Positions 1 to 64,000 of a DNA stretch of 64,000 nucleotides are shown here, one piece after another; positions within the stretch are counted from its first letter, which is position 1, and the number at the start of each line of letters is the position of its first letter. The stretch spans positions 1-64,000 of the forward strand of contig NZ_FZNL01000002.1 of NCBI RefSeq assembly GCF_900187965.1. The letters are read 5' to 3'. Source of the stretch: Flavobacterium sp. ov086 (GTDB taxonomy: Bacteria; Bacteroidota; Bacteroidia; Flavobacteriales; Flavobacteriaceae). The translations under genes and the position numbers were made by a program. The notes beneath the pieces were generated by a model that worked only from the letters and a program-made list of their open reading frames with translations, made no database searches and was not told the origin of the DNA.

Positions 1-1640
1 GCTACAAACTGACCGGATACTTTTACGATATTCGAAACATCAGTATCACAAGCATCAGTTGCAACAGGGAATAAGGCTTGTGCTGTTGCTAAAGCTTCCA
101 GATTGCTACATTCTATTTTTGCGTTAAGCGAATTAACTTCAGTAGACCAGGTTGGCGCTGTAGTATCTTCGATTGTAATTACTTGCGTGAAAGTTTCAGA
201 AGTATTTCCACAATCGTCTTTTACAGTCCAGGTATTGGTATAAGTTCCAGAGTTCACACAGTTGCCTTGCGCAAAAGTTCCACTTACTTTAGTATACGTT
301 ACTGTTCCGCTACAATTATCGGTTGCCACAGGAGCATTAGCTTGAGCAGTTGCCAGACCGGCAGTATCACTACATTGCAAAGTTGTATTAAGTGTTCCTT
401 CTTGAGTTGTCCAGATTGGTGCCGTTGTGTCGTTAACAGTAACTATTTTTTCACAAGTAGAACTGCATTCATTTAAAGTAGTAGTTAATAATAATTTAAA
501 CGTTGTATTACAAGTAGAACCAGCTAAAACAGTTACGCTTTGTGCATTTGAAGCAGATGTTATTGTGGCGCCATTTGCAGTTGCTGCAGGCAAAGACCAC
601 GTATAAGTAGTCATATTGGCTGAAGCCGTATAAACATTAGAAGAAGACAAACATACAGGACCGGATGTACCAGTAATTAAACAATTCGGAGAGGGATTTA
701 CCGTTACGGTTGCTTCAGTTGTAGCAATATCATTTCCAGAGCATAAACCTGAATTTGAAAATATTACTCTAAATTTTGTGGTTTGCGTTAAATTAGTTGT
801 GGTATAAGTGGTTAGACCAGCAGTGCTAGGTATATCTACCCATGTAGTGAAAGGAGCAACAGTTGATTGCCATTTAGTAACTGTAGAACTACCAGTAAGG
901 CCACTTACTGTTAAAATAGTACTAGCCCCTGAACAAATAGTCGAGCTTGGTCCAACTGTTCCTTTTAGTGGAATTCCAAAAGTAAGCGGGGTATTAATAC
1001 ATTGACTTGAATTAGGTGAGTTACCACTAACAGAAGCTAATTTTGTAATATTGATTATACCAGGGTTATTTGGATCACAAATGTTAATTCCCAAACTTCC
1101 AAAAGGAATATTAAACTCTAAGAATGAACTACCAGAATTACAATTTGCATTACCAGATTGTGCGGCAAGACCGGGAGGGATAACGTTAGTTTGTGTTTTA
1201 ACACTTCCATTTCCTGTATATAAAGTAAAACCACTTCCGTTAGAATTAATTTCTAAGATATATTCAGCACCAGCTACACTAATGGTACCTCCAAATGAAT
1301 CCGATGTTAATCCGGTTAAAGGATCATTATTGGTATCTAAGTACAATCTAAAGAGTGCCGAACCACCATTACCAATGTCCATACCTAATCTTAATACTTG
1401 ATTTTGAGTATCAACTTTAGCGTGAATCGTTCCAATTTGACAAGTTGAAGAAGGACTAGCTAATAATAGTTTGCTATAAACAGTTTCAGTTGCATATTCA
1501 TCACCAACTGCACCGGGTCCTGGGCAGTAATCTCCATCATATGTATTTTGAGAATAGCTATTTGTAATAAATATTAAAAGTAACGCTATCAAAACGCTTT
1601 TAATATTAATATTTTTAAAAGAAGAAGTAATGTTTTTCAT
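1..1640 (-). CDS. Large repeat-containing secreted protein, 5' part only
   Basis: Reading the minus strand from the ATG at 1640 gives an uninterrupted frame of about 546 codons that leaves the window at base 1. It starts with a signal peptide (hydrophobic stretch ending in NSYSQ) and an N-terminal region of about 200 residues. Ig/PKD-like segments rich in Ser, Thr, Asn and Gly follow, then tandem modules of about 88 residues. The modules begin with DTTAP and carry paired cysteines (QCSDTAG, ATDNCSG, VKDDCGN); successive DTTAP motifs are 264 bp apart. This is the architecture of flavobacterial surface or secreted proteins exported by the type IX system, whose sorting domain would lie at the C-terminus outside the window. 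Function is unknown; adhesion is a guess. Small plus-strand frames inside it are shadows. Confidence 0.8.
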   Translation of the reverse strand, partial: MKNITSSFKNINIKSVLIALLLIFITNSYSQNTYDGDYCPGPGAVGDEYATETVYSKLLLASPSSTCQIGTIHAKVDTQNQVLRLGMDIGNGGSALFRLYLDTNNDPLTGLTSDSFGGTISVAGAEYILEINSNGSGFTLYTGNGSVKTQTNVIPPGLAAQSGNANCNSGSSFLEFNIPFGSLGINICDPNNPGIINITKLASVSGNSPNSSQCINTPLTFGIPLKGTVGPSSTICSGASTILTVSGLTGSSTVTKWQSTVAPFTTWVDIPSTAGLTTYTTTNLTQTTKFRVIFSNSGLCSGNDIATTEATVTVNPSPNCLITGTSGPVCLSSSNVYTASANMTTYTWSLPAATANGATITSASNAQSVTVLAGSTCNTTFKLLLTTTLNECSSTCEKIVTVNDTTAPIWTTQEGTLNTTLQCSDTAGLATAQANAPVATDNCSGTVTYTKVSGTFAQGNCVNSGTYTNTWTVKDDCGNTSETFTQVITIEDTTAPTWSTEVNSLNAKIECSNLEALATAQALFPVATDACDTDVSNIVKVSGQFV

Positions 1641-1808
1641 AATCTCTAATTTTTAAACTTTAATACTTTTATTGTGAGACTTATATTTTTTTTAATCAGT
1701 TTTGTTTTGATTAAAAATTATCGATCGGTAATAACAAGAAATTAATATTTTAATAGATTTTCCTGTTTTAGATTGGAGCTATTCCTTTAAATACTTTTAA
1801 GTAAATGA

Positions 1809-2156
1809 TTAAGTATTGATGCGATTTTTTGATTTAAAAGGATGATTCATTTTATACTCATAAGCAAGATTAAGTCCTATTACACGATTTTTAAAAGAAT
1901 CTGTATAAGGTGGGATAAATACAATGTTTGGAGTATTTGAATTGCTGTTGACCTCTAAGGGAGAAAAATTATTTCTGCTGCGATCAATCTTTAGATTAAG
2001 ATTGAGAGCCCAGGCTTGTTGAGATGAAATAATTTTAATCAAACAAAACAGTATAGAAAAAATGTTTTTTTTGAAGATATTTTTTTTGAACGAAAAAATA
2101 AACTTACAATTGCTAACAAATTTTACTGCCTTTTCAAGAGTAGATTTAGTTTTCAT
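1809..2156 (-). CDS. Hypothetical small protein, possibly a remnant
   Basis: This 115-residue frame has a Lys/Phe-rich N-terminus, a hydrophobic stretch near residues 33-50 that could act as a signal or anchor, and a C-terminus (IGLNLAYEYKMN) resembling a last outer-membrane beta strand. It lies upstream of, and on the same strand as, the large repeat protein. I do not recognise a family. It could be a shortened remnant of a beta-barrel protein or a chance frame. Its length in an AT-rich region gives only modest support. Confidence 0.35.
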   Translation of the reverse strand: MKTKSTLEKAVKFVSNCKFIFSFKKNIFKKNIFSILFCLIKIISSQQAWALNLNLKIDRSRNNFSPLEVNSNSNTPNIVFIPPYTDSFKNRVIGLNLAYEYKMNHPFKSKNRINT

Positions 2157-2653
2157 AACTTAAGGTTTAGATTTGTTGAATTTTTAAAAAATTAACATAA
2201 TCAAAGTTATATAGTCTGTTTAACTTTGATATTTTTTGTCTGTAACTAACCTAAAAACTCGTTGAAATGTTCTTTTTTTGTTAAAATATACCTCTAAAAA
2301 GTAATTTTTGTGTCATTTTTTTGGAAAAAAACTAGTGTATTTTTTTTAATTTTTGATGAAAAAGTCGATTTTTAAAATAGTATAAATATCTAATAATCAA
2401 TTATTTAGTTAATTTTTTAGTGATATGAATAATATCGATGAACTGTTTGTTTTCGCAGATGAAGTACACTTTTGATTAAAAGTTAGAAGTAGAATTTTGG
2501 TATTGTTAAAATTTTGAGGATTCTATATTCTTGTTAAAATTTCTCATTAATGTTAACAGAAATAAAAAATGAAGTAGTATTAGAATTTCTTTTGTAAATT
2601 AGAACTTAAATAAAAGATTAACCTCCTTGAAGAGGTTTCTAAACCTTCGGCTT
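2157..2653. other. Intergenic region, about 500 bp
   Basis: This very AT-rich stretch separates two divergent units. No convincing gene, repeat or hairpin was seen. It should contain the promoter of the sixA-ppk1-ppx operon, but no perfect TANNTTTG box was found close to the start. Confidence 0.5.
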
Positions 2654-3139
2654 ATGAAAAATTTAATTTTAATACGGCATGCAAAATCAAGTTGGGAAGC
2701 TCCTTTAAAAGATTTTGACAGACCATTAATGAAAAAAGGTATTTTAGATGCACATGATGTATCAGCGACTATTTCGAAATTTCTGCCAAAGACATATATA
2801 ATATGGAGCAGTACTGCCGCTCGTGCCACAGAAACAGCTCTTATTTTTGCTCAAAATATTTCATATCCTATTGAAAGTATCGTTTATAAAGACGACCTTT
2901 ATACCTTTGATGAAAGACAACTTGAGAAGGTTATTAAATCATGTGATAATAGTTTCGATAGCGTTATTCTTTTTGGACATAACGAGGCTATTACAAATTT
3001 TGTTAATAAATTTGGGGATGTTTTTATAGAAAACGTTCCTACTTCAGGTTTTGTATCGTTACAATTCGATGCAGAAAGTTGGGACAACATCAATAAAGGT
3101 AAAACCCATAAAACAATTTTCCCCAAAGATTTAAAATAA
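2654..3139 (+). CDS. SixA-like histidine phosphatase
   Basis: The protein has 161 residues and belongs to the histidine phosphatase (phosphoglycerate-mutase-like) superfamily. The catalytic RHA motif is at residues 8-10 (LILIRHAKSSW), and the second conserved histidine is in LFGHNEAI near residue 110. SixA relatives dephosphorylate phosphohistidine or small phosphoesters in the cytoplasm; the substrate here is not known. The ATG at 2654 is preferred to an in-frame ATG at 2627 because the family starts directly before the first beta strand. The gene ends 7 bp before ppk1, so the two are probably co-transcribed, which suggests a link to phosphate metabolism. Confidence 0.85.
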   Translation: MKNLILIRHAKSSWEAPLKDFDRPLMKKGILDAHDVSATISKFLPKTYIIWSSTAARATETALIFAQNISYPIESIVYKDDLYTFDERQLEKVIKSCDNSFDSVILFGHNEAITNFVNKFGDVFIENVPTSGFVSLQFDAESWDNINKGKTHKTIFPKDLK

Positions 3140-3146
3140 AATACCA

Positions 3147-5228
3147 GTGTACGAACAGAAATATATCGATAGAGAAAAAAGTTGGTTAGCGTTTAATGCA
3201 AGAGTACTTCAGGAAGCTGCAGATAATACAGTTCCGCTTTTAGACAGGTTGCGTTTTGTTGGAATTTTTTCCAATAATTTAGATGAATTTTTTAGAGTTC
3301 GTTATGCTGCAATCAGAAGATTAAGTCTCTCCGGAATTTCTGGCGAAAAATATTTAGGAGGAGTTTCTGCCCATCAATTAATCAAAGATATTACAGAGAT
3401 TGTTATTCAGCAGCAATCAGAAAGTTTACGTATTTTGAGTAATATCGAAGCAGAACTTGAAGCCGAAAATATATTTATCATAAACGAAGATCAAATTACA
3501 AAAGATCAGGAAAGTTATTTAAAAGACTTTTTCGTTCAAAAACTAAGTCCCGAATTGGTGACCATTATTTTGAATGATTTAGCCGAATTTCCGGTTCTTA
3601 AAGATACATTGGGATATTTGGCAGTTCGTTTAGAAATGAATGTGAACAATGAAATTCGTTATGCCGTTATCGAAATTCCTAAAACAATAAACAGATTTGT
3701 AGTTCTTCCATCAAATGATGAAAAACAATATGTTATCCTTATAGATGATGTAATACGTTATAATCTGGGGAATATTTTCAATATTTTTGACTATAAAAGT
3801 GTCTCTGCACACATGATCAAGATCACACGTGATGCACAGTTAGATATCGATAGTGATTTGAGCAAAAGTATGCTCGAAAAAATTGCAACATCAGTAAAAG
3901 ATCGAAGAATAGGAGAGCCTGTTCGTTTTATTTATGATAATTTAATAGAAGAAGATACCCTTCATTTTTTCCTGGATAAAATGAAAATCGTAGAAACAGA
4001 CAGTATAATTCCCGGCGGAAGATATCACAATCGTCGTGATTATATGAGTTTTCCAAATCTGGGAAGATATGATTTGCTGTATAAACCAAATGAGCCATTA
4101 CCAATTCCGGGTTTGAGTTTAGGCGGAAGTATTCTGGAAAAAATCAGTAAAAAAGATTATTTATTACACGCTCCATATCAGTCATTCTCATATTTGACAA
4201 AGTTTTTGCGTGAAGCGGCTTTAGATCCAAAAGTGACAAGTATAAAAATTACTTTATATCGTTTGGCGAAGAACTCACAAATTATTAGTTCTTTGATTAA
4301 TGCTGCAAAAAACGGAAAAAAAGTAACGGTTCAAATCGAGCTTCAGGCACGTTTTGATGAAGCTTCAAATATATCCTACGCAGAGCAAATGCAAACCGAA
4401 GGAATTGATCTTATTTTTGGAATAAAAGGTTTAAAAGTTCACAGCAAAATATGTGTAATTGAAAGAATCGAAGATGGAAAAACACGTCGTTACGGATTTA
4501 TTTCAACCGGAAATTTCAACGAATCAACCGCTAAGATTTATACAGATGTTACGCTTTTTACCTGTCATCAGGGAATTTTGAAAGACATCTCAAAAATATT
4601 CGAATTTTTCGATATCAATTATAGAGTGCACAGGTACAAGCATTTAATAGTATCGCCACATTATACACGAACAAAATTTATTAAATTAATAGATCGTGAA
4701 ATTTTGCATGCATTAGCAGGTAGAAAAACACATATTAAGTTAAAAATGAATAGTTTGTCTGATTTTAAAATGATCGATAAACTATACGAAGCCAGTAATG
4801 CAGGAGTAAAAATACAGCTTCAGGTAAGAGGAATTTGCTCACTGATTCCCGGAATTCCCGGAATGAGCGAAAACATTGAAGCCATTAGTATTGTAGATAA
4901 TTATCTGGAACATTCAAGGGTTTATATTTTTGGAAATGCCGGTTTAACCGAAGTTTACATCTCATCAGCCGATTTCATGACCAGAAACCTTGACGGAAGA
5001 GTTGAAGTAACTTGTCCAATTTATGATCTTGAAATTAAAAAAGAACTAATTGATAATTTCAATATAGCATGGAAAGGGAATGTAAAAGTGAGATATCATT
5101 CCTATAAACTAGATAATAAATATAAGCCACGTAATCATCATGCCCCATTTAGAGCGCAGCTTGAAACCTACAAGTATTATCAAAATAAAATCGAGGTAAT
5201 CGAGGAAGTTGTGCAGCGAACAAATTAA
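3147..5228 (+). CDS. ppk1: Polyphosphate kinase 1
   Basis: PPK1 reversibly transfers the gamma phosphate of ATP to polyphosphate. The 693-residue product is the usual length. It shows the N-terminal helical domain (YIDREKSWLAFNARVL), the head domain, and the catalytic core with the autophosphorylated histidine at residue 432 in GLKVHSKICV, followed by STGNFNE. The start is a GTG at 3147, 7 bp after the SixA-like gene; no ATG fits the conserved N-terminus better. ppx follows, giving a synthesis and breakdown pair. The assignment is firm. Confidence 0.97.
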   Translation: MYEQKYIDREKSWLAFNARVLQEAADNTVPLLDRLRFVGIFSNNLDEFFRVRYAAIRRLSLSGISGEKYLGGVSAHQLIKDITEIVIQQQSESLRILSNIEAELEAENIFIINEDQITKDQESYLKDFFVQKLSPELVTIILNDLAEFPVLKDTLGYLAVRLEMNVNNEIRYAVIEIPKTINRFVVLPSNDEKQYVILIDDVIRYNLGNIFNIFDYKSVSAHMIKITRDAQLDIDSDLSKSMLEKIATSVKDRRIGEPVRFIYDNLIEEDTLHFFLDKMKIVETDSIIPGGRYHNRRDYMSFPNLGRYDLLYKPNEPLPIPGLSLGGSILEKISKKDYLLHAPYQSFSYLTKFLREAALDPKVTSIKITLYRLAKNSQIISSLINAAKNGKKVTVQIELQARFDEASNISYAEQMQTEGIDLIFGIKGLKVHSKICVIERIEDGKTRRYGFISTGNFNESTAKIYTDVTLFTCHQGILKDISKIFEFFDINYRVHRYKHLIVSPHYTRTKFIKLIDREILHALAGRKTHIKLKMNSLSDFKMIDKLYEASNAGVKIQLQVRGICSLIPGIPGMSENIEAISIVDNYLEHSRVYIFGNAGLTEVYISSADFMTRNLDGRVEVTCPIYDLEIKKELIDNFNIAWKGNVKVRYHSYKLDNKYKPRNHHAPFRAQLETYKYYQNKIEVIEEVVQRTN

Positions 5229-5263
5229 TATAAATAACAAAATTTCAAAATCATAAAGTGAGC

Positions 5264-6154
5264 ATGATTAATATAAGGAAATATGCAGCAATAGATATTG
5301 GTTCAAATGCCATGAGGCTACTGATATCAAATGTTGTAGAACAAGATGGCAAAGAACCGCAATTTAATAAAAGTTCACTTGTTCGTGTGCCAATCCGTTT
5401 GGGACAAGATGCCTTTACTGTAGGAGAGATTTCTGAAGAAAATATAGATCGAATGGTTGATGCTATGAAAGCATTTAATCTCTTGATGAAAGTGCATAAA
5501 GTAGAGCGTTACATGGCTTTTGCCACTTCGGCAATGCGTGAAGCGTATAATGCCAAAGAAGTTGTCGCTTTGATTAAGAAAAAAGCCGACATTAAAATCG
5601 AAATCATTGACGGTAAAAAAGAGGCTGCCATTATTGCCTCAACAGATTTGCATCATTTAATAAAATCTGACGAAACCTATCTTTTTGTCGATGTTGGTGG
5701 AGGAAGTACAGAATTTACTTTGTTCTCTGACGGAAAAATGATTAATTCAAGATCTTTCAAAGCCGGAACCGTTCGTTTGTTAAACAACATGGTTCATGAT
5801 GTAGTTTGGGATGAAATCGAAAAATGGATAAAAGCCAATACCGCAGATTATGAAGAAGTAACCTTGATTGGTTCTGGAGGAAATATCAATAAATTGTTTA
5901 AAATGTCTGGAAAACAGCAGGAAAAACCGCTTTCATACATTTATATCAATTCGCAATATGCTTTTTTAAATTCATTGAGTTACGAACAAAGAATTGCTGA
6001 ATTAGGTTTGAATTCTGACCGTGCCGATGTAATTATCCACGCAACCAGAATTTATCTGAATGCCATGAAATGGAGTGGAGCACGCCAGATTTACGTTCCT
6101 AAAATAGGACTTTCTGACGGAATCGTAAAAGCAATGTATTACGGTAAAATATAA
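5264..6154 (+). CDS. ppx: Exopolyphosphatase, Ppx/GppA family, short form
   Basis: This 296-residue protein has the ASKHA fold of Ppx/GppA phosphatases: AAIDIGSNAMRLL near the N-terminus, FVDVGGGSTEF in the middle and LIGSGGNINKL as the later nucleotide-binding loop. It lacks the C-terminal HD-type domain of long Ppx, as is common in Bacteroidota. It should hydrolyse terminal phosphates of polyphosphate or pppGpp. The ATG at 5264 is preferred to a GTG six bases upstream. The gene lies 35 bp downstream of ppk1 and is probably in the same operon. Confidence 0.92.
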   Translation: MINIRKYAAIDIGSNAMRLLISNVVEQDGKEPQFNKSSLVRVPIRLGQDAFTVGEISEENIDRMVDAMKAFNLLMKVHKVERYMAFATSAMREAYNAKEVVALIKKKADIKIEIIDGKKEAAIIASTDLHHLIKSDETYLFVDVGGGSTEFTLFSDGKMINSRSFKAGTVRLLNNMVHDVVWDEIEKWIKANTADYEEVTLIGSGGNINKLFKMSGKQQEKPLSYIYINSQYAFLNSLSYEQRIAELGLNSDRADVIIHATRIYLNAMKWSGARQIYVPKIGLSDGIVKAMYYGKI

Positions 6155-6185
6155 GAGTTAGATAAAAGATGCAAGAAGGAAGATT

Positions 6186-6302
6186 TTTCGCCACAAATAT
6201 CACGAACTTTCGCGAATTAATATTTACACATTGAGCACAAACAATTAGTGAAAATTTGTGAAATTGCTTCGCCTGTTCCCTTCGGTTGGGTCGTGGCGAA
6301 CT
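6186..6302. repeat. Intergenic palindrome, 'cgccacaaat' family, copy 1
   Basis: Imperfect inverted repeat whose ends read TTCGCCAC and GTGGCGAA, with the internal phrase ATTAGTGAAAATT. Similar elements lie at 9319-9401 and 28850-28988. This copy carries an extra GC-richer internal segment (6267-6290). Confidence 0.6.
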
Positions 6303-6351
6303 TTTTTTAATATTTACTGCTCTAAAAAATATATAATATCTTATAAAATAA

Positions 6352-6933
6352 ATGAACAAAACAAGACTCGAAGCCTTTAGTGATGGTGTATTAGCCATTA
6401 TTATAACCATTATGATTTTAGAAATTAAAGTGCCGGAAGGACACGAATTCGCAGATTTAAAACCGCTGATTCCTAAGTTTCTAAGTTATATTTTGAGTTT
6501 TATTTATGTTGGAATTTACTGGAACAATCACCATTATTTATTTCACGGATTATCAAAAGTAAACGGAAAAGTATTGTGGAGCAATTTACATTTACTTTTC
6601 TGGCTGTCATTAATCCCCGTTTCAACGGGTTGGATGGGAGAACACAATTTCGCCAAAGCTTCAATGGCATTGTATGGCGGAGTGTTGTTTTTATCTTCAG
6701 TAGCTTATTTCATTTTGCAGAAAATTGTCATTAAGAACGAAGGAGAAAACTCCATATTAGCAAAAGCAATTGGCAAAGATGTAAAAGGAAAAGCATCTTC
6801 TATTTTGTATGTAATCGGAATAATTTCTTCGTTTTACAATGAATGGATTGCCGGCGCAGCTTACTTTATAGTGGCTTTATTATGGCTAATTCCAGATAAA
6901 AGAATAGAACGCGCTTTTGCCTCTAAAAATTAA
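6352..6933 (+). CDS. TMEM175-family (DUF1211) membrane protein, putative K+ channel
   Basis: The 193-residue protein opens with RLEAFSDGVLAIIITIMILE, which contains the FSDG signature of the TMEM175 family on the first helix. Five or six hydrophobic segments follow, including FLSYILSFIYVGIYW with the conserved NNHHYLFH motif. Bacterial TMEM175 proteins form tetrameric potassium-selective leak channels in the inner membrane. The family is clear; channel activity is inferred from it. The gene appears to stand alone between repeats. Confidence 0.88.
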   Translation: MNKTRLEAFSDGVLAIIITIMILEIKVPEGHEFADLKPLIPKFLSYILSFIYVGIYWNNHHYLFHGLSKVNGKVLWSNLHLLFWLSLIPVSTGWMGEHNFAKASMALYGGVLFLSSVAYFILQKIVIKNEGENSILAKAIGKDVKGKASSILYVIGIISSFYNEWIAGAAYFIVALLWLIPDKRIERAFASKN

Positions 6934-7028
6934 TTTCATTTTAATGGTTTAGTTTCTCTATTATTAAAAGCTCCAACGGAGCATTATATTTTTATAAAAG
7001 AAGATCAGATCCCAGCCAAAGGGATATA

Positions 7029-7054
7029 ATAATATAATATAATATAATATAATA
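7029..7054. repeat. Pentanucleotide microsatellite (AATAT)n in a promoter
   Basis: About five perfect units of AATAT lie directly upstream of a TAATTTTG box at 7057-7064. The tract fills the interval where the -33 to -7 spacer of the Crp-like gene should be. Changes in unit number would alter promoter spacing. Confidence 0.75.
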
Positions 7055-7056
7055 AA

Positions 7057-7064
7057 TAATTTTG
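7057..7064 (+). promoter_or_regulatory. Putative -7 box of the Crp-like gene
   Basis: TAATTTTG matches the Bacteroidota TANNTTTG consensus exactly and ends 7 nt before the ATG at 7072. The transcript would therefore have almost no leader. Confidence 0.5.
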
Positions 7065-7071
7065 TTCCTTA

Positions 7072-7632
7072 ATGAAAACCGTTTTTCAATCTATTCAAGT
7101 TTTACCTCAGGAAGAATTAGAGCAATTAGATGCATTAATTACTGTTCGAAAACTCAAAAAAGGCGAACCTTTATTGATGGAAAATCAGGTTTGCAATGAA
7201 ATCTATTTTATCAAAAAAGGAATTTTAAGATCCTATTTTTTCAATCATCAAGGCGATGAAATCACGAATTGTTTTGCATTCGAAAATGAATTTATGGCGT
7301 CCTTTTCCAGTTTTATAACTCAAAATGCTGCCGAAGAAAATATTCAGGCTTTAGCCGATACAGAACTACAGGTTTTAAGTCGGGAAAGTTTGGAGAAACT
7401 GTATACCTTAGGAAATCATTGGCAGGAAATCGGACGTAAATTAACTGAAATGGAATATGTAACACTTCAAAAACGAATGATTTCTTTTCAGAAACTATCC
7501 GGAACACAGCGTTATGAAGAGCTTTATCAAAATCATAAAAAATACCTTCAATTAATCCCGCTTCAATACTTGGCATCCTATTTAGGTGTTACACCAAGGC
7601 ATTTAAGCCGAATCAGAAAAGCAATTTTATAG
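7072..7632 (+). CDS. Crp/Fnr-family transcriptional regulator
   Basis: The protein has 186 residues. It begins with a cyclic-nucleotide-binding-like beta roll (KGEPLLMENQVCNEIYFIKK, then ILRSYFFNHQGDEI) and ends with a short helix-turn-helix (LQYLASYLGVTPRHLSRIR). This compact form is common in Bacteroidota, where it often controls neighbouring enzymes. The two genes downstream (7696 and 8731) are plausible targets. The ligand cannot be read from sequence. The pentanucleotide tract in its promoter suggests variable expression. Confidence 0.9.
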   Translation: MKTVFQSIQVLPQEELEQLDALITVRKLKKGEPLLMENQVCNEIYFIKKGILRSYFFNHQGDEITNCFAFENEFMASFSSFITQNAAEENIQALADTELQVLSRESLEKLYTLGNHWQEIGRKLTEMEYVTLQKRMISFQKLSGTQRYEELYQNHKKYLQLIPLQYLASYLGVTPRHLSRIRKAIL

Positions 7633-7695
7633 GACATTTGTCTGGTTTCTGAGAAATATTTGCTCATTATTTTTGCTGAAAATAATATTACAATA

Positions 7696-8724
7696 ATGAG
7701 AAAAAATATTTTAATAATTGGAGGAACAGGATTAGTCGGTAAAGTCATATTGCGTATTCTTAAGGAAAGAAATCCTGATTATAACTTATTTGTTGGGAGT
7801 CGTAAGTTAAGTAATCAAAGAAATAGTTTGGTTGTTGATGTTGCTAATCCTAAGACTTTTAATGCTATCTTAGAAAATGAAATCGGTTTGATTGTAATGT
7901 CTACAAAAGATGATACCAATGAAATTCTGCAATTTGCAATACAAAATAATATTGACTATGTTGATATTACAAAACCAACTCCCGATTTGACTGTTGCATA
8001 TGATTTGGCTAAAGCGCATAAACAAAATATTAATAGCCGAATTGTTTTTAGTTCTGGCTGGATGGGTGGCATTGTTGGTAGTTTGGTTGATTTCGTAGAA
8101 AGTGATAAGTCTAAAATTCAGGAAATAAATCTTTATATTTATTATTCGGTAAAAGATTTGGCAGGGAAAAGCTCAGCAAATTTTTTGGCACAAAATATAT
8201 GTAAACCTTTTATTGTTTATGAGAATAATAAAGCTAAAAATGTCAAGCATTTTTTGAATTCAGAAAAATTTGATTTTTCGTTCGGAATAGGAAAGAGACA
8301 AGTTTATAATTTAGATGTTCCGGATTTATTCATTTTAAACCAGGTGGAGAAAATACCAACCGTTTGGGTTAAAATGACTTATAATTCTAAATTTGTTACC
8401 CGTTTAATGGGGTATTTTCAATCCTTTAAAATTTTTAATATCATGTCTTTAAAAGAAAGGCAGCTATTGTTTGGTTCAAGTGGAAATGGTGATCAGACCA
8501 TTTTTGAAATTGTTATTAAAACTCAGCAAAAAACAAAGAAAATTAGTTTGCAAAGTGTGAAAGGTCAAGCCGAATTAACAGCATTATCGACAGTTTTGCA
8601 TATAGAGAAAATGTTAAGTAAAACAGTGTTAGGTGGAATTTATTTTAGTCATCAAATGCATTCATCTCAGGAAGTTTACGAAGCATTAGAAAGTTATCAT
8701 ACAATTAATATTAAAAGAAACTAG
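7696..8724 (+). CDS. NAD(P)-binding, saccharopine-dehydrogenase-like protein
   Basis: The protein has 342 residues. Its N-terminal Rossmann motif is ILIIGGTGLVGKVI, and the order of the following segments (FVGSRKL, VVDVANP, then IDYVDITKP) resembles saccharopine-dehydrogenase-like NAD(P) proteins. The ATG at 7696 is chosen over 7660 because it puts the first strand at the N-terminus. The gene follows the Crp-like regulator and is 6 bp from a flavodoxin-fold quinone reductase gene, so a small redox operon is likely. The substrate is unknown. Confidence 0.75.
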   Translation: MRKNILIIGGTGLVGKVILRILKERNPDYNLFVGSRKLSNQRNSLVVDVANPKTFNAILENEIGLIVMSTKDDTNEILQFAIQNNIDYVDITKPTPDLTVAYDLAKAHKQNINSRIVFSSGWMGGIVGSLVDFVESDKSKIQEINLYIYYSVKDLAGKSSANFLAQNICKPFIVYENNKAKNVKHFLNSEKFDFSFGIGKRQVYNLDVPDLFILNQVEKIPTVWVKMTYNSKFVTRLMGYFQSFKIFNIMSLKERQLLFGSSGNGDQTIFEIVIKTQQKTKKISLQSVKGQAELTALSTVLHIEKMLSKTVLGGIYFSHQMHSSQEVYEALESYHTINIKRN

Positions 8725-8730
8725 TTGAAG

Positions 8731-9309
8731 ATGAAGAAAATACTGATTATAAACGGGCACCCAAATCCGTTAAGCTTTAATTTTGGAATAGCCGATTCTT
8801 ACTTAAAAGGAGCAATTGCTTCCGGAGCAGAAGTAGATACAATAACGATTGCCGATTTAAAGTTTAATCCCAATTTGCAATTTGGTTATCAAAAACGAAC
8901 TGAATTAGAACCTGATTTATTAGAATCGTGGGAGAAAATTAAAAAAGCAGATCATCTCGTTTGGATTCATCCCGTTTGGTGGGGCGGACTTCCTGCAATC
9001 ACAAAAGGATTTATAGATCGTTTGTTTTTGCCTGGAATGGCATTTCAATATCGTGAAAATTCGGTTTGGTGGGATAAATTACTAATAGGAAAAACGGCTC
9101 ATATTATTACAACTTTAGATCAGCCAGGCTGGTATTACAGATTATTCTATGGGCGGCCAAGCGTTAATCAATTAACGAAATCTACTTTAGGATTTTGCGG
9201 AGTAAAACCCGTAAAAGTCACCTATATTGGAATTATAAAAACTTCGGATGATTCTCAAAGAAAAAAATGGCTACAGAAAGTCTATGAATTTGGATTGAAA
9301 AACAAATAG
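8731..9309 (+). CDS. NAD(P)H dehydrogenase (quinone), flavodoxin-2 family
   Basis: This 192-residue flavodoxin-fold protein carries the FMN-binding start KILIINGHPNPLSFNF and the family motifs HPVWWGGLPAITKGFIDR and FGYQ. Relatives (MdaB, KefF, NQO-type) reduce quinones or regulate K+ efflux using NAD(P)H. The ATG at 8731 is preferred to a TTG at 8725. It lies 6 bp after the Rossmann-protein gene and probably shares its transcript. Confidence 0.88.
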   Translation: MKKILIINGHPNPLSFNFGIADSYLKGAIASGAEVDTITIADLKFNPNLQFGYQKRTELEPDLLESWEKIKKADHLVWIHPVWWGGLPAITKGFIDRLFLPGMAFQYRENSVWWDKLLIGKTAHIITTLDQPGWYYRLFYGRPSVNQLTKSTLGFCGVKPVKVTYIGIIKTSDDSQRKKWLQKVYEFGLKNK

Positions 9310-9318
9310 AAAAGTTCA

Positions 9319-9401
9319 GCCACGAATTTCCCGAATCTACACGAATTTTTTATGTACAATGTTTTACATACTAATTAGTGAAAATTAGTGAAATTCGTGG
9401 C
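9319..9401. repeat. Intergenic palindrome, 'gccacgaattt' family, copy 2
   Basis: GCCACGAATTT at 9319-9329 is exactly complementary to AAATTCGTGGC at 9391-9401. The right half contains ATTAGTGAAAATTAGTGAAA, which is shared with the copy at 28850-28988. The element lies between convergent genes. Confidence 0.75.
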
Positions 9402-9415
9402 AAAAAAAAAATATT

Positions 9416-11154
9416 TTATGAAGTTAAATCCAATCCAAATGTAGAACGCAAAAGGTCTAGATTTGGGTTGATTTCCATTAAACGATTGTATCGATCCTGA
9501 TCGTTTAGGCTTCGTTTGATTTCGACCGCTTCATTTACATTAACTTGAATTGTGATATCGTGATTGTGTAAATGTCCTTTTAAATGCCCTAAAAGACCAT
9601 GAATCTGACTTTCAAAATCTAATTTAGAACCTTCATTAGGTAATTCAAGAGTAATGGTAGTTCCGTTAAGAGTTGGGTCGTTAATTAGTAACAACGCCTC
9701 CATAATTTTGAAACCTTTATCGCCCAAACGTTGTGCATATTTATTCCATTGCACTAACATTTCAGTCTCTGTAAATTCTTCCGTAGGTAATACAGAAGTG
9801 GGTTTTACATAAGCTTTAGTGTTCGCTTCCAGTTCTTTTTTCTTGCGAATACTGGATAAAGAAAAAGCCGAAATTTTAGGTTCGTTACTTGTTTCAGGTT
9901 TTGGAGCTTGAGGAGTTTCTTCTTTTGAAGTTTTTGCAGTTTCTGTTGAACTTACTGCGTTTTCAACTTTAGAAGTTGGATTTGCGGTTTCAGCACTTTG
10001 GGTCTGAGATTTTGGATTTTGAACTTCAACTATAGAATAACCGCCATTTTTATAATAAGTAGGCGGAATTATGAATTGCTCAACTTTTTTTTTTCTCCAT
10101 CAAAGTTGATAGAGGCCAACTGCATCAAGCATAATTCGACTAAAAGGCGTTGGTTTTGACTTAGTTTGTATTTCAAATCACAGTCATTTGCAATATCGAT
10201 TCCTTTTAATAAAAAGTCCTGCGAACATTTTTGAGCTTGCACACCATACATTTGCTGCGCTTGTTCTCCAACTTCAAGTAAAGCAATTGTGGCAGGAGTT
10301 TTACTTACCAATAAATCCCTAAAATGCGAAGCCAGACCAGCAATAAAATGATGTCCGTCAAAACCTTTTGCAAGAATATCATTGTATGCCAATAAAAGAT
10401 CCGGAATCTTATTTTCCAGAAGTAAATCAGTAATGCTAATATAAGTTTCGTAATCTAAAACGTTTAAGTTTTCGGTTACAGCCTGACGTGTTAAATTAGT
10501 TCCGCAATACGAAACGACACGGTCAAAAATAGATAAAGCGTCACGCATTGCGCCGTCAGCCTTTTGAGCAATAATGTGCAATGCATCGTCTTCAAAGTTG
10601 ATTCCCTGACTTGTTGCAACTTCTGCTAAATGTTCTTTAGCATCTTTTACCGTAATTCTTTTGAAATCAAATATCTGACAACGAGATAAAATCGTTGGAA
10701 TAATTTTGTGTTTCTCTGTTGTTGCTAAAATAAAAATAGCATGTTTTGGCGGTTCTTCTAATGTTTTCAAAAAAGCATTAAAAGCAGCCGAAGACAACAT
10801 ATGAACCTCGTCAATAATATACACTTTGTATTGTCCGGTTTGTGGCGGGATTCGAACCTGATCAATAAGGTTACGGATATCATCAACCGAGTTGTTTGAA
10901 GCCGCATCTAACTCAAAAACGTTAAAAGCAAAATCTTCGTTAGGATCGTCATATCCGGGCTGATTTATTTTTCGAGCCAAAATACGCGCACAAGTTGTTT
11001 TTCCAACTCCACGAGGTCCTGTAAATAAAAGGGCAGAAGCAAGGTGATTGCTGTCAATGGCATTCAGCAAAGTGTTGGTAATGGCTTTTTGTCCCACAAC
11101 ATCCTTAAAGGTCTGCGGGCGATACTTACGAGCCGATACTACAAATTGTTCCAT
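9416..11154 (-). CDS. dnaX: DNA polymerase III subunit gamma/tau, with frameshift at an A10 run
   Basis: The clamp-loader ATPase starts at 11154 (MEQFVVSARKYRPQTFKDVV). It has the Walker A motif GPRGVGKTT, DEVHML and the SRC sensor ILSRCQIFDF. The zero frame stops at 10069 after 361 residues, giving a gamma-like product. The -1 frame is open from the A10 run (10085-10094) to 9416: it reads EKKKVEQFIIPPTYY, a Pro/Ser/Thr-rich linker and a C-terminal domain starting near MLVQWNKYAQRLG. A -1 slip on the run would give about 579 residues, a normal tau length. The result is either programmed slippage, as at E. coli and Thermus dnaX, or a homopolymer sequencing error. The usual zinc-binding cysteines after Walker A are missing. 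Confidence 0.9.
10085..10094 (-). other. Slippery A10 run in dnaX (frameshift or slippage site)
   Basis: On the coding strand the sequence reads GATGGAG, ten A, then GTTGAG. The zero frame ends at TAA five codons after the run; a -1 shift enters the long open tau frame. Runs of nine or more A are known sites of transcriptional slippage in AT-rich bacteria. Confidence 0.7.
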
Positions 11155-11173
11155 ATACTATTTTATTCGATAG

Positions 11174-11181
11174 CAAATATA
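11174..11181 (-). promoter_or_regulatory. Putative -7 box of dnaX
   Basis: On the minus strand this reads TATATTTG, an exact TANNTTTG match 19 nt upstream of the dnaX start codon. Confidence 0.5.
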
Positions 11182-11305
11182 GTCTGAAAATTGCCAAATC
11201 ACAAATCTGAAATTCATAAAAAATCAAGAGTTTTTCGAGTGGTTTGAATATGAGAAAGTAAGACGATTTAATTAACAATTTTAGTATTCGCTTTCTGAAA
11301 TTATA

Positions 11306-11406
11306 CGCTGATAAAACAGATTCGCTAAAGCGAAAACACGGATTTTAACGGATTTTTTTCTTTGTATTGTCTTCCTGAGCGTCCCGATCCCGAAGCTTCG
11401 GGACGC
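11306..11406. repeat. Two intergenic repeat fragments (gap 11155-11636)
   Basis: The 480-bp gap before the NIPSNAP gene holds two dispersed repeat pieces. The first (11306-11358) has ATTCGCTAAAGCGAA and CACGGATTTTAACGGATTT, related to 18621-18683 and 32776-32918. The second (11379-11406) is the hairpin GCGTCCC...GGGACGC around CCCGAAGCTTCGGG. A 62-codon minus-strand frame here is not considered a gene. Confidence 0.55.
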
Positions 11407-11636
11407 AAAGAAATAGAAAAGCTTTGTCGAGCTGTATGTGTGATTTCTCTCTTCGGTTAGAAATGACAAGATTGTGAGTAATGCTTTATCTGACTGTTTG
11501 TAGAAAAAATAAATGTTCTGTATGATTTCCGTTAAAAACCTATAATTTTAATTTATATTTTTGTTAGAATGTAAACCTTTTGTTGTCAAGTGATAAACAA
11601 AAAAAAAGATTAAAAAACCTTAATTAGCCATCCTAT

Positions 11637-12035
11637 ATGAAACTATTTTTCTTGACTTTATTATTAATCACAACTTCAATTGTAAAATCGCAAAATACCA
11701 CACAAACAAGCCCAGTTTATCAGTTGCGTATTTATGAAATTTTCGAAAACAACAAAAAAATATTTCATGAACGATTTCGTGATCATGCGATGCGTATTAT
11801 GGAGAAATACAATTTCAAAATAATGTCTATTTATGAATCGAAATCAGATAAGAAAACAGAATTTGTTTATTTTTTAGAATGGCCAAATGAAACTGTAATG
11901 AAAAAAGCCTGGGCAGATTTTAAAGCTGATAAAGAATGGATCGAAATTAAAAAACAATATACCGCAAAATATGGCGATGTAGTTGGAAATGTCGAAGATC
12001 GGGTTTTGGCAAAAGTTGATTATTCACCAAATTGA
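11637..12035 (+). CDS. NIPSNAP-family secreted protein
   Basis: The protein has 132 residues with a signal peptide ending near residue 19 (TTSIVKSQ). One NIPSNAP-type ferredoxin-like domain follows: YQLRIYEI, FHERFRDHAMRIMEKYNFK, then FVYFLEWPNE and ADKEWIEIKK. The family name is descriptive; the biochemical role in bacteria is unknown. The export signal places it in the periplasm or envelope. It is followed by a separate group of small genes. Confidence 0.82.
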   Translation: MKLFFLTLLLITTSIVKSQNTTQTSPVYQLRIYEIFENNKKIFHERFRDHAMRIMEKYNFKIMSIYESKSDKKTEFVYFLEWPNETVMKKAWADFKADKEWIEIKKQYTAKYGDVVGNVEDRVLAKVDYSPN

Positions 12036-12146
12036 TAAATATTTTACATTGTTATTTTATAGCGAAAAAGTTTACTTTAGCATTGTTAAAGTAAATAATT
12101 ATGGAAGAGTAGTGATTTCTTTTAAAGCTATCAGAATTCTATAAAT

Positions 12147-12650
12147 ATGAGAAAAATAATTACAATAACAATCCTTTTTCTTTTTCAAAGTCTAAATGTA
12201 TTTTCACAGGAAGATCGTGAAATTAATCAAAATTGGTCTAATGTTAAAACTCAGTTAGAACTTAAAACTGAAGTGATCTTGAAATTTACAGGTAAAGTAA
12301 AAAAATCAAAAATCATAGATCAATCGGAATTAAAGCAAACGGAGATTTATAATACCGAGTTAAAAAAAGTATTAGAAAATAAGATACTTAATCAGGCAAC
12401 AGTCAGTGAAATTAGAAAAAAGAATAATGAGTTAAATACTCATTTGGTAAGGATACTAGTTGGTTTAGAATCTGATTTTAAACTCACGAATGATGACTCA
12501 GTTATGTCGTTATACGACCAGTTATCGAATAGTGAAATTCAAATTTTGGCGGCAATTAAAAAACACAATCAATCTTGTGTAAAACAAAATAAAAAAGAAT
12601 TGATATTCGAAATTCATGGTGAAAATAAGGCGCCTTCTGTTGAATTTTAA
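12147..12650 (+). CDS. LemA-like secreted protein
   Basis: The protein has 167 residues with a signal peptide (LFLFQSLNVFSQ). A mostly helical domain follows, with INQNWSNVKTQLELKTEVIL, similar to the first helix of LemA proteins (W..V...L..R..LI). LemA family members are envelope proteins of unclear role. The assignment is moderate because the second half diverges. It is the first gene of a same-strand group of small proteins (12147-14701) and lies 27 bp before the next one. Confidence 0.55.
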   Translation: MRKIITITILFLFQSLNVFSQEDREINQNWSNVKTQLELKTEVILKFTGKVKKSKIIDQSELKQTEIYNTELKKVLENKILNQATVSEIRKKNNELNTHLVRILVGLESDFKLTNDDSVMSLYDQLSNSEIQILAAIKKHNQSCVKQNKKELIFEIHGENKAPSVEF

Positions 12651-12677
12651 TAAACTAAAAAATAATTACTTTAATCT

Positions 12678-13172
12678 ATGCAACAATTCAACTTTAAAAA
12701 TAACATCTTAAATCTAAAAGTTAAAAAATCGCCATTCGTAGTTAGGATTGTAATGTTCTTTTTTGCCTTTGCTTTTTTTATTTTTCCGGTGCTCGGCACT
12801 ATTGTAGGTATTTTAACTGGAGGAGGAATGCAGTTTGGCTATTTAATAGGAATTGGAATATTTGGGCTGATGGGATTTTATCTTATGCGAGTTTCATTAT
12901 GGAATACTTATGGAGAAGAAAACATTGAAATATTAAAGAACAAAGTTATTTACGAAGCAAATTATGGCTGGTTTAAAGATGGCAAAAAGGAAATTGCAAT
13001 AGCAGTTCCAAAATATTCATTTAAATCTGTTGGTTATGAAGAAGACAATGAGGGCGTATTGGTTATTAGTGATGGAGTATCCGAATTGGAATCTGTTGTA
13101 AAAATTCCTGTTTCAGTATTAGAAGAATTACTATGGATTCTAGAACCTGTAAATGGTGAAACAATAAAGTAG
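12678..13172 (+). CDS. Hypothetical membrane protein
   Basis: This 164-residue protein has two transmembrane helices near residues 20-42 and 52-73 (VRIVMFFFAFAFFIFPVLG, then YLIGIGIFGLMGFYLM). A soluble C-terminal half of about 90 residues looks beta-rich. No family is recognised. The topology recalls small PH-like membrane proteins. It sits between the LemA-like gene and a cytosolic hypothetical gene on the same strand. Confidence 0.7.
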   Translation: MQQFNFKNNILNLKVKKSPFVVRIVMFFFAFAFFIFPVLGTIVGILTGGGMQFGYLIGIGIFGLMGFYLMRVSLWNTYGEENIEILKNKVIYEANYGWFKDGKKEIAIAVPKYSFKSVGYEEDNEGVLVISDGVSELESVVKIPVSVLEELLWILEPVNGETIK

Positions 13173-13202
13173 AACTCAAACGTAATAATTTATTAAAAGT
13201 CT

Positions 13203-13832
13203 ATGAAATCATATTTACAAGAAAGAAATTTTCATGCACCTATTATCTGGGAAGATGATTTAGATGATGATTGTCTTGCGAGATGGGCCGGATTAATGCT
13301 TCGTACCGAGTTGATAGACGAAGAAGGCAATTGGTGGTGGTGTGTTTATGATATGCTGGATGAAGAAAAACAAATTGACAGCTCAAATGAATATGAAGAA
13401 AGATGTGTTGGAGGCAAAACAGCAAGAAATAAAGCGGAAGAAACTTCTAAAAAATACCTCAAAGACAAAATTATAGAAGGAACATTAAAATTGGATCATT
13501 CTGATACTTCAAATCTTATGAATGACTTAAAAACATTAGGATGTTCTCCAATCGAAACAATTCTTTTTTTGAACAGAAACCTAAATATAGATTTATCAGA
13601 AGCCAAAGATTTAGTTTTTGATTCTGAGCATTGGGAAGGATTAAGAGAATCATCTGAAAACCTCACACAGGAGTTTTTGAATGCAGGAGCTGAAATGGCA
13701 GATCATGTCGAATATATTGATGGAGAAGTAGTATCATTAAGTTTCGACCTGACCAAAGAGGATGATGAAAATGAGAATAAACAGATAAAAGCCAATAAAT
13801 CTTTTTGGAATAAAATAAAGTCAAAATTTTAA
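13203..13832 (+). CDS. Hypothetical cytosolic protein with an L7/L12-like segment
   Basis: This 209-residue acidic protein has no signal peptide. The N-terminal 90 residues contain WEDDLDDDCLARWAGLMLR and a Trp-rich turn. Residues about 100-140 (LGCSPIETILFLNRNLNIDL, then SEAKDLVF) resemble the helix pair of the ribosomal L7/L12 C-terminal fold (G.....A..LV). That segment recurs in uncharacterised accessory proteins. The C-terminus is charged and ends in a Lys-rich tail. The function is unknown. Confidence 0.7.
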   Translation: MKSYLQERNFHAPIIWEDDLDDDCLARWAGLMLRTELIDEEGNWWWCVYDMLDEEKQIDSSNEYEERCVGGKTARNKAEETSKKYLKDKIIEGTLKLDHSDTSNLMNDLKTLGCSPIETILFLNRNLNIDLSEAKDLVFDSEHWEGLRESSENLTQEFLNAGAEMADHVEYIDGEVVSLSFDLTKEDDENENKQIKANKSFWNKIKSKF

Positions 13833-13904
13833 TATAATGATGATTAGAGTAAATGCAAATCCAGTTTGTATGTAGTATCTAAATCAAAAATAAATTTAAT
13901 TATA

Positions 13905-14372
13905 ATGAAAAAAACAATGGTTGCAGCGGCAATCCTGATTGGAATTTTTGTTCTCTTTTTCGGAGCTATTACAATCTACTTTATGAATCTTGATTTCGTA
14001 GGTCATAAGGATCCGGAAACAGTAAAAAGAAATGTAGAGGCAAGGAAAAGAGAACTTTTGTCGGCAAGGTATTTTAGTGCAACTGAAGTGTGTGAAATTA
14101 CTTTGAGAGACAATACCAATATCATGCTTTATGTTGGAGATCATGGAGTTGATCATTTGGTTTTTAGGCAATATTATATTTCAGGCGATACGATTATAAT
14201 TAAAAAGGAACCCAATGAAGTTAAAGAAGAAAGAGATGAGATGGAAAAATACATCAATTCCGGAAAGATGCTGATTAAGAATGATAAAGTTTTGTTCCAT
14301 ATTAATGAAAACAAACAATTTGATACTTTGAAAGCGATGCAAATAAAATTCAATAAGATAATTTCAAAATAA
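13905..14372 (+). CDS. Hypothetical single-pass membrane protein
   Basis: The protein has 155 residues. An N-terminal transmembrane helix (VAAAILIGIFVLFFGAITIY) is followed by a soluble domain of about 120 residues rich in Lys and Glu, with alternating hydrophobic strands (NIMLYVGDH, HLVFRQYYI). No family is recognised. The ATG at 13905 is preferred to 13866 because it gives a compact N-in anchor start. It continues the small-gene group. Confidence 0.65.
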   Translation: MKKTMVAAAILIGIFVLFFGAITIYFMNLDFVGHKDPETVKRNVEARKRELLSARYFSATEVCEITLRDNTNIMLYVGDHGVDHLVFRQYYISGDTIIIKKEPNEVKEERDEMEKYINSGKMLIKNDKVLFHINENKQFDTLKAMQIKFNKIISK

Positions 14373-14410
14373 AATTTCAATCCCTAAAACATAAACCAAA
14401 ATTAAGTTAT

Positions 14411-14701
14411 ATGGAGATACATTCGATTCAACATTTTGAAAATATGCAAATGATGTGCAGATATTTTGAAGAAAAATCAAAATATGATGATTTGTATGTT
14501 ATAGAGTTTGAGACTTCAAAAATTATAAATAGTATAATTGAAAGCGAGGAAGATAGTATTGTTGGAATTGAAAAAATATTAGATTTTTTAGCAATTGTCG
14601 AAAAGAGCAATCATGCTGGTGGTTCACATTGGCACGATTATGAAATTCATGTTTTAGCAATAGTAAATATTAATAGATTATCTGGTAATAAAGCAATCTA
14701 A
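14411..14701 (+). CDS. Hypothetical small protein
   Basis: This 96-residue soluble protein is Glu- and Ile-rich (FEEKSKYDDLYVIEFETSK) with a His/Gly-containing turn (NHAGGSHWHDYEIH). No family is recognised. It stops 2 bp before the cupin gene, so the two are probably translated from one message. Codon use and AT content match the neighbours. Confidence 0.6.
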   Translation: MEIHSIQHFENMQMMCRYFEEKSKYDDLYVIEFETSKIINSIIESEEDSIVGIEKILDFLAIVEKSNHAGGSHWHDYEIHVLAIVNINRLSGNKAI

Positions 14702-14703
14702 AA

Positions 14704-15183
14704 ATGAAAATTCCAATAACAACTGTAAACGAAACCGAAGGTCATAAATTAAAAATAGCCGGAGGTAATTACCGAATCATAATTTCGGGAAAACAAACTG
14801 ATGGAGAATATGCTGTGATCGAAATGTCAGTTCCTCCGGGAGCGGGACCAAATCCGCATGAGCATCCTGATTTTGCCGAGACTTTTTTTGTTTTAGAAGG
14901 CGAAGTTTCTTTTAAATCGGAATTAGGAAGTTATGTAGCTAAGAAAAATTCTTTTGTCAATATTCCGAAAGGCGGAATCGTTCACGGTTTTAAAAATCTG
15001 AGTGATAAACCTGCTAAACTTTTATGTACAGTAACTCCAGCCGGACTTGATGATTTATTTGAGGAAATGGCAAATTATTTAGAAAATAGTTCGCTAAATT
15101 CTGAAACGGAGAAAAAAGAAAATATAGACAATATTTTTAAAAAATACGGACAGAAACTTTACTCTGAAAATTATTTAGATTAA
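14704..15183 (+). CDS. Cupin-domain protein
   Basis: The protein has 159 residues with one conserved double-stranded beta-helix. Motif 1 is GPNPHEHPDFAETFFVLEGE, with the His, His and Glu metal ligands. Motif 2 follows with NIPKGGIVHGFKN. Single-domain cupins of this kind are often metal-dependent dioxygenases, isomerases or sugar-binding proteins; the substrate cannot be told. The C-terminal 45 residues are helical. A strong terminator follows. Confidence 0.85.
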   Translation: MKIPITTVNETEGHKLKIAGGNYRIIISGKQTDGEYAVIEMSVPPGAGPNPHEHPDFAETFFVLEGEVSFKSELGSYVAKKNSFVNIPKGGIVHGFKNLSDKPAKLLCTVTPAGLDDLFEEMANYLENSSLNSETEKKENIDNIFKKYGQKLYSENYLD

Positions 15184-15230
15184 AGATAATGTTTTGATAA
15201 ATAATATCTTATAATTAATAAAAATATAAA

Positions 15231-15262
15231 AGTCCTGAATAATAAAATTCAGGACTTTTTTT
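15231..15262 (+). terminator. Rho-independent terminator after the cupin gene
   Basis: AGTCCTGAAT pairs perfectly with ATTCAGGACT around a 6-nt loop and is followed by a T run. Confidence 0.85.
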
Positions 15263-15372
15263 ATGTGCTAATTTTAAGAAATTAACAAGATTTAAAATTG
15301 TAGGATTATTTTGTAATATTTTATTGATTTATTCGTTAACTTAGAAGATTAATTAATTTAAAAAATATCATT

Positions 15373-15855
15373 ATGAAAGTTAAATCAATTTTATTAGGTC
15401 TGTGTCTTGCTTTTTCATTAGTAGCCTGTGGTCCTAAAGATGCAGATATTCAAAAAGAAATCGCTGCAAAAATGGGTGATATGCCCGGAATGGAAGTTAC
15501 TGTAAAAGATGGTGTTGCAACTATCTCTGGTGTTTGTAAAGATGCTGCTTGCAAAGAAAGCTGTGAGAGTATTGCTAAAGGAATTAAAGGTGTAAAGTCT
15601 GTAGTGAATAATTGCGAGATTGCTGCTCCGGAACCTGTGGCTGCTACTCCGGCTCCAGTTGAAATTAACCCTGATGCTGTTTTAACTACTTCGGTAAATG
15701 AAGTCGTAAAAACTTACAGCGGCGTAACTGTTGCAGTTGCAAATGGTGTTGTGACACTTACAGGAACGATTAAAAAAGAGCAATTGCCAAATTTGATCAA
15801 AAGCGTACAGGAATTGAAACCTAAAAAAGTTGAAAATAAGTTAACTATAAAATAA
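15373..15855 (+). CDS. BON-domain lipoprotein
   Basis: The 160-residue lipoprotein has the lipobox LVAC with the modified Cys near residue 19. Two BON-like modules (EVTVKDGVATISGV and VTVAVANGVVTLTGTI) are separated by a Pro/Ala linker. The first module contains four cysteines (GVCKDAACKESC) that may form disulfides. BON domains bind membranes or other envelope components. It lies 7 bp before a BON-LysM protein gene, so they probably act together at the cell envelope. Confidence 0.88.
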   Translation: MKVKSILLGLCLAFSLVACGPKDADIQKEIAAKMGDMPGMEVTVKDGVATISGVCKDAACKESCESIAKGIKGVKSVVNNCEIAAPEPVAATPAPVEINPDAVLTTSVNEVVKTYSGVTVAVANGVVTLTGTIKKEQLPNLIKSVQELKPKKVENKLTIK

Positions 15856-15862
15856 GAATGTT

Positions 15863-16234
15863 ATGAGTTTACTGGATAAATACAAAGAGTTGACAGATTT
15901 AGCTACTAATTTAGGAACGGCTAATTTGCAGGTAAGAGAGCAGGATAATGTGCTATATGTTGATGGTACAGCAAAATCGGCAGAGGATAAAGAGAGACTT
16001 TGGGATGCTTACGGAAAGATTGATCCTGAATTTAGAGCTGCTGATGTAGTAATGAATATTGCAGTTGCCGAGGGTACAACGGTAGATTATACTGTTGTAG
16101 GTGGTGATTCTCTATCAAAAATAGGAAAAGCACACGGGGTTTCATGGCAGGCAATTTTTGAAGCCAATAAAGATATTATTAAAAACCCTGACTTGATTCA
16201 ACCGGGTTGGAAGTTAAAAATACCAACAGCATAA
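15863..16234 (+). CDS. BON-LysM protein, Kbp/YgaU-like
   Basis: The 123-residue protein has a BON-like N-terminal domain (NLQVREQDNVLYVDGTAKS) and a C-terminal LysM domain (DYTVVGGDSLSKIGKAHGVS, then PDLIQPGWKLKIP). This matches the K+-binding protein Kbp (YgaU) arrangement and length. No signal peptide is seen, as in Kbp. It forms an operon with the BON lipoprotein upstream and is followed by a hairpin terminator. Confidence 0.87.
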   Translation: MSLLDKYKELTDLATNLGTANLQVREQDNVLYVDGTAKSAEDKERLWDAYGKIDPEFRAADVVMNIAVAEGTTVDYTVVGGDSLSKIGKAHGVSWQAIFEANKDIIKNPDLIQPGWKLKIPTA

Positions 16235-16255
16235 TTTAGTTTATGTACTGTTTTT

Positions 16256-16287
16256 AAAAGTCTGTCATTTTATGATGGACTTTTTTG
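16256..16287 (+). terminator. Terminator after the BON-LysM gene
   Basis: AAGTCTGTCAT and ATGATGGACTT form a stem with two G-T pairs, followed by TTTTTT. Confidence 0.7.
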
Positions 16288-16348
16288 TCTTGGTTTGGGA
16301 TTGGTGCACGGATGACGTAGATTTAAAGGGGTTTTCGCCGGTTTTTTA

Positions 16349-16432
16349 TGTCATTGCGAGGAACGAAGCAATCTTATTTGCTGAATCACTTAGTGTATGT
16401 AATAGTGAGGTTGCTTTGTTCCTCACAATGAC
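16349..16432. repeat. Inverted repeat, 'tcattgcgaggaacgaagcaatc' type
   Basis: The left arm TCATTGCGAGGAACGAAGCA (from 16351) pairs with TTGCTTTGTTCCTCACAATGA (right arm, to 16431) with few mismatches, across about 35 bp. The same kind of sequence occurs between genes in many unrelated bacteria. This lies in the 360-bp gap 16235-16594. Confidence 0.7.
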
Positions 16433-16485
16433 TTAGATTGTGGTTAATTACTTTGAAAGCATAATTTTCTAATGAAACTTAAAGC

Positions 16486-16588
16486 CCTAGCCCTGATAGA
16501 AGCGAAAATCCTTTTATGGCGGTCCCGAGGCTTCGGGAGCCATAAAAGATTGAAGCGTCCCGAAGCTTCGGGAGCAGGAATAGCTACT
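16486..16588 (+). repeat. Structured intergenic element, copy A
   Basis: The element runs from CCTAGCCCTGATAGAAGCG to GCAGGAATAGCTACT. It holds the stem-loop GGCGGTCCCGAGGCTTCGGG and a second CCCGAAGCTTCGGG hairpin. A related element lies in reverse orientation at 39908-40022 with the same order of motifs. Confidence 0.65.
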
Positions 16589-16594
16589 TAAAAA

Positions 16595-16888
16595 TCACCT
16601 GCCCTTTATACTCAGATCGAATAAAAATTTTGCGGTTTCCTGATCAGAGTCGGCGGAGAAACCTGCTACATAAACGCCCTTTTTGCCTGAACTCGATTTA
16701 ATTCCGTATACAACTGCCTCATCGCCTGGGTCCGAATCCCCCTCGTATCGATACACATGAACAATTTCAAATTTTTCAGGATTTTTTTTAATCAGATCCG
16801 AGTTTAGATTAAAATCACATGTAAATCCTTTTTCATTCAATTGATCTAAAGCTTTTGAAACAGTTGCGTAATGATACATTCTAATCAT
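16595..16888 (-). CDS. Small conserved protein, often mislabelled PRPP synthetase
   Basis: The 97-residue soluble protein has the pattern [20 protein letters not shown], then [20 protein letters not shown] and [15 protein letters not shown]. This small family is common in Bacteroidota and, from memory, is frequently annotated as phosphoribosylpyrophosphate synthetase. It is far too short for that enzyme and lacks its PRPP loop. The function is unknown. It is convergent with the BON-LysM unit and divergent from rnpB. Confidence 0.8.
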
Positions 16889-17003
16889 AATAATTGAATT
16901 TTAAAATTATGGATTTTAAAGATAACTAATTTAAAATTAAAAAGTTATGAAAATGAGGGTAAAATCTAAAATTTAAAATCATTATTCTTAGTTGATAAAT
17001 CGT

Positions 17004-17011
17004 TACTTTTG
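17004..17011 (+). promoter_or_regulatory. -7 box of rnpB
   Basis: TACTTTTG is an exact TANNTTTG match. It ends 4 nt before the first base of the P1 helix of RNase P RNA, close to the expected transcription start. Confidence 0.65.
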
Positions 17012-17015
17012 CGCC

Positions 17016-17324
17016 GCAGACCGCCTTATCGTCGCTCAATTCGTTGGGGGGAGGAAAGTCCGGACACCAGAGAGAAGCATAGCGGGTAACGCCCGTCGGT
17101 CCCGATTCATCGGGACAAGGACAAGTGCAACAGAAAGTATGTACAGGTAATGCTGTAGTGAAACCAGGTAAACTCTATGCGGTGAAATACCAAGTATATC
17201 AGCATTTAAGGGCTTCTCGTCCGTTGTTGAAGGGTAGGTAGCTTGAGTCCCGTAGTAATGCGGGATCTAGATAAATGATAAGGCTCTGATTTATCAGAGA
17301 CAGAATCCGGCTTATAGGTCTGCA
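17016..17324 (+). ncRNA. rnpB: RNase P RNA
   Basis: The RNA subunit of RNase P, which removes 5' leaders from tRNA precursors. The ends pair as helix P1 (GCAGACC with GGTCTGC). The conserved core GAGGAAAGTCCGGAC (P4 and neighbouring region) is present near the 5' end, ACAGAATCCGGCTTA is near the 3' end, and GTGAAACCAGGTAAACTC is in the middle. The length of about 309 nt fits a bacterial type A RNA of Bacteroidota. A T-rich stretch follows. This is the only structured RNA gene recognised in the window. Confidence 0.96.
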
Positions 17325-17332
17325 TTTTTTAT

Positions 17333-17340
17333 ATATTTGT
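17333..17340 (+). promoter_or_regulatory. -7 box of the symporter gene
   Basis: TATATTTG, an exact TANNTTTG match, lies directly behind rnpB and 21 nt before the ATG at 17362. Confidence 0.5.
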
Positions 17341-17361
17341 GATAGTCTCTAATCTATTTTC

Positions 17362-18612
17362 ATGAATATAACTACTCCTGATTCTGTTGGGAAAACCAAG
17401 CAAAGTCTTTTTAAAACTGTAATTACAAACCTTACTTTTTGGGTTTTAATTGCTATTATTGCCGGGATATTACTCGGACATTTTTCACCTGAAAATGGTG
17501 TGAAAATGGAAATCTTAGGAGCAAAATTTATTGCACTGATCAAACTTTTTATCGGACCAATTATTTTTCTGACCATTGTTTTGGGAATTTCGGGAATGGG
17601 AAATCTTAAAAAAGTAGGCCGAATTGGTGTAAAAGCACTTGGATATTTTGAAGTAGTTTCGACAGTAGCGTTGGCAATTGGTGTTGGCGTTGCTTATCTT
17701 TTTAAACCCGGAAAAATTGATAAATCGGCATTGACTCTTGGAGATGCCAGTCAATATACAAAAGGTGCGGCAGAACATTTTTCGTGGCTTCAGTTTTTCT
17801 TTTCAAATTTTACATTACAAGTTCTTTTGGCTGCAATTGTTTGTGGTATTGCATTAAATTTTTATAAAAAGAGAGAACAGACAATTCTGGTTTTAGAACG
17901 CTTCTCTAAAGTCGTTTTCACAGGTTTGAAATATGTCATGTATCTCGCTCCAATTGGTGCTTTTGGCGGAATGGCTTTTACGATTGGTAAATTTGGGTTA
18001 CAAACGTTGATTCCGCTTGGAAAATTGATGTTATGTGTTTACCTGACGATGGCGCTGTTTGTGTTTTTAGTTTTAGGAAGTATCTTGAGATATTATAAAA
18101 TTAGTATTCTTTCGATTTTAAAATACATTAAGGAAGAACTTTTATTGGTTCTTGGAACTTCATCTTCTGAAGCCGCTTTGCCAAGTATTATGGTGAAATT
18201 AGAACAAATGGGCTGCAGTAAATCTGTGGTAGGTTTGGTGATTCCAACAGGTTATTCATTTAATCTCGACGGAACTTCGATTTACTTGTCAATGTCGGTG
18301 ATATTTTTGGCGCAATTGTATGATGTACATTTGAGTTTTTTCGAAATACTGAGCGTAATCGGAATCCTGATGGTGACTTCAAAAGGTGCTGCGGGTGTTA
18401 CCGGAAGCGGATTTATAGTTCTGGCGTCGACTTTGACGGCTTTGCATAAAATTCCGGTCGAAGGTTTGGCCTTTTTACTGGGCGTTGATAAATTTATGAG
18501 TGAAGCCCGAGCCATAACAAATTTGATAGGAAATACAGTCGCGACAATTATAATTTCGAAATCAGAACGTGATTTTACAGAGTTGAATCTGGAACCTGTT
18601 TTGGAGGAATAA
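17362..18612 (+). CDS. Dicarboxylate/amino acid:cation symporter (SDF family)
   Basis: The 416-residue inner-membrane carrier has about eight helices and two re-entrant loops. The SDF signatures are present: the serine-rich HP1 motif TSSSEAALPSIMVKLEQMG, the TM7 motif GYSFNLDGTSIYLSM and the HP2 motif TSKGAAGVTGSGFIVLASTL. Members (DctA, GltP, GltPh) import C4-dicarboxylates, glutamate or aspartate with protons or sodium. The exact substrate is not set by these motifs. The gene has its own promoter after rnpB. Confidence 0.93.
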   Translation: MNITTPDSVGKTKQSLFKTVITNLTFWVLIAIIAGILLGHFSPENGVKMEILGAKFIALIKLFIGPIIFLTIVLGISGMGNLKKVGRIGVKALGYFEVVSTVALAIGVGVAYLFKPGKIDKSALTLGDASQYTKGAAEHFSWLQFFFSNFTLQVLLAAIVCGIALNFYKKREQTILVLERFSKVVFTGLKYVMYLAPIGAFGGMAFTIGKFGLQTLIPLGKLMLCVYLTMALFVFLVLGSILRYYKISILSILKYIKEELLLVLGTSSSEAALPSIMVKLEQMGCSKSVVGLVIPTGYSFNLDGTSIYLSMSVIFLAQLYDVHLSFFEILSVIGILMVTSKGAAGVTGSGFIVLASTLTALHKIPVEGLAFLLGVDKFMSEARAITNLIGNTVATIIISKSERDFTELNLEPVLEE

Positions 18613-18620
18613 TTTGGTTT

Positions 18621-18683
18621 GCGTGATGGCATGCGGGTGACACGGATTCGCTTTCGCTAAAGCACGGATTTAGGCGGATTTTT
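18621..18683. repeat. Dispersed repeat, 'gcgtgatggcatgcgg' type
   Basis: The first 16 bases GCGTGATGGCATGCGG recur exactly at 32869-32884. The following CACGGATTCGCTTTCGCTAA and GGCGGATTTTTTT parts are shared with 11306-11358 and 32776-32830. Confidence 0.65.
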
Positions 18684-18766
18684 TTATTCTCATTTTTGTC
18701 ATCCTGAACGAAGTCGAAGGAACGCAAGTAGCTCCGCAATTTATTGGAATTTAAAATTTGGAATTT

Positions 18767-19690
18767 ATGAAAACAAGAATAGGAATTTTAGGACTTGGCG
18801 GAGTTGGGGGTTATTTTGGCGGACTTTTGGCAAAAGCTTATTTAGAATCGGATGCGGTTGAAATTGTTTTTATTGCGCGTGGAGAAACTCAAAAGGTGAT
18901 TGCTCAGGACGGATTAAAAATCGTTACAGATGAAAGTGAAATTATTGTTCGTCCAAAATTGGTTTCGAATAATCCGGATGAAATTGGTGAATTAGACTAT
19001 TTAATCTGTGCCACGAAAACTTATGATATTGAAGAAAGCCTTCTTTCGCTAAAAAAAAGCATTGTTCCTAAAACGGTTATTCTTCCACTATATAATGGCG
19101 TTGATGCACCGGAACGTATTCAGAAATTATTTCCTGAAAATGTAGTTTTGGAAGGTTGTGTTTATATTGTTTCGATGATTTTTTCGCCTGGAACGATTCG
19201 GAAAATAGGATTTTTTGAAAAGTTGTTTTTTGGTTCTAAAACCGCTTCAAAATCAAAATTAGAAGAATTGCAAAGTATCTTTCAAAAAGCAAAAATTGAA
19301 AGTTATTGTGTTGAAAATATTGAAGAAACGGTTTGGGAGAAATTCATTTTTATTTCGGCATTGGCATCTGCAACTTCTTATTTGAATGAGAATATTGGCG
19401 AGATTTTGAGTAACAAAGCTTCTAAAAAACTTTATGCCAAATTACTGCATGAAATTGCCGCTGTTGCGAAAGCTAAAGGGCTGAAATTGCCAGATGATAT
19501 TGTAGCGCAAACCATTTTAAAATTAGAAAAATCGCCAAAAGAAGCGACTTCGTCTATGCACAGAGACTTATTGGCGGGTAAAAATACAGAGGCAATTTCG
19601 TTGACACAATTTGTGGTAAAAGAAGGTGCTAAATACAATGTTGAAACACCTTTTTATAAAAAGATTGCAAGTGTTTTGTTGTCAGAATAA
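18767..19690 (+). CDS. 2-dehydropantoate 2-reductase-like protein (PanE/ApbA family)
   Basis: The 307-residue protein has a Rossmann start GILGLGGVGGYFGGLLA (GxGxxG) and the family segments YLICATKTYDIEESL, LPLYNGVDAPERI and VWEKFIFISALASATSYL. Ketopantoate reductase makes pantoate for coenzyme A with NADPH. Many family members act on other 2-oxo acids, so the pathway role is likely but not certain. The ATG at 18767 is preferred to a TTG at 18758. It is convergent with the small membrane protein gene that follows. Confidence 0.82.
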   Translation: MKTRIGILGLGGVGGYFGGLLAKAYLESDAVEIVFIARGETQKVIAQDGLKIVTDESEIIVRPKLVSNNPDEIGELDYLICATKTYDIEESLLSLKKSIVPKTVILPLYNGVDAPERIQKLFPENVVLEGCVYIVSMIFSPGTIRKIGFFEKLFFGSKTASKSKLEELQSIFQKAKIESYCVENIEETVWEKFIFISALASATSYLNENIGEILSNKASKKLYAKLLHEIAAVAKAKGLKLPDDIVAQTILKLEKSPKEATSSMHRDLLAGKNTEAISLTQFVVKEGAKYNVETPFYKKIASVLLSE

Positions 19691-19691
19691 A

Positions 19692-19886
19692 TTATGACTC
19701 ATCTTTTGTGGTACGTACTAAACTGATTCCGGACATAAAGAATACGATACCAAGAATGCCGTAAATAATCAGTGATTTAATATCTCTTGTTTCTCCGGAT
19801 GTGCCAGCGAATATTACAGCGGTGTAAATAAGACCAACTATACCAAGAATGGTTAACAAGCCTCCAAAAAATCTTTTTAGGTTCAT
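19692..19886 (-). CDS. Small two-helix membrane protein
   Basis: The 64-residue protein has two transmembrane helices (FFGGLLTILGIVGLIYTAV and LIIYGILGIVFFMSGISLV) joined by a polar loop. The pattern is typical of small conserved flavobacterial membrane proteins of unknown function. Its stop is 1 bp from the end of the convergent PanE-like gene. Confidence 0.75.
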   Translation of the reverse strand: MNLKRFFGGLLTILGIVGLIYTAVIFAGTSGETRDIKSLIIYGILGIVFFMSGISLVRTTKDES

Positions 19887-20066
19887 GATTTCTAGTTTTT
19901 AATGTTCATTACAAATGTATTAGATAAACATTTTTAGCTGTTATACAATTGTTTATGAGATTTATATGATTTGCAGTACTATATTGTAAAGCAAAAGCTA
20001 TTACAAAAAAGCTGTCTTGATTTAAATTTTAAGTAAGTTTGATAAAATAAAGTCAACTTAATATTT

Positions 20067-20747
20067 ATGCCACAACTATACAGGAGATTAAAAAAATTAT
20101 TCGTTCTTTTTATTTTGATTACAGCTTCAAATAGTAATGCACAAAAAATTCGCCCTTTTGTGGGAGCTGGGGCTTTTATGCATTTGTATTCGTTTGAAAA
20201 AGATTTACAATCATCACCAGCTATTAGTTTTTCTACAGGTTCAGAATATAGAGCGACTAGTTTTTTATCGCCAGAAATAGAGGTCAATTATATGTTTGGT
20301 AACTTTAAAGATAGGATCGATTCAAATAAAATAACAAATAGCACAAATACTTCTGATAGATCTTTTTCGACTGTAAATTTTAGTTTTACTCCTAAGATAC
20401 TTTTGGGAGGCTGTGAGCAATCATCTTCTTGTATTTATCTGCAAATACTTCCTAAATATATGGTTTCATTAATTGATGTTACAGAAACTAAAGGCAATAA
20501 TACATTAGGTTCATCTATAACTGAAAGAACTTTATCAGTATGGAAACAAAATTTTGGATTGGGTATTGGGCTTGTGGTTAATTTTGATTCTTGGTATTCA
20601 AATTCTTTGGCAATTAATTTATGTTACAATACAATTAACGTATCCGAACCTTTTAATCAATTAAATCCAGATACAGGAAAAACTGATAATGTTGGTGTTT
20701 ATGGATTAGAATTTAAATATTATTTTGGTCTAAAACGTTCTAAATAG
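20067..20747 (+). CDS. Outer-membrane beta-barrel protein
   Basis: The 226-residue protein has a signal peptide ending in SNSNAQ. Alternating strands follow (IRPFVGAGAFMHLYSF, SPEIEVNYMFGNF, FGLGIGLVVNFDS), ending in YGLEFKYYFGLKRSK. This resembles small PorT or OmpW-like barrels of Bacteroidota. The function is unknown. It is convergent with the response regulator gene with only 2 bp between the stops. Confidence 0.72.
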   Translation: MPQLYRRLKKLFVLFILITASNSNAQKIRPFVGAGAFMHLYSFEKDLQSSPAISFSTGSEYRATSFLSPEIEVNYMFGNFKDRIDSNKITNSTNTSDRSFSTVNFSFTPKILLGGCEQSSSCIYLQILPKYMVSLIDVTETKGNNTLGSSITERTLSVWKQNFGLGIGLVVNFDSWYSNSLAINLCYNTINVSEPFNQLNPDTGKTDNVGVYGLEFKYYFGLKRSK

Positions 20748-20749
20748 AG

Positions 20750-21445
20750 TTAAGATGAAGGTTTTTCTATTTTAAATTCTAAGCCAATATTACGAACACT
20801 TTCAATTTTGATTTTAGGATCTGAATTAAAATATTTTCTAAGCCTGCTGATAAAAACATCCATACTTCGTCCGGAGAAATAATCATCTTTTTTCCAGATA
20901 GACATTAAAATTTGGTCCCTTTTTAATAACTGATTATGGTTCAGATATAAATACTCAATAAGAGAAGCTTCCATTTCTGTGAGCTGCTGGACATGATTTT
21001 TATTATTGAGAGTTAATCTTTCATTATCAAAGATATAAGAACCAATTTCGATTATATTATTTCCGTTGAGAGTTCTCTTTTGTTCAATTCTCTTTAGAAT
21101 ATTTTGCAACCGCAGAACCAGTTCGTCAACTTCAAAGGGTTTTATGATATAGTCGTCTGCACCTAGTTTTAAGCCAATGATTTTGTCTTCTTTTAACTTT
21201 CTTGCCGTTAGAAAAATAAAAGGAATCTCAGGATTGATTGTAATTATTTTTTCGGCCAATGAAAATCCGTCCATTTTTGGCATCATGACGTCAAAAATAC
21301 AAATATCAAAAGTTTGGTTTTTAAAATAGTCTAAAGCTATTTCTCCATTTTCTGCCCAGATTACTTCAAATTGATGCAGTTCTAAATACTGTTTTAAAAT
21401 GGCAGCAAAATCAAAATCGTCTTCGGCTAAAAGTAGTTTTTTCAA
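20750..21445 (-). CDS. OmpR-family response regulator
   Basis: The 231-residue protein has an N-terminal receiver domain with acidic residues near 9-10 (LAEDDFD), the phosphoacceptor Asp52 in FDVMMPKMDG and the lysine in ADDYIIKPFEVDEL. A C-terminal winged helix (EMEASLIEYLYLNHNQLLKR, then RSMDVFISRLRKYF) follows. It lies 10 bp downstream of the cognate kinase gene. The likely target is the divergent TonB-type receptor gene, whose promoter carries three TTAAC repeats at 11-bp spacing. Confidence 0.93.
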   Translation of the reverse strand: MKKLLLAEDDFDFAAILKQYLELHQFEVIWAENGEIALDYFKNQTFDICIFDVMMPKMDGFSLAEKIITINPEIPFIFLTARKLKEDKIIGLKLGADDYIIKPFEVDELVLRLQNILKRIEQKRTLNGNNIIEIGSYIFDNERLTLNNKNHVQQLTEMEASLIEYLYLNHNQLLKRDQILMSIWKKDDYFSGRSMDVFISRLRKYFNSDPKIKIESVRNIGLEFKIEKPSS

Positions 21446-21455
21446 AATATGGTAA

Positions 21456-22814
21456 TTAAACTTTTAATAAAATAGTAAACTGAGTTCCTTTTCCCAAATC
21501 ACTCACAACGCTAACAGAACCCTGATGCGCTTTTATAATTTGATTGACATAATACAACCCTAAACCTAGTCCTTTTGTGTTATGAAGATTTCCTTGTTCT
21601 ACGCGATAGAATTTTTCAAAAAGAAGGGATTGTTTGTTCTTTTCGATTCCAATTCCATCATCCTCAATACTAATTGAAAATTGATTTTGGACTATTCTTG
21701 TTTTTATCGTAATCGTATTTGAACCATATTTTACAGCATTTTCCAAAACATTTAAAAAAGCCGTTGTCAAATGGAATTTATCTAAAACTAAAATTGTTTT
21801 CTGTGTTTGAAAATCAGTTTTAAGATTGATTTTTGGAAATGTAATTTTAAAATCATTTATAATCGAAAGCAGAAAATCTTCGGTTTCTATTCTTTCTTTT
21901 TGCAATTCAATTTCGTTTTCTGCAAGCGAATTTGCCATAACCTGATCGATTAAATGCTGTAAACGATTGTTCTGACGTGAAATTGTATTGACAATCGAAT
22001 TGAAATTATCATCATTATCACGAATATTTTTTTGCTCCAGAATTTTGGTTGAAATTCCTAAAGTTGCCAAAGGCGTTTTAAGTTCATGTGTAATATTATT
22101 GATGAAATCGGTTTTTACATCGCTTACTTTTTTCTGTTTGATTAAAGCTTTAATCGCAATTACAAAAAGCGTTATAAGCGTTAAAATCGATAATAAAGAC
22201 AAAATCAAAACAAACATCATTCGTCTTAGAATAATCATTTCCCAGTCGATTACAGAAACATACATCGAATCTTCTGTCAATAATTTATAATCCTGATTTT
22301 CAAAGGTTCCGTTTGTGGTTCCAACGTAACTTCGAACTAGAAAAGCATGATTTAAAGAAACCAGATTTCCGTATAACTTGTTTTGGATAAAAGGCTTTTC
22401 AGAGAAAATAGTGTCTGCTTTTTTTGTGTTTTGATACAGAATAAATTTATTCAGTACTATGGCAAAATCAATGTTAAGATTAGGTAAGTCTCTTTCAAAT
22501 TTGCGTTTGATTTTCTGTGTCAATACATCCTGAAATTCATTGCCAAGAATACCGTTTTTAATATCAAGTTTGGTCTTTTTTCCTTTGATATAATTCTCAG
22601 ATAAACTTTTATAAAGAGCTTCTTTTTTAGAAACAATTACCGAGTCGATATCGCTGTAATTATTTGAGATCTGAGCGATTTCATTTTTGATTTCGGTATG
22701 AAACTGTGCCACTTTATAATCGTAAGTTGTTTTTACCAAATAACATTGAACCGTTGAAAGAACGATCAAAGCGATGACAGAAAATGCGATTAATAAATTG
22801 ATTCTTTGTTTCAT
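21456..22814 (-). CDS. Sensor histidine kinase
   Basis: The 452-residue protein has a transmembrane helix at about residues 7-25 and another at about 199-222, enclosing a periplasmic sensor region of about 170 residues. HisKA follows with His243 in NNITHELKTPLATLG. The ATPase domain has NVLENAVKYG, DDGIGIE and GLGLGLYYV. There is no clear HAMP domain. The kinase gene comes first and the regulator gene second. The architecture resembles the RprX/RprY type of Bacteroidota. The signal is unknown. Confidence 0.92.
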   Translation of the reverse strand: MKQRINLLIAFSVIALIVLSTVQCYLVKTTYDYKVAQFHTEIKNEIAQISNNYSDIDSVIVSKKEALYKSLSENYIKGKKTKLDIKNGILGNEFQDVLTQKIKRKFERDLPNLNIDFAIVLNKFILYQNTKKADTIFSEKPFIQNKLYGNLVSLNHAFLVRSYVGTTNGTFENQDYKLLTEDSMYVSVIDWEMIILRRMMFVLILSLLSILTLITLFVIAIKALIKQKKVSDVKTDFINNITHELKTPLATLGISTKILEQKNIRDNDDNFNSIVNTISRQNNRLQHLIDQVMANSLAENEIELQKERIETEDFLLSIINDFKITFPKINLKTDFQTQKTILVLDKFHLTTAFLNVLENAVKYGSNTITIKTRIVQNQFSISIEDDGIGIEKNKQSLLFEKFYRVEQGNLHNTKGLGLGLYYVNQIIKAHQGSVSVVSDLGKGTQFTILLKV

Positions 22815-22825
22815 TACTTTTTATG

Positions 22826-22954
22826 GCTCGCGGATGACGCGGATTAAACGGGTTTACATGGAATTTTATGCTAGGCAGGATTAAGAGACTTTGCAGATTT
22901 CTACAATAATTGAATCTGTGCAAATCCTTTTAATCCGTAAAATCCGTGGGCAAA
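22826..22954. repeat. Dispersed repeat with inverted ends, 'gcggat...atccgt' type
   Basis: CGCGGATGACGCGGATTAAAC on the left is matched in inverted form by AAATCCTTTTAATCCGTAAA and ATCCGTGGG on the right. It is related to the repeats at 18621 and 32776. It lies between the divergent kinase and receptor genes. Confidence 0.55.
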
Positions 22955-22996
22955 TTTTCAAGTCAAAAATAATGCTTTTATAGAACAAAAAGCACG

Positions 22997-23023
22997 TTAA
23001 CTCCGCATTAACCTTCAATTAAC
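22997..23023 (+). promoter_or_regulatory. Three TTAAC direct repeats at 11-bp spacing
   Basis: TTAAC occurs at 22997, 23008 and 23019, giving 11-mers GTTAACTCCGC, ATTAACCTTCA and ATTAACCTACA. Direct repeats spaced 11 bp are the binding pattern of OmpR/PhoB-type regulators. They lie just upstream of a CACTTTTG box (23046-23053), the likely -7 element of the receptor gene. Confidence 0.65.
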
Positions 23024-23082
23024 CTACAGAACTCTTTTTTCGAAGCACTTTTGCAGTGTTTCAATCTAAAATCAATCAAAAA

Positions 23083-25197
23083 ATGAATGTTTATTTGCCT
23101 TTAAAACTTATTCTAATTGTACTCTTATTTTGTTTTTCTCTTATTGGAAATGCTCAAACGGAAACTCCGAAAGACAGTATTTCCAATAAATTGAATGAAG
23201 TTGTAATCTCTCAGAATAAAAAAACTTTTACCAATACAAACGGAAATATAAAAGTAGATGTTGCCAATTCTATTTACAGTTCAATCCCTAATTCAGTTGA
23301 TTTATTGGCAAAATTACCAACGGTTCAAATAAGCTCAGACAAAGAAAGTATTACAGTTGTTGGAAAAGGAAGTCCGTTGATTTATATCGACAATCAAAAA
23401 GTAGGAATGAATGATTTGAATGCTTTGGCTGTTGCCGATATTAAAACCATCGAAATCATTCAGAATCCTTCTTCTAAATATGAAGCCGAAGGACGTTCTG
23501 TAATTTTAATTACAAGAAAATTTAGTAAAAAAGATAGTTTCAAAACCGAGATTTCTGAGGTGGGTTCATTCAAAAAGAACTATAATAATTATCTGGGATT
23601 TAATTCTACTTTCAAGAAGAATAAACTGGAATTGAAAGCTAATTTTAATTACAATCGACTGAATCCGTGGGAAAGTCATAGTATCGATTATCAAATTCCA
23701 ACGGCTGACATTGCGTCTAAATATGATGTCTCGGCCGAAACCACACGAAATCAATATGTTTTTGGTGCAGGTTTGTTTTACAAAATAAATGAAGACGATT
23801 ATTTTTCGTTTAGTGTCAATAGTAAATTGCAATCGGATACTTTTCCGATTAATACAATAACAAATAATAAGAATAAAGATGTTGTTAATAATGTGGTGAC
23901 TTTTACAGATAATGATAGTAAAAAGAATTTTGTAAACTCCTTTTTAAATTATCAGAAGAAAATAAAACCAATTGACGCACAGGTTTTTGCAGGCTTACAA
24001 TATTCTAATTTTGATCAGTCATTGTATACCGATGTAAATAATAATTTTAATGATACCCAATTTGAACAAGCACAAATCAGAGATCAAAAATTTAAAATCA
24101 ATTATTTTTCAGGAAGAATTGATGTAGAGAAAAAGTTTAAGAATGAAATGAAATTTGAGTTTGGAGGATTATATTCAGCTGCAAATTCTAAATCTGATGT
24201 GGCTATTTTTTATACCGAAACTGGTCAAGATGAATTAAGCAATTATGATTTTAAAGAGGAGAATTTATCCGGATATTCGCAATTGTCAGGCAAGATTAAA
24301 AAAGTCGATTTTTCACTTGGTTTCAGAGTTGAGAACTCAAACATAATTGGGAAGTTTAGAACTGATGCCGTACCATTGCTCGAAATAAATTACACCAATT
24401 TTTTCCCAAAAGCACAGTTTACATTTCCAATAGATAGTACAAAAAGTATTTCTGTAAATTATGCAAGAAGTATTTCAAGACCTAATTATTCCTCATTAAG
24501 TCAGGGTGCAACGTATATAAATCCTTATTTTTTATATGCCCGAAATATTAATTTAGGTCCAACATTTAACAACGAAATTGCTACCGCTTTTCAATATCAT
24601 GACAAGTCAGTTAAATTTAGTTATTACGAAACTAAAGATCCTGTTTACAATAGTTTTTCTTTTGATGATCAAACTAATATAATGACTTTTAAAGATATCA
24701 ATTTTGATAAAAGTTCTGGGTTTTCAGTTGATTTTACGCTGCCGTTTACTTATAAATTTTGGACTACGACAAATTCTTTGATTTTTATTTTAGAAAAAGT
24801 TGAAGATAAATCTGCAGAATTTCTGGCCTCAAAACCTTATTCTTATTATAGTTCAAATAACGATTTTAAGCTTCCAAAAGAATATTCATTTGTTTTAAAT
24901 TTTTGGGGATTAACAAAACAATATACTGGGGTTTTTGAGACAAATCCCAGATTTATTGTTGATGCGGCGGTTTCAAAAACTTTCTTGAAGAATTGGAATT
25001 GTACTTTAAGCTGCAATAATATTTTTAAAAATAATATTGAAACCGAAAAATTCACAATCAATAATGTAAATTCTAAAGCGAGATATGTTGTCGATAATCA
25101 TTTGATTTCAATTGCCATAAAATACTCTTTTGGAAAGGTAAAAGAAACCGAATTTAAAGAGAAAAATAACGATGAAAATCAAAATAGGGTTAATTAA
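23083..25197 (+). CDS. TonB-type outer-membrane receptor, beta-barrel family
   Basis: The 704-residue protein (from the ATG at 23083) has a signal peptide ending in GNAQ. A plug-like domain follows (LNEVVISQNKKTF, then SVDLLAKLPTVQIS, GKGSPLIYIDNQKV, IEIIQNPSSKYEAEGRSVIL), then a large barrel (ISVNYARSISRPNYSSLSQ) ending with ISIAIKYSFGK. There is no N-terminal carboxypeptidase-like domain. This matches Bacteroidota outer-membrane beta-barrel proteins often adjacent to two-component systems. The cargo is unknown. A GTG at 23056 is a less likely start. The last codons overlap the edge of a MITE-like element. Confidence 0.87.
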   Translation: MNVYLPLKLILIVLLFCFSLIGNAQTETPKDSISNKLNEVVISQNKKTFTNTNGNIKVDVANSIYSSIPNSVDLLAKLPTVQISSDKESITVVGKGSPLIYIDNQKVGMNDLNALAVADIKTIEIIQNPSSKYEAEGRSVILITRKFSKKDSFKTEISEVGSFKKNYNNYLGFNSTFKKNKLELKANFNYNRLNPWESHSIDYQIPTADIASKYDVSAETTRNQYVFGAGLFYKINEDDYFSFSVNSKLQSDTFPINTITNNKNKDVVNNVVTFTDNDSKKNFVNSFLNYQKKIKPIDAQVFAGLQYSNFDQSLYTDVNNNFNDTQFEQAQIRDQKFKINYFSGRIDVEKKFKNEMKFEFGGLYSAANSKSDVAIFYTETGQDELSNYDFKEENLSGYSQLSGKIKKVDFSLGFRVENSNIIGKFRTDAVPLLEINYTNFFPKAQFTFPIDSTKSISVNYARSISRPNYSSLSQGATYINPYFLYARNINLGPTFNNEIATAFQYHDKSVKFSYYETKDPVYNSFSFDDQTNIMTFKDINFDKSSGFSVDFTLPFTYKFWTTTNSLIFILEKVEDKSAEFLASKPYSYYSSNNDFKLPKEYSFVLNFWGLTKQYTGVFETNPRFIVDAAVSKTFLKNWNCTLSCNNIFKNNIETEKFTINNVNSKARYVVDNHLISIAIKYSFGKVKETEFKEKNNDENQNRVN

Positions 25198-25518
25198 ATC
25201 AAGTTGGTATTTTAATCAGATTACGAATTAGAGATTTACCAAAAACAAGTAATTGTTTTTTGTTTTTTTGTTCCATCGGAACATTTCATTGGTAGAAAAA
25301 AATGTTTGCGATTTTATATCATTCCGTAGGGATGTTTGAGATATTGTATGTCGATTGTTTACGAATCAAACGTTCCTACGGAACGTAAAAAAAGCCGTAT
25401 TTATTGGGTTACCAACGAAATGTTCCGATGGAACAAAAACATTTTAAAATCAATTTGTTGTGTTTTTCTAAAATCTTTAATTTATAATCTGGATTAAAAT
25501 ACCAACTTGAATTAATTA
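25191..25518. repeat. MITE-like element with arms of about 100 bp
   Basis: The two ends are long imperfect inverted copies. The left arm begins TAATTAAATCAAGTTGGTAT; the right arm, read inward on the other strand, begins TAATTAATTCAAGTTGGTAT. Both continue into TTGTTCCATCGGAACATTTC with few mismatches. The centre has a shorter dyad (CGTTCCTACGGAACG). No ORF lies inside. The element starts within the last two codons of the receptor gene and fills most of the gap 25198-25577. Confidence 0.8.
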
Positions 25519-25526
25519 GATAAAAC

Positions 25527-25562
25527 AAAAAATCCCTTGAAATTTTCAAGGGATTTTTTTTA
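25527..25562. terminator. Bidirectional terminator
   Basis: ATCCCTTGAAA pairs with TTTCAAGGGAT, with A and T runs on both sides. It serves the convergent receptor and rsmD units. Confidence 0.85.
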
Positions 25563-25577
25563 TGTTTAAAAACGAAA

Positions 25578-26180
25578 TTATCCTTCGTCTTCTTCTGTTA
25601 CTTTTATAGAATTATCCGGAAGTTCTTCATCGTCATCTGTTGAGTTCAATTCGAAGAAACTAAAGAAAGATCCACCGTAGTTTTTCTGGAAAGAAAAATT
25701 ACTTAAATGCTCCATTTTAGTATATTTTGAATGCTCGATGATCATCATTCCGTCTTCGTGAAGTAATTCTCTTTCGAAAACCGTTAGAACAATTTTTTCA
25801 AAAGCATTCTGATCTAATCCGTAAGGAGGATCGGCAAAAATAATATCGTATGATGTTTTACAGTTTTCAAGAAACTTGTACACATCACTTTTTGTAGCAG
25901 CAATATTAAAGTCATATTCTGAAGCTACTTGTTTGACAAATTTTACGCATCCAAAATCTCCGTCAACAGAGGTAATTGGCGCACTTCCGCGTGAAGCGAA
26001 TTCGTAACTGATATTACCCGTTCCTGCAAATAAGTCTAAAACCTTTAAGCCTTCAAAACTAAAATGATTATTCAAAACATTAAATAATGCTTCTTTACTC
26101 ATGTCAGTCGTTGGTCTTACAGGAAGGTTTTTTGGCGGGAAAATTCGGCGTCCTTTGTATTTTCCTGAAATGATTCTCAT
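25578..26180 (-). CDS. rsmD: 16S rRNA (guanine966-N2)-methyltransferase
   Basis: The 200-residue SAM-dependent enzyme methylates G966 of 16S rRNA. It starts with MRIISGKYKGRRIFPPK and has RPTTDMSKEALFNVL, the SAM motif VLDLFAGTGNISYEFASRG and the catalytic DPPY motif FADPPYG. It is slightly longer than E. coli RsmD because of an acidic C-terminal tail. Its ATG overlaps the stop of the DUF3822 gene by 4 bp, a conserved pairing in flavobacteria. Confidence 0.95.
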   Translation of the reverse strand: MRIISGKYKGRRIFPPKNLPVRPTTDMSKEALFNVLNNHFSFEGLKVLDLFAGTGNISYEFASRGSAPITSVDGDFGCVKFVKQVASEYDFNIAATKSDVYKFLENCKTSYDIIFADPPYGLDQNAFEKIVLTVFERELLHEDGMMIIEHSKYTKMEHLSNFSFQKNYGGSFFSFFELNSTDDDEELPDNSIKVTEEDEG

Positions 26181-26998
26181 GATTGAAATAAGATATAATG
26201 TTTTTGATTTTGTGCAGTTGAAAAGCTATTTCTTTGCTGTAAAGTGTCGACATTCATAAATGATATATAGCGAATGTACTTATACGCAATGGCATAAAAT
26301 GGGTCGTTCTCGTCTATTGTACCTAATAACTCAAGAGGGAAAATTTCTGGATTTAAGTTCAATTGCTCGGCAGTAAATAGAATATAATAGATAAAATCCT
26401 CGGGTGTTTGATATTCAAACGAATTGAATAACAGTAATTTCTGATTTTGTACTATGATAATTTCAAAATGGCCAGGATTGAAATTAATAACCATTTTTTT
26501 CTCATCATGGTTTCGCGAAGCGTCTAATATTTTTTCGACCAAAATACTATTAGCATGTTTGTAATCGAAAGTACCAAACTGATCAATAAAAAAGTTGTTA
26601 ATATTCACGTACGGAATATAAACCGAATTCATATGATAATTTGAAATCTGATCGTATGCAAAAAAATCAGTTTCAAAAACCTTTGTGTTGTATTGTAGGT
26701 AACTTCCAAGATAGTCTTCGTCAAACAAAGGCGTTGGTACAAATGTCGAAAGATTATTGTTGTGAATGACCAAAACTTCGTCGTACGTATCTTTTAACTC
26801 CGGATTATTTTTGAAAGCATCGCCAAAAAGCTCTTCAATTTTGGTCGCTTTATGAAAAGGATCAAACTGAATTTCTTTTAGAGAAGTTATTGTATTATTT
26901 AAAGTATCAAAACAACAAAATGACAATCCGGTCAGGGAAACCTGGATAGAAAGCTTTTTGTATTTTTTTGAAGTAATATTAGTATTTTGCAATGACAT
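26177..26998 (-). CDS. DUF3822-family protein
   Basis: The 273-residue protein has the pattern of the DUF3822 family found next to rsmD in Bacteroidota: KKLSIQVSLTGLSFCCFDT near the start, an ASKHA-like layout, then FNPGHFEIIIVQNQKLLLFN and FIYYILFTAEQLNL. The family has an actin-like ATPase resemblance but no known function. Translational coupling to rsmD (4-bp overlap) suggests a ribosome- or RNA-related role. No signal peptide is seen. Confidence 0.85.
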   Translation of the reverse strand: MSLQNTNITSKKYKKLSIQVSLTGLSFCCFDTLNNTITSLKEIQFDPFHKATKIEELFGDAFKNNPELKDTYDEVLVIHNNNLSTFVPTPLFDEDYLGSYLQYNTKVFETDFFAYDQISNYHMNSVYIPYVNINNFFIDQFGTFDYKHANSILVEKILDASRNHDEKKMVINFNPGHFEIIIVQNQKLLLFNSFEYQTPEDFIYYILFTAEQLNLNPEIFPLELLGTIDENDPFYAIAYKYIRYISFMNVDTLQQRNSFSTAQNQKHYILFQS

Positions 26999-27416
26999 AT
27001 TGATTTACAATTCGTTACCTGTTTTACAAGAATGAATTTAAGGCGACCACAAACTTACAAATTAAAAAGCAACAATTATAATTGCAATTTCGAAAAACAA
27101 TTTTAATTAGGCTTTAAAATAGAGTTAAGAAAAAGTTTAGGACCTGTTCTTTTACCATATAAGTAGTATAAGTTCTTTAAATTGATGTGAATTAAACGGA
27201 TTCGCTTTAGCGAATCAGTAAAATCAGCGTCTAATTTTGACGCAGATAAAACTGATTTACTTCGTAAAAATGCGGATAAAAACGGATTTGCTTTGCAATA
27301 ATTGTATTTTTTAAAAGCTTAACTTAATGACATTGGGCTTCGGGATTAAAAAATTGGAATTTTATAAATTGATATTGATGTTTAAAAGCCCGTACTTTGT
27401 ATTTCAATTTTACCTT
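26999..27416. other. Intergenic region with dispersed repeat
   Basis: This 418-bp gap lies between divergent genes. From about 27188 to 27300 it holds the phrases ACGGATTCGCTTTAGCGAAT, GCAGATAAAACTGATTTACTT and GCGGATAAAAACGGATTTGC, related to the repeats at 11306 and 32776. TACTTTG near 27393 resembles a -7 box of the helicase gene. Confidence 0.5.
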
Positions 27417-28841
27417 ATGAATTCATCACTGTTTTACGGCGTTTTACAAAAAAAGTTTCCATTTGCACCAACTTACAAACAGGATATTTTTTTTCAGAAA
27501 ATCGCTATTTTCTTAACGGATACACATAACGATACCATTTTTGTATTAAAAGGATATGCGGGAACGGGAAAAACAACCGTGATTTCGACTATCGTAAATA
27601 ATTTGGGAGATATCAATAAAAAATTTGTTTTGCTGGCACCAACCGGACGTGCGGCAAAAGTAATTGCCAATTATTCGAATACGCCAGCTTTTACGATCCA
27701 TAAAAAAATATATTTCCCTAAAAAATCGGCTGGCGGAGGCGTAGCTTTTACCAAGCAATTGAACAAACATAAAAACACCATTTTTATCGTCGATGAGGCA
27801 TCGATGATTTCAGATAGTAATTCGGACTCTAAATTGTATGATAACGGATCACTTCTCGATGATTTGATTCAGTATGTATATTCCGGAACCAATTGCAAAA
27901 TGATTCTTTTGGGAGATACTGCACAGTTGCCTCCAGTAAATTTAGATATTAGTCCAGCGCTTGATACACAGACTTTAGCAATTCATTATAACAAAGAAAT
28001 CGAGCATATAGAACTTGATGAAGTAATGCGTCAGGAGGAAAGTTCGGGGATTTTGTTTAACGCGACCGAACTTCGTGAATTACTAAAAGAAAGTTTTATT
28101 ACCGAGTTTAAATTCAATGTCAAAAAGTTCAAAGACATTGTTCGTTTAACGGATGGTTACGATATTCAGGATGCGATTAATTCGGCATACAGCAATTATA
28201 GTATTGAAGATACAGCGTTTATAGTGCGTTCGAATAAAAGAGCAAATCAATATAATGAGCAAATCAGAACGAGGATTTTGTTTAAAGAAAGTGAACTTTC
28301 TGTGGGCGATTTTCTGATGGTGGTTAAGAATAATTATTTCTGGTTAAAAGAAACTGACGAAGCCGGATTTATTGCCAATGGTGATATTATTGAAGTTTTA
28401 GAATTATTCGGAATCAAAGAATTATACGGTTTTAATTTTGCGAAAGTAAAAATCAGAATGGTCGATTATCCGGAGCAAAAGCCTTTTGAAACCGTTTTAC
28501 TTTTGGATACCATAAAAAGTGAATCTCCATCATTAACCTACGAAGAATCAAATCGTTTGTATGAGGAAGTAATGAAGGATTATGAAAATGAAACTACAAA
28601 ATATAAGAAGTTCCAGAAGGTAAAAGAGAACGAGTATTTTAATGGTTTACAAGTAAAATTCTCTTATGCAATTACGTGTCACAAATCGCAAGGAGGGCAG
28701 TGGAACACGGTTTTTATTGAACAGCCGTATTTACCAAACGGAATCGATCGCGATTACATACGCTGGCTTTATACCGCTATGACACGTGCCAAAAATAAGT
28801 TATATTTGATAGGATTTAAAGACGAGAGTTTTATAGAATAG
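27417..28841 (+). CDS. RecD-like ATP-dependent DNA helicase
   Basis: The 474-residue protein is a superfamily 1 helicase. It has Walker A in LKGYAGTGKTTVISTI, motif Ia APTGRAAKVIANY, motif II IFIVDEASMIS, motif III LLGDTAQLPPV, and the C-terminal UvrD-like motifs FSYAITCHKSQGGQW and LYTAMTRAKNKLYL. It is the stand-alone RecD-like type of Bacteroidota, shorter than RecD2. The ATG at 27417 is chosen because MNSSLFYGVLQKKFPF matches the usual start; a longer upstream frame lacks similarity. Confidence 0.9.
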   Translation: MNSSLFYGVLQKKFPFAPTYKQDIFFQKIAIFLTDTHNDTIFVLKGYAGTGKTTVISTIVNNLGDINKKFVLLAPTGRAAKVIANYSNTPAFTIHKKIYFPKKSAGGGVAFTKQLNKHKNTIFIVDEASMISDSNSDSKLYDNGSLLDDLIQYVYSGTNCKMILLGDTAQLPPVNLDISPALDTQTLAIHYNKEIEHIELDEVMRQEESSGILFNATELRELLKESFITEFKFNVKKFKDIVRLTDGYDIQDAINSAYSNYSIEDTAFIVRSNKRANQYNEQIRTRILFKESELSVGDFLMVVKNNYFWLKETDEAGFIANGDIIEVLELFGIKELYGFNFAKVKIRMVDYPEQKPFETVLLLDTIKSESPSLTYEESNRLYEEVMKDYENETTKYKKFQKVKENEYFNGLQVKFSYAITCHKSQGGQWNTVFIEQPYLPNGIDRDYIRWLYTAMTRAKNKLYLIGFKDESFIE

Positions 28842-28849
28842 TTTTTTTG

Positions 28850-28988
28850 CCACGAATTTCACGAATGAGCACGAATTTTTTTTTAAAGTAATATGAATTA
28901 TATTCATTGAATTACTTTTAATAAATATGCATAACTAGAAAAATTGCCACAGAGAATTAATTAGTGAAAATTAGTGAAATTCGTGGCA
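28850..28988. repeat. Intergenic palindrome, 'gccacgaattt' family, copy 3
   Basis: GCCACGAATTT (28850-28860) and AAATTCGTGGC (28978-28988) are perfect inverted ends. The right half repeats ATTAGTGAAAATTAGTGAAA seen at 9319-9401. The centre has its own dyad (AAAGTAAT...ATTACTTT). Confidence 0.8.
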
Positions 28989-29004
28989 AAAAAATCTAAA
29001 TATA

Positions 29005-29835
29005 ATGACAACACTAAACGATTTACATTCGATTTCGTCTACGTTTTCGAATACAGATAAAATGCCGGTTCTGTTTTTAGGACACGGAAGCCCGATGAAC
29101 GCGATTGAAGAAAATCAGTTTGTGGCTGGTTTCCGAAATCTGGCTAAAACATTGCCACAGCCGAATGCTATTTTGTGTATTTCGGCGCATTGGTTTACGA
29201 ATGGAACCAAAGTTACTGCAATGCAAATGCCAAGAACTATTCATGATTTTGGAGGATTTCCGCAAGCATTATTTGATGTTCAATATCCCGCAAAAGGAAG
29301 TCCGGAATTGGCCGCAGTAACTAAAAAAATATTAGAACCTGTTCACGTTGATTTAGACGAGCATTGGGGTCTAGACCACGGCGCCTGGAGTGTGATCAAG
29401 CATTTATATCCGGAAGCAAATGTTCCGGTAATTCAGTTGAGTATTGATTATACCAAATCAGGACAATATCATTTTGAGCTGGCTCAGAAGTTACAATCGC
29501 TGCGTCACAAAGGAGTTTTAATTATCGGAAGCGGAAATATCGTTCACAACTTACGTTTGGTTGACTTCAGAAATTTCGATAAAGATAATTACGGTTTTGA
29601 TTGGGCAATTGAAGCACGAGAAACGATCAATAATTATATATTAGACGAAAATTTTCAGCCTCTAATAGATTTTGAAAAAATGAATAAAGCGATTCAATTG
29701 GCGATTCCAACTCCGGATCACTATTTGCCTTTGCTGTACACTTTAGGTTTAAAAGAAAAATCAGAAGATTTGACTTTGTTCAACGATAAATTACTAGCCG
29801 GTTCTTTGAGTATGACATCAGTAAAAATCATGTAA
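29005..29835 (+). CDS. ygiD: 4,5-DOPA dioxygenase extradiol family (LigB-like)
   Basis: The 276-residue protein has the LigB-type metal site elements: LFLGHGSPMNAI, CISAHWFTNG, HDFGGFPQALFDVQYPA and WGLDHGAWSVIKHLYP, followed by LIIGSGNIVHNLR. These match YgiD/DODA enzymes, which cleave catechol rings such as DOPA using a divalent metal. The physiological substrate in bacteria is uncertain. The gene is flanked on both sides by intergenic palindromes and has no operon partner. Confidence 0.9.
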   Translation: MTTLNDLHSISSTFSNTDKMPVLFLGHGSPMNAIEENQFVAGFRNLAKTLPQPNAILCISAHWFTNGTKVTAMQMPRTIHDFGGFPQALFDVQYPAKGSPELAAVTKKILEPVHVDLDEHWGLDHGAWSVIKHLYPEANVPVIQLSIDYTKSGQYHFELAQKLQSLRHKGVLIIGSGNIVHNLRLVDFRNFDKDNYGFDWAIEARETINNYILDENFQPLIDFEKMNKAIQLAIPTPDHYLPLLYTLGLKEKSEDLTLFNDKLLAGSLSMTSVKIM

Positions 29836-29840
29836 TATAA

Positions 29841-30040
29841 CTTCGCGAATCTTTGTGCAACTTTGCTTAAAAATTCTACCGCAAAGCACGCTAAGATTTG
29901 ATCTCGTATTAGGTTGATAAAACACAAAGTTCGCAAAGTAAGGTTATCCACAAAGCTTTGCGAACTTTGTGTTTTTTTAAACCTTGCAGATGAAAAAACT
30001 TTGCGTGCTTTGCGGTAAAGGTTTCACAAAGATTCACGAC
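29841..30040. repeat. Inverted-repeat element, 'ccgcaaagcacgc' type
   Basis: This 200-bp element has matched arms: GAATCTTTGTG with CACAAAGATTC, ACCGCAAAGCACGC with GCGTGCTTTGCGGT, and AACACAAAGTTCGCAAAG with CTTTGCGAACTTTGTGTT. It fills the gap between convergent genes and could also act as a terminator. Confidence 0.75.
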
Positions 30041-30046
30041 GTTTTT

Positions 30047-31387
30047 TTATTTGCCATTCTCTAGATTATAAGCATATAAATATCCGTCAGCACTTCCAAA
30101 AAAGATCGTGTTGTTGTTTATAAAGGGCGATGAAACAATTGATCCTAATTGGTAAAATTGATCCATTACTTTTTTGTTGTTATCATATAGCGAAAGATCT
30201 TCGTTTTGTCCTGTATATCCAAAATCTAAAAAATCATTTTTTAATGTAGAAGAAGCAAATTGCTTGCGATTATCAGTACTTATAAAATTAGATTTTTTGC
30301 CATTAGAACGTAAATCCAAAGAGAAGAAATTACCTGTAAAATCACCAAAATATATCGTGTTCCCTGCAATTGCTGGAGAAGTATAAACATAACCATTGGC
30401 TTTGAAACGGTATTTTTCGGCTCCGGTTTTGGCATCCAGCGCCAATAAAGCATAAGTATCTGATGTTCCTACATAAACCGTATTATCCTTAATAACTGCA
30501 GAACTTAATATCCAGGAACTTTGAGCGTCATATTTCCAGATTAGTTTTCCGGTTTTGGCATCTAAAGCAAAAAAGAACGGTTCTCTGGCTCCAAAATAAA
30601 CTTTTCCATCAGAAACCGCTACAGACGATTGAATGCCTTTAAAACCCGTTTTTGTTCCTGTTGGGAAATTCCATAGTTCTTTACCTGTTTCAATGTTCAA
30701 AGCATATAATGTTGCATCCCAACCTCCAATATAAACTTTATCCTGATCGATTACAGGAGTTCCGTGAATTGGTCCGTTGGTTTTGAATTTCCATTTTAAA
30801 GCGCCTGTTTTGGCATCAACTGAATAAACATTTCCATCACTGCTTCCGAATAAAACTACTGCTGATTTTCCTTTTTCATACACAACAGGAGATGATAAGT
30901 AAAAATCCCATAGATCATCCATATATTGTGTTTCTGGTTTCATTCCGTCTATACCGGTTGCGCCAAGCCAGTGTTCTCCACCGGTTTTGAATTTCCAGAT
31001 TAATTTTCCGTTTTCAGTATTTATGGCGTAATAATTTCCGTCGAAACTGCTAAAATAAAGGATGTTTTCAAAAGTACTTAACGAACTGTGAATCGCTCCG
31101 TCAGTTTTGAATTTCCATTTTGTTTCTCCTGATTTTTCATCAATAGCATAAAGAAATCCGTCTTCACTGCCAATATAAACTACGCCGTTTTTTACCAGTG
31201 GCGAAGCAAAAATTTTACCATCGGTTTTAAATTTCCACTTTAAGTCGCCAAGTGGCTGATATCCTTTTCCATCAAAAATGGGATTCGAAAATGCATTAAT
31301 TATTTTAGGATTATTTTTTTGGCTTAAAGCAGAATTAAGAAAAAATAAATTCAATAAAAGCAGTATCAGAATCGACGGTTTTTTCAT
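30047..31387 (-). CDS. PQQ-type beta-propeller protein, BamB-like repeats
   Basis: The 446-residue protein has a signal peptide (LNLFFLNSALSQ). At least seven repeats of the type GKLIWKFKTGG...VVYIGSEDGFLYAID follow, the tryptophan-docking blades of a PQQ-binding-like propeller. No PQQ or metal ligands are evident, so a scaffold or binding role as in BamB is more likely than dehydrogenase activity. The ATG at 31387 is preferred to 31426 because it starts directly at the signal peptide. It is divergent from a small membrane protein gene. Confidence 0.85.
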   Translation of the reverse strand: MKKPSILILLLLNLFFLNSALSQKNNPKIINAFSNPIFDGKGYQPLGDLKWKFKTDGKIFASPLVKNGVVYIGSEDGFLYAIDEKSGETKWKFKTDGAIHSSLSTFENILYFSSFDGNYYAINTENGKLIWKFKTGGEHWLGATGIDGMKPETQYMDDLWDFYLSSPVVYEKGKSAVVLFGSSDGNVYSVDAKTGALKWKFKTNGPIHGTPVIDQDKVYIGGWDATLYALNIETGKELWNFPTGTKTGFKGIQSSVAVSDGKVYFGAREPFFFALDAKTGKLIWKYDAQSSWILSSAVIKDNTVYVGTSDTYALLALDAKTGAEKYRFKANGYVYTSPAIAGNTIYFGDFTGNFFSLDLRSNGKKSNFISTDNRKQFASSTLKNDFLDFGYTGQNEDLSLYDNNKKVMDQFYQLGSIVSSPFINNNTIFFGSADGYLYAYNLENGK

Positions 31388-31488
31388 GATGTTTTTTCTT
31401 ATAAATATAATTATTTTGTAATGCATTAGACTTTAGTTGTTTAAAAAATATGTTATAAATATCTTTTTTTAACTTGATCATGAATTGG

Positions 31489-31496
31489 TATATTTG
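31489..31496 (+). promoter_or_regulatory. Putative -7 box of the 31503 gene
   Basis: TATATTTG is an exact consensus match ending 6 nt before the ATG at 31503, which predicts a leaderless or nearly leaderless message. Confidence 0.5.
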
Positions 31497-31502
31497 TTTA
31501 AT

Positions 31503-31991
31503 ATGGAAATAGTAGAGAAGCAAATTAAAGTTTATAAAACATCTGGAAAAGTTTTTTTAAAACCATTGGCCCTTTGGGGGTTATTGATAATAATTCTTGC
31601 TGCCACTCTTGCATCTGTAGAAATAATTCTCATTTGGTTTGGAGGTATTGCAATTATCGGAACAATTGCGTTTCTGGTGTCGGGAACTTTAAAAATTACA
31701 ATTGATTCAAATAAGAAGCTTGTAACTATAGAAAAAACAAATTTTCTTGGTAATTTATTGGAAACAAAAGTTTACTTATTGAATCGATATCATTTTAAAA
31801 TTACTTCCAGAACATCTTATAGAAGTGGTAAACATTATTTTTTTTCGTTTAGAGATACCAGTTATAAAGGTGGAGAGCTGTATTATACTGACGTTCATTA
31901 TACAGATGAATATTCTACTGGAGGGTTTTCTAAAAAGACGGTACAATTAATAGAAAATGATATTCAAAAAATACAGGATAAAAAAGTTTAG
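31503..31991 (+). CDS. Hypothetical membrane protein
   Basis: The 162-residue protein has two adjacent transmembrane helices near residues 25-65 (LWGLLIIILAATLASVEIIL, then WFGGIAIIGTIAFLVSG). A soluble beta-rich C-terminal part of about 90 residues contains YHFKITSRTSYRSGKHYFFS. No family is recognised. The ATG at 31503 is supported by the adjacent promoter box. It lies 38 bp before kdsB and may share its transcript. Confidence 0.7.
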   Translation: MEIVEKQIKVYKTSGKVFLKPLALWGLLIIILAATLASVEIILIWFGGIAIIGTIAFLVSGTLKITIDSNKKLVTIEKTNFLGNLLETKVYLLNRYHFKITSRTSYRSGKHYFFSFRDTSYKGGELYYTDVHYTDEYSTGGFSKKTVQLIENDIQKIQDKKV

Positions 31992-32029
31992 TTTTATCTG
32001 ATAAATTCAAATTGAAAAAATAATTAAAA

Positions 32030-32761
32030 ATGAAAATAATAGCTGTAATTCCGGCGAGATATGCATCAACACGTTTTCCTGCTAAATTGATGCAGGATTT
32101 GAGTGGAAAAACCGTGATTTTAAGAACTTATGAAGCAACTGTTGCAACAAAACTATTTGATGATGTTTTTGTGGTAACTGATTCTGATTTAATATTTGAT
32201 GAAATTGTAAATCACGGCGGAAAAGCCATTATGAGCATCAAAGAACACGAATCAGGAAGTGATAGAATTGCTGAAGCTATTGCAAATTTAGATGTTGATA
32301 TTGTTGTAAATGTGCAAGGCGATGAACCTTTTACAGAAGCTGGACCTTTAGAACAGGTTTTATCTGTTTTTAAAAATGATGAAGATCGCAAGATTGATTT
32401 GGCTTCGTTAATGCGTGAAATCACGAATGAAGACGAAATCAACAATCCTAATAATGTAAAAGTGGTGGTTGATCAATCACAGTTTGCTTTATATTTTTCT
32501 CGTTCAGTAATTCCATATCCTAGAGATAAGGATGTTGGTGTGCGTTATTTTCAGCATATCGGAATCTATGCTTTTAGAAAACAGGCTTTGTTAGACTTTT
32601 ATAGCTTACCAATGAAGTCTTTGGAAGCTTCGGAGAAGTTGGAGCAACTACGTTATTTAGAATTCGGGAAACGTATTAAAATGGTCGAAACAACTCATGT
32701 AGGAATCGGAATTGATACTGTTGAGGATTTAGAGAAGGCTAGGGCTATTTTGAAGTCTTAG
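32030..32761 (+). CDS. kdsB: 3-deoxy-manno-octulosonate cytidylyltransferase
   Basis: KdsB activates KDO with CTP to give CMP-KDO for lipopolysaccharide. The 243-residue protein has the nucleotide-binding start [18 protein letters not shown], followed by [25 protein letters not shown] and the C-terminal [15 protein letters not shown]. It is the standard length. The cytoplasmic enzyme fits an outer membrane with KDO-containing LPS. Confidence 0.96.
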
Positions 32762-32775
32762 TTTGTGGGGAATGG

Positions 32776-32918
32776 TACGCGGATGACACGGATTCGCTAT
32801 CGCGAAGACGCGGATTTTAAGCGTTTTTTTTATGCTTATTTTTATCAGACTGAGGGAAATCTTAGATTGCGTGATGGCATGCGGATGATACAGATTTACT
32901 AATGCGAAAACACGGATT
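32776..32918. repeat. Dispersed repeat, two adjacent partial copies
   Basis: The first copy (32776-32830) reads GCGGATGACACGGATTCGC and onward; the second (32869-32918) starts GCGTGATGGCATGCGG, identical to 18621-18636, and continues to AAAACACGGATT. They fill the gap after kdsB. Confidence 0.6.
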
Positions 32919-32923
32919 ATATT

Positions 32924-33409
32924 ATGGATAGAAAAACTAAAGAATATGTAATTCAAAAATTGAAATGGCCTATTGGTTATTTTGATTATGTTGGAAATTA
33001 TTTTGTTTTATTTATGCCTTTATTATTGATTTATGCTGGTATAACTAATTACGAAAGAGATAATGACGGACCGTTTTTGATATCAGTTGGAATGATTTTC
33101 TTGATTTATATCGTTTTTAGAATTGAATCCGAACGTAGATTTAAGGAATTAATTATAACAAAAGATTTGTCTACAAATGAAATTGGAAAATTGTTGCAAA
33201 GAAATAAATGGATTTTGACTGATCAAGGAGATGGAACTTTGAGTTTTTATACAAATTCTTCTCTATTTTCTGATGGTCAAAAGGTCACAATAATTAAAGT
33301 TGCAAAAGAAAAAATATTGATTAATACTTTGCCTGCCGGAAGAGCTCCATTTACTTTTTTTAAAGAGAAGCTTAATTATGAAGAAATAAAAAAGATTTTA
33401 CAAGTATAA
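32924..33409 (+). CDS. Hypothetical membrane protein
   Basis: The 161-residue protein has two transmembrane helices near residues 24-63 (YFVLFMPLLLIYAGI and LISVGMIFLIYIVF) and a soluble C-terminal domain of about 95 residues with mixed helices and strands (KDLSTNEIGKLLQRNKWIL). No family is recognised. It starts only a few bases after a dispersed repeat and ends before a clear terminator. Confidence 0.65.
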   Translation: MDRKTKEYVIQKLKWPIGYFDYVGNYFVLFMPLLLIYAGITNYERDNDGPFLISVGMIFLIYIVFRIESERRFKELIITKDLSTNEIGKLLQRNKWILTDQGDGTLSFYTNSSLFSDGQKVTIIKVAKEKILINTLPAGRAPFTFFKEKLNYEEIKKILQV

Positions 33410-33414
33410 ATGAA

Positions 33415-33448
33415 AAGCTCCAGATTATTATAATTTGGAGCTTTTTTT
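33415..33448 (+). terminator. Terminator after the 32924 gene
   Basis: AAGCTCCAGATT pairs with AATTTGGAGCTT and is followed by a T run. Confidence 0.85.
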
Positions 33449-33470
33449 ATATTGAAACCGAACTAAATTC

Positions 33471-35882
33471 TTAGTATAAACTTGGGTATTTAGATGGATT
33501 AACTTCATGCATCATTGAATAAACTTTCTCGAAAATATCTTCGGCAGAAGGTTTAGAAAAATAGTCTCCATCAGTTCCATAAGCTGGTCTGTGTTCTTTT
33601 GCAGCAAGAGTTTGTGGTTTGCTATCTAAATAATTATAAGCGTTTTGCTCTTCCAGAATTTGTTGCAAAATAAATGCTGAAGCTCCTCCGGGAACATCTT
33701 CGTCGATTACTAAAAGACGATTTGTTTTGGCGATACTTTTTACAATATCTTTATTAACATCAAATGGAAGTAGGGACTGAATATCGATTACTTCGCAATC
33801 AATTCCTAAATCCAATAATTCAATTGCAGCTTGTTCTACTAATCTTAAAGTCGATCCGTAAGAAACTAAAGTAATATCTGAACCTTCTTTTAGGGTTTCA
33901 ACTACACCAATTGGTGTTTTGAATTCTCCAAAATTAAGTGGTGTTTTTTCTTTTAAACGGTATCCATTCAAACATTCGATTACTAAAGCTGGTTCATCAG
34001 TCTCTAAAAGAGCATTGTAGAATCCTGCAGCTTGCGTCATGTTTCTAGGAACCAGAACGTGAATTCCGCGAATAGCGTTAATAATCATTCCCATTGGAGA
34101 ACCAGAATGCCAGATACCTTCAAGACGGTGACCACGGGTTCTGATAATTAATGGTGCTTTTTGTTTTCCAACAGTTCTATATTGAAGTGTAGCCAAATCA
34201 TCACTCATGATTTGAATCGCGTACAATAAATAATCTAAATACTGAATCTCAGCAATTGGGCGTAAACCTCTTAAAGCCATCCCAATACCTTGTCCAAGAA
34301 TAGTTGCTTCACGAATACCAACATCGGCAACACGAAGTTCACCGTATTTTTCCTGCATACCTTCAAGGCCTTGGTTTACGTCACCAATATTTCCTACGTC
34401 TTCACCAAAAATTAAAGTTTCTGGATATTTGGTAAACAAAGCGTCAAAATTGTCACGTAGAATCATACGTCCGTCTGAATCCGGTTTTGCATTTTCAGCA
34501 TATTGAGGAAGTACTTTTTGTACAGAGAATACATTTTTGTCAGAATCGGAGTATAAGTTACTGCTGAATCTTCCTTGTGTAATTCCAATATAATTGGTAA
34601 TCCAGTTTGATAATAAAACTTTACTATTTGGAACTTCGATAAAGCGTAAAATTTTTCTTGCGATAACAAGCATTTCCTTTTTTAGAGGTGATTTTATAGC
34701 GCTTAATTCCGAAATATATTTTTGGATTCTTTCTTTATGATTGATACTTGCCGCAGCAATTTGCTCCAATAATACTAAAAGATTTTTTTGATCTTCGATA
34801 ATTGGGTCTATGAACGAGTTCCACGCTTCTTTTTTAGCTTCAAGAACTTCTTTTTTCAATTCAAAATCAATTTCAGCTAATTCCTCAGGCGATGCAATAT
34901 TGATGGCGATCATCCATAAACGCATCTGACGAATACAGTCGAAATCTTTTTCCCAAGCAAGTCTTTCTGCATTTTTGTAACGTTCGTGAGAACCTGATGT
35001 TGAGTGTCCTTGTGGTTGTGTTAATTCGTTTACGTGAATTAAAACAGGAATATGTTCTTCACGCGCGATTGCACCGGCTCTTTCATAAGTAGAAACCAGC
35101 TCAGCATAATCCCAGCCTTTAACTCTAAAAATATCGTAACCTTTAGCGTCTTCGTCGCGTTGGTACCCTTTTAGAATTTCAGAGATATTTTCTTTGGTAG
35201 TTTGATGTTTAGCGTGAACCGAAATTCCGTATTCATCATCCCAAACACTCATTACCATCGGAACTTGTAAAACTCCGGCAGCATTTATAGTTTCAAAAAA
35301 CAAGCCTTCAGAGGTACTTGCGTTTCCTATAGTTCCCCAGGCAACCTCATTTCCGTTTACAGTAAATTTGTCTTTGGTTGTAATACCATCAACATTTCTG
35401 TAAATTTTTGAAGCCTGAGCCAATCCCAATAATCTTGGCATTTGTCCTGCTGTTGGAGATATATCTGCGCTTGAATTTTTTTGTTTTGTTAAGTCTTTCC
35501 AAGACCCGTCTTCGTTTAAACTGTGCGTTACAAAGTGCCCGCCCATTTGTCTTCCGGCAGACATTGGATCAAAATCTAAATCAGTATGACCGTATAAACC
35601 TGCGAAAAATTGCTTTGGAGTCAATTCGCCAATTGCCATCATAAAAGTTTGATCGCGATAGTATCCGGAACGGAAATCTCCGTTTTTAAAGGCCTTTGCC
35701 ATAGCAAGCTGTGGCACCTCTTTTCCGTCTCCAAATATTCCAAACTTGGCTTTTCCGGTTAATACTTCTTTACGACCTAATAGACTACATTCGCGGCTGG
35801 TTACTGCAATTCTGTAATCGCTCAATACCTCAGTTTTGAAATCTTCAAATGTTAATGTAGTATTGCTTTTTTCTTTTATCAT
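33471..35882 (-). CDS. 2-oxoacid dehydrogenase E1, fused alpha and beta subunits
   Basis: The 803-residue thiamine-diphosphate enzyme has an E1-alpha half at about residues 1-400 (FRSGYYRDQTFMMAIGELTP, GRQMGGHFVTH, WGTIGNASTSEGLFFE). The E1-beta half follows (LIFGEDVGNIGDVNQGLEGM, REATILGQGIGMALRG, then a transketolase C-terminal domain). Separate alpha and beta chains are fused here, as in other Bacteroidota branched-chain or 2-oxoisovalerate-type E1 enzymes. It would decarboxylate 2-oxo acids and acylate the lipoyl groups of an E2 encoded elsewhere. Substrate choice is inferred only. Confidence 0.9.
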   Translation of the reverse strand: MIKEKSNTTLTFEDFKTEVLSDYRIAVTSRECSLLGRKEVLTGKAKFGIFGDGKEVPQLAMAKAFKNGDFRSGYYRDQTFMMAIGELTPKQFFAGLYGHTDLDFDPMSAGRQMGGHFVTHSLNEDGSWKDLTKQKNSSADISPTAGQMPRLLGLAQASKIYRNVDGITTKDKFTVNGNEVAWGTIGNASTSEGLFFETINAAGVLQVPMVMSVWDDEYGISVHAKHQTTKENISEILKGYQRDEDAKGYDIFRVKGWDYAELVSTYERAGAIAREEHIPVLIHVNELTQPQGHSTSGSHERYKNAERLAWEKDFDCIRQMRLWMIAINIASPEELAEIDFELKKEVLEAKKEAWNSFIDPIIEDQKNLLVLLEQIAAASINHKERIQKYISELSAIKSPLKKEMLVIARKILRFIEVPNSKVLLSNWITNYIGITQGRFSSNLYSDSDKNVFSVQKVLPQYAENAKPDSDGRMILRDNFDALFTKYPETLIFGEDVGNIGDVNQGLEGMQEKYGELRVADVGIREATILGQGIGMALRGLRPIAEIQYLDYLLYAIQIMSDDLATLQYRTVGKQKAPLIIRTRGHRLEGIWHSGSPMGMIINAIRGIHVLVPRNMTQAAGFYNALLETDEPALVIECLNGYRLKEKTPLNFGEFKTPIGVVETLKEGSDITLVSYGSTLRLVEQAAIELLDLGIDCEVIDIQSLLPFDVNKDIVKSIAKTNRLLVIDEDVPGGASAFILQQILEEQNAYNYLDSKPQTLAAKEHRPAYGTDGDYFSKPSAEDIFEKVYSMMHEVNPSKYPSLY

Positions 35883-36070
35883 AATCTTGGAGGGTCATGT
35901 TTAGACTGCGAAATTACTTAAAAACAATCAATAATCATAATTCTTTAAAATAAATATAATTTAATTATCTGTATTTAAAATCAAAAAACTACGTACTTTT
36001 TTTGAGATATTTTTATGTATAAATTGTTTTTAATGATAATTATGCAGGTTTTTATTTAAAATTCATTTGA

Positions 36071-38902
36071 TTAGAACCATTTTCTGGTGAAAAGATTGAC
36101 TAATGTTTTTGGTGATAAAGTGATCACAAACCGTATTTTTTCGTCGTAATTTTTTTGCGAAATCTCCCAACCGTTATTCGAATAAACCGGAAAATAGAGT
36201 TCAAAGTAGTCAGGAACCAGATTTAAACGTAAGCCGCTATCATAAACAAAGCGCTCGCTTTGATGTTTATTTTTCATAAAACCTATATCGCCATACAATT
36301 CAATCCAATTCCAGATCGAATAACTGGCATTCAAAGTTGTCATCCATTGATCGGCATATCCGGGAACAATTTTTGACTTAAAACCACCTTCAGCCATCAC
36401 AAATTGCTGACTAAAGAAACCAGTACTTTCAGATCTTCCATAAAAATTATAATCAAATAAATAATCTGTTGGTCTGTCTAAACCAAAACTAAAATAATCT
36501 GAGTTCGTCGTATTGTATAAAAAGCTTCCGGCGTAGAATCTTAAATTTAATTTATGATTGTTTTCGAATAATCTTCGGTATTCAATTTCGCCGGCCAGTT
36601 TCCCAAAATCTCCGGCAAACTGAAAGTCTGTCATAAAACTAAAATGATTAATTAATTCGGTTTTTGTATTAGAATAACGTGCATTGAAAATAGAATAATT
36701 TGGTTTAGAATTATCCGTTATATATTTACTCGCTTCACGATTTACAATAACCTGACGAAACATAATCAACTGTTTTCTATTGTCTCTAAAGTTTTCTTCA
36801 CGAATTCGAAACTGAACCATTGGGTTTAATCTCAAATAAGTAGCATCTGGTGCGTAGTGAAAATAATTTTGACTTATCGAATATCTCACATTATACAAGG
36901 TGCTATTTCTATAATATTCACTCCACGAAAATGCCGAAGAACCAGAAAATGTTCCCGCATTTATAGAATAAGCCGGATTTATATCAAATGTAAACGGTTT
37001 GTCCAGAATCGTTTTATTATGAAAACGAACCCCAGGCGTCAAACCATCGTATAAGTTATAAGTAAGCGTAGGAATGTATAAAATCTGATTGTAATATGGA
37101 TCTTCTAAATCTTTGGCAAAATTAAATTTTATCGGACGATTCGTTATGACTAAGCTTTTCAATGATTTCCAGTTGTTTCTCTGGTTGTATTCCGGAACTT
37201 CATTATCGTAGTTTATAACTATTTTATCTGCATTTTTTCGATCAAATTCATAAATCGAATCATTGTTTTTAGGTTCAATCCATTTTTTAAATACAACATC
37301 ATTTTTTTTAAGTCCATAAATCGGTATCGGAACAAAATTATCTGTTTTATTTTTTATCTTAAACTGTACGCTGTCTTTAGTTCTCGAGACATTCGTAAAT
37401 TTATAATCGATAATATCGCGAGAATCTATAATCGTATTAAAAAACCAACTAATGTCTTTTGCGCTATTTTTGGTTAATATTTTTTCAAAGTCATATCGAT
37501 TCGTTTGCTCATTTTTGTTCAGATTATAGAATTCCTGCACACTTTTAGGAACTATATTATGATTTAAATAATCGTCCAGATAGCTTAAACTTAAACCTGC
37601 GCGATATTTACTTGCAATTTGTTCGTTGAATTTTATTAAAGTATTTTTTGGATCACCAAGCGGTTGATCCAGATTTTTTCTCGCCATTAACATATAGTAA
37701 TAGCTGTATTGCTCGTTAAAAGTCAGATTTGTAATGTTATAACTGTCAAAGAGTTTCATCTCAGAAAGACGACCAAGCATCTTTTGATCCAAATGATTTT
37801 CTTCCATGTATTTCATCATGGCATAAATCTGGATTCCGTCATAAACCCAATTGTCTTTTCGGGGATCAAGACGCAAACTATTCTTTAGATAATTGTTCAG
37901 ATATGTTTTCAAAAAAGTAATCTCGAATATAAAATCATCAGAAAACGGACTTATAAACGACGGTAATTGGTTTAATCCATAAAAAGGATTCCTGTCATAA
38001 TCAGCCTGAGAAACCATTATTCTCTCGTGAGGATATTTCCCAATAAACTCATCTGCAAAATTAGAAACTCTATTAATGATAAGTGCTCTTTGAATCTCGT
38101 CGAGTTTTTTTGTTTTTAAATCCGAAAGGACTTCTACAATGCCATTAGTATAACTTCTGAAACTGTTTTGTTTTTCGATAAAAAAGTTAAAATCTGTTCT
38201 GTTGTTTCCGGTAAAGAGATAAGAGCTAAAAGTAGTATTCGAAGTATCTTTTGAAACCGAATTTAAATCGGTTGTAATAGAATAATTTGTTGGAATTTTT
38301 ACTTCGACCTCATAATTAGTAGCTGCATTGGCAATATCCTCTAAATTGAAATTGTTGTTTTTTATAAAACTATGGTTTTCAAATCTCGCAGGACTTAAAA
38401 ACCAGTTTTTTAAATTCATTCCGCCATTTTGATCAAAGCCATAACGGGTGAATTTATTACTCGGAATTTTAGAAATATAGGTAATGTGTAAATCTATTTT
38501 TTCGCCCGGACGCAATTTATGACTTAGTTTCACCACGATAAAATCAGGATTTTTTGTAGTTCTTTCCCATTCGAGTGCCATATTATCGGCATCCATCAGA
38601 TTTATAATCGTAGTATTTCCTCTTTCTGCGGGTTTAGCCAGATGAAAACCCCTGTAAAATTCATCCGAAAAGCGTTTTGCAAGCGGTGTGTTTTTGTCTG
38701 AGAAAGCATTATTCCAATCGTTTAGAACGATCGAACTCAAGGTATCGTTTGAAGTATTGTAATACGTAATATCCTGTTTTACATTCAGCGTTTTAAGTTC
38801 GAGATTAACCGCCACCTCCATCTTAGACTGGTGTTGTGCGTACTGTTTTATCGGGCTTAATAAAACTAAAACAAATAATGTAATTCTATAAATTGGTTTC
38901 AA
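36071..38902 (-). CDS. M1-peptidase-like outer-membrane protein, zinc motif absent
   Basis: The 943-residue protein has a signal peptide (LLSPIKQYAQ) and an M1-type N-terminal beta domain (LELKTLNVKQDITYYN). A gluzincin-like middle part follows, where HEXXH would be expected near residues 325-331 but the sequence reads FIFEITF. WVYDGIQIY at 352-360 matches the later W..EG..Y motif with Asp for Glu. From about residue 600 a beta barrel follows (SGLRLNLVPDYFELYFPVYS), ending in a terminal Phe. It appears to be a catalytically dead M1 domain fused to an outer-membrane barrel. The role is unknown. Confidence 0.75.
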   Translation of the reverse strand: MKPIYRITLFVLVLLSPIKQYAQHQSKMEVAVNLELKTLNVKQDITYYNTSNDTLSSIVLNDWNNAFSDKNTPLAKRFSDEFYRGFHLAKPAERGNTTIINLMDADNMALEWERTTKNPDFIVVKLSHKLRPGEKIDLHITYISKIPSNKFTRYGFDQNGGMNLKNWFLSPARFENHSFIKNNNFNLEDIANAATNYEVEVKIPTNYSITTDLNSVSKDTSNTTFSSYLFTGNNRTDFNFFIEKQNSFRSYTNGIVEVLSDLKTKKLDEIQRALIINRVSNFADEFIGKYPHERIMVSQADYDRNPFYGLNQLPSFISPFSDDFIFEITFLKTYLNNYLKNSLRLDPRKDNWVYDGIQIYAMMKYMEENHLDQKMLGRLSEMKLFDSYNITNLTFNEQYSYYYMLMARKNLDQPLGDPKNTLIKFNEQIASKYRAGLSLSYLDDYLNHNIVPKSVQEFYNLNKNEQTNRYDFEKILTKNSAKDISWFFNTIIDSRDIIDYKFTNVSRTKDSVQFKIKNKTDNFVPIPIYGLKKNDVVFKKWIEPKNNDSIYEFDRKNADKIVINYDNEVPEYNQRNNWKSLKSLVITNRPIKFNFAKDLEDPYYNQILYIPTLTYNLYDGLTPGVRFHNKTILDKPFTFDINPAYSINAGTFSGSSAFSWSEYYRNSTLYNVRYSISQNYFHYAPDATYLRLNPMVQFRIREENFRDNRKQLIMFRQVIVNREASKYITDNSKPNYSIFNARYSNTKTELINHFSFMTDFQFAGDFGKLAGEIEYRRLFENNHKLNLRFYAGSFLYNTTNSDYFSFGLDRPTDYLFDYNFYGRSESTGFFSQQFVMAEGGFKSKIVPGYADQWMTTLNASYSIWNWIELYGDIGFMKNKHQSERFVYDSGLRLNLVPDYFELYFPVYSNNGWEISQKNYDEKIRFVITLSPKTLVNLFTRKWF

Positions 38903-38978
38903 GGATAGTTCGGATATTTGTGAATATAACTTAAATTACGAGCATATAATTGTTTTGGTTTTATGTAAAAATAGCATA

Positions 38979-39005
38979 AAAAAAGCTGTTTTAAAAAACA
39001 GCTTT
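38979..39005 (-). terminator. Terminator of the LOG-family gene
   Basis: AAGCTGTTTT pairs with AAAACAGCTT; read on the minus strand the stem is followed by a T run. Confidence 0.8.
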
Positions 39006-39101
39006 CAATTTTTGTGATACTTAACGTTATTTATTCATTTAAGCAATTATTTTCCTTTTTATTAAAGTTACATTAACTTAAATTACGATATAACTTAAAA
39101 G

Positions 39102-39830
39102 TTAGAAATTTGGACTTAAATCGTATTTTTTATAGAATTTATCTAGAACGTCAACTACTTCATCTTCAGTGTCTACTATTTTAAATAAGTTCAAATCTTC
39201 AGGGCTTACCGTGTGCATTTTTTCAACCAAAACCGTTTTTACCCAGTCAATTAATCCAGACCAAAATTCAACACCAACCAGAATAATTGGGAATTTCCCA
39301 ATTTTCTTAGTCTGAATCAAAGTAATTGCCTCAAACATTTCATCTAAGGTTCCAAAACCTCCAGGCATAACCACAAAACCTTGCGAATACTTAACGAACA
39401 TTACTTTTCTCACAAAGAAATAATCGAAATTCAGGTTTTTATCGTGATCAATATAAGGGTTAAAATGTTGTTCAAATGGCAATTCGATATTTAATCCAAC
39501 CGAAGTTCCGCCGCCTAAATGTGCACCTTTATTTCCAGCTTCCATAATTCCGGGACCACCTCCTGTGATTACACCGTAACCTGCCTTACTGATTTTATAG
39601 GCAATTTTTTCAGCTAATAAATAATATTTATCATCTGGTTTTGTTCTCGCCGAACCAAAAATCGATACACACGGACCAATACGTCCCATGCTTTCATATC
39701 CATTTACAAATTCAGCCATGATTTTAAAAATCGCCCAGCTGTCATTTGTTCTAATTTCATTCCACGTTTTTTGTTTCAAACGGTCCTGAATTACTTTGTC
39801 CTCATCATTATCAAAATCTTCTAATCTCAT
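39102..39830 (-). CDS. LOG-family Rossmann protein (TIGR00730 type)
   Basis: The 242-residue protein has the LOG signature PGGFGTLDEMFEAITLIQT and the nucleotide-binding stretch GYGVITGGGPGIMEAGNKGA. Family members cleave the N-glycosidic bond of nucleoside monophosphates, including cytokinin riboside monophosphate. In most bacteria the substrate is probably AMP or a related nucleotide, and this cannot be settled here. An N-terminal extension of about 45 residues is helical and charged. Confidence 0.9.
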   Translation of the reverse strand: MRLEDFDNDEDKVIQDRLKQKTWNEIRTNDSWAIFKIMAEFVNGYESMGRIGPCVSIFGSARTKPDDKYYLLAEKIAYKISKAGYGVITGGGPGIMEAGNKGAHLGGGTSVGLNIELPFEQHFNPYIDHDKNLNFDYFFVRKVMFVKYSQGFVVMPGGFGTLDEMFEAITLIQTKKIGKFPIILVGVEFWSGLIDWVKTVLVEKMHTVSPEDLNLFKIVDTEDEVVDVLDKFYKKYDLSPNF

Positions 39831-39907
39831 TTTAGGTATTTTAATTATTTATATTTTTATTTCTAGCTGTGTCGTTTTTATTATTGTAATCCTGAGCGTA
39901 GTTGAAG

Positions 39908-40022
39908 GAGCTATTTACTTCGTCAGTTCGCTATCGCTCGTGTCCTGCTGTCCGCTATATTTTTTGCTTCCGAAGCCTCGGGACCGCCACAAAATGATGT
40001 TTCCCGACACTTCAGGGCTAGG
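39908..40022 (-). repeat. Structured intergenic element, copy B
   Basis: On the minus strand it starts CCTAGCCCTGAAGTGTCGGG, then has GTGGCGGTCCCGAGGCTTCG, CAGCAGGAC and AAATAGCTCC. The order of motifs is the same as in copy A at 16486-16588. It lies in the gap 39831-40346, which has no credible gene. Confidence 0.65.
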
Positions 40023-40064
40023 TACCAGTTTTCAATTGAACTTTTGTTTTTATCCCCTGAAAAA

Positions 40065-40091
40065 TTTGTCAAAATCAAAAACTTTGACAAA
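40065..40091. repeat. Palindrome TTTGTCAAA...TTTGACAAA
   Basis: Perfect 9-bp arms around a 9-nt centre. A close relative lies at 42572-42601 on the other side of the peptide/ABC cassette. Confidence 0.7.
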
Positions 40092-40346
40092 AAGGGCGTA
40101 CTAAATTACTGCTTTTTTTGAGAATTGTTACCGAAATGAGGATTTATTAATTTAAATGTAACATTTCTTTAGCGATGTTTTTGGTTTGAGATTCATTATC
40201 AGGAGATTGGTAAATTGGAATGACTAACGGTATTTTCTAGAAATTCACTAAGTCAATTATTAAAGCTTGACTTTTCAAGAAATTTATATTTTTATTAATA
40301 GTCAATCAACTGTTGCAAAATCATTGCATATTAATACTAGATAATT

Positions 40347-40694
40347 TTATGTGCCTTTTTTTTCAAAAAGTTTTAATAATTGATTCAATTTATTAGAGAT
40401 CTCATTTACTTGATTTGGATTTATTTTAATTTTGATTTTCAATGTAGTAGCTTTAGAATTATCTTTTTCCTTGTGTTCGTGATTATTGCTATATGTCGTA
40501 TTATCGGATTCAAAAATTTGATCGATCTTAACGTTTAATATAATTGCCATTCTTTTCCATTCGTCATCTGATATTTTAATTTGTCCGTTTTCTCTCCTAT
40601 TATATTGTGATTGATCCATAAATAATAGTTCAGCAAATTCTTCTTGAGATAATTTTTTTTCCTTTCGTTTGGCTTTTAATTTTAGTTTTATCAT
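40347..40694 (-). CDS. XRE-family transcriptional regulator
   Basis: The 115-residue protein has an N-terminal helix-turn-helix of the Cro/C1 type (KEKKLSQEEFAELLFMDQSQ, then YNRRENGQIKISDDEWKRMA). A Lys-rich C-terminal region ends in an amphipathic, possibly coiled-coil helix (QVNEISNKLNQLLKLFEKK). It is divergent from the small secreted peptide gene 194 bp away. A short dyad CACATAATGTG (40769-40779) in between may be its operator. A regulatory role over the cassette is inferred from position. Confidence 0.85.
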   Translation of the reverse strand: MIKLKLKAKRKEKKLSQEEFAELLFMDQSQYNRRENGQIKISDDEWKRMAIILNVKIDQIFESDNTTYSNNHEHKEKDNSKATTLKIKIKINPNQVNEISNKLNQLLKLFEKKGT

Positions 40695-40768
40695 GATATA
40701 TTTTAGGCTTTTATGATTGCATTAAATTTAAATAAATATAAGTTTTATTTTGTTAATATTCGCAAAAA

Positions 40769-40779
40769 CACATAATGTG
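40769..40779. promoter_or_regulatory. Short dyad, candidate XRE operator
   Basis: CACATAATGTG has perfect 5-bp arms around one base. It lies between the divergent regulator and peptide genes. Evidence is positional only. Confidence 0.3.
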
Positions 40780-40888
40780 CTTTATATTCACATTTTTAAT
40801 TTCAAGAAAATAAGTAATATTTGTCTTACGTTAAAATTGTCGTGATATTTTATGTAGTTTTTAATTATTAATCTTTAAATAATCCAAA

Positions 40889-41131
40889 ATGAAAAAAATA
40901 ATTTATTCTGCTATTGCATTGATGGCATTTGTAAGTGTATCAAATGCAAATACTAAAGAAAATGTTCAATATCTTGTTTCTGAAGAAAGTAAAACAGTTC
41001 AGACTGAATTAATTGCTTTTGATAAAAGTGAAACTATAGATTTAGAATCTGCTGTTGGCCCTAGTAATGTGGACAGTGATTTTGCCGGGTTTGTTTGTTG
41101 GTTGTTTAGCATGCGCTGTCAACCGATTTAA
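40889..41131 (+). CDS. Small secreted Cys-containing peptide precursor
   Basis: The 80-residue product has a clear signal peptide (MKKIIYSAIALMAFVSVSNA). A polar, acidic middle follows (ESKTVQTELIAFDKSETIDL) and then a hydrophobic C-terminus (FAGFVCWLFSMRCQPI) with two cysteines six residues apart. This looks like a leader plus a small disulfide-loop peptide. It could be a bacteriocin-like or signalling peptide, or simply a small exported protein. No family is recognised. A hairpin follows directly, and secreted-protein, membrane and ABC genes lie downstream on the same strand. Confidence 0.7.
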   Translation: MKKIIYSAIALMAFVSVSNANTKENVQYLVSEESKTVQTELIAFDKSETIDLESAVGPSNVDSDFAGFVCWLFSMRCQPI

Positions 41132-41148
41132 TTTGTAAAAAGTAATTT

Positions 41149-41180
41149 AGCACAACTATAGATTTATTTATAGTTGTGCT
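41149..41180 (+). terminator. Hairpin after the peptide gene, possible attenuator
   Basis: AGCACAACTATA pairs perfectly over 12 bp with TATAGTTGTGCT around an 8-nt loop. The following TCTGTTATAAA is a weak U tract. Partial termination here would yield more peptide message than transporter message. Confidence 0.65.
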
Positions 41181-41201
41181 TCTGTTATAAAATGAGTTAT
41201 T

Positions 41202-41612
41202 ATGAAAATTAAAATAAAGGAAATTTTCTTTTTAAGTATGATCTTCGTATTTTGTGATTGCTATATCTATTCACAAGAAATAAAATTGGTAGGACGATGG
41301 ATAAATAGTGAAGAGTTTGCTAGTATTAATTCTATAGAATTTAGTGAAGATAATTTGGCAGTAATGTTTCAAAATGCTAACGCTTCTCCAACGTTTAGTT
41401 TTATTACAGATTTTAATAAACAACCTGTATGGATTGATATGACAGTTGTTAAAAATGGTCATGAAGTAAAGATCTTAGGATTACTAGATTTTATTAATTC
41501 TGATAAAATAAAGATGGAGCTTTTCTATGGGAACTTAAAGGAGCATCCGAGTTCTTTTTCCTTGATTAGCAATTCGCAAAGTCAATTGTATATTTTTAAT
41601 AGAGTAAAATAA
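41202..41612 (+). CDS. Secreted lipocalin-like protein
   Basis: The 136-residue protein has a signal peptide (FLSMIFVFCDCYIYSQ). A lipocalin-like beta domain follows, starting LVGRWINSEEFASINSIEFS, then VWIDMTVVKNGHEVKILGLL and SFSLISNSQSQLYIF. Domains of this kind are common but uncharacterised in Bacteroidota. Its stop codon directly abuts the next start (TAA then ATG). It could bind or protect the peptide encoded upstream, but this is only inference. Confidence 0.65.
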   Translation: MKIKIKEIFFLSMIFVFCDCYIYSQEIKLVGRWINSEEFASINSIEFSEDNLAVMFQNANASPTFSFITDFNKQPVWIDMTVVKNGHEVKILGLLDFINSDKIKMELFYGNLKEHPSSFSLISNSQSQLYIFNRVK

Positions 41613-41894
41613 ATGCTGAAAGTTATATTTAAATATTTTTGGGATGTTAATTTATTCAATTTTATTTACTCTTTCGTTTTAGGTATTTTATTTTTTAATT
41701 ATATCTATATACCTTTTATTTTTGCAACTATTGGTACTTTTTTTGGGATTTTAAGTTTTAAATATTTTTATAGCAATGAATATTATTTCTATCATAATTT
41801 AGGATTTACTGAGCTAAGATTGAATATGACGGTTTTATTTTTTAATGTTTTTATATCAATTTTTGTTTTTGCAATTTATTATTTAGTGAAATAA
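41613..41894 (+). CDS. Very small membrane protein, putative ABC partner
   Basis: The 93-residue protein has about three transmembrane helices (FIYSFVLGILFFNYIYIPFI, FATIGTFFGILSFKYF, MTVLFFNVFISIFVFAIYYL). The loop NEYYFYHNLGFTELRL before the last helix might be the coupling contact with the ABC ATPase. It directly abuts the upstream gene and is 1 bp from the ATPase gene. It is much smaller than usual ABC permeases, so it would have to oligomerise or work with a subunit encoded elsewhere. No family is recognised. Confidence 0.65.
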   Translation: MLKVIFKYFWDVNLFNFIYSFVLGILFFNYIYIPFIFATIGTFFGILSFKYFYSNEYYFYHNLGFTELRLNMTVLFFNVFISIFVFAIYYLVK

Positions 41895-41895
41895 C

Positions 41896-42558
41896 ATGAG
41901 CTTTTTAGAAATTAAAAATTTAAATAAATCTTTTAGAGGAAAGCAAATTCTGAAAGATTTGTCTTTAGAAATTAGTACAGGTGAGATAAATGTTATTTTT
42001 GGAAGAAACGGGAGTGGTAAATCAACTTTTCTAAAACTTATTTATGGAACTATAATTCCCGACAGCATTGAAGTTAGAATTGATGGAGAATTAATTAAAG
42101 ATAATAATGTTATTTTAGATAATAGAATTGGGTACTTGCCGCAAAATAATTTTTTACCCAAGAATCTTAAAGTTTCAGAAATAATCTTGATGTATTTTAG
42201 CGATGCTAATAAACAAGATAAAGTATTTTATGCTCCTCGAATAAACTCCATTCAGAATCGAAAAATTGGGCATTTGTCTATGGGTGAAAGAAGGTATCTA
42301 GAAATTATTTTACTAGGCAATTTAAATCACAAGTTTTTATTATTAGATGAACCTTTCTCAATGGTTGAGCCATTATTTGTAGAAATAATTAAAGATTTTT
42401 TAAATACTTTAAAAGATGCAAAAGGAATAATTCTGACGGATCATTATTATCAAGATGCGATGGAAATTGCAGACAAAATTTTCTTAATAAAAGATGGTAT
42501 AAAAATTAAGATTAATGAGAAAAATGATTTAATCAAACATGGATATTTGACTACTTAG
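41896..42558 (+). CDS. ABC transporter ATP-binding protein
   Basis: The 220-residue ATPase has Walker A in IFGRNGSGKSTFLKLIYG, the Q-loop at LPQNN, the signature LSMGERRYLE (a variant of LSGGQ) and Walker B FLLLDEPFS. The H-loop is in ILTDHYY. It is the last gene of the cassette that starts with the secreted peptide. Together with the 93-residue membrane protein it could form a peptide exporter or immunity pump of the LanFEG kind; this is inferred from context. Confidence 0.88.
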   Translation: MSFLEIKNLNKSFRGKQILKDLSLEISTGEINVIFGRNGSGKSTFLKLIYGTIIPDSIEVRIDGELIKDNNVILDNRIGYLPQNNFLPKNLKVSEIILMYFSDANKQDKVFYAPRINSIQNRKIGHLSMGERRYLEIILLGNLNHKFLLLDEPFSMVEPLFVEIIKDFLNTLKDAKGIILTDHYYQDAMEIADKIFLIKDGIKIKINEKNDLIKHGYLTT

Positions 42559-42571
42559 AAATTAAGTAAAT

Positions 42572-42601
42572 CTTTGTCAAAGTTTTAAAACTTTGGCAAA
42601 G
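42572..42601. terminator. Palindromic hairpin after the ABC gene
   Basis: CTTTGTCAAAGTTTT pairs with AAAACTTTGGCAAAG with one mismatch (a G-T pair in RNA). It lies between convergent genes and resembles the palindrome at 40065-40091. Confidence 0.65.
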
Positions 42602-42612
42602 ATATCATGATT

Positions 42613-45447
42613 CTAATTCTCTAATTCTTTTTTCAAAAACTTCGCTGTATAGCTTTTTTTATTTTTAGCTACTTCTTCAGGAGTTCCTTTGGCGATTAAT
42701 TGTCCGCCGCCTTTTCCGCCTTCGGGACCAATATCTATAATATAATCAGCTAGTTTAATCACGTCCATATTATGTTCGATAACCAGGATTGTATTTCCTT
42801 TATCTACCAATTTATTAATCACATCCATTAAAACACGAATGTCTTCAAAATGCAATCCGGTTGTAGGTTCATCTAAGATATAAAACGTATTTCCGGTATC
42901 TTTTTTAGATAATTCTCCGGCAAGTTTTATACGTTGCGCTTCACCACCGGAAAGCGTTGTACTTTGCTGCCCAAGTGTGATATATCCTAAGCCAACATCC
43001 TGAATCGTTTTTACTTTTCTATAAATCTTCGGAATCATTTCAAAAAACGGAACCGCTTCATCAACCGTCATATTCAATACATCCGAAATTGATTTTCCTT
43101 TGTAACGAATCTCTAAAGTTTCTCTGTTAAAACGTTTTCCCTGACACGTTTCGCATTCAACATAAACATCCGGTAAAAAGTTCATTTCGATAGTTCTAAC
43201 ACCAGAACCTTCACAGGTTTCGCAACGTCCGCCTTTTACATTGAAGCTAAAACGTCCTGCTTTGTAACCACGAATCATACTTTCAGAAGTCATCGTAAAC
43301 AAGTTTCTTATTTCGGTAAAAACTTCTGTATAAGTTGCTGGATTCGAACGTGGCGTTCTTCCAATCGGGCTTTGGTCGATATCAATTACTTTGTCAATAT
43401 GTTCCAGACCTTCAATCTTTTTATAAGGCTGTGGTTTTTTTACGCCATTAAAATAATAAGCGTTCAAAATAGGATAGAGGGTTTCGTTGATCAAAGTCGA
43501 TTTTCCACTTCCTGAAACTCCCGTAACGCAAATCAATTGTCCTAAAGGCAATTCGATCGAAACATTTTTTAAGTTGTTTCCAGTTGCTCCAGACAGCTTT
43601 AAGAACTTTCCGTTTCCTTTACGACGCTCTTTCGGAATCTCTAATTTCATTGTACCATTCAAATATTGAGCGGTAATGGTGTTCGATTTTAGAGTTTCTG
43701 CCGGAGTTCCAATACTAATGATTTCTCCGCCATATTTACCTGCTTTCGGACCAATATCAATAACATAATCGGCACGCTCGATCATATCTTTATCATGTTC
43801 TACCACGATAACCGAGTTCCCTATATCACGTAATTGTTCCAAAGAATGAATCAGTTTTTCGTTATCTCTTTGGTGCAAACCAATACTTGGTTCATCAAGG
43901 ATATATAAAACACCCACCAATTGTGAACCTATTTGGGTTGCCAATCGAATACGCTGTGCTTCACCTCCCGAAAGTGATTTTGAACTTCGGCTTAAAGCCA
44001 AATAATTCAAACCAACATTCATCAGGAAGTTCAAACGGTCTTTTATTTCTTTTACGACTTCTGATGCAATCAAAAGTTGTTTGTCTGTTAAATGTGCATT
44101 TAAATCCTGAAACCAAGTCGTTAGATCTGAAATATCCATATCACACAATTCAGTGATATTTTTTCCATTAACTCTAAAAAACTGCGCTTCTTTTTTCAAA
44201 CGAGAACCTTCACAAACCGGACAATTAATTTCGTCCATGAAGTCTTTTGCCCAACGTTTTATAGTTGTTGATGCACTTTCGTCATATTGATTTTTGATGA
44301 AATGCGAAATTCCTTCAAAATCAATTTTATAATCGCGCGTAACGCCTAAATCTTTTGAGTTTACGGTGAATTTTTCTTTTCCGCCATGCAAAATCATGTT
44401 CATGGCTTCTTCCGGAATCTTCTCGATTGGATCTGTCAGTTTGAAACTGAATTTTTCTCCAATAACTTCTAATTGTTTAAAAATCCAAGACGATTTATAT
44501 TCACCAAGCGGAGCAAAACCTCCGGCTTTAATCGATAATTTGGGATTCGGAATGATCTTTTTGACATTGATTTCGTGAACTGTTCCTAATCCATTACAAT
44601 GCGGGCAAGCTCCTTTTGGGGAGTTGAAAGAGAATAAATTAGGTTCCGGATTTTGATATGAAATTCCGGTTGTAGGACACATTAAATTTCTACTGAAATA
44701 ACGTACTTCATTGGTATCCTGATCTAAAATCATCAAGACATTTTCGCCATGATGCATTGCTGTATTAATACTTTCTGCCAATCGTTTTTGATTGTCTTCG
44801 GTATTTTCAATCAGCATTCGGTCAACTACAATTTCGATGTCGTGAGTTTTGTAACGATCGAGTTTCATTCCCGAAACCAAATCCTGAACTTCGCCATTTA
44901 CACGAACTTTCAGGAAACCTTGCTTGGTAATTTGTTGGAATAACTCGGCATAATGACCTTTTCTGGCTCTAATAATCGGAGCGAGAATATTGATTCGTTT
45001 TCCGTTAAAATCCTGTATGATCAAATCTTTAATCTGATCATCAGAATAAGAAACCATTTTCTCGCCGGTGTTGTAACTGTAAGCATCGGCACCACGAGCG
45101 TAAAGAAGTCTTAGGAAATCATATATTTCAGTAATAGTCCCAACGGTAGAACGCGGACTTTTACTGGTTGTTTTTTGTTCAATTGCGATAACAGGCGAAA
45201 GTCCGTCAATTTTGTCGACATCAGGACGTTCTAAACCGCCAAGAAACTGTCTCGCATAAGCAGAGAAAGTTTCCACATAACGACGCTGTCCTTCGGCATA
45301 AATGGTATCAAACGCCAAAGATGATTTCCCCGAACCCGAAAGACCGGTAATTACAACCAGTTTTTCACGAGGAATGGAAATATCGATATTTTTCAGATTA
45401 TGAACCCTTGCACCAAGAACTTCAATAGTATTGTCTTTTTCTAACAT
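42613..45447 (-). CDS. uvrA: Excinuclease ABC subunit A
   Basis: UvrA recognises DNA damage for nucleotide excision repair. The 944-residue protein has two ABC modules, with Walker A motifs [16 protein letters not shown] and [16 protein letters not shown]. Signature and Walker B parts are [17 protein letters not shown] with [16 protein letters not shown], and [13 protein letters not shown] with [12 protein letters not shown]. Two zinc modules are present (CPHCNGLG and CETCEGSG...CETCQGKRF). The ATG at 45447 is preferred to 45474 because a promoter box lies between them. Confidence 0.97.
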
Positions 45448-45462
45448 AATTTGAGCAAAACG

Positions 45463-45470
45463 CAAAGTTA
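45463..45470 (-). promoter_or_regulatory. -7 box of uvrA
   Basis: On the minus strand this reads TAACTTTG, an exact TANNTTTG match 15 nt upstream of the ATG at 45447. It supports that start. Confidence 0.55.
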
Positions 45471-45546
45471 CCACTTTGATTTGTTCTTTTAGTACTAGAG
45501 AACAAAACTTTATGTTACAAATAGTAACAAAAAACGCTAACCTAAG

Positions 45547-46500
45547 TTAGCGTTTTCTTTTTCTTGTTGCCATATATTCTTCAATTGCTTCTTTGGTTGT
45601 ATACCAGTTTCGACCTTCTTTATAAGCGTCTATTTTACCTGTTCTGGCAAGTAAACTAACATATTCCTGACCGTATGGAGCACTAGGTTCACTTACAATA
45701 TCTATAATAGGTTGGAAATCATAACTGCTTCCCGGCATTGCATTTAAGTAAATATTGAGCGTTCGTTCTAAAGCCTGACACATCAAAAGCGTTAACTTTT
45801 GATAATTACCATTATTAGCCTGATTGAGTGCTTCATAATACTTTTTTCTATCATTTTTAAGGATTATAGCCGGAGGAAAACCACAACGCATCAAAATTAA
45901 ATTCATGCTTAAACGAACCGTACGACCGTTTCCGTCAAAAAAAGGATGAATCCAAACTAGTTTATGATGGTAAATTGTTGCCAGTTCAATATCGTTTAAA
46001 CCTAACGGATTTGTATTGATAAACTCAATTAATTCATCGAGATAATCTGAAACTTTATTGGCATTTGGAGGCATAAAATTAGCGCCTGAAATACGTACGC
46101 CACCGTTTCGTAAACGTCCTGCAAAATCATCTTCGATAGAACGTAAAACCAATCCGTGAATCGATAAAATATCGATACTTCTCAGGCTATAATTAGTATC
46201 AACAATCGAATACAAATAATCAATTGCTTTGTCGTGATTGTGCGTTTCAAAATGTTCCCGAAGCGATTTTCCTTTAATCGTAATTCCTTCCTGAATAACC
46301 ATTTGGGTTTCACGTAAACTCATGGTATTTCCTTCGATACTGTTTGAATTGTAGGTCCATTCTAAAGATAAGCTCTCGCGAATTTTGTGTAAAGCGATAT
46401 TGGGCAATGGTCTGCTATTTTGCAAATCAAGCCTTTTTTGGTACAATCGATCAAATGTCGATTGAAATTCTTCTCTGTATGTTAGGTCTATATTCCACAT
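45547..46500 (-). CDS. Fic-family protein with inhibitory helix and C-terminal HTH
   Basis: The 317-residue protein has the Fic catalytic motif HPFFDGNGRTVR at residues 185-196. The N-terminal inhibition motif SNSIEG (Ser52, Glu56, Gly57) marks a self-inhibited class II enzyme. The C-terminal 50 residues (EYVSLLARTGKIDAYKEGRN, then WYTTKEAIEEYM) look like an excisionase-type DNA-binding domain. Fic proteins usually transfer AMP from ATP to target proteins. The HTH domain and the perfect inverted repeat over its promoter suggest autoregulation. Confidence 0.92.
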   Translation of the reverse strand: MWNIDLTYREEFQSTFDRLYQKRLDLQNSRPLPNIALHKIRESLSLEWTYNSNSIEGNTMSLRETQMVIQEGITIKGKSLREHFETHNHDKAIDYLYSIVDTNYSLRSIDILSIHGLVLRSIEDDFAGRLRNGGVRISGANFMPPNANKVSDYLDELIEFINTNPLGLNDIELATIYHHKLVWIHPFFDGNGRTVRLSMNLILMRCGFPPAIILKNDRKKYYEALNQANNGNYQKLTLLMCQALERTLNIYLNAMPGSSYDFQPIIDIVSEPSAPYGQEYVSLLARTGKIDAYKEGRNWYTTKEAIEEYMATRKRKR

Positions 46501-46507
46501 AATCCCA

Positions 46508-46515
46508 CAAAGATA
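46508..46515 (-). promoter_or_regulatory. -7 box of the fic gene
   Basis: On the minus strand this reads TATCTTTG, an exact match ending 7 nt before the ATG. It implies a leaderless or nearly leaderless message. Confidence 0.55.
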
Positions 46516-46518
46516 CTT

Positions 46519-46562
46519 CTTAATATCGGATAACTCTAATTTTTAACTTATCCGATATTAAG
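46519..46562. promoter_or_regulatory. Perfect 15-bp inverted repeat over the fic promoter
   Basis: CTTAATATCGGATAA (46519-46533) is exactly complementary to TTATCCGATATTAAG (46548-46562), with a 14-bp spacer. It begins 4 bp upstream of the -7 box, so a bound protein would block the promoter. There is no T run, which argues against a simple terminator. Confidence 0.65.
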
Positions 46563-46563
46563 C

Positions 46564-48348
46564 TTACTCAATTGTCATAGAACGCAGTTTGGTTCTATAG
46601 GCTTCAAGTGCTATAGATTTGGAAATGAAACCGTAATATTTATCATTTCGGATAACCGGAAGAAAAGCCGTTTTTGATTTTTCGAATTTGCTCATTACAA
46701 TTTCCATACTGTCAAAAGAAGAAATAGTGGCAGCCGGAGCTTTCATGACATCTTTGATTATAGTATATTTTACACGATAAGAGTTGAAAATAATTTCGCG
46801 GATATCATTAAAATGAACGATACCAACCAGTTCTTTTTCGTTGTTTACAACCGCAAAAACGACTTGATTAGAATGTGAAATCAAATCAACTAATTTGCTT
46901 AAATTATCATCAGGGTGTACCGTTAAATAATCGCATTGAATGATAGTATCAATATCTAATGTAGACAGAATGTTTGAATCTTTATTGCTTGTAAAAGCAT
47001 GTCCTTTTTTAGCCAGACCTTTTACATCCAGAGAATATTTTTCGAAACGTTTAGAAATCGCAAAACTTATTGAAGATACAATCATAAGCGGAATCATCAA
47101 ACTGTAACCGCCAGTGATTTCGGCAATTAAGAAGATTGCTGTTAGCGGCGCGTGAAATAATCCGCTCAAAATTCCAGCCATTCCTACCATTGTAAAGTTA
47201 CTTATGGGCAATTTTGCTAAACCAATTAGTGTGATAAATTTCGAGAAGAAGTATCCCAAATAAGATCCTAAAAATAGGGAAGGAGCAAAGTTACCTCCGT
47301 TTCCGCCACTTCCGATAGTTAGCCCCGAAGCAAATACTTTTACCATCATAGTACAACCCACAAAGAGTAATAAAACCCATTGATTGTTTCTGAAATCTCC
47401 AAACAAAGTATTGTCTAAGATTTTTCCCGGATCTGATTCAGATAGTGTTTTGATGCTTTCGTAACCTTCCCCAAAAAGCGTTGGAAAAATGAAAATCAGC
47501 AATGCTAATAATGAAGAACCAATTAAGGCTTTTTTGTAGGCTCCCATTTTCAGATTAGCAAAATAATGCTCAACTCTTTGAAAGTTTCTTGCATAATATA
47601 CGGCTATAAATCCGGTCAAAATTCCCAGAAGAACATAAAATGGAATGTTATGATAATTAAAAGCTTCTTGTTTTTTGAAGGATAATAAAATCGTTTCATC
47701 CAGAACAATTGCAGAAACCAAAGCTCCGGTTGCTGCTGAAATCATGATTGGAGTAAATGCCGAGATACTTACATCGACCAACAAAACTTCAATAGCAAAT
47801 AGAACTCCGGCAATTGGAGCGTTAAAAGCGGCTGAAATTCCTGCTGCAACACCACAGCCAATCAACAAAGTTCTGTCTTTATATGGTAATTTATAATTTT
47901 GAGCAAAATTGGATCCAAAAGCGGCTCCTGTAACTACAATAGGGCTTTCAAGACCTGCAGAACCTCCCAGGCCAACGGTTAAGGAACTCGTTACGATTTG
48001 CGCGTACATTTGTTTTTTCGGGATGATACTTGCTTTTTTAGCAACGGCATAAAGAATTTGTGAAGTTCCTTTTTCTATAGTTCCGTTTAGGACCCTTTTT
48101 ACAACAAAAACAGTAAGTACAATACCAATAATTGGCAAAATACTGTTGATGAAACTTAATTTTAAGATTCCGTTGATGTACGTCGCAAAAGAGAAAACAC
48201 TATGGGCAAAAGTTTTTAAAACGATTACTGCCAAAGAACAAGAAATACCAATTAAAACACTTGATAAAAAAATAAATTGCTTTGGCGTCATCAATGACTG
48301 TCCTAAAGCGATGATGCTTTCTAGTTTTCTAAAATATTTTTTTAGCAT
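46564..48348 (-). CDS. ClC-family chloride channel or antiporter with CBS domains
   Basis: The 594-residue membrane protein has the ClC selectivity and gating elements: GLGGSAGLESPIVVTGAAFG with the gating Glu, GVAAGISAAFNAPIAGVLFA, and GSGGNGGNFAPSLFLGSYLG. A cytoplasmic tail of about 150 residues holds two CBS domains (from about residue 445 to the end), which in this family sense nucleotides. Channel versus exchanger mode cannot be decided reliably by eye. Its 3' end is 1 bp from the inverted repeat over the fic promoter. Confidence 0.92.
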   Translation of the reverse strand: MLKKYFRKLESIIALGQSLMTPKQFIFLSSVLIGISCSLAVIVLKTFAHSVFSFATYINGILKLSFINSILPIIGIVLTVFVVKRVLNGTIEKGTSQILYAVAKKASIIPKKQMYAQIVTSSLTVGLGGSAGLESPIVVTGAAFGSNFAQNYKLPYKDRTLLIGCGVAAGISAAFNAPIAGVLFAIEVLLVDVSISAFTPIMISAATGALVSAIVLDETILLSFKKQEAFNYHNIPFYVLLGILTGFIAVYYARNFQRVEHYFANLKMGAYKKALIGSSLLALLIFIFPTLFGEGYESIKTLSESDPGKILDNTLFGDFRNNQWVLLLFVGCTMMVKVFASGLTIGSGGNGGNFAPSLFLGSYLGYFFSKFITLIGLAKLPISNFTMVGMAGILSGLFHAPLTAIFLIAEITGGYSLMIPLMIVSSISFAISKRFEKYSLDVKGLAKKGHAFTSNKDSNILSTLDIDTIIQCDYLTVHPDDNLSKLVDLISHSNQVVFAVVNNEKELVGIVHFNDIREIIFNSYRVKYTIIKDVMKAPAATISSFDSMEIVMSKFEKSKTAFLPVIRNDKYYGFISKSIALEAYRTKLRSMTIE

Positions 48349-48375
48349 TCTGTTTGTAAAGAGTTAGGGAAACTA

Positions 48376-48383
48376 CAAATTTA
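48376..48383 (-). promoter_or_regulatory. -7 box of the ClC gene
   Basis: On the minus strand this reads TAAATTTG, an exact TANNTTTG match 27 nt upstream of the ATG at 48348. Confidence 0.5.
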
Positions 48384-48434
48384 GCTCATAGCATTTAATT
48401 TTGTGTTGTTTTTACAGAAAAATCTGTTTTTAAT

Positions 48435-50117
48435 TTAAAAACCAACTGCTGTATCGTCTCCGCGAAAATCGGCGCCACCTTCAAGACTTTTGTTTGGTAA
48501 AACCAAAATACAATCCAATTTTCCAATTACAGGAGTTGTTTTTTCGTTGATTAAATATCCTTTTGCTTTTAGTTTATCAATAGTAGTAGTGTCAAAAGCA
48601 TTTGGCTCAAAAGTAATTAAATCCGGGAGCCATTGATGGTGAAAACGTGGTGCATTTACGGCTTCCTGCATGCTTAAATTGTACTCGTAAACATTTAGAA
48701 TTGCCTGTAAAACAGAAGTAATAATAGTAGAACCTCCGGGAGAACCAACAACCATAAACAGATTTCCGTTTTTCTCTACAATCGTTGGAGTCATTGAACT
48801 TAACATTCTCTTTTTTGGAGCAATACTGTTAGCCTCATTTCCTACTAAACCAAACATATTTGGAGATCCTGGTTTTGCACTAAAATCATCCATTTCGTTG
48901 TTTAAAAAGAAACCCAATTCATCACAATAATATTTAGACCCAAAACCGTCATTTATTGTCGTTGTTGCCGCAACAGCATTTCCTTGTGCATCTACAATCG
49001 AATAATGTGTAGTTTCGGTGCTTTCGTTATACGTTACTTTTCCTTCTTTTATATCCGATGATAAACTGGCTTTGTTTACATCAAAACTTGACATTCTGTC
49101 TTTTAAATAGGAATCGGTTAATAGAGCGTTGATCGGAATTTTTACAAAATCAGGATCACCTAGAAACTGACTTCTGTCGGCATAAGCTCTTCTTTCTGCT
49201 TCAACAATTACCTGGATCGATTCTTCAGAATTATGTCCCATTTTTGATAAATCATAAGGAGCAATCATTTTCATGATTTGTGCCAGACAGATTCCACCGC
49301 TGCTTGGAGGCGACATTGAAGTTATTTTTAAATCTTTATAATTAAATTGTAGCGGTTTTCTCCATTTCGCTTCATAAGTTGCTAAATCTTTAAGCGTGAT
49401 AATTCCACCTCTTTTTTGCAGATAATCAACTAAAATTTTAGCCGTTTTACCCTTATAGAATTCATCTTTTCCGTTTTTTAGAATGCGTTTCAAAGTGCTT
49501 GCCAAAGCGGGATATTTAATCGTGTCATTTTCCTTGAATTTCCCCGCCATAAGCGTGTTTGGCCCATTTGCTTTGACAATAGCATCATAATAATTTTCGA
49601 GTTGTTTTTGTTGTTTTTGAGTTACAATTACACCTCTTTCGGCAAGAGCGATAACAGGTTTCAAAATTTCGGACATTGGTAAGGAACCTAATTTTTTATG
49701 AACCGCAAAAACTCCGGCTACAGTTCCGGGAATACCAATTGCTAACGCAGTTTCGGTGCTTTTTCCTTTTATTACATTTCCGTCTTTATCCAGAAACATA
49801 TCTTTTGTTGCTGCCAATGGAGCTTTTTCGCGATAATCTAATGAACCAACTTCGCCATTTGCTTTTCGGTAGACCATAAATCCGCCGCCGCCAATATTTC
49901 CGGCATACGGATAAGCAACTGCCAAAGCCAATTCGGTGGCAACCATAGCGTCAAAAGCATTTCCGCCTTTCTTCATAATGTCAGCGCCAATTTTTGAAGC
50001 TTCCTGACGTGCAGAAACGACCATCGCTTTTGTTGCGACTAAACCTGTTGGTTTAACAACTTCCTGAGCAGAACAATAAAGAGAAATAAAGCTGAATAAA
50101 AGGGTGATTTTTTTCAT
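48435..50117 (-). CDS. ggt: Gamma-glutamyltransferase
   Basis: The 560-residue periplasmic precursor has a signal peptide (LLFSFISLYCSAQ). It matures by autocleavage before Thr369 in TTHYSIVDAQGNAVAATTTI, the nucleophile and new N-terminus of the small subunit. Other family signatures are GGNAFDAMVATELALAV, GGGGFMVY, SPPSSGGICLAQ and SMTPTIVEKNG with GSPGGSTIITSV. The enzyme cleaves glutathione and transfers gamma-glutamyl groups. No operon partner is obvious. Confidence 0.96.
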   Translation of the reverse strand: MKKITLLFSFISLYCSAQEVVKPTGLVATKAMVVSARQEASKIGADIMKKGGNAFDAMVATELALAVAYPYAGNIGGGGFMVYRKANGEVGSLDYREKAPLAATKDMFLDKDGNVIKGKSTETALAIGIPGTVAGVFAVHKKLGSLPMSEILKPVIALAERGVIVTQKQQKQLENYYDAIVKANGPNTLMAGKFKENDTIKYPALASTLKRILKNGKDEFYKGKTAKILVDYLQKRGGIITLKDLATYEAKWRKPLQFNYKDLKITSMSPPSSGGICLAQIMKMIAPYDLSKMGHNSEESIQVIVEAERRAYADRSQFLGDPDFVKIPINALLTDSYLKDRMSSFDVNKASLSSDIKEGKVTYNESTETTHYSIVDAQGNAVAATTTINDGFGSKYYCDELGFFLNNEMDDFSAKPGSPNMFGLVGNEANSIAPKKRMLSSMTPTIVEKNGNLFMVVGSPGGSTIITSVLQAILNVYEYNLSMQEAVNAPRFHHQWLPDLITFEPNAFDTTTIDKLKAKGYLINEKTTPVIGKLDCILVLPNKSLEGGADFRGDDTAVGF

Positions 50118-50159
50118 AAAAAGTAATGTGGTATTTTAAGGTATAGAATCTTACAGATT

Positions 50160-50744
50160 TTATAGAGAAAGTAATTTTTGATTGGCTTGCTGTTTTATAT
50201 CTTCAAAGAAAAGACCAAACTCACTTTCAAATTCCGAATAAAACTCTTTGAGTTCCTGAGTTGCAAACTGCATTTTGGATTGATTTTTTGATCTTCGGTC
50301 CATTTGAGTTAAAATATGCTGAATGCCGTCTACACTATGATAACTCCAAAGCCAGTTTTCGCGAATCATAGTTGGCATTAAATCCTGTGTTCTTTCTGTT
50401 AGAATTGGATAATTTTCATGCAAAGCTCTGTAAAATCGGTTAACGAAACGATCCAGTTTTTCATCAGAATATTTTTCCCAGTTTTTGGCTAAAAAGTGAT
50501 CGTAGAGAATATCTACAATTACACCGGCATAATGATGGTATTTGTCATGTAAACGCTTGGTACTTTGTCTAAAAACATCATGTGAATCTGTATAAGTATC
50601 AATAAAACGATGAAGAATGATTCCTTTTTGGACATCCTCAGGAAAATGCTCAAATTGTTTTCCCCGAATTCCATCGGCCATAAAATTGCCAATTTTAATC
50701 AGATCATTTTCACCAGAAAGATATATATGGGCTAGGAAGTTCAT
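50160..50744 (-). CDS. Acyl carrier protein phosphodiesterase-like protein (AcpH family)
   Basis: The 194-residue helical protein starts MNFLAHIYLSGENDLIKIGN and has the family metal-site pattern FMADGIRG, LHRFIDTYTDSHDVFRQS and AGVIVDILYDHFLAKNW. AcpH removes the phosphopantetheine group from holo-ACP. It is an HD-like all-alpha enzyme acting in the cytoplasm. The length matches the family. It lies 42 bp upstream of ggt on the same strand, which is probably coincidental. Confidence 0.88.
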   Translation of the reverse strand: MNFLAHIYLSGENDLIKIGNFMADGIRGKQFEHFPEDVQKGIILHRFIDTYTDSHDVFRQSTKRLHDKYHHYAGVIVDILYDHFLAKNWEKYSDEKLDRFVNRFYRALHENYPILTERTQDLMPTMIRENWLWSYHSVDGIQHILTQMDRRSKNQSKMQFATQELKEFYSEFESEFGLFFEDIKQQANQKLLSL

Positions 50745-50751
50745 TTTTTGT

Positions 50752-51082
50752 GAGGTTCTAGGGTTCTTTTTTTAGAGGTGCTAAGTATCTGAGATACTAT
50801 GTTGTTAAGTTTTTTAGTTATTATGCCTAAGCTTTGGGACTACCCCGAGGCTTCGGGACTAAGTTCTCTCTTGTAAAAGTATGAAAACTTTTTCATATCG
50901 TTTTATTGAATGATATGGCTTCTAAAGTTAATGTTATTAAATCCCATGAGCTTAGTCTTTTAGCCACTTAACCACTTGTTTATAAGACATTATAGAATCT
51001 TAGTCCCGAAGCCTCGGGATAGTAACTTAGTGACTCAGCAACTTTTTTAAAAATTCTTAGCAACTTAGCAACTTAGAACCTC
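50752..51082. repeat. Large palindromic intergenic element
   Basis: The 382-bp gap between acpH and glmM is an imperfect inverted element. The ends are GAGGTTCTA and TAGAACCTC. Further in, CCCGAGGCTTCGGGACTAAG (50842-50861) is matched by CTTAGTCCCGAAGCCTCGGG (50999-51018). The right part is made of short direct units CTTAGCAA. No ORF is credible. Confidence 0.65.
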
Positions 51083-51093
51083 AGTAACTTTTT

Positions 51094-51101
51094 TATATTT
51101 G
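51094..51101 (+). promoter_or_regulatory. -7 box of glmM
   Basis: TATATTTG is an exact TANNTTTG match 25 nt upstream of the ATG at 51127. Confidence 0.5.
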
Positions 51102-51126
51102 TAACTGGTAACTATAACTCACAAAA

Positions 51127-52515
51127 ATGACTTTAATAAAATCAATTTCAGGTATACGAGGAACAATCGGTGGAAAAGTAGGAGATAACCTGACTCCAGT
51201 TGATGCTGTAAAATTTGCATCGGCATATGGTACTTTTCTGAAAAACAATACTTCAAAAGAAAAATTAACTGTTGTAATTGGTCGTGACGCCAGAATCTCA
51301 GGACCAATGATTCACAATCTTGTCGTAAATACTTTAGTAGGTTTAGGAATTAATGTAATTGATCTAGGGCTTTCTACTACACCAACTGTTGAAGTTGCTG
51401 TGCCTTTGGAAAAAGCTGATGGCGGAATTATTTTGACTGCTTCTCACAATCCAAAGCAATGGAATGCTTTGAAATTGCTAAATGAAAAAGGAGAGTTTTT
51501 AAGCGGGGCAGAAGGTGCAAAAATCCTTGAAATTGCTGATGCTGAAGCTTTTGATTTCTCAGATGTGGATAGTTTGGGCGAAATCACGATAAATGATGCA
51601 TATATGGATATTCATATCGACGAGGTTTTAAATTTACCTTTAGTAGATGTTGAAGCTGTAAAGGCGGCGAAATTTAAAGTTGTTGTGGATGGTGTAAATT
51701 CTTCTGGAGGAATTATTATTCCAAGATTATTAGAATTAATGGGCGTTGAAGTAGTAAAATTATATTGTGAACCAAACGGACATTTCCCTCACAATCCAGA
51801 ACCTTTAAAAGAACATTTAACAGACATCTCTGAATTGGTTGTTAAAGAAAAAGCGCACCTTGGAGTTGTTGTTGATCCGGATGTTGATCGTTTGGCTTTT
51901 ATTTGCGAAGACGGAGAAATGTTTGGTGAAGAGTATACTTTGGTGGCTTGCGCCGATTATGTTTTGAGTAAAACTCCAGGAAACACAGTTTCAAACATGT
52001 CATCGTCTCGTGCTTTGCGTGATGTAACTGTTGCTCACGGTGGGAAATATGAAGCCAGTGCAGTTGGAGAAGTGAATGTTGTTGAATTAATGAAAAAAAA
52101 CAACGCTATTATTGGTGGTGAAGGTAACGGAGGAATTATTTATCCGGAATCTCATTATGGAAGAGATAGTTTGGTAGGAGTTGCTTTATTTTTGACGCAT
52201 TTAGCAAATAAAAAAATGTCAGTTTCGGCATTGAGAGCTTCGTATCCTGAATATTATATGAGCAAAAACAAAATTGAATTAACACCACAAATTGATGTTG
52301 ATGCAATTTTAGTAGCAATGACTGAAAAGTATAAAAACGAAGATATTACAACTATTGACGGTGTGAAAATTGATTTTGCTACAGAATGGGTACATTTAAG
52401 AAAATCGAACACAGAACCAATTATCCGAATCTATACTGAAGCTCCTTCTCAGGAAAAAGCAGATGTTTTGGCTCTTCGAATTATTGATGAAATAAAAGCA
52501 ATTGCAGGAATTTAA
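51127..52515 (+). CDS. glmM: Phosphoglucosamine mutase (phosphohexomutase family)
   Basis: The 462-residue enzyme has the phosphoserine loop TASHNPKQWNALKLL, the Mg-binding loop VVDPDVDRLAFICEDG, the sugar-binding GGEGNGGIIYP and the C-terminal phosphate site KSNTEPIIRIYTEA. It interconverts glucosamine-6-phosphate and glucosamine-1-phosphate for cell-wall and LPS synthesis. A phosphomannomutase role is possible because the motifs are shared. It has its own promoter and a terminator. Confidence 0.9.
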   Translation: MTLIKSISGIRGTIGGKVGDNLTPVDAVKFASAYGTFLKNNTSKEKLTVVIGRDARISGPMIHNLVVNTLVGLGINVIDLGLSTTPTVEVAVPLEKADGGIILTASHNPKQWNALKLLNEKGEFLSGAEGAKILEIADAEAFDFSDVDSLGEITINDAYMDIHIDEVLNLPLVDVEAVKAAKFKVVVDGVNSSGGIIIPRLLELMGVEVVKLYCEPNGHFPHNPEPLKEHLTDISELVVKEKAHLGVVVDPDVDRLAFICEDGEMFGEEYTLVACADYVLSKTPGNTVSNMSSSRALRDVTVAHGGKYEASAVGEVNVVELMKKNNAIIGGEGNGGIIYPESHYGRDSLVGVALFLTHLANKKMSVSALRASYPEYYMSKNKIELTPQIDVDAILVAMTEKYKNEDITTIDGVKIDFATEWVHLRKSNTEPIIRIYTEAPSQEKADVLALRIIDEIKAIAGI

Positions 52516-52537
52516 TTTTTAGCAATTCAAACATAAA

Positions 52538-52571
52538 GAACCTCTTTCAAATTAATGGAAGAGGTTTTTTA
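52538..52571 (+). terminator. Terminator of glmM
   Basis: AACCTCTTTC pairs with GGAAGAGGTT around a short loop, followed by TTTTTT. Confidence 0.8.
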
Positions 52572-52659
52572 TTATAAATGCAATCCAAGGTTGAAAGTCT
52601 GCAATTTGTGCCTTTAGACACTAAATATAGGTAGTCATTATAGGTTCAAAATTCATTGA

Positions 52660-52709
52660 CGTGCTGTAGGTATGCAACAAAAAGGTAACTATTACGTACC
52701 TATGGCACG
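52660..52709. repeat. Imperfect inverted repeat, 'cgtgctgtaggta' type
   Basis: CGTGCTGTAGGTATG and CGTACCTATGGCACG are inverted copies with three mismatches in 15, around a 20-bp centre. It lies between the two convergent terminators. Confidence 0.5.
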
Positions 52710-52733
52710 CTAAATTTATTCCAAATATAAATA

Positions 52734-52772
52734 AAAAGTCCAAAAAAGAATGTTGCTTTTTTGGACTTTATT
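52734..52772 (-). terminator. Terminator of the acyltransferase gene
   Basis: AAGTCCAAAAAA pairs with TTTTTTGGACTT; read on the minus strand the stem is followed by a T run. Confidence 0.8.
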
Positions 52773-52788
52773 TTTTGCAGTTGAGTTA

Positions 52789-53661
52789 TTATTGAATACG
52801 ATGTTTCCATCTTTTATGCGTCCATAAATAAAATTCAGGAGCTTCGTAAATTTGTTTTTCAACTTCTCTTAAATACTTTTCGGTAATGTCAAAATTTTCG
52901 TATTCTTTAGGATTGTCTGCAATTGGTATAATTGTGGCTTCGTAGTAACCGCGGCTTACTTTTTTGACTTTTACAAAAACTACACTTAAATCATATTTTT
53001 TAGCTAGCATTTCGGCACCGGTATGTACGGGAACTTCGATTCCCATGAATTTCATCGAATGAAAAATTCGGTCTAGTTTTGGTGATTGATCACTTGCTAA
53101 ACCATACATGCTTAAAATTCCGTCACGCTGATTTTGAGCCATTGTCGGAATTGCTTTTCTAGTTTCAACTAATTCCGTATCATATTTTGAACGAATTTTT
53201 CGAACCAACTTATCAAAGTATGGATTGGCAACTTTTTTGTAAACAGCAATTCCCTGAAAATCAATTTTCGTATTAATAGTCAAAAGCCATTCATAACTCG
53301 CATAGTGAGAAGCTACCAGAATAACACTTTTCCCTTTTTTGGCATATTCGTTTATAAGATCAAGATTGGTGACTTTAAATCTTTTTTCCATTTCCTGAGG
53401 CGACATGCTCATAGTTTTAATCATTTCCAGAAACATATCGCACATATGTTTGTAGAATTTCTTTTCGATCTCTTTTCGTTCAGCATCGCTTAAATGTGGT
53501 AAAGTAAGGGTTAAGTTTTCGCGAACCACTTTTTTGCGGTAGCCTACAACTCGGTAAATTAGAAAATATACGAAATCAGAAAACCAATAAAACAATCGAA
53601 ACGGAAGTATAGAGATAAGCCATAGAAGTGGATAGGCTAGTATATAAACGAGAAATTGCAT
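52789..53661 (-). CDS. Lysophospholipid acyltransferase, LpxL/HtrB-like
   Basis: The 290-residue protein has an N-terminal membrane helix (FLVYILAYPLLWLISILPF) and the HX4E catalytic motif in VASHYASYEWLL. SDQSPK and EMLAKKYDLSVVFVKV follow, as in the LpxL/LpxM late acyltransferases of lipid A. Its likely role is adding a secondary acyl chain to lipid A or a related aminolipid at the inner membrane. Acyl specificity is not determined. The start is supported by a TATATTTG box upstream. Confidence 0.9.
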   Translation of the reverse strand: MQFLVYILAYPLLWLISILPFRLFYWFSDFVYFLIYRVVGYRKKVVRENLTLTLPHLSDAERKEIEKKFYKHMCDMFLEMIKTMSMSPQEMEKRFKVTNLDLINEYAKKGKSVILVASHYASYEWLLTINTKIDFQGIAVYKKVANPYFDKLVRKIRSKYDTELVETRKAIPTMAQNQRDGILSMYGLASDQSPKLDRIFHSMKFMGIEVPVHTGAEMLAKKYDLSVVFVKVKKVSRGYYEATIIPIADNPKEYENFDITEKYLREVEKQIYEAPEFYLWTHKRWKHRIQ

Positions 53662-53675
53662 GTAATTTTTTTTTA

Positions 53676-53683
53676 CAAATATA
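53676..53683 (-). promoter_or_regulatory. -7 box of the acyltransferase gene
   Basis: On the minus strand this reads TATATTTG, an exact consensus match 14 nt upstream of the ATG at 53661. Confidence 0.5.
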
Positions 53684-53773
53684 AATTAAAAATGGATAAC
53701 CACTGATATTTTGGATGGACGCTAACATATGTTTAAGAATGACTATATTTACAATTCACAATAAATGTTTTTT

Positions 53774-54412
53774 ATGAATACCATTTTAATTGGAATTATA
53801 GTTGCCAATGTTTTGATAAGTTACAAAGGTTTTAACGATCTTTCTTTTTTTAGAAAATACGAATTTCATGTAGGAAGTATCCGCTCAGGAGAACAAATCA
53901 GAATGCTTTCTTCGGGGTTTTTGCATGTAGATATGATACATTTGATCTTTAATATGATGACGCTTTGGTTTTTTGCGCCGGTTGTAATACAATGGCTTGG
54001 AACTTTCTCTTTCGTTCTGGTTTATTTTGGAAGTTTAATCTTTGGAAGTCTGTTAACAATGCTATTTCATAAAAATGATTATAGCTATCGTGCCGTTGGA
54101 GCTTCGGGAGCTGTTACAGGAGTTTTATACTCTGCAATATTGCTTCAGCCGGATATGATGCTAGGAATTTTCTTTGTGATACCAATACCGGCATATTTAT
54201 TTGGAATTTTATATTTATTATATTCGATTTACGGAATGCGTGCCAAAAATGATAATATTGGACATACAGCACATTTTGGAGGTGCTATGGGCGGTTATTT
54301 GATAACATTGTTAAAAGAACCTTCATTATTTGTTGATCATACTTTAATGGTTATTCTTTTAGCTATTCCTATTTTTATACTTTTTGTAATGGCAAAATTG
54401 GGAAAGCTCTAA
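53774..54412 (+). CDS. Rhomboid-family intramembrane serine protease
   Basis: The 212-residue membrane protein has about six helices. The catalytic Ser is in GASGAVTGVLYS and the catalytic His in HTAHFGGAMGGYLI. The HLIFNMMTLWFFAPVV segment carries the conserved H and N of the oxyanion site. It cleaves membrane proteins within or near the bilayer; the substrate is unknown. An in-frame ATG at 53765 would add three residues. Confidence 0.93.
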   Translation: MNTILIGIIVANVLISYKGFNDLSFFRKYEFHVGSIRSGEQIRMLSSGFLHVDMIHLIFNMMTLWFFAPVVIQWLGTFSFVLVYFGSLIFGSLLTMLFHKNDYSYRAVGASGAVTGVLYSAILLQPDMMLGIFFVIPIPAYLFGILYLLYSIYGMRAKNDNIGHTAHFGGAMGGYLITLLKEPSLFVDHTLMVILLAIPIFILFVMAKLGKL

Positions 54413-54465
54413 ATAATGGCACAACTTTTGAAAAGTCATTATCAAATAACTTAAATATAACAAAA

Positions 54466-55155
54466 ATGAAGAAAGTAGTATTATTTTTAACAATCATGTT
54501 TATGACTATGTCTTACGCTCAAGAAACCAAACAAATTCCTCAAATCAATGTAAATGGTGAAGGAAAAGTAAAAGTAGCACCTGATCAGGTTTGTATTTCA
54601 GCAACTGTTGAAACAAAAGGGAATAATGCTAAAGATGTCAAAAAGCAAAATGACGAAAAAATGGATGCTGTTTTAAAATTCATTAAAAAAATGAATGTTC
54701 CAACAGCAGATTTTAAAACGAAACAAGTTGCTCTTAATCCACAATACGATTACGAAAAAAAGAAAACCAGTTACAATGCTACTCAAACTGTAGAAATTGT
54801 ATTAAAAGATTTAACTAAGTACGATGAATTAATGGAAGGTTTGGTTCAACAAGGAATCAATCGTATCGATAGAGTTTCTTTTGAAACTTCTAAATTAGCG
54901 CAACTTGAAACAGAAGCTCGTAAATTGGCTATTAAAGATGCTAAATTAAAAGCAGAAGATTACGTTTCGGTTTTGGGACAAAAAGTTGGTAAAGCTTATA
55001 CAATTTCTGATAATACTCAGGTTTATCACCCACAACCAATGTATGCTGCTATGAAATCTATGGCAATGGATTCAGCAGGAGCTTCAAACGAAACTTTAGC
55101 AATTGGTGAAATCGAAGTTACAGCAAACGTAAGTGTTAGTTTTATTTTAGACTAA
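54466..55155 (+). CDS. SIMPL-domain (DUF541) secreted protein
   Basis: The 229-residue protein has a signal peptide (FLTIMFMTMSYAQ) and a SIMPL domain: INVNGEGKVKVAPDQVCISA, KAEDYVSVLGQKVGKAYTIS, and the C-terminal IGEIEVTANVSVSFIL. SIMPL proteins (for example BP26 of Brucella) form periplasmic channel-like oligomers of unclear role. It follows the rhomboid gene by 53 bp and ends at a clear terminator. Confidence 0.9.
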   Translation: MKKVVLFLTIMFMTMSYAQETKQIPQINVNGEGKVKVAPDQVCISATVETKGNNAKDVKKQNDEKMDAVLKFIKKMNVPTADFKTKQVALNPQYDYEKKKTSYNATQTVEIVLKDLTKYDELMEGLVQQGINRIDRVSFETSKLAQLETEARKLAIKDAKLKAEDYVSVLGQKVGKAYTISDNTQVYHPQPMYAAMKSMAMDSAGASNETLAIGEIEVTANVSVSFILD

Positions 55156-55181
55156 ATACCCGATAAATTTCAATATTAAAA

Positions 55182-55222
55182 AATCCAAATTCCAATTTCA
55201 CGATTGGGATTTGGATTTTTTT
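55182..55222 (+). terminator. Terminator after the SIMPL gene
   Basis: AATCCAAATTCCAAT pairs almost perfectly with ATTGGGATTTGGATT and is followed by TTTTTTG. Confidence 0.85.
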
Positions 55223-55358
55223 GTTTCTGTTATTTTAGTAAAAGGCAAAATAATGCCGATTATAATGACTTAAGCTTTGTGGTAAACTTCTTTTTAGTAA
55301 TGATTCATAAAAATGAAATAAAAAAGATAGTTTTAAAATTACTTATTGATTGATTTCT

Positions 55359-55366
55359 TAAATTTG
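55359..55366 (+). promoter_or_regulatory. -7 box of the alpha/beta hydrolase gene
   Basis: TAAATTTG is an exact TANNTTTG match 25 nt upstream of the ATG at 55392. Confidence 0.5.
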
Positions 55367-55391
55367 TATACGCACCAAAAACCTTTTTATC

Positions 55392-56348
55392 ATGCCTATA
55401 ATTGAACAATCAGAATATGATTTCCCTTCTATTATTTATCGCAACAGGCATGTTTCTACGATTTACGCTGCTTTGTTTAAAAGGTTTGATGCTCCTGGAT
55501 ACACAAGAGAAAAAATTGAGTTAAGTGACGGAGATTTTATCAATGTCGATTTTATTCTAAACGACTCCAAAAAAGCAGTCATTCTATGTCATGGTTTAGA
55601 AGGAGATTCCCGCAGAACATACAATAATAGCTGCGCGGCTTATTTTCAGCAGAAAGGTTTTTCGGTTTTTGCATGGAACAATCGTACTTGTGGAGGCGAA
55701 ATGAACCGTCTTCCCAGACTTTATCATCATGGTGCAGTTGATGATCTGGATGAAGTAGTGCAGTTTGCTTTAAAAAAAGGATTCGAAGATGTTTATTTAA
55801 TTGGATATTCAATGGGAGGTGTTCAGCTTTTGAATTATTTAGGATGGACAAAAATCGATAAACGTATAAAGGCAGCTGTCTCGATTTCGGCACCAACTCA
55901 TATTGCTACAAGTGCAGAAGTATTAAAACAGGGCTTTAACAGAGTTTATTTAAAGAATTTTACAATCGATATTAAAAGAAAGCTGAAACACAAAGCAGCA
56001 CAGTTTCCTGATTTTATAAATAGTGATCAGATTGATAAAATTACTTCTTTTGATGAAGTTGATCATTATTTTACCGCACCGTTACACGGATTTGCGAGTA
56101 GAGATGACTACTACCAGCGTGTTTCTCCTGAATTTTCACTTAAAGACATTACCACTCCTGTTTTGATTATTAATTCTCTTGATGATCCTTTTTTAGGCGA
56201 AAGGTGTTATCCCAGAGCTATAGCACAAGACAGCGAATATGTTTATCTTGAAACTCCGCGATATGGAGGACATTGTGCTTTTCCATTGCGTAATTCAACA
56301 TATTCTTATGCGGAGAAAAGGGCTTATAAATTTTTTAAATCCTGGTAA
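55392..56348 (+). CDS. Alpha/beta hydrolase, YheT/ABHD-like
   Basis: The 318-residue hydrolase has the oxyanion loop HGLEGDSRRTY, the nucleophile elbow GYSMGGVQLLN, the acid region INSLDDPFLGERCYP and the catalytic His in GGHCAFP. The pattern FAWNNRTCGGEMNRLPRLYH matches the YheT branch, predicted esterases or lipases. The substrate is unknown. It is monocistronic with its own promoter. Confidence 0.88.
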   Translation: MPIIEQSEYDFPSIIYRNRHVSTIYAALFKRFDAPGYTREKIELSDGDFINVDFILNDSKKAVILCHGLEGDSRRTYNNSCAAYFQQKGFSVFAWNNRTCGGEMNRLPRLYHHGAVDDLDEVVQFALKKGFEDVYLIGYSMGGVQLLNYLGWTKIDKRIKAAVSISAPTHIATSAEVLKQGFNRVYLKNFTIDIKRKLKHKAAQFPDFINSDQIDKITSFDEVDHYFTAPLHGFASRDDYYQRVSPEFSLKDITTPVLIINSLDDPFLGERCYPRAIAQDSEYVYLETPRYGGHCAFPLRNSTYSYAEKRAYKFFKSW

Positions 56349-56564
56349 GGCTTTAGAGGTTTTAAGGCTTAATTATGTTTACACATTTAAAATTCTAAAA
56401 AACGCCTTATTTTCAATGTAAAAATTCTTGAAAATAAAAGTTTAATTTTATCTTTACAATTATATATCCTTCTTTTTGCTTGTCATTACAAAATAATCCT
56501 TCCTAATTATTTTGGCAAGTTACTCGGTTCGGGAAGGCGTTTTCTAAACTCATTTTCATTTATT

Positions 56565-56572
56565 TAAATTTG
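56565..56572 (+). promoter_or_regulatory. -7 box of the HTCS gene
   Basis: TAAATTTG is an exact match ending 7 nt before the ATG at 56580, predicting a leaderless or nearly leaderless message. Confidence 0.5.
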
Positions 56573-56579
56573 CTATTTC

Positions 56580-59318
56580 ATGTACAAATTTGTAAAATAT
56601 TTTTTGCTGCTTATTTTAGTATCATTAAGTTTAAGTTCTTGTAAACAAAAACAGGGAGATAAAATTAAAGTCGGATTTTCGCAGGCTATGACGACTGACG
56701 ATTGGCGCAAGCAAATGAACAGTTCTATAAAAATTGAAGCTTCCTTAAGACCAGAAGTTGATTTGACTATTAAGGATGCGAACAATAATATCGAGAAGCA
56801 AATAGAAGACATCGAAAGATTTATTTCTAATAAAGTAGACGTTATTATTGTATCTCCAATTCAATCTAAACCTTTAACGGCGGTGGTCGAAAAATCGATT
56901 AAAGCCGGAATTCCTGTTCTTGTTGTGGATCGAAAAATTGAAGGCGAAAATTATACTGCTTATTTAGGTGCTGATAATATTGAAATTGGGAGAATTGCAG
57001 CTCGTTATATTATTTCGCACAGCAAAGGTTCCGGTAAAATTATTGAAATTACCGGAGCAAACGGCTCTTCACCTGCTTATGAAAGAAGCCTTGGATTTGA
57101 TCAGATCATCAATGAAAACAAACGTTTCAAAGTAGAGAACACTATTCATGGCGATTGGGAGGGAGAATCAGTTAAAGCACCATTAAAAGCAATTCTTTTA
57201 CAAAACCCAGACATTGAATATATTTTTGCCCATAATGACCGTATGGCTTTAAGCGCGTGGGAAACTGCGAAAACCTTAGGGTTAGAAAAGAAAATTAAGT
57301 TTTTAGGAGTTGACGGATTGAATTCTGTGAATGGTGGTATAGAATTAGTAAAAAGTGGTGTTTTAAATGGAACTATTTTGTATCCAACAGGAGGAAACGA
57401 AGCATTGAAACTGGCTCTGAAAATGTATAATAAAGAACCCATTTCTAAAAATAATATCCTAAATACGATAGTTATCGATCAAAATAACGCCGAAATTATC
57501 GAAAACCAAATGGATAAAGTAGATCAGCAGCAAGTCGTTATTGAGTCACAGCAAGGAGCAATAAAAGTTCAGGAAAGAGAATATGCCTCACAGAATAATC
57601 TGGTTCGCTTATTGAGTTTTTTCCTTGTGATTATTTTGAGTTTGACCGTTTACAGTATTTATTCGACTATTTCTATTTCAAGAAAGAAAAAACAACTCGA
57701 AAGAATCAATCAAACGGTAATTGATCAGAATAATGAAATTCAGGAAATGGCTCAAATTGCCCAAAGAAGCAACGAAGCAAAATTGAATTTCTTTACCGGA
57801 CTATCACATGAATTTAAAACACCCATAACGCTTATTATGAGTTATGTGGAATCGTTGATTGAAAATGAAAAAATTAAAGGAACGGCGCTTATTGATGAAG
57901 TAAAACTAATTCATAAAAATTCAAATCGATTACTCAGATTAATAAATCAATTGCTGGATTTTAGAAAAATTGAAGAGCAGAAATTTACCTTAAGAGCTTC
58001 AAATACTAAAATTTATGATTTTACAAACGAAGTAATGACCAACTTTAAAGGTGAAGCTGCCCGCAGAAATATTGATTTTCAGCTTATTTGCAAAAACAAA
58101 AATCTGGAATTATTTATTGATAGGGGATTAATGGATAAAGTATATTTCAATTTGCTTTCAAATGCTTTTAAATTTACGCCGGATAACGGTAAAATTAGTA
58201 TTTCGATTGTAGAAAATCAGGACAATACAGTTCGAATTAGTTTTAAAGATTCCGGAATTGGAATACCTGAAAATGAATTGTCGAATGTATTTAATCCTTT
58301 TTTCAGAGCATCAAATAATAATAAAAACAGCTCAGGAATAGGACTTCATCTCTCCAAAGAATTTGTGCTTTTGCATCAGGGAACAATCGAATTAAAATCA
58401 AAACAAGGAAGTGAATTTGTAATTACCTTATTAAAAGGAAACAGTCATTTACAACCTTCTGAAATTGTAAATAAAGCCGAAAATCTAAATAGTACTCCAA
58501 ATCTAATATTGGATAATTTAGATATAGAGTCGGATTTAAATCAAGGCAATGTAATCTCTGAATCAGAAAAACATACACTTTTAGTAATAGAAGACAATAT
58601 AGATTTAGTCATATTTTTAAAAGCCAAATTATCCAGTGAATACGTAGTTTATACTTCTGACGGGAGTGATGCTATTGAAAAAGTAATGGAAATTATTCCG
58701 GATATCATCATTTGCGACATTAATCTGGTTGACAAAGACGGATATGAAATTAGCAAAGAATTGAAAAAGGATTTGCGTTCGTCACATATCCCTATTATTA
58801 TTTTAACGGCTCAAAGTAACAAAGAATCGGTTTTAAAAGGGTTACAGAGCGGTGTTGATCAATATCTGACAAAACCCTTTAGTCTTTCTATTTTAAAACA
58901 ATCTATTTCCAGCTTGCTTTTCAACAGAGAAAAGCTGCGTTATTATTATACCAACAACATTTATCGTATTGAACCGGAATCTAAATTTGGCAATCAGGAA
59001 CAGTCGTTTATTACTAAAATGAATGATATTATTAAGATGAATGTTGAAAATCCTAAATTCTCTGTCGAGGATTTAGCAGATAAACTTGGAGTTTCAAGAG
59101 TTCAGTTGTATCGAAAGGTAAAAGCTATTATCGGAATTAATATCAGTGATCATATTAATAATGTAAAATTGGAGAAAGCAGCAGAGCTTTTGAAGTCCAA
59201 TAATATGAATATTTCAGAAATTGCATACTCACTAGGATTCTCTTCTCCAAACTATTTTTCTACAGCTTTTAAGAATAAATTTGGAATTTCACCAAAGGAA
59301 TACAAATCGTCTAATTAA
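56580..59318 (+). CDS. Hybrid two-component sensor/regulator of fructan use
   Basis: The 912-residue protein has a lipoprotein-like signal (SLSLSSC). A periplasmic sugar-binding domain of the ribose/LacI type occupies about residues 30-315 (IKVGFSQAMTTDDWRKQM, VVSPIQSKPLTAVV-like segment, FLGVDGLNSVNGG). A transmembrane helix lies near 345-365. HisKA has His410 (GLSHEFKTPITLIMSYVESL). The ATPase domain, a receiver with Asp713 (IICDINLVDKDG) and an AraC-type HTH at about 820-912 follow. The layout matches Bacteroides BT1754, which binds fructose, and the GH32 and sugar-porter genes next to it support the same role. Confidence 0.93.
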   Translation: MYKFVKYFLLLILVSLSLSSCKQKQGDKIKVGFSQAMTTDDWRKQMNSSIKIEASLRPEVDLTIKDANNNIEKQIEDIERFISNKVDVIIVSPIQSKPLTAVVEKSIKAGIPVLVVDRKIEGENYTAYLGADNIEIGRIAARYIISHSKGSGKIIEITGANGSSPAYERSLGFDQIINENKRFKVENTIHGDWEGESVKAPLKAILLQNPDIEYIFAHNDRMALSAWETAKTLGLEKKIKFLGVDGLNSVNGGIELVKSGVLNGTILYPTGGNEALKLALKMYNKEPISKNNILNTIVIDQNNAEIIENQMDKVDQQQVVIESQQGAIKVQEREYASQNNLVRLLSFFLVIILSLTVYSIYSTISISRKKKQLERINQTVIDQNNEIQEMAQIAQRSNEAKLNFFTGLSHEFKTPITLIMSYVESLIENEKIKGTALIDEVKLIHKNSNRLLRLINQLLDFRKIEEQKFTLRASNTKIYDFTNEVMTNFKGEAARRNIDFQLICKNKNLELFIDRGLMDKVYFNLLSNAFKFTPDNGKISISIVENQDNTVRISFKDSGIGIPENELSNVFNPFFRASNNNKNSSGIGLHLSKEFVLLHQGTIELKSKQGSEFVITLLKGNSHLQPSEIVNKAENLNSTPNLILDNLDIESDLNQGNVISESEKHTLLVIEDNIDLVIFLKAKLSSEYVVYTSDGSDAIEKVMEIIPDIIICDINLVDKDGYEISKELKKDLRSSHIPIIILTAQSNKESVLKGLQSGVDQYLTKPFSLSILKQSISSLLFNREKLRYYYTNNIYRIEPESKFGNQEQSFITKMNDIIKMNVENPKFSVEDLADKLGVSRVQLYRKVKAIIGINISDHINNVKLEKAAELLKSNNMNISEIAYSLGFSSPNYFSTAFKNKFGISPKEYKSSN

Positions 59319-59324
59319 TATTAG

Positions 59325-59359
59325 TTTAAAATTGATACAAATGAGGTATCAATTTTAAA
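59325..59359 (+). terminator. Perfect hairpin after the HTCS gene
   Basis: TTTAAAATTGATAC pairs over 14 bp with GTATCAATTTTAAA around a 7-nt loop. There is no T run, so termination may be weak. Confidence 0.6.
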
Positions 59360-59548
59360 CCTAATGTAACAAAATCGAAACTACACGGTTTTCGTAAATA
59401 AATTTTAAATTGTCTAAAGCCTTGTAAATAAAGCTTTTGTTGTTTAAATATCAAACTATCAGTATTTATAGAATTAAATTGTAACATCATTAAAAATAAG
59501 TTGTTTTTTTTGCGGATATCTTAGCGATAAGTTTTTAATACATCTACA

Positions 59549-60907
59549 ATGAACAAGATATTGATTTGGTCTGTTACTGCTGCACTGGCAGGTTTTCTAT
59601 TCGGTTTTGATACCGTAGTTATTTCTGGAGCTGATAAACAATTGCAGCTTCTTTGGCATTCATCTGATGCTTTTCATGGATCCGTTGTTATGGCAATGGC
59701 ACTTTGGGGAACAGTTGTAGGTGCTATTTTTGGAGGAATTCCAACCAATAAAATAGGTCGTAAAAAAACACTATTCTGGATCGGGATTTTATATTTTATT
59801 TCAGCTATAGGTGCATCTTTTGCAAACGATCCTTATGTTTTTGCTGTCTTTAGATTTATTGGAGGTTTAGGTGTAGGCGCTTCAACTATTGCTGCTCCGG
59901 CTTATGTTTCTGAAATTGCTCCGGCTGACAAACGCGGACGCTTAGTAGCTTTGTATCAATTTAATATTGTATTGGGAATTTTAATTGCCTTTATATCCAA
60001 TTACTTCTTGAAAGATATTGGCGAAAATGCCTGGCGTTGGATGATTGGAGTTCAGGCAATTCCATCTTTTATTTATATTCTTTTTATACTTACAATCCCA
60101 GAAAGTCCAAGATGGTTATTGTCTAAAAATAGAGACGAAGAGGCGCGTGAAGTATTGTTTAAAATCGATCCAAGTGCAGATCTTAAGGATATTATGGATG
60201 ATTCAAGAGAAAACGGAATCACCAAACATGAAAATATCTTCATGAAAAAATACCGTTTCCCTTTAATGCTGGCTTTTTTAATAGCATTTTTTAATCAGTT
60301 TTCAGGAATCAATGCCTTCTTGTATTATGCGCCAAGAATTTTTGAAGAGGCAGGTTTAGGACAAAACACAGCTTTATTGAGTAGTATCGGAATCGGGATA
60401 ACCAATCTTATATTTACTTTAATCGGAGTTGCATTAATTGACAAATTAGGAAGAAAGTTGTTAATGTACATTGGTTCTATCGGATATATTATTTCTTTAG
60501 GATTAGTTTCGGCTTCGTTTTATTTCAATTGGGGAGGATTATCTGTACCTATTTTCCTTTTCTTATTTATTGCTTCTCACGCCATTGGTCAGGGAGCTGT
60601 AATCTGGGTTTTTATTTCAGAAATTTTTCCAAATCACATTCGTGCATCGGGACAAGCTTTTGGAAGTTCAGTACATTGGGTTTTGGCAGCAATTATTCCA
60701 TCTTTAATTCCAATGTTATTCTCAGAAATTGGGCCTGATGTTGTTTTCTTAATTTTTACGCTTATGATGGTGTTACAATTACTGTTTGTAATTTTTATAA
60801 TGCCGGAAACTAAGGGAATATCCTTAGAAGTATTAAGTGAAAATCTAACCAAAAAAAATATCAAAAAACATGAAATCAAAGAAACATCTATCGCTGACAT
60901 TTTATAG
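59549..60907 (+). CDS. Sugar porter, major facilitator superfamily
   Basis: The 452-residue protein has twelve helices with the sugar-porter signatures: GFLFGFDTVVISGADKQL, NKIGRKKTLFWIG, RFIGGLGVGASTIAAPAYVS, PESPRWLLS, FNQFSGINAFLYYAPRIF and the terminal PETKGISLE. It would import free fructose or another hexose released by the GH32 enzyme, like BT1758 in Bacteroides. Its 3' end overlaps the GH32 start by 38 bp. Confidence 0.93.
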   Translation: MNKILIWSVTAALAGFLFGFDTVVISGADKQLQLLWHSSDAFHGSVVMAMALWGTVVGAIFGGIPTNKIGRKKTLFWIGILYFISAIGASFANDPYVFAVFRFIGGLGVGASTIAAPAYVSEIAPADKRGRLVALYQFNIVLGILIAFISNYFLKDIGENAWRWMIGVQAIPSFIYILFILTIPESPRWLLSKNRDEEAREVLFKIDPSADLKDIMDDSRENGITKHENIFMKKYRFPLMLAFLIAFFNQFSGINAFLYYAPRIFEEAGLGQNTALLSSIGIGITNLIFTLIGVALIDKLGRKLLMYIGSIGYIISLGLVSASFYFNWGGLSVPIFLFLFIASHAIGQGAVIWVFISEIFPNHIRASGQAFGSSVHWVLAAIIPSLIPMLFSEIGPDVVFLIFTLMMVLQLLFVIFIMPETKGISLEVLSENLTKKNIKKHEIKETSIADIL

Positions 60908-62477
60908 TGCACTCGTACTTTTAATAGCAGGTTGTAAACCATATCTGGCTGTGGCTCAAAAAACAGAAGTTACAGTTTCAACATCAACTGAAGAAAAAAT
61001 GTACCGTCCTAACTTTCATTTTACGCCAAAAAAAGGCTGGATGAATGATCCAAATGGAATGTTTTATGCGAACGGATATTATCATTTGTTCTTTCAGTAT
61101 TATCCTGACGGAAATAAATGGGGACCAATGCACTGGGGACATGCAATTAGTAAAGACTTAGTTAAATGGGAAGAACAGCCTATTGCGATTTATCCGGACA
61201 ACGACAAATATATTTTTTCGGGAAGTGCTGTTGTTGATACTCACAATACATCGGGTTTAGGTACAGGAAAAACAGCTCCGATTGTGGCGATTTATACGCT
61301 GCATGATATGACAAAAGAAAAAGAAAACAAAATCGATGTTGAGCAGCAGGATATTGCATATTCGAACGACAATGGTTTTACATGGCAGAAATTTAAGGAA
61401 GGAAATCCTGTCGTGAAAAACCCTGGAATTCGTGATTTTCGTGATCCAAAAGCGACTTGGGATGAAACGCATAAACAATGGATCTTGGTTTTGGCAGCTC
61501 AGGACCGATCTCAGTTTTACAAATCAAAAGATCTTAAAAACTGGGAATATTTATCTGATTTCGGAAAAAATATCGGAGCTCACGGAGGTGTTTGGGAATG
61601 TCCGGATTTCTTTCAGATAAAAGTTAAAGGAACCAATGAAACCAAATGGGTTTTGATTCAGAGTTTAAATCCGGGTGGAGCTAACGGAGGTTCCGGAACG
61701 CAATATTTTATTGGAGATTTTGATGGAACAACTTTTACATTAGATTCAAATTTTGCCAAAAGAGTAGAACAGGAAAAAGCGGTTTGGATCGATTACGGAA
61801 AAGATAATTATGCAGGAGTAACCTGGAATAATGTTCCAAGTACCGACGGACGTCGATTATTTATCGGGTGGATGTCTAACTGGGAGTATGCGCAAGATGT
61901 TCCAACATTTGCATGGAGAAGCAGCACGACAATTGCCCGCGAAATTCAGTTGATAAAAAAAGGAAATGATTATAGTCTAATCAGTAATCCTGTAAAAGAA
62001 ATCAACAAATATGTTTCTAAAACAATCAAAGAAAAGAGTCTGAAAGGAAAAGGAAAACTTTCAATTCTTGGAGCAGGAAAAATCGATTTGACTCAGGCAA
62101 TTGTCAATTTTAATTTAAAAAACTTAAAACAGGATACGTACACTTTTACACTTTCAAACGCAATTGGAGAATCTTTGACTTTTGGGATCAATAATTCAGA
62201 GCACTATTTATTTACAGATCGCTCGAAAGCAGGAAAAAATGATTTCTCTGAAAAATTTGCTTCAACAACTACCAAAGCAATTTTAGACGGAAATCAAAAA
62301 GAAGGTGTTTTTAAAATCATTTTAGACAAAACATCTATTGAAATATTTTACAATAATGGCGAAAAAGTAATAACAGAAATCTTTTTCACAAACCAGCCAT
62401 TTACTTCTCTATCAGTTTCTTCAAACGAAGGAGTTGAACTGAGCAACCTCGTAATTAACCAATTAAATATAAACTAA
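60870..62477 (+). CDS. GH32 levanase/inulinase-like lipoprotein
   Basis: The 535-residue enzyme has a lipoprotein signal (LLIAGC). The GH32 catalytic residues are the nucleophile Asp60 in GWMNDPNGMF, the stabiliser Asp192 in FRDPKATW and the acid Glu243 in WECPDFF. An N-terminal five-blade propeller is followed by a C-terminal beta-sandwich from about residue 370. It would release fructose from levan, inulin or sucrose; exo-action is likely but unproven. The start lies inside the sugar-porter gene, suggesting translational coupling. Confidence 0.94.
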   Translation: MKSKKHLSLTFYSALVLLIAGCKPYLAVAQKTEVTVSTSTEEKMYRPNFHFTPKKGWMNDPNGMFYANGYYHLFFQYYPDGNKWGPMHWGHAISKDLVKWEEQPIAIYPDNDKYIFSGSAVVDTHNTSGLGTGKTAPIVAIYTLHDMTKEKENKIDVEQQDIAYSNDNGFTWQKFKEGNPVVKNPGIRDFRDPKATWDETHKQWILVLAAQDRSQFYKSKDLKNWEYLSDFGKNIGAHGGVWECPDFFQIKVKGTNETKWVLIQSLNPGGANGGSGTQYFIGDFDGTTFTLDSNFAKRVEQEKAVWIDYGKDNYAGVTWNNVPSTDGRRLFIGWMSNWEYAQDVPTFAWRSSTTIAREIQLIKKGNDYSLISNPVKEINKYVSKTIKEKSLKGKGKLSILGAGKIDLTQAIVNFNLKNLKQDTYTFTLSNAIGESLTFGINNSEHYLFTDRSKAGKNDFSEKFASTTTKAILDGNQKEGVFKIILDKTSIEIFYNNGEKVITEIFFTNQPFTSLSVSSNEGVELSNLVINQLNIN

Positions 62478-62496
62478 CTAAAAACCACTAACCTCA

Positions 62497-64000
62497 TGAA
62501 AAGTAAAATTATTTATTTTCTATTTTTCTTCTTTCCAATGCTGGTGATGACAGCTCAGGAAAGCGGGATTAAAGGAACAGTAATTTCGTCAGACGACGGA
62601 ATGCCGCTTCCGGGAGCAACCGTACTTATTTCGGGTACAAATACCAGTACAGTAACAGATTTTGATGGTAATTTTTCTTTCGGGAATATAAAATCAGATG
62701 CTGTAATTGTTGTTTCTTTTATCGGATATGCACCACAATCTATTTCGGTAAAAGGGCAAAAAACATTAAATGTAACTTTAAAAGTTGATAACAATCAACT
62801 TAATGAAGTTGTAGTAACAGGATATTCAAAACAAAAGAAAACAGATATTACCGGAGCAGTTGCTGTTGTAAACATGAAGGAAGTCATGAAACAAACGGAA
62901 CCAAATCCAATTAAAGCGCTGCAAGGAAGGGTAGCAGGGGTGAAAGTTTCTTCTGATGGATCTCCAAGTGGAGCTAATACTAAAGTGGTAATTCGTGGAA
63001 TAGGAACTTTAAACAATACAGATCCTCTTTATGTAATTGACGGAATGCCTACTAAATCAGGAATGCACGAACTAAATCCGAATGATATTGAAACCATTCA
63101 GGTTTTAAAAGATGCATCTTCGGCAAGTATTTATGGTTCTCGCGCTTCAAACGGAGTAATTATCATTACTACCAAAAAAGGAAAAGAAGGTAAAATGAGA
63201 ATCAATTTCAGTACTTATACTTCGATTTCTGATTATTCCAGAAAACAGAAAGTGCTAAATGCGGATCAATTTGGTCAGGCTTTATGGCAGGCAAATATTA
63301 ACGATGGGTTAAACCCGAATAATAATAACGTGAGCTATCAATTTGACTGGACTGTAAAGAATAACAAACCACAGTTAAACAAAGTCTTAGTTCCGGAATA
63401 TTTAGATGCAGCTCAAACTTTGAAATCATCTAATACAGATTGGTACGATGCAATTTCGCAAACAGGAATAGCAAAATCTTATGATTTATCGGTTTCTAAT
63501 GCATCAGACAAAGGAAGCTACCTTTTTTCTTTGGGATATTATGGAAATGAAGGAGTTGTAAAAACAACTGATTTCGAGAGAATTTCTGCAAGAATGAACG
63601 GTTCTTATAAATATTTTGACGGGAAATTGGTTATTGGAGAAAACTTCTCAATGACCCGTACCAATGAAGTTACAGATCCTGGAGTTCTGGATCCTGCGCT
63701 TCGTGCTTTGCCAATTATTCCGGTACATACAGTTGATGGAAAAGGATGGGGAGGACCAGTTGGCGGAATGAATGACAGACAAAATCCGGTTCGTCTTTTA
63801 GAATATAACAAAGACAATAAATATGATTATTTACGTCTTTTTGGAAATATGTATGCGGATTTAGAGATTATCAAAAACCTTCATATTAAGAGTAGTTTTG
63901 GTATCGATTACGGATTTTATAAAAAACGTACGCTGCAAAGAAGTTACAAGTCCGGATATCTGAAAAACGATCAGACATCTGTTACTATTGACCAATCTGT
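62497..64000 (+). CDS. SusC-type TonB-dependent transporter, 5' part
   Basis: The frame starts at 62497 and remains open to the window end (about 501 codons), so the C-terminal barrel is missing. A signal peptide (PMLVMTAQ) is followed by a carboxypeptidase-like domain (GIKGTVISSDDGMPLPGATV) and a TonB box region (LNEVVVTGYSKQKKTDITGA). The plug follows (ALQGRVAGVKVSSDGSPSGA, VIRGIGTLNNTDPLYVIDG, SASIYGSRASNGVIIIT). This is a SusC-type outer-membrane glycan importer. A susD partner would be expected next. By position its substrate is fructan. Confidence 0.95.

What the first reader, a model, noticed from the sequence alone, without database searches (positions are those of the whole stretch)
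40347..42558. Compact XRE / secreted peptide / lipocalin-like / mini-permease / ABC cassette
Divergent XRE regulator, then an 80-residue precursor with a signal peptide and a hydrophobic Cys-X6-Cys C-terminus, a secreted lipocalin-like protein, a three-helix 93-residue membrane protein and an ABC ATPase. The last three genes abut with 0-1 bp between them. The order is that of a peptide production or immunity unit, but the small permease and the lipocalin-like partner fit no system I know. No modification enzyme or peptidase-type transporter is seen.
Basis: partly seen in the sequence, partly recalled or inferred. Interest (0 to 1): 0.7.

Follow-up and report, generated by a model that had tools for sequence, protein, structure and literature searches.

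The report
Secreted-peptide cassette with miniature ABC transporter
A five-gene cassette in a few Flavobacterium genomes makes a short secreted peptide whose last 17 residues hardly change while the rest drifts, next to its own switch gene and an unusually small ABC pump that probably protects the producer; the pump is an old, unnamed Bacteroidota pair that the cassette seems to have borrowed.

Summary
In detail: all five genes are at the stated places and the abutting is right. Relatives show a real unit: the order XRE / peptide / lipocalin-like / mini-permease / ATPase recurs in five Flavobacterium genomes, each time between LOG and uvrA, which are close neighbours in most relatives read. 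The peptide has a Sec-type signal, a fast-drifting middle and an almost invariant 17-residue C-terminus (DFAGFVCWL....CQP) under strong purifying selection. A hairpin with compensatory changes follows the peptide gene. Other close relatives of the XRE sit divergently beside double-glycine peptide precursors in 9 of 16 cases, against 1 of 27 control XREs. One relative lost XRE, peptide and most of the lipocalin-like gene but kept an intact, constrained ABC pair. Best reading (0.5): production and self-protection cassette for a Sec-secreted, probably disulfide-closed bacteriocin-like peptide. Activity, processing and immunity are inferred. A 93-residue, three-helix ABC partner without recognised Pfam or PDB relative is the most unusual part.

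The parts
40347..40694 (-). XRE/HTH_3 regulator, 115 aa, short C-terminal extension, no TPR domain found
   Evidence: HTH_3 E 4.4e-13
40769..40793 (.). candidate operator: direct repeat CACAT-N15-CACAT in the divergent promoter region
   Evidence: same place in 5 of 5 units and once in the 64-kb window, both strands; not found in 9 loci of other XRE relatives; function inferred
40889..41131 (+). secreted peptide precursor, 80 aa
40889..40948 (+). signal peptide, residues 1-20 (cleavage after SNA judged by eye)
   Evidence: sequence
41078..41128 (+). conserved core, residues 64-80 DFAGFVCWLFSMRCQPI, CX6C
   Evidence: window against L029/L030/L077 dN 0.05 with 7-8 of about 9 synonymous sites changed, middle segment dN 0.70-0.72; window against L028 core dN 0.22, middle dN 1.05
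41149..41180 (+). hairpin after the precursor gene; likely attenuating terminator
   Evidence: 14-bp stem; z -4.2; 3 pairs with changes on both sides (10 of 500 shuffles reach this) and 51 of 51 cells paired (0 of 500) in 5 sequences
41202..41612 (+). secreted 136-aa protein, possibly lipocalin-like
41613..41894 (+). 93-aa membrane protein, three predicted TM helices with a short helix before the third; putative ABC permease
41896..42558 (+). ABC ATPase, 220 aa, Walker A, LSMGE signature, Walker B and H-loop present
42570..42603 (.). 15-bp hairpin after the ATPase gene; likely terminator of the unit
   Evidence: z -6.35

Best explanation
A self-contained cassette that makes a short Sec-secreted peptide and protects its maker. 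The XRE protein controls the divergent promoters, perhaps through the CACAT repeats (inferred). The precursor leaves through Sec; the signal peptide and the variable middle are removed (inferred), leaving about 17 residues, probably closed by a disulfide between the two cysteines (inferred). The hairpin after the precursor gene lets most transcripts stop there, so much precursor and little of the downstream proteins is made (inferred). The secreted 136-aa protein binds the peptide in the periplasm, and the miniature ABC pair expels it from or keeps it out of the inner membrane, giving immunity (inferred). Shown by sequence comparison: conserved order, conserved core, conserved hairpin, company of the XRE family, wider occurrence of the ABC pair, loss of the peptide module with the ABC pair kept in one genome.
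For: Five-genome synteny between the same flanks. Precursor-like pattern of change: core dN 0.05 with near-saturated synonymous sites, middle dN 0.70-0.72 against dS 0.27-0.40 (window against L029/L030/L077). Covarying hairpin. XRE relatives beside GG-leader precursors 9 of 16 against 1 of 27 control XREs, Fisher p 1.7e-4; 5 of 7 such precursors tested match NCBIfam 'bacteriocin-like protein' NF047798 or TIGR04149 leaders, all below cut-off. Lipocalin-like, permease and ATPase genes abut. G121 keeps the lipocalin-like remnant (E 7e-16) directly before an intact permease and ATPase that remain constrained and groups with the units in the ATPase tree (94/99).
Against: No activity data. The core is nearly invariant, whereas bacteriocins often diversify (recalled). 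The ABC pair mostly lives without such peptides. Retention of an ABC pair in a single genome may be chance. None of the 16 XRE relatives has a Sec-type peptide beside it by the script's rule, so the inference crosses precursor types; the GG rule was written after seeing the relatives, and the controls are top HTH_3 hits, not a random draw. The CACAT repeat was not found beside 9 other XRE relatives. No maturation protease and no thiol oxidoreductase among the ORFs of the unit.
Confidence: 0.5

Rival explanations
1. Signal rather than weapon: the 17-residue peptide is a cell-to-cell or envelope signal; the secreted protein and ABC pair receive or clear it and the XRE closes the loop.
For: Core almost invariant between strains and the XRE well conserved, as expected of a shared signal; single divergent regulator.
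Against: The XRE is 115 aa with no TPR match, so it is unlikely to be a Rgg/PlcR/ComR-type peptide receptor; no peptide importer in the unit; its relatives keep company with precursors that resemble bacteriocin or RiPP leaders.
Confidence: 0.17
2. The ABC pair is a general envelope-lipid or stress transporter that happens to share a locus with an unrelated XRE-peptide-secreted-protein module.
For: The pair stands apart from any peptide module in most loci read, beside unrelated genes; its ATPase is nearest LptB and ABCA-type ATPases.
Against: 0- and 1-bp spacing, one ATPase group for all units (94/99), only one place for the permease in the window genome, and no peptide found without the pair.
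Confidence: 0.22
3. The peptide is a small membrane toxin acting on its own cell, held in check by the other genes, as a toxin-antitoxin-like addiction unit in the LOG-uvrA hotspot, where a RelE/ParE-like toxin pair occurs in a relative.
For: Hydrophobic C-terminus; hotspot with a toxin-antitoxin-like pair in G015 (L108).
Against: Signal peptide and fast-drifting middle imply secretion and processing; three supporting genes are more than such units usually have (recalled).
Confidence: 0.06

Closest known systems
Bacteroidetocins (PMC6671954, passages read)
   Same: Bacteroidota peptide with cysteines, small gene cluster with a membrane protein
   Different: They have a 15-16-residue double-glycine leader, a 42-residue mature peptide (A and B), a peptidase-containing ABC transporter, in most cases a thiol oxidoreductase, and no immunity gene was found; this unit has a Sec-type signal, a conserved core of about 17 residues, no such transporter, and candidate immunity genes
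GG-leader precursors of Bacteroidota (TIGR04149 RiPP leader, NF047798 bacteriocin-like leader)
   Same: Short precursors with cysteines, divergent from XRE regulators related to the window's
   Different: The window peptide has no GG leader and matches neither model at E 1
LanFEG-type immunity ABC transporters (architecture recalled; ATPase model TIGR03740 scored)
   Same: ABC ATPase plus membrane protein beside a peptide gene
   Different: ATPase scores 84.5 bits against a cut-off of 309.75; the permease is 93 residues with three predicted helices, not two larger subunits
LptB, the LPS-export ATPase
   Same: Best-scoring NCBIfam model and among the nearest PDB chains of the ATPase
   Different: 129.3 bits against a cut-off of 240; no LptF/G partner in the unit
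Small Sec-secreted Cys peptides beside GLPGLI-family proteins in Flavobacterium (loci; GLPGLI name recalled)
   Same: Very similar signal peptides; divergent XRE in two loci opened (L084, L086)
   Different: Different mature part and different partner protein; no mini-ABC pair seen within the roughly 3 kb read per locus

Membership tests
Bacteroidetocins | double-glycine leader of 15-16 residues | tested here: not met
   signal-peptide N-terminus, no GG
Bacteroidetocins | peptidase-containing ABC transporter in the cluster | tested here: not met
   none among the ORFs between LOG and uvrA; the ATPase is 220 aa with no peptidase match
Bacteroidetocins | at least two cysteines in the mature peptide | tested here: met
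   C70 and C77 invariant in 4 aligned peptides and present in L077
XRE regulators | HTH_3 domain above cut-off | tested here: met
   49.5 bits against 23
RRNPP peptide receptors (Rgg/PlcR/ComR) | C-terminal TPR domain (recalled) | tested here: not met
   115 aa in all; no TPR match in Pfam at E 1
ABC transporter ATPase | Walker A, signature, Walker B, H-loop | tested here: met
   GRNGSGKST, LSMGE, LLLDEP, TDH; ABC_tran 90.5 bits against 25
LptB | equivalog score cut-off | tested here: not met
   TIGR04406 129.3 against 240
Lantibiotic protection ATPase (LanF, TIGR03740) | subfamily score cut-off | tested here: not met
   84.5 against 309.75
ABC permease (any named family) | recognisable permease domain | tested here: inconclusive
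   no Pfam family matched by more than 1 of 25 members at E 0.1, no PDB sequence match at E 1; the partner ATPase and a coupling-helix-like motif (my reading) point to a permease
Lipocalin-like | up-and-down beta barrel | tested here: inconclusive
   seven strands at pLDDT 51.5; TIGR03067 below cut-off
Bacteriocin | growth inhibition of relatives and immunity of the producer | not testable with these tools
   needs bench work

The most novel reading that the evidence does not exclude
The mini-permease (about 90-105 aa, three helices) and its about 220-aa ATPase form a hitherto unnamed ABC transporter type, spread through Bacteroidia, with one of the smallest membrane subunits known; one Flavobacterium clade has recruited it, with a secreted binding protein, as dedicated immunity for a Sec-secreted disulfide peptide bacteriocin, an arrangement unlike the GG-leader systems of the phylum.
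Probability: 0.3. Interest if true: 0.75.

Novelty: new variant of a known kind. Interest (0 to 1): 0.5.

Why it matters
The Bacteroidota peptide toxins described in the paper whose passages I read (bacteroidetocins) use double-glycine leaders and no immunity gene was found for them. A Sec-secreted peptide with its own regulator, attenuator and candidate immunity genes would give a small, testable model of how these bacteria make and survive such peptides. Separately, a conserved ABC pair whose membrane part has only about 93 residues and three helices would test how small an ABC transporter can be.

Tried and rejected
Rejected or disfavoured: RRNPP-type peptide sensing (no TPR); bacteroidetocin membership (no GG leader, no peptidase transporter); a phage or plasmid origin is not supported (no tblastn match of the peptide in plasmids, or of the permease in phages; other genes not tried); a known defence system (PADLOC: generic HTH models for the XRE; for the ATPase ATPase models only, the best being mad3 with 76 bits, E 8.6e-22; nothing for the other three); an ABC pair specific to peptides.

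Led nowhere: AlphaFold2 of the 136-aa protein (pLDDT 51.5; not searched further); structural second look with the permease model (one chain, a GPCR complex, Z 3.2: no information); CACAT repeats beside other XRE relatives (none in the 9 loci L169, L171, L173, L174, L177, L178, L179, L181, L183 scanned); a window search for the repeat with a wrong spacing (0 matches); sigma-70-type promoter scan (16 found, 16.3 expected). Lipocalin-like relatives: 6 of 199 genus genomes at E 0.001, of which 3 are the window, RC62 and the G121 remnant; of the other 3 I opened only L218 (G186, E 3e-8), which has no such unit beside it. Of the 66 of 398 genomes matching the peptide profile at E 0.01, 3 are full-length; of the rest I opened 10 loci (L080-L086, L088, L092, L098) and they share only the signal peptide. 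Of 14 of 246 order genomes with the core DNA pattern at up to 2 mismatches, only the window and G595 have it exactly; the backward-pattern control also matched in 6 genomes, so the 12 inexact ones are about at chance level. G595 appears to be LC2016-23 (same coordinates and peptide as L030; inference). Of those 12, five showed the motif in an ORF that is no such peptide (L221, L226, L227, L229, L231) and seven showed no ORF of 30 or more residues with it (L223, L225, L228, L230, L232, L233, L234). Literature searches for such a unit, for GLPGLI-linked peptides or for a three-helix ABC permease gave nothing to the point (listings only, apart from passages of PMC6671954 and PMC10352776).

Full report
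What is there. The five ORFs are as described. The XRE (HTH_3, 4.4e-13) and the ATPase (ABC_tran, 1.8e-25) match Pfam above cut-off; the peptide, the 136-aa secreted protein and the 93-aa membrane protein match nothing above cut-off in Pfam or NCBIfam. The membrane protein is modelled with three long helices and a short helix before the third (pLDDT 67). The 'lipocalin' label rests on a sub-threshold TIGR03067 match and a poor beta-rich model (pLDDT 51.5).

The unit recurs. Every full-length peptide found lies in such a unit. In a sample of the genus, 3 of 398 genomes have a full-length peptide match, so it is rare. In all five the unit lies between the LOG gene and uvrA; in four of them, not in the window, a cupin-like gene lies between LOG and XRE. 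In relatives LOG and uvrA are usually close: of 29 other loci read (30 loci were returned out of 71 of 80 genomes matched), 20 have uvrA within 1 kb of LOG (gaps 16-969 bp) and 9 showed no uvrA in the 1.5 kb held; in the window the gap is 2.8 kb. The unit is therefore most simply an insertion between neighbours. The same gap holds other cargo in relatives, for example a RelE/ParE-like toxin pair in G015 (L108) and a DUF559-like gene in L113 and L124 (names are my reading).

The peptide looks like a precursor. Signal peptide, then a segment that drifts, then a 17-residue end that barely changes: DFAGFVCWL and CQP are invariant in the four aligned peptides. Between the window and L029, L030 or L077 the core has dN 0.05 while 7 or 8 of its roughly 9 synonymous sites differ; the middle has dN 0.70-0.72 against dS 0.27-0.40. 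Against L028 the core dN is 0.22, because residues between the cysteines and the tail differ, and the middle has dN 1.05 against dS 1.17. The segments are short and the middle aligns poorly, so these are rough figures.

RNA and DNA signals. Between the peptide stop and the next gene lies a hairpin (41149-41180) found in all five units; 51 of 51 cells pair, 3 pairs have changes on both sides (10 of 500 shuffles reach that number), and 0 of 500 shuffles reach the covariation score; the window, L028 and L029 hairpins fold 4.2, 4.2 and 2.7 standard deviations below shuffles. In L028, L029, L030 and L077 a run of T follows; in the window the run is poorer, though it passes the terminator-like rule. 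I read it as an attenuating terminator (inference). A second hairpin closes the unit after the ATPase (z -6.35). In the divergent XRE/peptide gap, CACAT-N15-CACAT is present at the same place in 5 of 5 units and only once in the 64-kb window, but it is absent from 9 loci of other XRE relatives; it may be the XRE operator (inference).

The XRE keeps company with peptides. A profile of the unit XREs found 18 places in 15 of 199 genus genomes at E 1e-14; 2 are the window and RC62, 16 are others. By a scripted rule 9 of these 16 have, divergently, a short ORF with a double-glycine-type leader; by eye a tenth (L174); the other six show none. Of 30 best HTH_3 loci taken as control, 27 could be read (L203, L204, L211 could not) and 1 met the rule, by eye a false positive; Fisher p 1.7e-4. 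The rule was made after seeing the relatives and the controls are top HTH_3 hits, not a random draw, so this is good but not strict evidence. One such locus is in the window's own genome (G000:C44, L183). Of 7 GG precursors tested, 5 match NCBIfam NF047798 ('bacteriocin-like protein') or TIGR04149 leaders, all below cut-off, and 2 match nothing. None of the 16 has a Sec-type small peptide by the script's rule, so the unit's Sec-type precursor is special.

The ABC pair is found far beyond the unit. With the window permease as query, 27 of 249 genus genomes matched at E 0.01, the weakest probably chance. With a 25-sequence profile, 32 of 395 Bacteroidota genomes from 11 of 170 genera matched at E 0.001. 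A motif script found an ABC ATPase just downstream in 21 of 27 and 29 of 30 of the loci held, units included; of the 7 misses, L019, L022, L024, L026 and L027 are weak or partial matches, L159 has an ATPase in the ORF list and L004 shows its C-terminal part. Neighbours outside the unit clade vary: a RecB-like nuclease in many Flavobacterium, a sigma factor and endonuclease V-like gene in family f17, a MutS2-like gene in f5 (my reading of the sequences). In the 18 loci outside the unit listed (ATG-started ORFs of 60 or more residues, or of 40 or more beginning MK) I see no small secreted peptide gene beside the pair. No Pfam family is matched by more than 1 of 25 permeases and no PDB chain matches the profile at E 1. 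The ATPase scores best against LptB but far below its cut-off. In an ATPase tree of 54 rows the six members of the unit locus, truncated G121 included, form one group (94/99, just under the tool's starred level; 95% of 200 bootstrap trees), in a weakly supported larger group (85/91) with stand-alone Flavobacteriaceae pairs.

A natural deletion. G121 has LOG, then no recognisable XRE or peptide, then only residues 91-136 of the secreted protein (E 7e-16), then an intact permease and ATPase, and farther on uvrA. Its ATPase groups with the units (its exact sister is poorly supported, 80/46) and is nearly as constrained as the others (dN 0.13-0.14 with dS 0.65-1.5, against dN 0.12-0.13 among three units). 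So the peptide module was lost and the ABC pair kept, as expected of leftover immunity, but it is a single case.

Reading. The most economical account is a production and self-protection cassette for a Sec-secreted peptide, built onto an existing ABC pair. Bacteroidetocins differ in leader, transporter and lack of an immunity gene (PMC6671954, passages); a Bacteroidales RiPP survey likewise detected no homologue of described immunity proteins (PMC10352776, passages). A signal rather than a weapon, and an ABC pair unrelated to the peptide, remain open.

Noticed in passing
L080-L086, L088, L092, L098: Flavobacterium genomes carry many short secreted cysteine peptides with near-identical signal peptides (MKKL.F.A.AL.AFSSVSMAN), often in tandem with GLPGLI-type proteins (name recalled) and sometimes with a divergent XRE (L084, L086). 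No Pfam family matches the two tested.
   Followed up: partly
L010, L012, L013, L016, L017, L018, L020, L021, L023, L025: Stand-alone mini-permeases next to the RecB-like nuclease have no ATG, GTG or TTG before the first helix; the frame seems to start at ATT, ATC or ATA, as if rare start codons were conserved.
   Followed up: no
window 39830-42613 and L108, L113, L124; L028, L029, L030, L235: The gap between the LOG gene and uvrA holds different cargo in different Flavobacterium; four of the five units have a cupin-like gene there that the window lacks.
   Followed up: partly
G000:C44, L183: The window's own genome has a second XRE of the same family divergent from a GG-leader cysteine-rich peptide.
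   Followed up: no
window 40079-40092, 42572-42601: AAACTTTGRCAAAG-type elements lie on both sides of the unit and nowhere else in the window at up to 1 mismatch (3 matches, 0.22 expected); they may be shared terminators or traces of insertion.
   Followed up: no
L004, L006, L007: In some Flavobacterium a secreted protein of about 175-184 aa with a short cysteine cluster lies upstream of the stand-alone mini-permease (the adjacent gene in L006 and L007), another possible secreted partner.
   Followed up: no
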